Origin: a virus
Virus record (IMG/VR): IMGVR_UViG_3300020317_000013
Location: 1-24,828 of that record
Length of the DNA stretch: 24,828 bases
Reading direction: 5' to 3' (one strand)
Positions 1 through 24,828 of this stretch are shown one piece after another. Under the pieces are notes generated by a model that saw nothing but the letters and a program-made list of their open reading frames with translations, ran no database searches and was not told where the DNA came from. Made by a program: the position numbers and the translations under genes. Position 1 is the first letter of the stretch. Every line of letters starts with the position of its first letter.

Positions 1-647
1 AAATATTCTGGATACTCATTTCTAAGTGTTTGAATTAATTTAATTCCGACTTGAGCATGAAGCATTTCTTCATTTCTTGTGTACTGCACTTGCTGAGCGC
101 AATCTTTCATCACTGCTTTATTTCTATTCATATGCATAATTATATAGAACTGTGAAAATAGACTTACGTTTTCAACAAACAATGTGAACAAGATAATCGA
201 ATATATGTACTGTTTTCGGTCATCGTCATATACTTTATTATTATATTTGCGTAAATAATTAACGCGATTCTTAATGACTTTCTCATTCATATTTTCCTCA
301 AACACATGAGTCATGTGAAGAACATCAAGAATTTTTTCATACGCCATATTATGAATGACTTCAGAGTTTGCCATAGCATAACCCAAATCTTTTATGGAAG
401 GATGAGGTAAATGTTTACCTACGTCTGCCCAAAAACTTTTCACTGCGATTTCAATCTGACCGATTGCAGACATAGTGCGAACAACCATTTGCTGTTCTTG
501 TTCTGTAAGATCAGTCTTAAACTGTGAGTAATCTGATCTAAAATTAAATTCTTCTGGTGTCCAAAAACCTTTCCAGATTGCTTCTATGAACTGTTTTGTC
601 CATGGGTATAAATCTGGCTTTCGGGCGATTTGTTCCTCAAATAGCAT
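1..647 (-). CDS. nrdB: Ribonucleotide reductase class I small subunit, 5' part only (cut by window edge)
   Basis: The open frame starts at ATG 647 and runs off the left edge, giving about 215 residues. It reads as the radical-generating beta subunit of class Ia ribonucleotide reductase, which with NrdA makes deoxynucleotides. The iron ligand pattern is present: E66 (probable first ligand), E96-x-x-H99, E159 and E194-x-x-H197. Y103 sits four residues after H99, in the place of the radical tyrosine (E. coli Y122), so this looks like a functional tyrosyl-radical enzyme. A GGAG ribosome site lies about nine bases upstream of the ATG and a sigma70-like promoter about 40 bases further. Family identity is clear from these motifs; the C-terminal tail that contacts NrdA is outside the window. 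Confidence 0.93.
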   Translation of the reverse strand, partial: MLFEEQIARKPDLYPWTKQFIEAIWKGFWTPEEFNFRSDYSQFKTDLTEQEQQMVVRTMSAIGQIEIAVKSFWADVGKHLPHPSIKDLGYAMANSEVIHNMAYEKILDVLHMTHVFEENMNEKVIKNRVNYLRKYNNKVYDDDRKQYIYSIILFTLFVENVSLFSQFYIIMHMNRNKAVMKDCAQQVQYTRNEEMLHAQVGIKLIQTLRNEYPEY

Positions 648-691
648 CCGTATCTCTCCGCTTCTTTTATGTTTTGTTTGTGATCCGTACC

Positions 692-720
692 ATTATATAG
701 TAGTTTGGATTACTTGTAAA
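692..720 (-). promoter_or_regulatory. Sigma70-like promoter of nrdB
   Basis: On the minus strand TTTACA (715-720), a 17-base spacer and TATAAT (692-697) form a near-consensus promoter. Transcription would start near 685, leaving an untranslated leader of about 38 bases before nrdB. A small inverted repeat, CACCA-AATA-TGGTG (721-734), touches the -35 box and could be an operator, although five base pairs is weak evidence. Confidence 0.75.
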
Positions 721-789
721 CACCAAATATGGTGGTTTACTGGACAATTTTTACACTATTAAGATGCGACATATAGACTTTTTAGTGTA

Positions 790-818
790 TTGACAGAATC
801 ATACTATCGCTGTATAAT
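790..818 (+). promoter_or_regulatory. Consensus sigma70 promoter pointing antisense into the lysis genes
   Basis: TTGACA (790-795), exactly 17 bases, then TATAAT (813-818) on the plus strand is a perfect consensus promoter. It would start transcripts near 825, reading into the antisense strand of the o-spanin and i-spanin genes. No plus-strand gene with a convincing ribosome site follows. It is therefore either an antisense regulator of the lysis genes or the promoter of an unrecognised small RNA. Confidence 0.7.
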
Positions 819-829
819 AAGAAGAATCT

Positions 830-1237
830 TTATTGGGGGGTAATAGTATCCATTGTATCTTCTGCCTCAGTATAATATCTTTTATATGCTGCAATGATGG
901 ATTGTTGTTGAGAAATATATGTTCTTATATCTGATAGATTTAAAGATACATTCTCATAACCTCTGTCGGTCAAACCAAATAATACAAGTGGCCTTCCCTT
1001 GTCACTAATATCGGAAAATACTTTCTCATAATTTTCTGGAGTGATTAAAATCCACTCAACCTTTCTTTGAACCAACTCATCCGCTTCTGGTAATACTAAT
1101 AACGGTTTCTCTATTGGTTTAGTTTTTATTTCTATTGGTTCTGGAATATCATTCCGACCCAGACAACCCGCCAGTAATGTTAAGATCATCATAAATCCAA
1201 GGACATTCACTATTGAACGCTTTGCCATTTTCTGCAT
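830..1237 (-). CDS. Putative o-spanin (outer-membrane lipoprotein)
   Basis: The 135-residue product begins with a basic stretch and a hydrophobic segment ending in LLAGC, a lipoprotein signal with the lipidated cysteine at position 25. The start may be M1 or M4. The gene starts inside the 3' end of the i-spanin gene in another frame (89-base overlap), the classic Rz/Rz1 arrangement. By analogy the mature lipoprotein would sit in the outer membrane and bind the i-spanin to fuse the two membranes at lysis. It is longer than typical Rz1 and has a soluble C-terminal part, so a separate role for that part is possible. The spanin call rests on architecture rather than on a recognised family. Confidence 0.65.
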   Translation of the reverse strand: MQKMAKRSIVNVLGFMMILTLLAGCLGRNDIPEPIEIKTKPIEKPLLVLPEADELVQRKVEWILITPENYEKVFSDISDKGRPLVLFGLTDRGYENVSLNLSDIRTYISQQQSIIAAYKRYYTEAEDTMDTITPQ

Positions 1238-1634
1238 TCCTTTCTTTCAAACTTAATTCTGAACCTGATATAATTTCAAAGCACCTTAATGCTTTTTCAC
1301 TAGCGTTGTTCACAACTCTTTCAACTAAATCAGGTTTTGCCTCTCCAAGCATTCCTATATCATGTTGTTGAATTTTTTTCAATAAAACTTTATTTCTGGT
1401 GCGTGTTCTTCTTAACTCTTTATTTACAGTATCTAGGTCTGTATTAACTCTTTTTATATTAGTTTCCATAGTGGAAATAGTTGCGGTCTGTGTTTCAACC
1501 GCAACTTCTAATTTCGTATTATTTTCTTTGAGAATTTCTATTTTTGCTTGCATGTTATTCCATGTAACATAACCAGCAAGGCCAACTGAACTTATTAACC
1601 CAATAACAAAAAGCATTATATAAAGTTTAAGCAT
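1149..1634 (-). CDS. Putative i-spanin (inner-membrane lysis protein)
   Basis: The 161-residue product has one N-terminal transmembrane helix (about residues 4-24) and then a long heptad-rich region (about 25-90) that should form a coiled coil in the periplasm, followed by a short domain with two cysteines. This is the Rz-type layout. It is the last but one gene of the minus-strand late block, starts by TAATG overlap with the gene before it, and contains the start of the lipoprotein gene. The family role is to bridge the periplasm and, with the o-spanin, disrupt the outer membrane at the end of infection. Assignment comes from topology and gene overlap. Confidence 0.7.
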   Translation of the reverse strand: MLKLYIMLFVIGLISSVGLAGYVTWNNMQAKIEILKENNTKLEVAVETQTATISTMETNIKRVNTDLDTVNKELRRTRTRNKVLLKKIQQHDIGMLGEAKPDLVERVVNNASEKALRCFEIISGSELSLKERNAENGKAFNSECPWIYDDLNITGGLSGSE

Positions 1635-1825
1635 TATCTTCTCTTAGATACTTCATCTGAAAATTCTCTAAACCTTTTAAGAAGTACGGTTTTACCTTCT
1701 TTTTGTTTTTTCTTATAACGCCTATCTGTAACATTTATAGGTTTTCCCAGAGGAAAATTCATATGGCTGGCAACATTCGCGGTATTGTTTGCTGCAATTT
1801 CCTCTGTAATTTTATTCTTTGTCAT
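1634..1825 (-). CDS. Small basic protein, function unknown
   Basis: The 63-residue protein is polar and strongly basic in its second half (clusters such as RRYKKKQK and a C-terminal KRR), with no membrane segment and no motif I recognise. It overlaps the P-loop kinase gene by four bases (ATGA) and the i-spanin gene by one base (TAATG), so it is translated as part of the late operon. The charge would suit nucleic-acid or scaffold binding, but that is a guess. Confidence 0.7.
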   Translation of the reverse strand: MTKNKITEEIAANNTANVASHMNFPLGKPINVTDRRYKKKQKEGKTVLLKRFREFSDEVSKRR

Positions 1826-2535
1826 CCACTTTTCCTTGGTTGCGCTGGCGCACCTTTTTCAGCAGCGGCCTGTTTTAACCATTTTTTACCAGCAGCATTA
1901 GACACAGGTTTTTTAGTCAACTTTGCTAAATCTTTAAATCCTCTTTGAGCATCACGTTTCCAATCTTTTCCTTCAGAGTTATCAACAATGATGAAATTAT
2001 TTTTAAAGGCACTTTGATATTTTCCTAAGTTATCTTGAACACCTTTCCACATTTTTGTTACGTTTTCTACACCAATAGTTCTATCTCTATCCTTATCTCT
2101 TTGTATTGCAGTCTCAAGATTTGTATTTACAAAAACCATTGCTGTGTCATAACCTAGTTTATCAAACATTTTTTTCTGCTTCATTATTTTATCATAATCC
2201 TTACCAGTACCATCAATAATAATACCTAACCTACCTTTGATATAGATTTCTTTCTGTTTATCCGTAAGTGCTAATGCTTTTAGTCTAATTTCTTGCCCTT
2301 TATCAGACCAAATATCTTCTGGCGTAGTAGACATACCTGCTTTTTTTAGTAAGTTTTCATATGCGGTATCAATATTTGACACTCTCAATCCCATTGCCAA
2401 TAGTCCTAAATGACCTTTACTATTTGACGTTGCAATAAATGATTTTCCTGAACCTGGCCCACCAGCAAGAAAAACTGCTTTGAAAATTCCGGGATCATTA
2501 AGTCCTTCTGATAGATAATTTTTAAAACTTTTCAT
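1822..2535 (-). CDS. P-loop kinase (zeta-toxin/polynucleotide-kinase-like) with capsid-targeting-like N-terminus
   Basis: The 237-residue protein carries a Walker A motif, GGPGSGKS, at residues 25-32, and later IIIDGTG and R-rich DRDRT segments as in small phosphotransferases of the zeta-toxin/polynucleotide kinase group. The substrate cannot be read from sequence. Its first ten residues, MKSFKNYLSE, line up with the T4 internal-protein leader MKTYQEFIAE and end in L-S-E, which fits the I/L-x-E site of the T4 prohead protease. The enzyme may therefore be directed into the prohead and trimmed there. It starts by TAATG overlap with the gene before it and sits in the late block. The kinase fold is well supported; packaging is inference. 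Confidence 0.8.
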   Translation of the reverse strand: MKSFKNYLSEGLNDPGIFKAVFLAGGPGSGKSFIATSNSKGHLGLLAMGLRVSNIDTAYENLLKKAGMSTTPEDIWSDKGQEIRLKALALTDKQKEIYIKGRLGIIIDGTGKDYDKIMKQKKMFDKLGYDTAMVFVNTNLETAIQRDKDRDRTIGVENVTKMWKGVQDNLGKYQSAFKNNFIIVDNSEGKDWKRDAQRGFKDLAKLTKKPVSNAAGKKWLKQAAAEKGAPAQPRKSG

Positions 2536-3119
2536 TACATTAATTCCTCTGCTGAAACGTATATTTTTTGGTTTGTTTTTAAGTGGGTTGCTTCGTATAT
2601 ATGAAGTCCAAATATATCACCAACAGGATTACAATCTTGTGATACTCTTATTTGATCTTTTGCTCTCACAACTTCCTCTATAGTGCTATTAACAACTTTA
2701 TCATATTTTATTCTATAAACACCACTCGCAAGAATATTATTCTCTAACATAAACCATGTGTTTTCTTCTGCTAGGAACATATCAGTCGTGTGACCACACT
2801 TCTCTACTATTTGTTTTATTGACTTATCACTTAGTTCTAATTTTTCTTTTATTAAATAAAGTGCAGCAGCATAGGATGCAATTGTAGTCTTACCACCAGG
2901 AAACTTCCCAAGCAATTTTTTTATATTAAAAACCATACGATGAAAATGTGTGTACGCACCTTTTTCTTGACTTGTCTTAATTTCTTTTTCTTTAATTCTT
3001 TTTCCGCTTTTGTCTATGATTCCAAATTTATAAGCGTTTGTTCTCTCAAAAGGTGTAACCAAAAGAGTTAAAAATCTAAATGTATATAATAGGTCACCTG
3101 CTCTTGCAATCATTCCCAT
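2535..3119 (-). CDS. Conserved hypothetical late protein
   Basis: The 194-residue protein has no signal peptide. It has a hydrophobic stretch near the N-terminus (about residues 10-22) that looks like part of a folded domain rather than a membrane helix, and a mixed alpha/beta composition afterwards. From memory it resembles an uncharacterised protein common in marine T4-like phages, but I cannot name its function. Its stop overlaps the kinase start by one base (TAATG), so the two are translationally coupled. The start could be M1 (3119) or M3 (3113); neither has a strong ribosome site. Confidence 0.75.
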   Translation of the reverse strand: MGMIARAGDLLYTFRFLTLLVTPFERTNAYKFGIIDKSGKRIKEKEIKTSQEKGAYTHFHRMVFNIKKLLGKFPGGKTTIASYAAALYLIKEKLELSDKSIKQIVEKCGHTTDMFLAEENTWFMLENNILASGVYRIKYDKVVNSTIEEVVRAKDQIRVSQDCNPVGDIFGLHIYEATHLKTNQKIYVSAEELM

Positions 3120-3122
3120 GGT

Positions 3123-3497
3123 TTATATCTTCCTTAATTCTTCTACTACTCTTGTGTCCATATCAATTCCTATAAAATCATCATATTCTATATATTTTAA
3201 AAAGATGAGAAAAGGTTTGATTATTGACCAATGCTCATCATCAAGTTTTAGTTTTAATATTTTAAGTGCTGCATCAATACCAAACACATTAAATATTATC
3301 ACTATGTGGTTTAAGATTAAGCGAACAGATAATTTTTTATCTTCATTTCCAGTATATCTGTTCACCAATCTCTTTACATATTTTACCCTATTTAAATCTT
3401 CATAAAATTCTTCAACATCAATACACTTTGGATTGTAATAATGCCTCGCCGCAAAAATAATAAGGTTATCTTCATTTACTTCATCAAATATTTTCAT
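3123..3497 (-). CDS. Conserved hypothetical late protein (124 aa)
   Basis: A mainly helical 124-residue protein rich in hydrophobic and charged residues, with a central segment around LNHIVIIFNVFG. From memory this is a small family that recurs in marine T4-like phages, of unknown function. It lies between two late-block genes, three bases before the start of the downstream gene, so it is part of the same transcript. Nothing in it indicates an enzyme. The opening MKIFDEVNE is only loosely like the capsid-targeting leaders of its neighbours and I do not count it as one. Confidence 0.7.
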   Translation of the reverse strand: MKIFDEVNEDNLIIFAARHYYNPKCIDVEEFYEDLNRVKYVKRLVNRYTGNEDKKLSVRLILNHIVIIFNVFGIDAALKILKLKLDDEHWSIIKPFLIFLKYIEYDDFIGIDMDTRVVEELRKI

Positions 3498-3519
3498 TAT
3501 GTTTTATGCAATCTTATCT

Positions 3520-4050
3520 CTATTTGTGACCGCGTTCTGCTGGAGTTTTTCTCATTATAATGTCCACCGCTGTATCAGCATCTTTGGCTTCATTATGTGC
3601 CTTTGCCCACGCTTTCACTACAGGCTTCAATGTCGTTTTAACATCAGCAATTGCTTTAATAGTAGGATCAATGTGACCTTTTATTATCGCCAATGAATTT
3701 TCCTTCTCATAGGCCGAATTTGAACTGCCGCCCAACTCTTGGCCCAGCCTTTTTTTTCTATCTTGCATATCATCTTCTAACCTTTTAAGTAAACGATGCA
3801 AATCAACATACCAATTTAGTTCTGTAGCGATGCCATCTTTGCTGCGTTGGCGTTTGTGCCACTGCTGTCCAATATACATTTCATTTACACTCTCAAGATC
3901 AACATCTTCTTTTTTTACATCGTCTTTGTCCCAAGGTGCTTTCTTCACAGACACTTTATCTTTTGATTGCGCCTTAACTTTAGCCAATGCTCTTTGCATT
4001 GGTGTCATTCCCTCATTCATGTCATTTTCCTCTTTAATTGGTTGATCCAT
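3520..4050 (-). CDS. Paralogue of the C-terminal domain of the upstream structural protein
   Basis: The 176-residue protein has a charged, flexible N-terminal half followed by a helical domain (about residues 75-165). That domain matches the C-terminal domain of the protein encoded just upstream: both have a D[ML][QK]DRKK block, then IKAIADV or LKAIADV, then a KxVVKA segment and an acidic end. The shared ES-V motif (LESVNE here, KESVELENVNE there) precedes the domain in both. It therefore looks like a duplicated domain living as a separate gene, one base downstream of its parent. It is probably a head or internal component, given the block it sits in; the biochemical role is unknown. Confidence 0.75.
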   Translation of the reverse strand: MDQPIKEENDMNEGMTPMQRALAKVKAQSKDKVSVKKAPWDKDDVKKEDVDLESVNEMYIGQQWHKRQRSKDGIATELNWYVDLHRLLKRLEDDMQDRKKRLGQELGGSSNSAYEKENSLAIIKGHIDPTIKAIADVKTTLKPVVKAWAKAHNEAKDADTAVDIIMRKTPAERGHK

Positions 4051-4051
4051 C

Positions 4052-5824
4052 TTATTTTCTAACTGCTTTTTTTGACGCCGCTTTATCAGCGCGGATTATC
4101 TCCCTATCCACTGCATTAGCCTCATAAAATGCCTTGTCAAATGCTTTCACTACATCCTTCAATTTACTTCTAACATCAGCGATTGCTTTAAGAGAAGCAT
4201 CATGGTGGCCGCTTACGTCCCTGTATGGCCGAGCGGCGCGAAGGTGAAGGTTTTTTCTATCTTTTAAATCACTTTCTAGCATTTTCATTGTACGATTGAT
4301 ATTAGAATACCAATCAGTTTCAGCACCTTTGCGGCGGTCTATAAAGTATGGCAGTTCGTCGCCCAAATTATCAATCAACGCTTCATTTACATTCTCAAGT
4401 TCAACAGACTCTTTTTTCACATGATTCATAAGTCTTTTACCGATAGCAGTTAGTGTACCATCTTTGTTATACATTTTAGAAACAAGTTTTTTATCTTCAG
4501 GCGATAATGGTAGGGTAATCCTGTTTCCTTCAAGTTGCACAGACTCACCAATAGTACTATCATTATTTCTTGTTGCAGATTTTGACTTAACACTATTTTT
4601 TATAGCATCCATAGTTTTATTGGAAACTTTAGGACCATCAACAAATTCTGGAGTATCAACATTATGCATATCCATAAATTCTTTTTCAGTAATTTCTGTA
4701 TCAAGAACATCATCCGCTCTGCGATTAGAAACTTGCTTATCCCAAGTATCAATATTCTGTTCAGCGTCACCTACTCTTTTCTCATCAAGAATACGCTTCA
4801 TAAGAAGGCTGGGTTCAACAGATTCTTTGGTATTTTTCTTTTTAGTCACCCAATGTTTAGAACCACCTTTAGGTTTTCCTGCTAACAGACGATCAATGAT
4901 ACCTTCTTCTTTAGTACCACCACGTTTGGATTTCTGATAAGCATTATACTCTTTACGTCTTGCAGCGTCATCTTCTTTTTCTTTGGGAGTCATTTGAGAC
5001 ACTGTTTTTTTTGCTTCAGACATTTTATCAAGTATTTCTAATCCCAACTCTTTGAGATTTTCTTCAAACTGCATAGATGACAGTACACCACTTCTTTCTT
5101 TTTCGGCCTGTTTCAATGACTTGTATGGTTTACCTTGATTGACAAACTTACCTTTAGTCATCCGTTGTACTTGAAACTCATTATCTTTAGTTTTAATAAT
5201 TTTGACCATTGCGCGGCGGTCCAGTGCGGTCTGTCGGTCCAGTGGGATTTGGTCAGATGGATATCTGGCCTGATCCAGTGGGATCATATCTTCTTTTGTT
5301 TGTTCAACAGTTTTTTTCTTATCATTATCTTTTTTAAGAACTGAACCTTTTTCGTCACGATCATCATCATTATCTTTTTCAGAATCAGCGTCTGAAGAAG
5401 TTACCTTTGGTTTATCTTGATCTACTTCACCGTCTTTATCAATCGCTTTACTTACGGTTTTACGGCGATTGTCTAGATATTCGTCAGACTTATCAACATC
5501 ACCATCATTATCAATGTCTTTGTCTTTACGATCTTTAAATTTCTTTTTCAGTGCTTTTGGTTGAACTTTATCAAGTCCTTCACCATCATCAGATTTATCA
5601 TTTGTGTTATCCTCTGACATAGAGGGGTCATCATCTCTCATCATAGACCCATCTGGCATCTTATGCTTGCCAATTTTTTTCTTCTCTGACATAGAGGGGT
5701 CATCATCTCTCATCATAGACCCATCTGGCATCTTATGCTTGCCAATTTTTTTCTTCTCTTCCAGTGCTAACATCTCTAAGTATGCGCTGGCAATATTTTG
5801 GTTTACTTCATTATTCGGGTCCAT
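4052..5824 (-). CDS. Long modular charged protein, probable internal/structural head protein
   Basis: The 590-residue product is very rich in K, D and E and looks largely disordered with embedded modules. From the N-terminus: two perfect 24-residue tandem repeats (about 23-70, containing GKHKMPDGSMM); an EF-hand-like acidic loop (DIDNDGDVDKSDEYL, about 100-115); a block QVQRMTKGKFVNQGKPYK followed by SMQFEE, which also occurs in the 537-residue protein at 6452-8065; spacer segments carrying KESVE and GESVQ; and a C-terminal helical domain duplicated in the next gene. Sequences of the I/L-x-E type, such as LEE at residues 21-23, could be prohead-protease sites. The start at 5824 has a good AGGAG site. 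No enzymatic motif is seen. Confidence 0.8.
   Translation of the reverse strand: MDPNNEVNQNIASAYLEMLALEEKKKIGKHKMPDGSMMRDDDPSMSEKKKIGKHKMPDGSMMRDDDPSMSEDNTNDKSDDGEGLDKVQPKALKKKFKDRKDKDIDNDGDVDKSDEYLDNRRKTVSKAIDKDGEVDQDKPKVTSSDADSEKDNDDDRDEKGSVLKKDNDKKKTVEQTKEDMIPLDQARYPSDQIPLDRQTALDRRAMVKIIKTKDNEFQVQRMTKGKFVNQGKPYKSLKQAEKERSGVLSSMQFEENLKELGLEILDKMSEAKKTVSQMTPKEKEDDAARRKEYNAYQKSKRGGTKEEGIIDRLLAGKPKGGSKHWVTKKKNTKESVEPSLLMKRILDEKRVGDAEQNIDTWDKQVSNRRADDVLDTEITEKEFMDMHNVDTPEFVDGPKVSNKTMDAIKNSVKSKSATRNNDSTIGESVQLEGNRITLPLSPEDKKLVSKMYNKDGTLTAIGKRLMNHVKKESVELENVNEALIDNLGDELPYFIDRRKGAETDWYSNINRTMKMLESDLKDRKNLHLRAARPYRDVSGHHDASLKAIADVRSKLKDVVKAFDKAFYEANAVDREIIRADKAASKKAVRK
5613..5756. repeat. Two perfect tandem copies of a 72-bp unit, in frame
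   Basis: Copies at 5613-5684 and 5685-5756 are identical base for base. The unit is 24 codons, so the reading frame of the surrounding gene is kept and the protein gains a second copy of a peptide containing GKHKMPDGSMM and RDDDPSMS. Full identity, including third codon positions, points to a recent duplication or ongoing homogenisation by recombination. Confidence 0.95.
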
Positions 5825-5837
5825 TGGTGTTTTCTCC

Positions 5838-6131
5838 TTACATCCAAATCTGCGCTGCTATTGCACTGGCGGCGGCAACAATTGCCGCCCAAAATAGTTT
5901 GTTTATTATTTGTACAGTGTGGTGATTTTCATCCACTTTTTTTTCTATACAATCTAATTTCTCTGAGAACTTATTCATTCTCGCCCATGAATCATCACGG
6001 TATTTTGCATATGCATCCATCTTTTCTTCAAATCTTGCTATGGTAACAAGAGCATCAGTCAAAGTATCAATCTTTACTTCTATCCGATCTAGTCTCTTAT
6101 CTGTTGTTGTATCTATTGCCATAGTAGACAT
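5838..6131 (-). CDS. Coiled-coil protein with C-terminal membrane anchor (XhlA-like)
   Basis: The 97-residue protein has a long amphipathic helical region (about residues 10-75) with heptad spacing and one hydrophobic helix at the very C-terminus (about 77-95). This tail-anchored layout resembles XhlA-type holin-associated proteins, which help phages permeabilise the inner membrane. It has its own T4-type late promoter 17-24 bases upstream, so it can be made at higher level than the rest of the block. A lysis role would suit the downstream spanins, but a virion or membrane-tether role is equally open. Confidence 0.7.
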   Translation of the reverse strand: MSTMAIDTTTDKRLDRIEVKIDTLTDALVTIARFEEKMDAYAKYRDDSWARMNKFSEKLDCIEKKVDENHHTVQIINKLFWAAIVAAASAIAAQIWM

Positions 6132-6147
6132 TCCTATTATTTATTGT

Positions 6148-6155
6148 TATTTATA
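6148..6155 (-). promoter_or_regulatory. T4-type late promoter
   Basis: The octamer TATAAATA on the minus strand lies 17-24 bases upstream of the ATG at 6131, in the short gap after the previous gene. This is the signature of T4-family late promoters, read by RNA polymerase with the phage late sigma factor and sliding clamp. It would give a very short leader before the coiled-coil membrane protein gene. Confidence 0.65.
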
Positions 6156-6161
6156 TATTTT

Positions 6162-6452
6162 TTAATTGTCCACTTTGGCACTTCCACGCCATTGATAACA
6201 TGACCAGTATTTTGCTTTCCATTTCGGCCCAGGATCTTTATCGCACCCATGCCTTGCCCTAAATGCCGCTCTGCGTTTAGGATCATCTCGTTTAATTTCC
6301 ATATTCGGGTCACCAAAGGTAACCTTAACAACATTACCTTTGTCGTTTTTTACATACACTCCAAACTTCTTTTTAGAACCAGTTGGTAGTCTGAAAGGAT
6401 CATTTAATTTTTTATTGCTCTTTTCTTCGCAAAAGTAACTAAAACTAATCAT
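6162..6452 (-). CDS. Conserved small basic phage protein, function unknown
   Basis: A 96-residue basic protein. Its core (about residues 28-90) contains KFGVYVKND, VTFGDPNMEIKRDD, FRARHGC and YWSCYQW, a pattern I recognise as recurrent in T4-like and other large phages, without a known biochemical role. Two cysteines and a histidine near the C-terminus could bind metal. The start is ambiguous: ATG at 6452 or GTG at 6455. Either way the start overlaps the stop of the gene before it, so translation is coupled. Confidence 0.75.
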   Translation of the reverse strand: MISFSYFCEEKSNKKLNDPFRLPTGSKKKFGVYVKNDKGNVVKVTFGDPNMEIKRDDPKRRAAFRARHGCDKDPGPKWKAKYWSCYQWRGSAKVDN

Positions 6453-8065
6453 CACTTTTTCATCATTTTATGAGCAATATTTACTAATTTTTCTAATGGA
6501 AGTTTGTCCATTTTTGCTTTATTAGCATCATTAACTTTACTATAAATTTGTGTGATCATAGAGGCAGTAAAAGTATCAACAATCATACCCTTTATTTTTG
6601 CATGTTGTTTGTCTTTTACAATAGTCTGTAGTTGAGGTATTAGACTTGCCTCATCAAGCACAACGGCTTCATTCATCTTTTTCAATTCTCTCTGAGCGTC
6701 TTGCTTCATTGATTTCGCATAACTTTTATAATTAGCGGGAATTTTGCCCATATCCTCAATTTCATCATTATCTGCCATACCAACATAATGCCAAAAATTT
6801 ACATTACTTTGGGCTTCTTTTTTATTTGTGGGTTTTTTGTAATACTTGAAAGGATTACCTTTAAGTTCTGGTGTTTTGGCCTCATCAAGTTCAACAGATT
6901 CTTTAAAATCTTTTGCAGTGGCACTATGTTTAGAAATAAGATTTGTTTTCGCTGCTGATGATAGCCATTTAATATCAGCCTTCGCAACTTTCATAAGAGA
7001 TGCTTTATCAAAGTTAGCAATCATCTTGCTCATTTTCATTGCTTGATCTAAAGGAAGTCTATCTGGCATACTTGAGTATTGTTTTTTCAACATAGCGATT
7101 TGTTTTGGAGAAACATTCTCAATAATCATTTCGGCATCTTCTATTACAGATTCTTTATACATATTCAATTCAAATGGTGTTGATCCACCTCTATTATAGA
7201 CTTGTACTTGAATATTACCTTTATCACCTTTCAAACGATATGTATTTGTTTTACCATTTCCAGGTTTTCTTGGACCCATAGCAACTTTATCATCAATCTC
7301 ATCTGAATCAACAGTAATACCGAATTTTTTCTTTGCATGAGCATATGCATGTCCCATTGCACCTGAAAAATCTCTATGATACAATTCATATCCTGTACCA
7401 GATTTTTCTTCAAACTGCATAGAATGTTGACCAGTACCTTGCTGCACTTTTTTTGCATCAGCATATTTCTTATATGGCTTTCCTTGATTTACAAATTCAC
7501 CCTTGGTCATACGTTGCACTTGATATCCAGATTTTTCTTTTGCTCCCATTCTATTGTTAGGATGAACACTGGACAAATCTACGACACGAATTTTACCTTC
7601 TTCGGATGCCTCATCAATTTCAACAGATTCTTTAATTTGATCACCAACCTTATACTTTTTAAGATTCATACTGAAAGAGCCACCTTTATTACCATCTTTT
7701 GCTTGCTTGATATTCATCTTACGCATAGCATCTTTACTGCCTACTGCTTGAACAACTCCTTTAGGGTCTTGATAATAGTATTGATTAATACTATTTTTCA
7801 TAGAGATTGCTTCTCCCATTTTATTTGATCTTTTTTGTACATCTTTAATGTAATCTTGTGAGGCAGATGTTTTTTTAACAGCCTTCTTATTTCTATTCAT
7901 ATGCGCTGCATATTTGTCAGGATCAATTTTAGGTGCCTTTTCATCAAGTTCAAATGCATCAAGTTCTTCTTCTATTTCTAAAAGTGCCTCAAGAAATTCC
8001 TCTTGAGTTACGTCATCTTCATTTCTAGTTTCGTTTTCTTTTATAAATTGAAAAATATTCTTCAT
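6452..8065 (-). CDS. Large modular internal/structural protein with repeated ESVE-(I/L)DEA linkers
   Basis: The 537-residue product begins MKNIFQFIKE, ten residues that resemble the T4 capsid targeting sequence and end in an I-x-E protease-like site. It then alternates small folded modules with acidic linkers: KESVEIDEA (about residue 148), KESVIEDAE, KESVELDEA and a final VVLDEA. One module, QVQRMTKGEFVNQGKPYK with SMQFEE, is shared with the 590-residue protein downstream; another contains GTGYELYHRDFSGAMGHAYAHA. The I/L-D-E linkers all fit the T4 prohead-protease rule, so it may be a polyprotein-like head core or internal protein cut during head maturation. No catalytic motif was found. Confidence 0.8.
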   Translation of the reverse strand: MKNIFQFIKENETRNEDDVTQEEFLEALLEIEEELDAFELDEKAPKIDPDKYAAHMNRNKKAVKKTSASQDYIKDVQKRSNKMGEAISMKNSINQYYYQDPKGVVQAVGSKDAMRKMNIKQAKDGNKGGSFSMNLKKYKVGDQIKESVEIDEASEEGKIRVVDLSSVHPNNRMGAKEKSGYQVQRMTKGEFVNQGKPYKKYADAKKVQQGTGQHSMQFEEKSGTGYELYHRDFSGAMGHAYAHAKKKFGITVDSDEIDDKVAMGPRKPGNGKTNTYRLKGDKGNIQVQVYNRGGSTPFELNMYKESVIEDAEMIIENVSPKQIAMLKKQYSSMPDRLPLDQAMKMSKMIANFDKASLMKVAKADIKWLSSAAKTNLISKHSATAKDFKESVELDEAKTPELKGNPFKYYKKPTNKKEAQSNVNFWHYVGMADNDEIEDMGKIPANYKSYAKSMKQDAQRELKKMNEAVVLDEASLIPQLQTIVKDKQHAKIKGMIVDTFTASMITQIYSKVNDANKAKMDKLPLEKLVNIAHKMMKK

Positions 8066-8066
8066 C

Positions 8067-9515
8067 TTATTTGCCCTTTACTTTTGCTGCTAAGTCTGAG
8101 TCTGCTTTGCCCCAAGTACCACTTGACTTAGTTACAAATGAATTTACTCTTGCCATACCCCATTGTTGTGGAGTCGTTCCTGGTCTATGTCCTGTGCGCC
8201 ATGCTGCCACACCTCTATTATAAACTTTTCTTAAAATACCCACTGGCATTCCTGATTTTTCTGCTTTGTTTTTGAGACCTTTAGTATTCTCATTCACATC
8301 TTCTGGTACACAATTTGGAACATCTTTACCTTTTTTCTTTTTCATTCCAACTTGCTTGTAACCATCCCAACAGTCTTCATCATACATCTGCTTGAATTTT
8401 TTTGTATGCTTGGAAGGTTCAGTTTTTGCATCAGCATCACCAGGTGCTGGTTTATATGCGCTATTATCGTTATCGTCTTTCTCTGCACCTTTTTTGAAAT
8501 GTGCATCTCTTTTACTTTTTGTGGATTTTGACATATCTCCAGCATAATACTTTGCTGGTTGAGTACCCTCTTTATCTTTAATATCTGAGTCTTGGGCTAC
8601 TTCTTTTACTTTTTTCTTACTAGGAATATAGTTTTTTTCTGCTTCCTTACGATATGAATCAGTTCCAAGTTCATTCACTCTTTCTTCAATAGGATCAACT
8701 GAAGTAATCCACTTACGAGTTGTTGTACCATCTTCCTTTTCAAGAATCAAATAATTTGAACCTCTTACTTGGATAATTGCTTGCTCTTGAATGTCTGTAA
8801 TCATAACCATATCACCAACATTAAAGATATTACCCTCAACAAACTGTTCTCTTATATCAGACACACTTTCCAGTTTGACATGATTATGAAACTCATTCGC
8901 TTCTTTAAGGCCCATACCTTTTCTTACTGCATTAAACAATTCTTTTGCATCTTTGTCCGACATGGTTATAGGTAGACCTTGTGCAAAAGATACAAAATCA
9001 TTGTCTTTAGCCGCTGCACGTTGTTTAGTTCCAGAAGCACCTTGAACATCTTCAGAATCTGGATCACGCTGCCCAGCACTAATAACACTTATTGTTTTAA
9101 AATTATAGAAGCCATGCTTTCCTTTAACGCCATTATACTTTTTAATGCGAATGTCAAACTCATCTACCCTATCACTACCTACCACCATAACAAGATTTTG
9201 GAAACCTTCATCGTGCATTGCACTTGCCGCGCTCCATGCATCTTTCACTGATGTATTCATCATAATACTACGCGATTGTTTAGGAAACATCTTACGCAAA
9301 TATTTAACTTTTTCGTTGTATGATAATGGATTTTTTTTATCATCATTAGTTTGAGAAACATAAACTCTGTAAGGATTACGACTTGCTTTTTTACTAAGAG
9401 CATTAAGTATGAGACCATGACCAGCAGTAGGTGGATTCATTCTACCGAAAGTAAAATATACTGTCTTTTCTTCTTCTACTAAATATTGCTTAAATGATGT
9501 AAAATTAACTGCCAC
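8067..9515 (-). CDS. Cytidylyltransferase-like enzyme fused to phage linker and C-terminal domains
   Basis: Residues about 17-170 form a nucleotidylyltransferase of the HIGH/T-x-G-H superfamily: FGRMNPPTAGHG (24-34) is the nucleotide-binding motif, VGSDR follows at 112-116, and SGTKQR (161-166) stands where the family has its second motif (ISSTxxR). Such enzymes join NMP to small phosphates, for example in NAD or CDP-alcohol synthesis; the substrate is unknown. Next come KLESV, a small beta domain with NVGDMVMI, a lysine-rich linker, a CWDGYK motif and a C-terminal domain with RGVAAWRTGHRPGTTPQQW that I recognise as a phage domain of unknown function. The opening FTSFKQYLVE ends in L-V-E, like a capsid-targeting leader. 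The enzyme fold is well supported. Confidence 0.82.
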   Translation of the reverse strand: MAVNFTSFKQYLVEEEKTVYFTFGRMNPPTAGHGLILNALSKKASRNPYRVYVSQTNDDKKNPLSYNEKVKYLRKMFPKQSRSIMMNTSVKDAWSAASAMHDEGFQNLVMVVGSDRVDEFDIRIKKYNGVKGKHGFYNFKTISVISAGQRDPDSEDVQGASGTKQRAAAKDNDFVSFAQGLPITMSDKDAKELFNAVRKGMGLKEANEFHNHVKLESVSDIREQFVEGNIFNVGDMVMITDIQEQAIIQVRGSNYLILEKEDGTTTRKWITSVDPIEERVNELGTDSYRKEAEKNYIPSKKKVKEVAQDSDIKDKEGTQPAKYYAGDMSKSTKSKRDAHFKKGAEKDDNDNSAYKPAPGDADAKTEPSKHTKKFKQMYDEDCWDGYKQVGMKKKKGKDVPNCVPEDVNENTKGLKNKAEKSGMPVGILRKVYNRGVAAWRTGHRPGTTPQQWGMARVNSFVTKSSGTWGKADSDLAAKVKGK

Positions 9516-10647
9516 GTTTCTCAGCCCCCGAATCTGGCGAAGTTTTATTTACTTTTCCAAATCTCTCTTTTTCTCTTTGTCTCACAACAGGCAACATCTT
9601 CTTCGCCAGTGCTTTAATTCTAGGCTGCATTTTAGCAATTCTTTTTTCAATTTCAATTTTACGCGCTGTACTTTGATCTTGTTTATCAGCACCCTTTGTA
9701 AACTTTTTGATGAGAACTTTCTTTGCTGCTTTTTCTGCCCTTTTCAACAAATCCCCTTGGGTTGCTTTGCGGCGTAATTTTTTTTCTCTTTTTCTAGCAT
9801 TTCTCTTGGCATGTCTTTTAAACATTCTACTACGAGCAAGACGTTGCTGCATATTTAAAACTTCATCAAGGTTATCTGAGTTGTCGCTTTCCTCTGATTC
9901 AACAGACTCTTTAAAATTCTTGCTGATCTTTTTACCGATTTTAACGCCTAAATCATTGCCAAGTTTTACAAGTGCGTTCAAGCCCTTGCCAGTTTGATAT
10001 GCTGATTTAAGCATACCTATCATGATATCTGTTGAAACTTTTGCGGCAGTTGCCAACATTACAATCTCTGCCATTGGAGGCATATCTTCAGTTAAGTTTT
10101 CTGAGTTATCGCTTTCCACAGATTCTTTTGCTGCCATTACTGGTTTTCTATTGTTCTTAAAAGAACCATAACTTTTAGGAACTACATCAAACTTGTCTCT
10201 CCTAAATCTTAAATCTTTTCTCTTTGCGTTCTTTACTTCATTACCATAGGCTTCATCACCCTTATCAGCACTCTGCCCAAAGGCAGAATTTCTCATGGCA
10301 TCTAAATCTTTTTGGAGTTGTTTCATTCTGCTTTGGGTATTGCGGTTGACCATGCGAGAACTTGGTCTCATCTGAGAAAGTTCATCAAGTTCTTCGCGAA
10401 TTTTTTTGATTTCGTCTTTATGCCTAAGTCTTGCTTTTCGCAAGTCTGCGGTCTTATCTATACGATCTTGTTTTCTATCAAGGGGAGTTTCTTCAGATAC
10501 AGAAGGTTTATCATGGGTATATCCCATTTTCTTCATTCTTAAATGATCTTCTTCTTTTTCTGCTTTGTAACCTTTACCCGTTTTTGGGTCATACATTATA
10601 TGTTGTTTAAAGTCTTTTGACTCGAATAATTGACTGAATTTTTTCAT
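9505..10647 (-). CDS. Basic late structural/internal protein with capsid-targeting-like N-terminus
   Basis: The 380-residue protein starts MKKFSQLFES, like the capsid-targeting leaders of its neighbours (L-F-E site), followed by a short module with YDPKTGKGYKA. Two copies of the KESVES linker (about residues 175 and 247) separate a glycine-containing hydrophobic stretch, possibly membrane-active or amphipathic, from a long, extremely basic helical C-terminus rich in RxxKRxxKR. Such a tail would bind DNA or scaffold. It overlaps the cytidylyltransferase start by 11 bases and its own start touches the stop of the ligase-like gene. A related basic protein recurs, from memory, in marine T4-like phages; its function is not established. 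Confidence 0.78.
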   Translation of the reverse strand: MKKFSQLFESKDFKQHIMYDPKTGKGYKAEKEEDHLRMKKMGYTHDKPSVSEETPLDRKQDRIDKTADLRKARLRHKDEIKKIREELDELSQMRPSSRMVNRNTQSRMKQLQKDLDAMRNSAFGQSADKGDEAYGNEVKNAKRKDLRFRRDKFDVVPKSYGSFKNNRKPVMAAKESVESDNSENLTEDMPPMAEIVMLATAAKVSTDIMIGMLKSAYQTGKGLNALVKLGNDLGVKIGKKISKNFKESVESEESDNSDNLDEVLNMQQRLARSRMFKRHAKRNARKREKKLRRKATQGDLLKRAEKAAKKVLIKKFTKGADKQDQSTARKIEIEKRIAKMQPRIKALAKKMLPVVRQREKERFGKVNKTSPDSGAEKRGS

Positions 10648-11873
10648 TACTTCCTACCTGTTTTGTCCCATCCTTTTACAACGTCTGATGAAAAGTTGTT
10701 GTATGAAAATTCCATACGATCAACAAGTTTCACCGCTTCACCACCAAGTTTATCAATTGCCACATAACCTTCTTCACCAGTTACCTTAAATCCATCTTTG
10801 GTTTGAATAAAGGTATCTATTTTCTTCATAGTATTAAGGTTATTTATAAGTTTTAATTTTACAACTACTATCAATTTTTGCAAATCAAACATTTTTTTAA
10901 GGTTAGATTTGTTTTTTGATGAGAAAAACTTCAATAATTCATCTCTTTTTTCGGCTTGGGCAGTCCTACCTCTATCAGATTTTCTCTTATCAATCTCTTT
11001 CTGGAACCGCATCTTGTGCCAATCAATAAGATTATCAACATGCTGGAGTGTATCATCCACAGTTTCACCCTTGCGAACATAGGTGTTATTAAAGGTTTCT
11101 ATAGATTGAGCAAGGCTCTTATTACCTTCAAGATATTTAAGAGTGGACGATGAAATAGAATTAAATAATCTACCTATCTCAGATAAATTATGATTCACAT
11201 CATTTGTATCTTTTTCACTCATTGTGACATGAGTAACACCTCTCAATAGGGCGTCTTGGCTCCACACATTCTTTGATGTTTTAAATCCACTTACATCAAC
11301 ATCATAAACTGCGTTCATATTTTCAAACGCATCACCAACATAAGAAGTATGCCATACAATCCCGATTTTACTATTCAGTACATTCTTGGCAGTATCTGAA
11401 TCAGCGTCTATCGCGTATAGTATGGTATTGGGATGGAAGGTAATGTATTTTTTTCCATGAATTGTTTTTGTTGACAAATCGTTTCTGGAATATAAGAAGT
11501 CTCCTTGGACCACGCCTTTGATGCCCAACTCTGGCAAGTACTTGAGTGCGTCTTGTAACTTAACATTAAGATCACCAGAAGTGTCATCATCAATATCAGT
11601 TGCAGATTTATAGACTTTAGGTTCTTTATTGAATATGCTTTTTTTGGCAACAAAAAAGCGGTTATCACGCGGATCAATACCAGCAAATATAGCAGGAGAG
11701 CCATCCCATTTAACACTTACATTTCCTTCCTTAACTCCACTCAGCAAATCTCGCATATCACGTAGAGCAAAAATTGCTTGTCTTGTACCATTTACACCAC
11801 CATATAATACTTTATCTTCAACATGCCTCATGTGCATATTCTTTTGTTCAATCGTAGAACTAATACTTTTCAT
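10647..11873 (-). CDS. Predicted nucleotidyltransferase of the ligase type (KxDG motif)
   Basis: The 408-residue product contains VSVKWDGSPAIFAG (about residues 53-66). Its K-W-D-G matches motif I (KxDG) of the covalent nucleotidyltransferases, the superfamily of DNA ligases, RNA ligases and capping enzymes, where the lysine takes the AMP or GMP. Supporting segments are FFVAKKS, YITFHPNTILYAI (place of motif IIIa) and GVVQGDFLYS (place of motif IV, with Q instead of the usual E). The family recurs in marine T4-like phages as an uncharacterised group, to my recollection. It is the first gene after a late promoter, unusual for a repair ligase, so it may act during head assembly or be packaged. 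The substrate and even the activity are unproven. Confidence 0.75.
   Translation of the reverse strand: MKSISSTIEQKNMHMRHVEDKVLYGGVNGTRQAIFALRDMRDLLSGVKEGNVSVKWDGSPAIFAGIDPRDNRFFVAKKSIFNKEPKVYKSATDIDDDTSGDLNVKLQDALKYLPELGIKGVVQGDFLYSRNDLSTKTIHGKKYITFHPNTILYAIDADSDTAKNVLNSKIGIVWHTSYVGDAFENMNAVYDVDVSGFKTSKNVWSQDALLRGVTHVTMSEKDTNDVNHNLSEIGRLFNSISSSTLKYLEGNKSLAQSIETFNNTYVRKGETVDDTLQHVDNLIDWHKMRFQKEIDKRKSDRGRTAQAEKRDELLKFFSSKNKSNLKKMFDLQKLIVVVKLKLINNLNTMKKIDTFIQTKDGFKVTGEEGYVAIDKLGGEAVKLVDRMEFSYNNFSSDVVKGWDKTGRK
10841..10848 (-). promoter_or_regulatory. Possible internal T4-type late promoter
   Basis: TATAAATA on the minus strand inside the 3' part of the ligase-like gene, about 195 bases before the start of the basic structural protein gene. 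The octamer is exact, but in AT-rich coding DNA it could occur by chance, so the call is tentative. Confidence 0.35.
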
Positions 11874-11906
11874 AAGAAGTCCTTCATTTGTGTATATGGT
11901 GAATAC

Positions 11907-11914
11907 TATTTATA
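11907..11914 (-). promoter_or_regulatory. T4-type late promoter of the structural block
   Basis: Exact TATAAATA on the minus strand, 34-41 bases upstream of the ATG at 11873 and directly after a terminator. An AAGGA ribosome site lies between it and the start codon. Placement between a terminator and a run of eleven or more co-directional late-type genes makes it the probable main promoter of the 830-11873 block. Confidence 0.8.
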
Positions 11915-11916
11915 TG

Positions 11917-11942
11917 AAAATAGCCCCCATAAATGAAGGCTA
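11917..11942 (-). terminator. Rho-independent terminator after the 115-aa gene
   Basis: Read on the minus strand, TAGCCTTCA-TTTA-TGGGGGCTA folds into a nine-pair stem (two of them G-U) and is followed by TTTT. The G-U pairs make the stem work only in this direction. It closes the early-type transcript from 12312 just before the late promoter begins, insulating the two expression classes. Confidence 0.7.
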
Positions 11943-11964
11943 CTTGCAAGGATGTATTTGCAAA

Positions 11965-12312
11965 TCAAGATGTTACTTGATAGGGTTTATTCCACTTTCC
12001 GATATTGATATCAATATACCAACCAACATGGAAGTAATCTGATTGAATATCAGAATGATCAAAGTTGCCATTCATCATAACATCCGCGAGTTTGGTCAAG
12101 AACTTTTCAGCAACGCCACTATAATGACTTGCAATCCAGTGCTGGTTTACATTGTCATATGTAGAACCAAAATCAATTGGCCCTTGAGACAAGTTAACTA
12201 CGAGTGTGGAATGATTATTCACACCAATAGAACCTTTAATGCCGTACTCTTTCAGTACTGCTTTAATCGCGGGAGCGAGAGATTTTTTCTTCTCTTGAGA
12301 CATATAAGCCAT
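11965..12312 (-). CDS. Conserved small phage protein (115 aa), function unknown
   Basis: A soluble 115-residue protein whose core shows KAVLKEYGIKGSIGV, STLVVNLSQGPIDFG and a C-terminal YFHVGWYIDINIGKW. From memory it resembles a polyvalent-protein-associated domain found in phages and plasmids (LPD29-like), whose role is unclear. It is transcribed alone from a TTGACA promoter lying in the end of the duplicated gene before it, through a leader ending in AAAGGACTCCCAA-ATG, and is followed by a strong terminator. It is therefore an independent, probably early, single-gene unit. Confidence 0.78.
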   Translation of the reverse strand: MAYMSQEKKKSLAPAIKAVLKEYGIKGSIGVNNHSTLVVNLSQGPIDFGSTYDNVNQHWIASHYSGVAEKFLTKLADVMMNGNFDHSDIQSDYFHVGWYIDINIGKWNKPYQVTS

Positions 12313-12355
12313 TTGGGAGTCCTTTCAAGACTAGGATGATTCTCTTTACTCTTAT

Positions 12356-12384
12356 AAATTAGCATACCAAACTTGGAGTGTCAA
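12356..12384 (-). promoter_or_regulatory. TTGACA-N17-TAATTT promoter with conserved downstream box
   Basis: On the minus strand TTGACA (12379-12384), 17 bases and TAATTT (12356-12361) are followed by ATAAGAGTAAAGAGAATC, a box seen after several other promoters in this window. The -35 hexamer encodes V-D-T near the end of the upstream gene. It drives the 115-residue gene. Confidence 0.72.
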
Positions 12385-12559
12385 CAATTAAATCTTCAAG
12401 TTGATCGTGAACTTCATCAAGATCATCAAAAACATAAGATTTAAATGTCACTGTATCATCTGAATTTATTGTGTAAGTCACATCATAGCCGTGTGAAAAC
12501 TCATCCAACATATCATAGTTAAATGTAGAATTCGGTTGAATTGTAAAACCGTAAGTCAT
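12359..12559 (-). CDS. Small acidic protein, tandem paralogue A
   Basis: The 66-residue acidic protein is a close paralogue of the gene just upstream (12641-12829): both share FTIQPNSTFNYDML, INSDxTVTFxSY and a D-L-D-E-hH segment. No known family. It has its own copy of the promoter and leader, with ribosome site AAAGGA. Its last codons contain the -35 box for the next gene. The compact, acidic form is typical of phage inhibitor proteins, but no target is visible. Confidence 0.75.
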   Translation of the reverse strand: MTYGFTIQPNSTFNYDMLDEFSHGYDVTYTINSDDTVTFKSYVFDDLDEVHDQLEDLIVDTPSLVC

Positions 12560-12601
12560 TTGGGAGTCCTTTCAAGACTAGGTAATTCTCTTTACTCTTA
12601 T

Positions 12602-12630
12602 AAATTAGCATACCAAACTTGGCGTGTCAA
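12602..12630 (-). promoter_or_regulatory. TTGACA-N17-TAATTT promoter, duplicated copy
   Basis: TTGACA (12625-12630), 17 bases, TAATTT (12602-12607) on the minus strand, then the ATAAGAGTA-type box. It is almost identical to the promoter at 12356-12384 across more than 60 bases, showing that gene and promoter were duplicated together. It drives the 66-residue gene. Confidence 0.72.
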
Positions 12631-12640
12631 CAATTAAATC

Positions 12641-12829
12641 TTATTGATTGGCAAAGACTTCCTCAACAAGTTCATTGTGAATTTCATCAAGATCATAAAA
12701 AAGATAAGATTCAAATGTCACTGTATTATCCGAATTTATTTTGCAACTCATATCACGCGAGAGGGCAAACCAAGTCAACATATCATAGTTAAATGTAGAA
12801 TTTGGTTGAATTGTAAAACTATAATTCAC
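12641..12829 (-). CDS. Small acidic protein, tandem paralogue B (GTG start)
   Basis: The 62-residue paralogue of the gene downstream is identical over FTIQPNSTFNYDML and diverged in the middle and at the C-terminus. It starts with GTG at 12829, and that GTGA overlaps the stop codon of the HD-hydrolase gene, with GGAG about 14 bases upstream, so it depends on translation of the hydrolase. The other copy has gained an independent promoter, so the two paralogues are expressed differently. Function unknown. Confidence 0.7.
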   Translation of the reverse strand: MNYSFTIQPNSTFNYDMLTWFALSRDMSCKINSDNTVTFESYLFYDLDEIHNELVEEVFANQ

Positions 12830-13362
12830 AGTTTCTTTTCTCCATGTAAATTCTTGGCATCAAAGGTCAAAGGAGTCCAAAGTGTACTGAAACCCATTTG
12901 AGCCAAAGTGGTTAAAGTCTCGGCAAACCAAACCTCATAGAAGTTAGGATCATGCTCTTTCAAACTTCCTTGATTGTGAAGCATATCATACCGCTTAATT
13001 TCTTTCACGATCAAAGGAGCATTCGCTAACCGCGCATCACATAGTGCTTTCCGCTCTGCCCGATTACCGACATAACTAGGAACCTTTGTAAGAAACCAAA
13101 CACCTTTTGCTACCGTATCACCAAACAGTTTTTGAATATCTTCCATTTCAACATCTGTATCTTCTACAGTGTCATGAAGAACCGCGATAGTACCAGCAAG
13201 TTCAATAGTGGCTTTATCAAACCCAACATTGGCAAGATGATCTATAACCATACTCGCAACAGCGATAGGATGTGTCACATAATCCTCACCAGTAAATTTC
13301 CGCTTTTGACCAGCATGGGCCATCGTCGCAAATTTAACAGCATCATTATAATTCATAGTCAT
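12826..13362 (-). CDS. HD-domain hydrolase of the MESH1/SpoT type
   Basis: The 178-residue protein has the full single-domain layout of MESH1-like (p)ppGpp hydrolases. H31-P32, H63-D64 and D126 match the metal ligands, E67-D68 the catalytic pair in HDTVEDTD, and KRYDMLHN (123-130) the KxxDxxxN segment. Related enzymes hydrolyse the 3'-diphosphate of alarmones, and some act on NADPH. A phage could use it to cancel the stringent response or to remove alarmone-like toxic nucleotides. GGAG lies eight bases from the first ATG. It is co-transcribed with the membrane peptide upstream (two-base gap) and overlaps the next gene. The fold is secure; the substrate is inference. Confidence 0.85.
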   Translation of the reverse strand: MTMNYNDAVKFATMAHAGQKRKFTGEDYVTHPIAVASMVIDHLANVGFDKATIELAGTIAVLHDTVEDTDVEMEDIQKLFGDTVAKGVWFLTKVPSYVGNRAERKALCDARLANAPLIVKEIKRYDMLHNQGSLKEHDPNFYEVWFAETLTTLAQMGFSTLWTPLTFDAKNLHGEKKL

Positions 13363-13364
13363 AT

Positions 13365-13472
13365 CTAATCTCCAATCAAAACCATTACAAACATTGCTAA
13401 TGCTGGGATTGTTAATTCAAGTAAAAAGAAACTTACCGAAGTTAATAGAAATATTAAAGTTGACGATTTCAT
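13365..13472 (-). CDS. 35-aa membrane peptide
   Basis: The open frame MKSSTLIFLLTSVSFFLLEL... of 35 residues is almost entirely one or two hydrophobic helices. It has a strong AGGAG site seven bases before the ATG and a good promoter (TTGACA-N17-TATATA) just upstream, and it ends two bases before the hydrolase gene. Promoter, ribosome site and spacing make it a real gene despite its size. It probably inserts in the inner membrane; function unknown. Confidence 0.7.
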   Translation of the reverse strand: MKSSTLIFLLTSVSFFLLELTIPALAMFVMVLIGD

Positions 13473-13492
13473 ACGATTCTCCTTTCAAAGAA

Positions 13493-13521
13493 TATATATC
13501 ATATGGGTTATACCTTGTCAA
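13493..13521 (-). promoter_or_regulatory. TTGACA-N17-TATATA promoter
   Basis: Minus-strand TTGACA (13516-13521), 17 bases, TATATA (13493-13498). It drives the membrane peptide and HD hydrolase genes and lies back to back with a late promoter for the opposite strand only four bases away, so the two probably interfere with each other. Confidence 0.75.
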
Positions 13522-13524
13522 GTA

Positions 13525-13532
13525 TATAAATA
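13525..13532 (+). promoter_or_regulatory. T4-type late promoter
   Basis: Exact TATAAATA on the plus strand, 34-41 bases upstream of the ATG at 13566. Same geometry as the late promoter at 11907-11914 relative to its gene. It makes the following gene a late gene in a region of otherwise early-type promoters. Confidence 0.78.
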
Positions 13533-13565
13533 CAGTAAACCATGTTATAAAAACGGATATTACAA

Positions 13566-14069
13566 ATGAAAACATTTCAGCAGTTCAGTGAAGCATTTAA
13601 TACCAAAGTCAAATGGAAAACTATTGAAAAACAAGTAGAGGATGATGCAGAATATTATCTCTATGAAACTAGAATTGATGATAGAAATATAATACTTATC
13701 TATACGTTAGATAAAGCAGCATGGCACACAGGCCAATGGGGTAAAGACGATAGTTTCAGTTGCGGTGTTGTATTTCGTACTGGATCAGCCAAACCTGGAG
13801 TAGGTACTGGAACGACTATCGCAGTAACTGGCGAAGGCTCTCAGATGAAAATACTTGGGGCTGTAATTAACCATATGAAAGAATTTATCAAAAAACGTAA
13901 AGATATTAGTATTGTTGAATTTTCGGCAGATAAGGGTAGAGATGGATCAAGTACAAGTAGAACGTCACTATACAAACGATTAGTTAAAAGGTTTGCAAAT
14001 ACATTAGGATTTTCATTAGAAATTGAATCTCAACCAAAGATGGATACTTTTATTCTAACAAGAAAATAA
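13566..14069 (+). CDS. Late protein with capsid-targeting-like N-terminus, putative internal protein
   Basis: The 167-residue product starts MKTFQQFSEA, the closest match here to the T4 internal-protein leader MKTYQEFIAEA. The rest is a mixed alpha/beta domain with VFRTGS, TIAVTGEGSQMKILGAVINHM, VEFSADKGRDGSS and SLYKRLVKRFANTLGF. The last segment and the G-rich loop faintly suggest an acetyltransferase-like fold, but no catalytic residue can be pointed to. It is the only plus-strand gene in the central part and has its own late promoter. In T4 such proteins are packed with the DNA, trimmed and injected to protect the genome or modify the host; here that is inference. Confidence 0.78.
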   Translation: MKTFQQFSEAFNTKVKWKTIEKQVEDDAEYYLYETRIDDRNIILIYTLDKAAWHTGQWGKDDSFSCGVVFRTGSAKPGVGTGTTIAVTGEGSQMKILGAVINHMKEFIKKRKDISIVEFSADKGRDGSSTSRTSLYKRLVKRFANTLGFSLEIESQPKMDTFILTRK

Positions 14070-14070
14070 T

Positions 14071-14841
14071 TCATTTTCTTTCCACCAATATTCTATTATT
14101 TTTTTGTAAATTTTCTTTCCACCAAAGTGGTTGTAAATTAGTATAATGACACGCTTTTAGTTGTTCTTCAGCCTTTGTTAAATCAAATGCATCTAGCGGA
14201 ATTATATGATCAATGTGCCACCCAAAAGTTGTATGATTATCCCAAGACATTCCATCTTGAAATTTGTTTTCTAGATATGTTTTAAAATCATCTAAAGAAC
14301 AACCAAGTAATTCTACTGTTTTAAATGCTTTAGTGCTGTTTTTACGTTTTAGTGCTTTTCCTATTCTATTCCTTAATGTAACTTTAAGTTTATGTTGAAT
14401 ATTTGTACGATATTTTTTATTTGCATGGGCGTTTAGCTTTTCTCTATTATTTGTATTATATTTTTTATCCGATATCGCTTTTAATTTTTTAAAGTGTTCT
14501 GTTTTTTGTCGTGGTACTCTCCATGTTATATAAGCACATTTTTTGCAATGTGTTTTTTTATTATAAAAAACTCTTGGTGAAGAGTCATTAGGAAATTCAT
14601 CAAGAACTTTTATGGTATTACACATCCTACATCTTCTTTGACCATTTTTCTGTAGTATATGAAGTTCCTGTCTATATGATTGTTCTTTTTGATATTCTTC
14701 CCAAGTTCCTTTTTCTCTATGTCTCTGCTCAATATGACAAGGTTTACACGAACCCCTTCTATTGCCGTGTCTATCACATTTAGCAAAATTATCTATAGGT
14801 AGACTTTCTTTACAACCCTTACATTTTTTAATTTGTGTCAT
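14071..14841 (-). CDS. Free-standing HNH endonuclease with two zinc ribbons
   Basis: The 256-residue protein has two cysteine clusters, C7-x2-C10 with C32-x2-C35 and C71-x2-C74 with C99-x2-C102, then a basic helical linker and a C-terminal HNH nuclease: W208-H-I-D-H-I-I-P-L with N235 and WWKENLQKNN as the distal part. This is the make-up of phage homing endonucleases. No intron is visible around it, so it is free-standing and would spread by cutting related genomes at its insertion site. It converges on the late gene with one base between the stop codons. The product may also nick competing phage DNA. Family assignment is firm. Confidence 0.88.
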   Translation of the reverse strand: MTQIKKCKGCKESLPIDNFAKCDRHGNRRGSCKPCHIEQRHREKGTWEEYQKEQSYRQELHILQKNGQRRCRMCNTIKVLDEFPNDSSPRVFYNKKTHCKKCAYITWRVPRQKTEHFKKLKAISDKKYNTNNREKLNAHANKKYRTNIQHKLKVTLRNRIGKALKRKNSTKAFKTVELLGCSLDDFKTYLENKFQDGMSWDNHTTFGWHIDHIIPLDAFDLTKAEEQLKACHYTNLQPLWWKENLQKNNRILVERK

Positions 14842-14844
14842 GAA

Positions 14845-14931
14845 TTACTTTTTTCCTACATCTATACACATTGCCACAATAGCAAATACTATAGGGACTG
14901 CAACCATAAGAATAATAATTTCATTCGTCAT
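14845..14931 (-). CDS. 28-aa single-helix membrane peptide
   Basis: MTNEIIILMVAVPIVFAIVA... of 28 residues is one transmembrane helix with a short basic end. It begins inside the 3' end of the preceding small gene (11-base overlap, different frame) and ends four bases before the HNH gene. Its ribosome site is weak (GGGA), so it may rely on coupled translation. I call it from topology and gene packing; function unknown. Confidence 0.45.
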   Translation of the reverse strand: MTNEIIILMVAVPIVFAIVAMCIDVGKK

Positions 14932-15028
14932 TGTCACGAGTCCCAAAATCACCATTATTTACTAGAATAAACACACAATGCACTATTATGTAAATGCAGC
15001 CGATATTCACAAAGATTTCTGAAGTCAT
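14921..15028 (-). CDS. 35-aa membrane peptide
   Basis: MTSEIFVNIGCIYIIVHCVF... of 35 residues has one hydrophobic helix with two cysteines and a polar C-terminus. A strong GGGGAGA ribosome site lies seven bases upstream, and the gene starts one base after the stop of the two-helix protein at 15030. It is probably expressed in the same operon. Function unknown. Confidence 0.55.
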   Translation of the reverse strand: MTSEIFVNIGCIYIIVHCVFILVNNGDFGTRDNDE

Positions 15029-15029
15029 C

Positions 15030-15254
15030 TTATTCTCCCCTTATAGTTTTAAAGGTTTCATTACCAATCATGAGTGTAATACAAGTCATTAAAAAAGACA
15101 GTATTAAAAGCACACTCATAAAAAAGAAGTGACCAAAGTTTGGATTACTAATCATCTCAATAAAGAGATGACCAGTAAAAACCCAACCGCTTATCATACC
15201 CATAGAAGAAAATATAAACAATAAGTAAATATATGCCTTCACAAAGATATTCAT
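15030..15254 (-). CDS. Small membrane protein with two helices
   Basis: The 74-residue protein has two hydrophobic segments (about residues 5-28 and 42-64) joined by a short polar loop, and a charged C-terminus. Its start overlaps the stop of the next small membrane gene by one base (TAATG), so the two may form a complex. No family recognised; superinfection exclusion or membrane takeover are possible roles for such phage genes. Confidence 0.7.
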   Translation of the reverse strand: MNIFVKAYIYLLFIFSSMGMISGWVFTGHLFIEMISNPNFGHFFFMSVLLILSFLMTCITLMIGNETFKTIRGE

Positions 15255-15514
15255 TACACTTCATCCCTTACAAACAAATCCTCAATAATATCTATCACGA
15301 TACGAGTAGACATAAAGGTAAACATTGTACTTAACCATGCACCAACAGAACCATATGCCATTTGCTTTAAAGCCGTCCAAGGAACACCATCTGTTGTAAC
15401 AGTATCAAAGAGGAAAATAAAGGTCATAATCCACATTACTATCGTTACACCAATAAGAGTTAAACCAAACATTGCAGATAATGCATTATCAATAGTTGTA
15501 CTAATACGTTTCAT
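15254..15514 (-). CDS. Small membrane protein with two helices
   Basis: The 86-residue protein has two likely transmembrane helices (about residues 15-37 and 52-74) and an acidic C-terminal tail. It is the first gene of a run of membrane peptides down to 14845, following the promoter at 15548-15576. No family recognised. Confidence 0.7.
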   Translation of the reverse strand: MKRISTTIDNALSAMFGLTLIGVTIVMWIMTFIFLFDTVTTDGVPWTALKQMAYGSVGAWLSTMFTFMSTRIVIDIIEDLFVRDEV

Positions 15515-15547
15515 TTCATTTCTCCATTAAATATACTCATAGCGCAA

Positions 15548-15576
15548 ACTATAGCATATATCATTACTACTGTCAA
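15548..15576 (-). promoter_or_regulatory. TTGACA-N17-TATAGT promoter
   Basis: Minus-strand TTGACA (15571-15576), 17 bases, TATAGT (15548-15553). The -35 box overlaps the stop codon of the 44-residue membrane gene before it. It drives the membrane peptide run and possibly the HNH gene. Confidence 0.75.
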
Positions 15577-15707
15577 TCTTTTCTTCGTGTTGTATCAATA
15601 TGCCCATTTTTATATGCCAACCATACCATTACTATCGGCCCACCAATTATAAGAGCCATTCCAAAGAGTATATCACCCAAGTTAGTAAGTGTTACCATTA
15701 AATCCAT
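15573..15707 (-). CDS. 44-aa membrane peptide
   Basis: MDLMVTLTNLGDILFGMALI... of 44 residues, one hydrophobic helix and a basic C-terminus (TTRRKD). Its ATG overlaps the upstream stop by one base (TAATG), the same coupling used repeatedly nearby. The stop codon lies in the next promoter. Function unknown. Confidence 0.6.
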   Translation of the reverse strand: MDLMVTLTNLGDILFGMALIIGGPIVMVWLAYKNGHIDTTRRKD

Positions 15708-15943
15708 TACCAAGCCTCACTCATTATTTCATTCTTAATATCTGCCAGTGGACTAAGATACTCTTTCATTTTGCGAACTGCGCCTTTTCTACTTACCGCT
15801 CCATGAATTATAGACGCAATATCATCGTCATCATAGCACTCTACTACAATATCCCAACCATCTTCCTCATAGTGCCATGTCGCGTAATTTTTTATACCAT
15901 CCACAAGTTTTGCTAGTTCATCTTTCTTATATTCAAAAGTCAT
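15707..15943 (-). CDS. Small soluble protein, function unknown
   Basis: The 78-residue protein is acidic in the middle (a run of four Asp in CYDDDDI) with an R-K rich helix near the end. A TAGGAGA ribosome site precedes the ATG. It is coupled to a membrane peptide downstream (TAATG) and follows another membrane peptide upstream. No family recognised. Confidence 0.65.
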   Translation of the reverse strand: MTFEYKKDELAKLVDGIKNYATWHYEEDGWDIVVECYDDDDIASIIHGAVSRKGAVRKMKEYLSPLADIKNEIMSEAW

Positions 15944-15952
15944 CTTATTCTC

Positions 15953-16129
15953 CTAGTAATTTTCATCTTCATCTTCATCTTCAGTAAATAGTTGACCAGT
16001 GTTATTTGCTACAAACAACCAACCTAGTACACCCATACACATTAGGTAGCCTGAGAGTGAACCTAGATACATGAGTACTAACCCCATTCCCCCAAATACT
16101 ACCGCGAACATAACCCATAAACCATTCAT
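15953..16129 (-). CDS. 58-aa two-helix membrane protein with acidic tail
   Basis: MNGLWVMFAVVFGGMGLVLM... of 58 residues, two hydrophobic segments with glycines, then an alternating acidic tail (TEDEDEDENY). Its ATG overlaps the stop of the upstream gene by four bases (ATGA), which supports its reality. Size and topology resemble small phage membrane effectors; the acidic tail would face the cytoplasm or periplasm depending on orientation. Function unknown. Confidence 0.6.
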   Translation of the reverse strand: MNGLWVMFAVVFGGMGLVLMYLGSLSGYLMCMGVLGWLFVANNTGQLFTEDEDEDENY

Positions 16130-16296
16130 ATTAAAAGTTCTCCAATTTGCATGTTAAGATTATCTATCATGCTTTGAGTAGCATCAACAGCCCTTTGATC
16201 TACGGGATTTTGTGCGAGAATTTCTTTTAAGTTTCTTTCACACGCTGCAATATAACCTTGTAATGTTTCAATCATTGTTTTATCCATAAAGTTCAT
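16126..16296 (-). CDS. 56-aa helical protein
   Basis: The start at 16296 (MNFMDKTMIETLQ...) is chosen because AAAGGAGAG lies just before it. A longer frame from 16422 would run through the promoter. The product is a soluble, mainly helical 56-residue protein. It is coupled by ATGA overlap to the two-helix membrane protein. Function unknown. Confidence 0.65.
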   Translation of the reverse strand: MNFMDKTMIETLQGYIAACERNLKEILAQNPVDQRAVDATQSMIDNLNMQIGELLI

Positions 16297-16315
16297 GATT
16301 CTCTCCTTTATCTGA

Positions 16316-16344
16316 TTTCTAGCATACGAGGAAATTATTGTCAA
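16316..16344 (-). promoter_or_regulatory. TTGACA-N17-TAGAAA promoter
   Basis: Minus-strand TTGACA (16339-16344), 17 bases, TAGAAA (16316-16321), followed by AAAGGAGAGAATC. The -10 box is weaker than in the sister promoters, but the spacing and leader fit the same design. It would drive the small genes from 16296 downwards. Confidence 0.6.
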
Positions 16345-16371
16345 CACTTTTATAATGACCGCCTCGCGAAG

Positions 16372-16446
16372 AACTAATACTCGGATGTTAGTTACGCTTG
16401 ATATTGTATAGTTCTGATACAATGGTGTTAGTTATATTTTAACACC
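16372..16446. other. Three consecutive hairpins between two small genes
   Basis: Three perfect inverted repeats follow one another: AACTAA/TTAGTT (16372-16377 and 16388-16393), ATTGTAT/ATACAAT (16403-16409 and 16417-16423) and GGTGTTA/TAACACC (16424-16430 and 16440-16446). The last spans the stop codon of the glycine-zipper gene. None has a T-run, so they are not standard terminators. They could stabilise the 3' end of the transcript or be part of a small structured RNA. Confidence 0.5.
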
Positions 16447-16810
16447 TAACTAATCTACCACCAACATTACAAGTGGTGAGATTTGAATTTAAATTATTAT
16501 TTGATCTTGAAAAGTTATGAGGATTATTACAGACTTTTACTGTCCTATAACCGATAATCCTAGCAGTAGGTGTATTCAACGCTGTATGACGCCCTAGAAG
16601 CGCACCTATAGCACCTGCTATGTAACTCCCACTACCATTACCAACTTGACTACCAATCAATCCCCCAAGGGCCATTCCAGCCCACTCATTTTGCATTTGG
16701 TATACTGGAACCTTTACTAAGGTACACTCTTGAGCATGAGATTGATCAGTGAGCAGGATAGAGGCCACAGCGGAAGCCGCAATGACCTTTAGAAGCGATT
16801 TCACAATCAT
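16439..16810 (-). CDS. Secreted glycine-zipper protein
   Basis: The 123-residue protein has an N-terminal signal peptide (basic start, hydrophobic core, probable cut after A26 in SHA-QE) and then a glycine-zipper segment, GGLIGSQVGNGSG and AGAIGALLG (about residues 49-74). This resembles the 17-kDa surface antigen/glycine-zipper family found in outer-membrane lipoproteins. The C-terminus has several Cys and Asn residues. It would act in the periplasm or insert in a membrane, perhaps altering the envelope or excluding other phages. It overlaps the gene before it by four bases. An unusual cargo for a phage early region. Confidence 0.75.
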   Translation of the reverse strand: MIVKSLLKVIAASAVASILLTDQSHAQECTLVKVPVYQMQNEWAGMALGGLIGSQVGNGSGSYIAGAIGALLGRHTALNTPTARIIGYRTVKVCNNPHNFSRSNNNLNSNLTTCNVGGRLVRC

Positions 16811-17073
16811 GCGACTTGCAGCATTGAGAAAGGAACTTGAACATCAGTCACACCATGCCGACCATAGTTCATGCTGACTACAGCCTTTTTGCTGTTGATC
16901 TTGACAATAGTGCCGGGGGTCTGTTTGGTCTTTTGAACAACCATCACTTTTTGGCCTACTGTATATGTGGCTTGAGCGGCAATCGTTTTGATCTGATTTG
17001 CATAATGCATGATCTGGCTCAGTTCAGTTTGGTCCATTTTCAGCATTGCTTGCTTGATTTCAGTAACAGTCAT
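16807..17073 (-). CDS. Small SH3/KOW-like domain protein
   Basis: The start at 17073 (MTVTEIKQ...) is chosen because the standard leader CTTGAAAGGACGCAAA runs right up to it; an ATG five codons earlier lies inside the ribosome site. The 88-residue product has an N-terminal helical part and then a beta-rich C-terminal half (TVGQKVMVV, GTIVKINSKKAVVSM) like small SH3/KOW barrels that bind RNA or proteins. It shares a transcript with the glycine-zipper gene. Function unknown. Confidence 0.68.
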   Translation of the reverse strand: MTVTEIKQAMLKMDQTELSQIMHYANQIKTIAAQATYTVGQKVMVVQKTKQTPGTIVKINSKKAVVSMNYGRHGVTDVQVPFSMLQVA

Positions 17074-17114
17074 TTTGCGTCCTTTCAAGACTAAGTGATT
17101 CTCTCTACTCTTAT

Positions 17115-17143
17115 AAACTAATATAAAAGTAGAGGTTTGTCAA
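17115..17143 (-). promoter_or_regulatory. TTGACA-N17-TAGTTT promoter with conserved downstream box
   Basis: Minus-strand TTGACA (17138-17143), 17 bases, TAGTTT (17115-17120), then ATAAGAGTAGAGAGAATCAC and CTTGAAAGGA, matching the leaders at 12.3, 12.6, 19.9 and 20.6 kb. Confidence 0.75.
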
Positions 17144-17146
17144 GTA

Positions 17147-17431
17147 TTATCCAACCTGTGCATTAATGATTTCAACCAACTGATCAGCAAAAATATTATC
17201 AAGTTCTTTGTCAGTGACCACGTTCATTTTCCGAACTCGCTGGAACTTAACATCATAGAGGTCTTGACCGTTCAATTCAATTGAAACATAACCTTTCCAC
17301 TTAACCATACCAGAAGTTTTAAACCGTAGACCCTCAGTGCTGGTCTTGACAAAATCTTTTGCGCCCCAAGCACCAAATGCCCAGAAGTCTAATGCTTTGA
17401 TTTGGTCACGAATTGTTTCTGCGATGTTCAT
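17147..17431 (-). CDS. Conserved small phage protein (94 aa)
   Basis: The 94-residue protein opens MNIAETIRDQIKALDFWAFGAWGAK, continues with GLRFKTSGMVKWKG and LNGQDLYDVKF, and ends with a DQLVEIINAQVG helix. I recognise this pattern as recurring in many unrelated large phages; its function is not known to me. It is transcribed singly from the promoter at 17460-17488 with an AGAGAGAATCAC leader. Confidence 0.78.
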   Translation of the reverse strand: MNIAETIRDQIKALDFWAFGAWGAKDFVKTSTEGLRFKTSGMVKWKGYVSIELNGQDLYDVKFQRVRKMNVVTDKELDNIFADQLVEIINAQVG

Positions 17432-17459
17432 GTGATTCTCTCTTTCTCTTGTTCACATA

Positions 17460-17488
17460 TTCATAACATTTGAATTACATAGTGTCAA
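17460..17488 (-). promoter_or_regulatory. TTGACA-N17-TATGAA promoter
   Basis: Minus-strand TTGACA (17483-17488), 17 bases, TATGAA (17460-17465). The -35 box encodes L-D-T at the end of the upstream gene, an arrangement repeated at 19.98 kb. Confidence 0.68.
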
Positions 17489-17669
17489 GTTGTTTTTCTT
17501 GTTTCATTTCTCGCAAGATTTTAACAGCCTCTTGTCTGCATTCTGCGCGACTATTTTCCCATGGGCTACTATCTATCAGCAATCCCTGATAACGATGTGT
17601 GGCGGTCCTACACCCCACACTATCTGTTGAGATGGAAATATCCTTGGTCAACCAATATTTATTATTCAT
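17475..17669 (-). CDS. Small soluble protein (64 aa), function unknown
   Basis: A 64-residue protein with a polar N-terminus, two cysteines and a helical C-terminus (ECRQEAVKILREMKQE). Its ATG overlaps the stop of the gene before it (TAATG), and its last codons include the next promoter's -35 box. No family recognised. Confidence 0.62.
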   Translation of the reverse strand: MNNKYWLTKDISISTDSVGCRTATHRYQGLLIDSSPWENSRAECRQEAVKILREMKQEKQLDTM

Positions 17670-17884
17670 TAGACTGAACCCTCACCGTTATATACACCTT
17701 TTTCTGCGGCAGCATAATAATCTGGAATTGGCAATTCTCTTTTTGCTAATTCAGCAGCGTATCCTTTAGCAGCAGTTTCGTTCATTGATCCTTTAGTATG
17801 ACCAATAGAACCACAATCAGTAGCGGCAGCATTTTCATAATACTCAACCAATTCTACATCTGTTAAAATTGTTACGTTATTCAT
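17669..17884 (-). CDS. Small acidic protein (71 aa), function unknown
   Basis: ATG at 17884 is preferred over a GTG one codon earlier because of its spacing to AGGAG. The 71-residue product is acidic and alanine-rich (VELVEYYENAAATDCGS, then AAKGYAAELAKREL). No family recognised. It is coupled to the 64-residue gene by TAATG. Confidence 0.6.
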   Translation of the reverse strand: MNNVTILTDVELVEYYENAAATDCGSIGHTKGSMNETAAKGYAAELAKRELPIPDYYAAAEKGVYNGEGSV

Positions 17885-17894
17885 CACTTATCTC

Positions 17895-18083
17895 CTAATC
17901 TAACAATGCCTCTAATTGGCGGGTTGCATCACGTAAAACCATTTGAGCATCACGTAAGCAAGACTCTAACAGATAACCACCACCTTGCGTGATGCTGTTT
18001 GTGAGGTATTGAATTTCTTCTTCACTATCAGCAATGCACTCTTTCAAGGCAGAAATCTTTGCGGAGTTTGTCCATTCAGTCAT
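17895..18083 (-). CDS. Small helical protein (62 aa), function unknown
   Basis: A 62-residue, mainly helical, acidic protein with two likely amphipathic helices (about residues 7-30 and 40-60), as in a helical hairpin. An AAAGGAAAA ribosome site precedes the ATG. No family recognised. Confidence 0.6.
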   Translation of the reverse strand: MTEWTNSAKISALKECIADSEEEIQYLTNSITQGGGYLLESCLRDAQMVLRDATRQLEALLD

Positions 18084-18094
18084 AGTCTTTTCCT

Positions 18095-18298
18095 TTATAT
18101 CGGAGTTTCAGTAACAATTATGCGCCGACCAAGATTTTTCATTATTGCGTTCTCGGTATAAACTTTTACCTTACCATCGTTATACATGACAGTGATCAGA
18201 TTTTCGCCATCAGCATCATGTTGGATTGATGAAATCTCACCAATACCAATCCGACCAGAAGCGTAAGGCCGTACAACACCCATTCCAACATCAAACAT
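18095..18298 (-). CDS. Small beta-rich protein (67 aa), function unknown
   Basis: A 67-residue protein with alternating hydrophobic residues (IGIGEISSIQHD, LITVMYNDGKVKVYT), as expected for a small beta barrel. The start follows AAAGGAGAGTGATCA and the exact 47-base promoter repeat. It is the first of four tightly spaced small genes down to 17475. No family recognised. Confidence 0.65.
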   Translation of the reverse strand: MFDVGMGVVRPYASGRIGIGEISSIQHDADGENLITVMYNDGKVKVYTENAIMKNLGRRIIVTETPI

Positions 18299-18316
18299 TG
18301 ATCACTCTCCTTTGAT

Positions 18317-18363
18317 TACATTATATGAATACATGATTCGTTAAAGATTGTCAATAGTTATTT
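18317..18363. repeat. 47-bp perfect direct repeat, copy 1 (promoter-bearing)
   Basis: Identical base for base to 18609-18655. It contains a complete promoter and runs to the stop codon region of the gene upstream. Each copy stands in front of a different small gene. Confidence 0.95.
18326..18354 (-). promoter_or_regulatory. TTGACA-N17-TATTCA promoter in repeat copy 1
   Basis: Minus-strand TTGACA (18349-18354), 17 bases, TATTCA (18326-18331), immediately followed by TATAAT (18320-18325). The perfect TATAAT sits at spacing 23, so which hexamer acts as -10 is unclear. The same TAnnnn-then-ATAA arrangement appears in the other promoters of this zone. It drives the 67-residue gene. Confidence 0.65.
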
Positions 18364-18586
18364 ACATCTCAATTAGAGTTGCGAGATGATTGAGGGCTTT
18401 TGACCGAGCCTTCATTTCATTCAGTGTCATTAGAACAAGTTGTGTAGTGGTCAGGCTATTCCGCTTAGACCAAACAGCATACATATCATCTCGCTCATAT
18501 ACGACTTGATACTTTGTACCACGCGCTTCAAGAGCATACATCATTTTGTTGTTTTCGGTCATGGTGGTTTCAACGATCATAGACAT
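18362..18586 (-). CDS. Small protein (74 aa), function unknown
   Basis: The start at 18586 (MSMIVETT...) follows AGAAAGAGAGCC and lies downstream of the promoter; a longer frame to 18646 would cross the -10 and -35 boxes and is rejected. The 74-residue product has a beta-rich first half (YQVVYERDDMYAVW) and a helical second half. No family recognised. Confidence 0.65.
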   Translation of the reverse strand: MSMIVETTMTENNKMMYALEARGTKYQVVYERDDMYAVWSKRNSLTTTQLVLMTLNEMKARSKALNHLATLIEM

Positions 18587-18608
18587 ATTCGGCTCTCTTT
18601 CTGTTGGG

Positions 18609-18655
18609 TACATTATATGAATACATGATTCGTTAAAGATTGTCAATAGTTATTT
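18609..18655. repeat. 47-bp perfect direct repeat, copy 2 (promoter-bearing)
   Basis: Second exact copy of the 18317-18363 segment, 292 bases away. It overlaps the last codons and stop of the gene at 18650-18862, just as copy 1 overlaps the stop of the 74-residue gene. Gene plus promoter modules here seem to be joined at these segments. Confidence 0.95.
18618..18646 (-). promoter_or_regulatory. TTGACA-N17-TATTCA promoter in repeat copy 2
   Basis: Minus-strand TTGACA (18641-18646), 17 bases, TATTCA (18618-18623), then TATAAT. It drives the 74-residue gene with a short leader. Confidence 0.65.
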
Positions 18656-18862
18656 GAGATTATCGGGCTTCTTTGCCATAGCCATCCAATCTTCTTCCCG
18701 CAAGCCATACCCAATATCATATCCTTCATAATAAGCAACATGGTGGATGGGCCAAACTTCTTCGCCATTCTTCTTAGGTTTGTTATTCATACCATCTTTC
18801 ATACCATCATCAAAAGCATTTTTTGCACCCACCAGCCAGGAGGTGTTATCTTCTTTATTCAT
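18650..18862 (-). CDS. Small protein (70 aa), function unknown
   Basis: The start at 18862 follows AAGGAAAGAGAAG; a longer frame to 18916 would run into the promoter. The 70-residue product contains WLVGAKNAFDDGMKDG and HHVAYYEGYDIGYG, a pattern of small helical phage proteins in which a glycine-aromatic stretch repeats (GYDIGYG). No function known. Confidence 0.65.
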   Translation of the reverse strand: MNKEDNTSWLVGAKNAFDDGMKDGMNNKPKKNGEEVWPIHHVAYYEGYDIGYGLREEDWMAMAKKPDNLK

Positions 18863-18904
18863 CTTCTCTTTCCTTGTTAAAAATAAAACTCTTTCTAGAT
18901 TCCA

Positions 18905-18933
18905 AAGGTAATACATTCGGGCGAGATTGTCAA
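18905..18933 (-). promoter_or_regulatory. TTGACA-N17-TACCTT promoter
   Basis: Minus-strand TTGACA (18928-18933), 17 bases, TACCTT (18905-18910). It drives the 70-residue gene and is divergent from the plus-strand promoter at 18970. Confidence 0.55.
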
Positions 18934-18969
18934 GACTTGATCAGCAAATAAAATAATTTATTTTAGGGA

Positions 18970-18999
18970 TTGACAAACAGGATACAGGCGTGTTATATT
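18970..18999 (+). promoter_or_regulatory. Plus-strand sigma70-like promoter without a clear gene
   Basis: TTGACA (18970-18975) with TTATAT at 17 bases or TATATT at 18 bases (18993-18999). The sequence after it to 19161 has no frame with a ribosome site longer than 19 codons. It contains AACTGAC/GTCAGTT as a possible stem around a 35-base loop. It may start a small RNA or an antisense transcript against the 119-residue gene. The 228 bases from 18934 to 19161 hold this promoter, a minus-strand terminator and no gene I can support. Confidence 0.5.
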
Positions 19000-19082
19000 A
19001 AACTGACAACCTATGAAAACTGATTCGCATTTACATACCTCGTCAGTTCATCTTAACATGCAGGTAGTATGAATGTCAAGAC

Positions 19083-19111
19083 AAAAAAAAGAGTAGTATC
19101 TCTACTACTCT
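19083..19111 (-). terminator. Rho-independent terminator
   Basis: On the minus strand AGAGTAGTA-GAGA-TACTACTCT forms a perfect nine-pair stem followed directly by TTTTTTTT (complement of the A-run 19083-19090). It ends the transcript of the 119-residue gene. Not bidirectional: there is no T-run on the plus side. Confidence 0.88.
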
Positions 19112-19161
19112 CAGTTGGGAAAAACCGTCTGACGAACGGTATTAGTATGTTCTTGGGTTGA

Positions 19162-19521
19162 TCAATAAGAGGTCGCGTAAATCATATCTTCCACTGCTTC
19201 AACACAACCTTCGGTATCAAGAGCAGCACAAACAGCCGCCTCAAAAACCTCAACCACATCATTACCAGCAACTGTCTCGGAACCTCGTATAGTCGCTTGA
19301 ATACCATCTCCAGGAAACGCTGTGATCGTACCTACATCGTGATAGGAAGAACCATCAACAGTATAGCCAATGCTCCAAACAGGTGTGTTATAATCCCACT
19401 CACCATCATGATCTAGAACTCGCTCCATATTAAAATGAATTGAATTATCGGAACCACGACGATTAACCTCACGCGCCATATGACCGTGACCAGTAATATT
19501 CGCTGAAACTGCACTTTGCAT
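19162..19521 (-). CDS. Unrecognised soluble protein (119 aa)
   Basis: A 119-residue acidic protein with a beta-rich middle (VWSIGYTVDGSSYHD, GIQATIRGS) and a helical, acidic C-terminus with two cysteines. No family recognised. It is a single-gene unit: promoter at 19559-19587, AGAGAGTTTCAG leader, terminator at 19083-19111. Its base composition is a little richer in GC than the small genes to its left. Confidence 0.7.
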   Translation of the reverse strand: MQSAVSANITGHGHMAREVNRRGSDNSIHFNMERVLDHDGEWDYNTPVWSIGYTVDGSSYHDVGTITAFPGDGIQATIRGSETVAGNDVVEVFEAAVCAALDTEGCVEAVEDMIYATSY

Positions 19522-19558
19522 CTGAAACTCTCTTTCTCAATTGTTTCTTTCAATTACA

Positions 19559-19587
19559 GTTATGGCATGATTCGTAACCAATGTCAA
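19559..19587 (-). promoter_or_regulatory. TTGACA-N17-CATAAC promoter
   Basis: Minus-strand TTGACA (19582-19587), 17 bases, CATAAC (19559-19564). It lies at the 3' border of the structured RNA candidate and drives the 119-residue gene. Confidence 0.6.
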
Positions 19588-19950
19588 CCCTAAATCTTTA
19601 AGAAAGTATGCCTCGCACCCTTACTTAAAAACTTAGTTGCTGGGCCTTTTGAATTGGGCGCGCCCCCATCCATCCAACCCAGACCAGACTTCTCTGGGTT
19701 GACCCTATATCACCTTGCTTCGCCATAGATTTCAATTCATATAGGGAGAACCTACTTTCGCTTTTTGTGGCGTTAATTTAAACCATCGGACCTTCTCCAA
19801 TTATGAAAGTATTTTTTAACAAGGTCATGTCCTACTGTCGGAACACATTCTTTATCGTTAGGTCTAGGGATATCGCAACATACGCCCCCAAATCAAAACA
19901 GCAAATCTAATTTGCACCCTGTTAAAAAATACTTTCGTGATTCTTTCTAC
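19588..19950 (-). ncRNA. Candidate large structured non-coding RNA (about 360 nt)
   Basis: No gene with a ribosome site fits here on either strand, yet a strong promoter starts transcription near 19950. The minus-strand transcript can fold into two domains, each closed by the same heptamer pair GAAAGUA/UACUUUC (19930-19936 with 19805-19811; 19753-19759 with 19602-19608). In domain 1 the closing stem extends to 17 perfect pairs (19920-19936 with 19805-19821) and holds a GCAAAT/ATTTGC hairpin (19901-19915). In domain 2, CCCTATAT pairs with ATATAGGG (19703-19710, 19739-19746), AACCCAGA with TCTGGGTT (19676-19683, 19693-19700), and GGAGAA may pair with TTCTCC. GC-rich blocks stand out from AT-rich surroundings. 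It does not match tmRNA, RNase P, 6S or SRP RNA. The exact 3' end is unknown. Confidence 0.6.
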
Positions 19951-19956
19951 TCTTAT

Positions 19957-19985
19957 AATCTAGTCTAATTACGCTGTCGTGTCAA
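19957..19985 (-). promoter_or_regulatory. TTGACA-N17-TAGATT promoter of the RNA candidate
   Basis: Minus-strand TTGACA (19980-19985), 17 bases, TAGATT (19957-19962), followed by ATAAGAGTAGAAAGAATCAC. It has the same design as the coding promoters nearby, but no ribosome site or gene follows. Its -35 box encodes L-D-T at the end of the 74-residue gene. Confidence 0.75.
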
Positions 19986-20193
19986 GTGCTTTTAATTTAT
20001 CTGTTGCAGACACAATCATCGCGATTTGTTCATCATAAGCCTCATCAGACAAATCTGCCAAAACTGAGGCCATCGCGCTCTCTAGGTAACCCGCGATATA
20101 GGCATGATTATTATCACCATACTTATTCGTTGCGCTCTTAGATAGATCAGATAGAACCAACCGCGCTACCGACTTTTTGTTTTTCGTGTCCAT
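19969..20193 (-). CDS. Small soluble protein (74 aa), function unknown
   Basis: A 74-residue helical protein, alanine-rich in the centre (IAGYLESAMASVLADL). Its ATG overlaps the stop of the gene before it (TAATG). Its end carries the promoter of the RNA candidate. No family recognised. Confidence 0.65.
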   Translation of the reverse strand: MDTKNKKSVARLVLSDLSKSATNKYGDNNHAYIAGYLESAMASVLADLSDEAYDEQIAMIVSATDKLKALDTTA

Positions 20194-20423
20194 TACACCA
20201 ACTCCAATGCTTTTTTCAACAACATGCTTGCGCCATCATCAGAGGCAAAGCCATTCTCAGAGGCGAAATCCATAGATGAACCAGCATATATTTCAGAGGC
20301 CATACCCTTTGTGGTAAGAACATAAGCAACCATCTCAGGCGACTTACCGTAACCAACAAGACCATCAGTATCTGAATACATCTGGATGCCTCCATTGTGG
20401 GCTGAAATATAATCTACTGACAT
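20193..20423 (-). CDS. Small protein (76 aa), function unknown
   Basis: ATG at 20423 with AAAGGA seven bases upstream is the probable start; a TTG two codons earlier also opens the frame. The 76-residue acidic product contains GGIQMYSDTDGLVGYG and a C-terminal helix (SMLLKKALELV). No family recognised. It is transcribed with the coiled-coil gene upstream. Confidence 0.65.
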   Translation of the reverse strand: MSVDYISAHNGGIQMYSDTDGLVGYGKSPEMVAYVLTTKGMASEIYAGSSMDFASENGFASDDGASMLLKKALELV

Positions 20424-20452
20424 TCGCAAATCCTTTCTTTAAGAGTAATTGA

Positions 20453-20608
20453 TTAAGGGTTAGTTCCATATGGTCCAGCGACATAAGGCGGGTTTAATTC
20501 AACCTCAACTTCATGGAGCCTTTCTTCCAATTCACTAACAGTTTCGGTCAGACTTGAGACCATCTCCATCAAGGTTTCTATCCTTGCCATCATCAGTTCT
20601 TCAGTCAT
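20453..20608 (-). CDS. 51-aa coiled-coil protein
   Basis: MTEELMMARIETLMEMVSSL... of 51 residues is a continuous heptad helix with a short proline-glycine tail. The leader with GAGAGGA and the ATAAGAGTA-box promoter directly upstream support it as a gene. It probably forms a homo-oligomer or binds a host coiled coil. Function unknown. Confidence 0.68.
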   Translation of the reverse strand: MTEELMMARIETLMEMVSSLTETVSELEERLHEVEVELNPPYVAGPYGTNP

Positions 20609-20644
20609 TCGCAAATCCTCTCAAGTGATTCTCTCTACTCTTAT

Positions 20645-20673
20645 AATCTAGCAAAAGAATACTATCTTGTCAA
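20645..20673 (-). promoter_or_regulatory. TTGACA-N17-TAGATT promoter with conserved downstream box
   Basis: Minus-strand TTGACA (20668-20673), 17 bases, TAGATT (20645-20650), then ATAAGAGTAGAGAGAATCAC. It starts just after the stop of the lipoprotein gene and drives the genes from 20608 to 19969. Confidence 0.76.
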
Positions 20674-20676
20674 CAC

Positions 20677-20805
20677 CTAAATCGTTGCCCCTATAGTTAA
20701 TTCATTTGGATTTGCAATAAACTTAAAGGACGGGTTTGCGCTCATCCTCGCTTCACATGCGCTCAGTAGAGTAACCACCAAACCTAATACTACAATTCTT
20801 TTCAT
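20677..20805 (-). CDS. 42-aa lipoprotein overlapping the transporter gene
   Basis: MKRIVVLGLVVTLLSACEAR... of 42 residues has a basic start, a hydrophobic core and the lipobox LSAC (lipidated C17), then about 25 polar residues. Its ATGA overlaps the stop of the transporter gene, whose end also supplies the GGAGAAAG ribosome site, so the two are made together. Tiny phage lipoproteins are known as superinfection-exclusion or lysis helpers; here a partner role to the transporter is possible. Function unproven. Confidence 0.7.
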   Translation of the reverse strand: MKRIVVLGLVVTLLSACEARMSANPSFKFIANPNELTIGATI

Positions 20806-21782
20806 TTGCTTTCTCCAATCTCAATCTGCTTTTCAAACTCAGTCAATCGTTTATAGACACTGATCAACTCAACCACAATCGCCCATGACTTAACCACATA
20901 CTGTAAACTACCTTCTACCCGCCCAAATGCTCTAATAGTCTGTTGTAATACACCTAGAGTAATAGTACCAGCAAGGATAGTCGGGCCTAACGCAAGATAA
21001 GGAATCAACACCATCCCTTGGAAATAAGAGTACCGTGCCAGATTAAAGTAAGCATAATGGAAATATGATTTGAAATGAATATCTCTCACCCAATCAAATA
21101 ACTCCGCTAAAGTCTTAGGCTGACCCGCCTTCGGATCATCTTCAGCATGAACCAGCACCTTACGATAACCAGCCTCTCTCTTTTGAATATCATACTCAAT
21201 GCCAGGAAGTTTAATTCCTACCGCTGCCAAGAGAAGTGTTCCCCCCAAGGCAGTAGCAATAGCAACCCACATCAGAGAATTAGATACCTCGCCCAGTATA
21301 GGCAAATGAGTTACAGCCGCACTCAACCCGATCAGAATAGGAATGAACGCGATTAAAGTCATGATTGATTCCATCAAGCCAACCCCAAGGTCTTCCATGA
21401 TACGAGCGAACTTAATAGTATCCTCTTGAATACGTTGTGACGCACCTTCTAGACCTCTAGCATACTTGAACTTATCATGGTAATACTCAACCATACTGGT
21501 GCGCCATCTGAATATCCAATGAGATACAAAGTATTTTGTGACCACCGCAACCGCAATAAACTTCGCTGCCAACCATCCAAATGATGCCAGTGATCCATAG
21601 AACTCAGCGGGTGTTACACTACCCGGAGTAGCCAATGCCTCTTGGAGATTATTATAGAACACTCCAAACCATTCATTGATAGCAACATCTATCTGTACCT
21701 GATACCATGTAGAGCATAGGATTACCAGAGTACCTAGCAGTGACCAGTGCATCCAATGCTTTTGTATAAAGAACTTAAACAT
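20802..21782 (-). CDS. SbmA/BacA-family peptide transporter
   Basis: The 326-residue protein aligns, from memory of the E. coli sequence, with SbmA along most of its length: FVSHWIFRWRTSMVEYY, EGASQRIQEDTIKFA, GIKLPGIEYDIQKREAGYRK, FHYAYFNLAR, AGTITLGVLQQ and ELISVYKRLTEFE. Several hydrophobic helices span the inner membrane. SbmA/BacA proteins import peptides and other large solutes using the proton gradient. It lacks about 80 N-terminal residues of E. coli SbmA and starts close to that protein's YWSILGT region. A phage copy is unusual; it may change peptide or antibiotic uptake by the host or disturb membrane energy. It overlaps its neighbours on both sides in a four-gene operon. Confidence 0.88.
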   Translation of the reverse strand: MFKFFIQKHWMHWSLLGTLVILCSTWYQVQIDVAINEWFGVFYNNLQEALATPGSVTPAEFYGSLASFGWLAAKFIAVAVVTKYFVSHWIFRWRTSMVEYYHDKFKYARGLEGASQRIQEDTIKFARIMEDLGVGLMESIMTLIAFIPILIGLSAAVTHLPILGEVSNSLMWVAIATALGGTLLLAAVGIKLPGIEYDIQKREAGYRKVLVHAEDDPKAGQPKTLAELFDWVRDIHFKSYFHYAYFNLARYSYFQGMVLIPYLALGPTILAGTITLGVLQQTIRAFGRVEGSLQYVVKSWAIVVELISVYKRLTEFEKQIEIGESK

Positions 21783-22023
21783 CTGCTTTGATCATCTTCT
21801 GCTTCAGAACTTCGTGTGCCTCATTCAGTTGCTCCCACTTAGCCTCAAAAGGTTGCCGCCACTTCTTAACATCATTGCGAGTTCCATATGTCAATGAGAT
21901 ACAATCATCAATGAACCTCAGAACTTCTAGTCGGGCATGGGTATCCATATCTTCAAACTCAGTCTTTCCTATAGAGCGAGTAACAGCCAATGCCATATTA
22001 TAACCTATCGTGGTATCCATCAT
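21775..22023 (-). CDS. Small helical protein (82 aa) upstream of the transporter
   Basis: A soluble 82-residue helical protein. It overlaps the transporter gene by eight bases and the gene before it by ATGA, so all are coupled. No family recognised. Co-expression suggests a cytoplasmic helper or regulator of the transporter, without direct evidence. Confidence 0.7.
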   Translation of the reverse strand: MMDTTIGYNMALAVTRSIGKTEFEDMDTHARLEVLRFIDDCISLTYGTRNDVKKWRQPFEAKWEQLNEAHEVLKQKMIKADV

Positions 22024-22292
22024 GGTCTTGTTCCAATCTTATATTGTCTCTTAAAGGATTTACGTGTTGTGTTCTTGCTGGAGGATTGTTTAAATTGTGT
22101 GTTAATTTCCCCTCCGCTTTGCATCGCTTGATTCTGTTCTATCAGGCTTTCTTTCAGATCATGGCTTTTTTGTGTTACTACATCATCCATCTTCTTATCC
22201 ATCGCGATAGTATCACTCATATCCTTGAGAATTTCATTATATTTTTCTTCATTTGCATCAATAACATTACCGTCAATCATTTTAAGACTCAT
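22020..22292 (-). CDS. Small charged protein (90 aa), function unknown
   Basis: A polar, largely disordered or helical 90-residue protein with a basic C-terminus (KNTTRKSFKRQYK). It is the first gene of the transporter operon, with a clear sigma70-like promoter and a GAAAGGA ribosome site. No family recognised. Confidence 0.7.
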   Translation of the reverse strand: MSLKMIDGNVIDANEEKYNEILKDMSDTIAMDKKMDDVVTQKSHDLKESLIEQNQAMQSGGEINTQFKQSSSKNTTRKSFKRQYKIGTRP

Positions 22293-22311
22293 TTTATTTT
22301 CCTTTCATGCT

Positions 22312-22340
22312 ATTATATCATAAAAAGAGTTGAATGGCAA
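22312..22340 (-). promoter_or_regulatory. TTGCCA-N17-TATAAT promoter of the transporter operon
   Basis: Minus-strand TTGCCA (22335-22340), 17 bases, TATAAT (22312-22317), about 20 bases before the ATG at 22292. Near-consensus. Confidence 0.76.
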
Positions 22341-22366
22341 CCCTTTATCATATAAATATATTTAAC

Positions 22367-22696
22367 CTATAACGTCTCATTGGGTTTATGTAGTGTATCT
22401 CGCACCCATTTAATCTTTTGATCTTGTTCCCAATTACTGAGATAATCGTTGTCTCTATCAAATAAGGTAAGCATTTCTTCCTCGGAACATTGATAAACAT
22501 CACATTCTTGTTCGCCTATGTGATATTGAGAAAACTCATCACATTCTTCACAAATGACTGTATCTAACGCCCAATCATCAAGTTCGTGATCATTCGGCTT
22601 TACATCAGGATTTAGTTTTGCAAGGTCATCTTTGTGCATCACATAGCGATGACGGAAAGATGATACTGTAGTTACTACCACATAGTCTTGAGTCAT
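22367..22696 (-). CDS. Acidic protein with CxxC and further cysteines (109 aa)
   Basis: The 109-residue acidic protein contains VICEECDEF, a C-x-x-C pair, with two more cysteines about 15 residues later (GEQECDVYQC), a possible zinc site. It starts RHRYVMH-like after a short beta segment. I recall similar small proteins in T4-like phages but cannot name a function. Its start overlaps the stop of the small gene before it (ATGA). Confidence 0.72.
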   Translation of the reverse strand: MTQDYVVVTTVSSFRHRYVMHKDDLAKLNPDVKPNDHELDDWALDTVICEECDEFSQYHIGEQECDVYQCSEEEMLTLFDRDNDYLSNWEQDQKIKWVRDTLHKPNETL

Positions 22697-22857
22697 TCAT
22701 CCATATCCTCTATTGTTAACACTTTATTATATTCAATTGTGTATCCACATGCACGAAGAAAGTTTTGAAACTCTTCAAGCAATTCATCTAACGATGCATG
22801 ACTCGCAATTTCCATTTTAATCTTTGTTCCATTATCTTGGTATTGAATAAACTTCAT
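22693..22857 (-). CDS. Conserved small phage protein (54 aa)
   Basis: MKFIQYQDNGTKIKMEIASH... of 54 residues: a beta hairpin followed by an SLDELLEEFQNFLRACGY helix, a pattern that recurs in many phages to my recollection. A strong GGGGGAGGAAG ribosome site precedes the ATG and a perfect consensus promoter lies just upstream. It is coupled by ATGA to the 109-residue gene. Function unknown. Confidence 0.75.
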   Translation of the reverse strand: MKFIQYQDNGTKIKMEIASHASLDELLEEFQNFLRACGYTIEYNKVLTIEDMDE

Positions 22858-22889
22858 TATCTTCCTCCCCCATCATAAAGAGTTTCCTT

Positions 22890-22918
22890 ATTATACTATG
22901 CGAATGTGATTCTGTCAA
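22890..22918 (-). promoter_or_regulatory. Perfect consensus sigma70 promoter
   Basis: Minus-strand TTGACA (22913-22918), exactly 17 bases, TATAAT (22890-22895). It overlaps the end of the 149-residue membrane gene and drives the two genes below. Confidence 0.85.
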
Positions 22919-23364
22919 GGAGAATCTTTGGGTATATCCTGATGATTTAAGAGGGATTGTTCGCTTATAAAGAGTGATGAGTATCCATTACCATTTGGTT
23001 GAAACTTACCTTCCATACTATTACCAGCAAGTGCTGAGTTTTTGGCTTGTTGAAGTTTCTTTGCTTTCTCTCTATCATATGGCATTTTATACAGGCGGTG
23101 TCCTCGTTCTTGCTGATATATCCATAGTAGAATAGTATTACCTTGATCAGTTATTTCGTGATGAATGTAATTGAATTTACCATTTGGCTCTTGATTGATT
23201 GGCGCACCAGCCAATAATATAAGTTGATATGATATGAAGATAAAGAATGCAAGTTGAGTTGGAAGCGCGATAAGTTTAAGGCCAAATGATGCATTTGAAT
23301 AGTATATAAGACTTGCCGTGTATATACAAGTAATCGCGATTATAATTATAAAGAGTGTTATCAT
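22915..23364 (-). CDS. Membrane protein, third gene of the ExbB/ExbD-like operon
   Basis: The 149-residue protein has two hydrophobic helices (about residues 2-22 and 28-52) and then a polar domain of about 95 residues, probably periplasmic or cytoplasmic, rich in Q and N, with a basic helix (DREKAKKLQQAKN). No family recognised. It follows the ExbD-like gene by nine bases, so it probably belongs to the same complex or pathway. It could be an accessory subunit. Confidence 0.7.
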   Translation of the reverse strand: MITLFIIIIAITCIYTASLIYYSNASFGLKLIALPTQLAFFIFISYQLILLAGAPINQEPNGKFNYIHHEITDQGNTILLWIYQQERGHRLYKMPYDREKAKKLQQAKNSALAGNSMEGKFQPNGNGYSSLFISEQSLLNHQDIPKDSP

Positions 23365-23373
23365 GTTTGTTTC

Positions 23374-24003
23374 CTATTCGTTTGAAATTTGCGGTCTACC
23401 AATCCCTATATTCGGACGAATCTTTGTATCTATCTGATCGTTCATATCATATATATTACCATCATTATCCACCATGAAAGAGAATACCGAAACTTCTTCC
23501 TTAAACCTAGCCCTTACAGTACGACTCATATCAAGAGAAAATGGATGCATATCCATAATATCAATCGTTACTGGCGTGGGATATTCTTCTTCAGCCGTGG
23601 AGCGAGATGTGCTGAAATTATGAACTGTCACCACATACTCGCCAGGAATGATTGCGTTGATTGAAAGTGTCTCAAGATTTCTCTCAATCGTGATCGTTTC
23701 ACCATTCAATTGAATCGTATCATTTGCATCACCAAGATCATCTCGCTCTAGCACCATGTAACCGCCATCCTTTGCCGAGAACCCAACAATCGTTTTGTCT
23801 GGACCCTTTACCCACAAATCAATGTCAATACCAGACTCATCATCCCACGACGATGTAATGATAAACTCTGATCTAGGATCAATCTTACCTTCTTCCGCAA
23901 TCGGATTAATAAGCAAAAATGCAATCAATAAGAGTGACGTAAACCCAATCAATAAATTAAATAAAAGATCAGTGAACGCTAAATTATTACTATACTTTCT
24001 CAT
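23374..24003 (-). CDS. ExbD/TolR-like protein with a beta-rich periplasmic domain
   Basis: The 209-residue protein begins MRKYSNNLAFTDLLFNLLIG, a single transmembrane helix (about residues 10-33) with an aspartate (D12) at the place of the proton-binding Asp of ExbD/TolR/MotB. The rest is a periplasmic beta-rich domain: IDIDLWVKGPDKTIVGFS, GGYMVLERDDLGDAND, PGEYVVTVHNF, as in transthyretin- or prealbumin-like folds rather than the usual ExbD or OmpA-like domain. It overlaps the ExbB-like gene by 14 bases. The pair would form a proton- or ion-driven channel complex. Topology and motif support the call; the family is not a standard one. Confidence 0.75.
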   Translation of the reverse strand: MRKYSNNLAFTDLLFNLLIGFTSLLLIAFLLINPIAEEGKIDPRSEFIITSSWDDESGIDIDLWVKGPDKTIVGFSAKDGGYMVLERDDLGDANDTIQLNGETITIERNLETLSINAIIPGEYVVTVHNFSTSRSTAEEEYPTPVTIDIMDMHPFSLDMSRTVRARFKEEVSVFSFMVDNDGNIYDMNDQIDTKIRPNIGIGRPQISNE

Positions 24004-24451
24004 CTGACGATTCCAACATAACTAACTGAAACTTAATTATAATAGATGAAACTAAACCAGCAAGGGTTGTCATCAATGCAATGCCCATACCAGACGCAAG
24101 TGTACCTATCACTGCCTTCATTGCAGATGCACTCGTAGTGTCAACATTCGTGAATGTAGTCGTTAAAACTAATAAGAATCCAATTAATGTTCCAACCATA
24201 CCTATAGACATTACAACATCAGATGAAAACCATAAAAAGTCTGTGTTCCTATTGTTTTCATATGTAAACTGTTGACGCCAACTCTCAATACCAATCTTTA
24301 AAGTGGTAATAATAAAAATAAATCCAATCAAAAAAGTAATGCGTGAAGCATCCTTCTCATATACAAAATTAAATACCAAATATTGATATTGTAAAAATGT
24401 ACCAAATAAACCTAACAAGACAATGCTTGTCCACCATTTCCAAAATGCCAT
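23990..24451 (-). CDS. MotA/TolQ/ExbB-like proton channel protein
   Basis: The 153-residue protein has four hydrophobic stretches. Its second half, VVMSIGMVGTLIGFLLVLTT... then GTLASGMGIALMTTLAGLVSS, matches the core of the MotA/TolQ/ExbB family, with the conserved glycines and the threonines in ALMTT that line the channel. Family members form pentamers around two ExbD/TolR subunits and turn the proton gradient into movement. Here it is short and lacks a large cytoplasmic domain. It is the first gene of a three-gene unit on the minus strand. Related pairs occur in the Zorya anti-phage system (ZorA/ZorB), so a phage copy might act in exclusion of rivals or in membrane de-energisation. Confidence 0.8.
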   Translation of the reverse strand: MAFWKWWTSIVLLGLFGTFLQYQYLVFNFVYEKDASRITFLIGFIFIITTLKIGIESWRQQFTYENNRNTDFLWFSSDVVMSIGMVGTLIGFLLVLTTTFTNVDTTSASAMKAVIGTLASGMGIALMTTLAGLVSSIIIKFQLVMLESSDEKV

Positions 24452-24510
24452 CGTTAAAATCCTTATGTTAACATAGTAATATATATCACTATATTAAGTA
24501 TAGAATTGCA

Positions 24511-24537
24511 ATAGGCAATTTCTTGCCTATATAAATA
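24511..24537 (+). promoter_or_regulatory. Hairpin next to a T4-type late promoter
   Basis: TATAAATA (24530-24537) on the plus strand is an exact late promoter octamer, 35-42 bases ahead of the ATG at 24572. Directly upstream, ATAGGCAA-TTTC-TTGCCTAT (24511-24530) is a perfect eight-pair inverted repeat that shares its last T with the octamer, where -35 contacts would lie. It may be an operator or a remnant terminator. A second TATAAATA (24565-24572) overlaps the start codon and is unlikely to act as promoter for this gene. Confidence 0.72.
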
Positions 24538-24571
24538 ATATTATCTGAAACCAAAATGAAAGGTTATAAAT

Positions 24572-24802
24572 ATGGAAGTTTTAAATAAAGTTAAAGCATG
24601 GGCAGGTGGACTCGCTGAAGTAGGCATAAGTATTGCAGCCCTTATGATCGTACTTGAAGTTCTGGGTGTTGGTGCAATCCCATTCATTCCAGCAACAAGC
24701 GTTGTAACAAATGTTGCAACAATGCTGGCAGCATTGGGCGCACAAGGTGTAATCGGTCTTATCGCGGTCTGGATTCTATACGAAATCTGGTCACGTAAAT
24801 AA
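24572..24802 (+). CDS. Small two-helix membrane protein, late, monocistronic (holin or virion peptide candidate)
   Basis: The 76-residue protein has two hydrophobic stretches (about residues 13-38 and 45-71) rich in alanine, valine and glycine, with a charged N-terminus (KVKAW) and basic end (IWSRK). There is no signal peptidase site. It has its own late promoter, a GAAAGG ribosome site eight bases before the ATG and a strong terminator right after the stop, which suggests high expression. Size and topology suit a class II holin, but a membrane-bound virion component is possible. I cannot decide from sequence alone. Confidence 0.75.
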   Translation: MEVLNKVKAWAGGLAEVGISIAALMIVLEVLGVGAIPFIPATSVVTNVATMLAALGAQGVIGLIAVWILYEIWSRK

Positions 24803-24809
24803 AAAAAAT

Positions 24810-24828
24810 AGGGGGGAAAATCCCCCCT
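24810..24828 (+). terminator. Strong GC hairpin, probably bidirectional terminator
   Basis: AGGGGGGA-AAA-TCCCCCCT is a perfect eight-pair stem with a three-base loop that begins seven bases after the stop codon. An A-run (24801-24808) precedes it, giving a T-run for minus-strand transcripts entering from the right. The bases that would form the plus-strand T-run are beyond the window edge. Confidence 0.85.

Follow-up and report, generated by a model that had tools for sequence, protein, structure and literature searches.

T4 RNA C (species 1) and RNA D (species 2) are RNAs of unknown function (PMC9697503), while GOLLD and ROOL are structured phage RNAs that often lie near tRNA islands (PMC12286853). 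In another setting, RNase III cleaves the leader-trailer helices of pre-rRNA, whose polycistron may also contain tRNAs (PMC10250234). The RNA modules described here (D1, D2 and a D3 remnant, with modules A and B in relatives) have something in common with each of these. The closest in kind are the two T4 RNAs, which are likewise small non-coding RNAs of a T4-like phage. They lie beside tRNA-Arg and the tRNA cluster, and they are classed as late whereas the promoter found here is host-type. They are not homologous to our modules by any test used here, and in T4 (AF158101) the D1 and B models had no match and the D2 model only a chance-level one elsewhere in the genome (E ~0.1). GOLLD and ROOL had been cited as precedents in a preliminary description of the locus. 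The genomic setting, a phage and a tRNA neighbourhood, bears this comparison out, whereas sequence, size and structure do not: the parts found here are much smaller, independent and without an Rfam match. The likeness to pre-rRNA lies in a structured RNA that is enclosed by a long helix and forms part of a polycistron, although our RNAs are non-ribosomal, the helix has ~21 pairs and its cleavage is putative. Finally, marine T4-like phages carry another non-coding RNA, a permuted two-piece tmRNA, which directly follows an sbmA-like gene in two contigs (L018, 5121-5541; L024, 2444-2861), but our element has no tmRNA features.

The window, that is the whole stretch of DNA analysed, is a complete virus record of 24.8 kb, and the element lies on its minus strand. 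Among the genes are those for a ribonucleotide reductase subunit, endonuclease VII and a cytidylyltransferase. By the cytidylyltransferase the nearest records are phage C48C1, Melnitz and Pelagibacter phage HTVC008M, and we therefore group the virus with the marine T4-like phages. The features of the locus, in order of transcription, are as follows.

19957-19985, minus strand: sigma-70-type promoter TTGACA-N17-TAGATT (10/12 match)
19937-19956, minus strand: leader ATAAGAGTAGAAAGAATCAC, without a ribosome site (from the sequence)
19805-19936, minus strand: module D1, a 132-nt structured RNA (z -5.47; ten distinct contigs; pair counts)
19916-19936, minus strand: 5' arm of the D1 closing helix of 21 pairs (pairing, covariation, stem scan)
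19901-19915, minus strand: D1 hairpin H1, GCAAAU/AUUUGC (100% paired in ten sequences)
19826-19900, minus strand: D1 core, including AACGAUAAAGAAUGUGUUCCGA (few variable columns)
19805-19825, minus strand: 3' arm of the D1 closing helix (pairing, covariation, stem scan)
19640-19784, minus strand: module D2, a conserved RNA element (homologues in L083 and L211)
19746-19750, minus strand: UUCUC, possible pseudoknot partner of the loop GAGAA at 19690-19694 (five pairs, invariant)
19704-19745, minus strand: D2 hairpin CCUAUAU/AUAUAGG (invariant in three sequences, hence uninformative on covariation)
19676-19700, minus strand: D2 hairpin AACCCA/UGGGUU with a conserved 13-nt loop (three aligned pairs change on both sides)
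19590-19636, minus strand: D3 stub, a 47-nt hairpin with an extra 197 nt in its loop in L083
19583-19588, minus strand: TTGACA that may belong to a separate promoter of gene 19162-19521 downstream (sequence only; the -10 element is weak)

The proposal of a gene-free minus-strand stretch with its own promoter and a leader without a ribosome site agrees with what we find. The promoter hexamers, TTGACA (19985-19980) and TAGATT (19962-19957), are separated by a 17-nt spacer and match at 10/12 positions, and the longest open reading frame within the stretch is 36 amino acids. The promoter core TAGATTATAAGAGTAGA occurs five times on the minus strand of the window, against 0.18 expected. The remaining copies of the leader in the window lead to a ribosome site and start codon, and at the 19957-19985 promoter the RNA occupies the position that these have in the other copies. 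The limits first given, 19588-19985, need amending at one end, where base 19588 belongs to the TTGACA of the putative downstream promoter. No intrinsic terminator was found directly 3' of the RNA, nor any on the minus strand before 19112, past the next gene; a good one (GAGAGTAGTAGAGATACTACTCTT plus a run of T) lies at 19089-19112 on that strand, 3' of gene 19162-19521.

The energy of the D1 fold is -44.7 kcal/mol, against -25.1 +/- 3.6 for shuffles (z -5.47; 0/200 shuffles equal it). Its closing stem, noted from the outset as 17 perfect pairs, runs on to 21 with one G-U and is the sole strong long-range stem in the 24.8-kb window, where other stems are at shuffle level. The further short hairpins that had been noted are likewise present, as GCAAAU (19901-19915), AACCCAGA and CCUAUAU. 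Pattern and protein searches of IMG/VR yielded ten distinct contigs with D1, and the D1 covariance model recovers the same set. Across these ten sequences, 98.4% of the cells of the named structure are paired, compared with 42-54% for slid partners. Of the 21 pairs of the closing helix, eight vary and four of these are altered on both sides, one of them from U-A to A-U in L097; the helix thus varies by compensation among the homologues, in keeping with the structured RNA first proposed. The covariation is modest because the sequences are 82-96% identical: 18/500 shuffles match the number of both-sides pairs and 2/500 the covariation score. One pair of the helix is a U-U mismatch in four sequences. 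The inner helices are nearly invariant in the ten sequences and are, for that reason, consistent with the data rather than proven. Protein coding by D1 was considered and rejected, as nearly every frame in the ten sequences contains stops.

The promoter is conserved in position, with a TTGACA-N17 promoter ending 14-26 nt upstream of D1 in 8/10 loci, and D1 adjoins tRNA genes in L076-L079, L081 and L082, though not in the window fragment. In L081 and L082, D1 stands in front of tRNA-Arg(TCT), and in L079 its 3' arm abuts tRNA-Trp. In L076, L077, L078 and L080 it is followed by modules A and B, arranged head to tail, and then by tRNA-Arg, within which the L080 contig stops. Two further contigs (L099 and L102) have module A, module B and a second B. 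Closing helices of ~19-22 pairs occur in D1, A, B and the L098 and L079 modules, around interiors of 38 to ~150 nt. D1 and B may be kin, since 0/500 shuffles reach their alignment score and the D1 model finds B at E 0.004, but this is only suggestive because the D1 model also scores the reverse strands of D1. Derivation of the upstream module of L079 from D1 is unsupported (56/500 shuffles align equally well).

Other features of these loci may be recorded here. Where the stalk ends inwards, modules A and B (L076, 514-734; L101, 10628-10860, minus strand; L098, 8960-9170) have RCGUCYGUG...GAGG(G)AAG...GGGCGUA in common, and their interiors are very different. In L099, a gene resembling tRNA-Arg(UCU), abnormal in its middle part, lies within a ~24-pair closing stem (4721-4835); it is not detected by ARAGORN, and Rfam gives only a weak tRNA-Sec match. 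The same contig has a 28-pair perfect stem around another 20-pair stem (3499-3636), possibly another module. Directly 3' of tRNA-Arg there are ~200 nt of apparent hairpins (L076, 822-1030), conserved in L076, L077, L078, L081 and L082; their position matches that of T4 RNAs D and C, and they have no Rfam match.

D2 is without the 21-pair stalk, and its fold energy is no better than that of shuffles (domain 2 as a whole, z -0.02). The evidence for D2 as an RNA element is conservation in three sequences, not energy. The sister contig L083 shares it, and a pattern scan found it in an unrelated virus contig, L211, where it lies between genes and without D1. The match between the window and L211 is nearly identical over ~85 nt and then reaches a hairpin with a rewritten, still-pairing stem, which is AACCCA/UGGGUU in the window, AACUCA/UGAGUU in L083 and AACUUCUG/CAGAAGUU in L211, with the loop kept. 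Three aligned pairs change on both sides, and with three sequences 15/500 shuffles do equally well. A UUCUC/GAGAA pseudoknot is possible; its pairs are invariant in the sequences compared and give no covariation signal. Upstream of D2 in L211 are TTGACT and TATAAT elements ~20 nt apart; the promoter scan gave no call, and a promoter there is uncertain.

The preliminary description envisaged one large structured RNA with two domains, each closed by GAAAGUA/UACUUUC, and a possible switch of the 5' GAAAGUA between the two UACUUUC copies. The closure stands for D1, where 19930-19936 pairs with 19805-19811. It does not stand for domain 2 (19753-19759 with 19602-19608), because the distal UACUUUC at 19602-19608 sits in the stem 19590-19636, that of D3, which in L083 closes a 244-nt module (the stretch folded with that module has z -4.73). 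Either 197 nt were lost from the window or they were gained by L083. In L083, furthermore, GAAAGUA has become AAGAGUA and its D1 partner UACUCUC, with the distal UACUUUC unchanged. This co-change indicates that the D1 pairing of the heptamer is exclusive; it contradicts the switch, and the repeat of the heptamer is incidental. The window and L083 differ by 14 substitutions, which fully compensate one pair in D1 and a second in the D2 hairpin. When substitutions were placed at random on the minimum-energy fold, 0.17% of trials gave at least two such pairs, a figure that is approximate because the second pair occurs in a local hairpin, not in that fold. The stretch is thus a row of separate RNA modules and not a single large RNA: D1 occurs without D2 in eight contigs and D2 without D1 in one, and we therefore deem the modules independent. 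What remains of the original proposal is a structured RNA, so far undescribed, that has its own promoter; in its favour are homologues, covariation, a conserved promoter position and the lack of an Rfam match.

On balance, we believe that these modules are probably trans-acting non-coding RNAs, released from a shared transcript by RNase III cuts in stems some two turns long. Promoter position, fold, conservation, covariation, modularity and absence of coding are read from the sequence; transcription, processing, partner and effect we infer. Host-type RNA polymerase would start at 19985-19957 and transcribe D1, D2 and the D3 remnant as a short polycistron. Each D1-type module would fold alone, shut by a helix of ~20-22 pairs, equal to two turns of A-form RNA, and the host RNase III would cleave these stalks as it does the leader-trailer helices of ribosomal RNA. 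Where a tRNA comes next RNase P would cleave, and small stable RNAs would be set free. Their invariant cores would give them a role in trans, most likely by way of a host protein or ribosomal component bound during takeover. By analogy with the rRNA helices, the stalk length and arrangement of D1 and its fellow modules match those of RNase III stalks; a two-turn closing helix is present in D1, A, B and the L098 and L079 modules and absent from D2. Modules with a common stalk are discrete parts to express and test, and they provide a concrete processing hypothesis. This is relevant to phage non-coding RNAs that neighbour tRNA genes, the two of T4 among them, whose role is still unexplained.

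Against a role in trans counts the promoter-proximal position of D1 in nearly all loci, which is also compatible with a role in cis. The main rival, which we consider unlikely but serious, is a cis-acting leader, in which D1 would serve at the 5' end in stability or processing, protecting or separating the parts downstream of it, and would have no function once released. D1 does come right after the promoter in most loci and, in L097, lies directly upstream of the ribosome site of a gene. However, the downstream content is unrelated between loci, D1 is internal in L079, and the next gene in the window appears to have its own promoter. The core, moreover, is conserved more than the stem (9/61 variable columns outside the apical loop, compared with 14/42 in the closing stem), beyond the needs of protection. 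Somewhat less likely still, the modules could be exchangeable RNA cassettes of marine T4-like phages, each with a two-turn stalk and its own core, which RNase III would release as decoys against host RNA enzymes or RNA-sensing defences; modules would then be gained, lost and duplicated beside tRNA genes.

The remaining alternatives are far weaker. A ligand-responsive leader would suit the promoter-proximal position and compact junction fold of D1, and a glutamine riboswitch has been proposed to control tmRNA in the related phage Melnitz (PMC9004378). Nevertheless, there is no expression platform, adjacent terminator, constant downstream gene or Rfam match, and the long perfect stalk leaves little room for switching, which makes a riboswitch improbable. 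We regard as very improbable an inverted repeat acting at the DNA level, such as an integration scar or a replication or recombination site, despite the length of the repeat and the apparent gain, loss and duplication of modules at short repeats (L099). The minus strand of D1 has 73 G-U cells against two A-C (the sequences are related and the cells not independent), and the closing stems of the modules are longer on the RNA strand than on the opposite one. Both observations point to selection on the RNA of that strand, and the conserved promoter and conserved unpaired core also speak against a DNA repeat. A large oligomeric RNA of the GOLLD or ROOL type is more doubtful again, since the phage origin and tRNA neighbourhood (PMC12286853) are offset by the lack of any Rfam match at E up to 5 and by independent modules of 80-244 nt, compared with >800 nt for many GOLLD RNAs. 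Least credible is a short peptide encoded by D2, for which a 91-aa frame is open over D2 in L211 (1956-2231), as the window carries an upstream stop in the frame, the 69 aligned bases of the L211 frame differ at four places, all at codon positions 1 or 2 and none at 3, and hairpin indels that are not multiples of three break the frame; we see no codon constraint in D2 and reject the frame as a gene.

The expectation that the element belongs to no common RNA class was confirmed, as no Rfam 15 family reached gathering level in the window, and at E up to 5 there was only a 12-bit chance match to speF outside the element. The D1, A and B modules of relatives were likewise unmatched in Rfam, and neither ARAGORN nor Rfam found a tRNA or tmRNA in the window element. 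Among 50,697 phage records, Blast with the D1, A/B and D2 regions gave no relevant match, nor did the D1 covariance model in Melnitz, T4, C48C1 or HTVC008M. The exact D1 core pattern was absent from GTDB genomes, and the D1 model had no match in 197 Pelagibacterales genomes, a search without a positive control. Weak D2-model matches in Melnitz, HTVC008M and T4 (E 0.07-0.24) were taken as chance; the best in Melnitz falls within an annotated coding sequence.

The viruses with these modules probably infect SAR11 or other marine Alphaproteobacteria. The window encodes an SbmA/BacA peptide-transporter protein (20802-21782, minus strand; Pfam PF05992, E 2.4e-131), with relatives in 66 virus loci and 65-68% identity to Pelagibacteraceae proteins. 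Among bacteria, the phage sbmA is nearest to the Pelagibacteraceae copies, and this suggests, but does not prove, a SAR11-type host. Finally, a contig binned as a Hellea MAG (L131) has an sbmA 90% identical to that of the window, compared with 65-68% for the other bacterial copies listed, and may be a misbinned phage contig.
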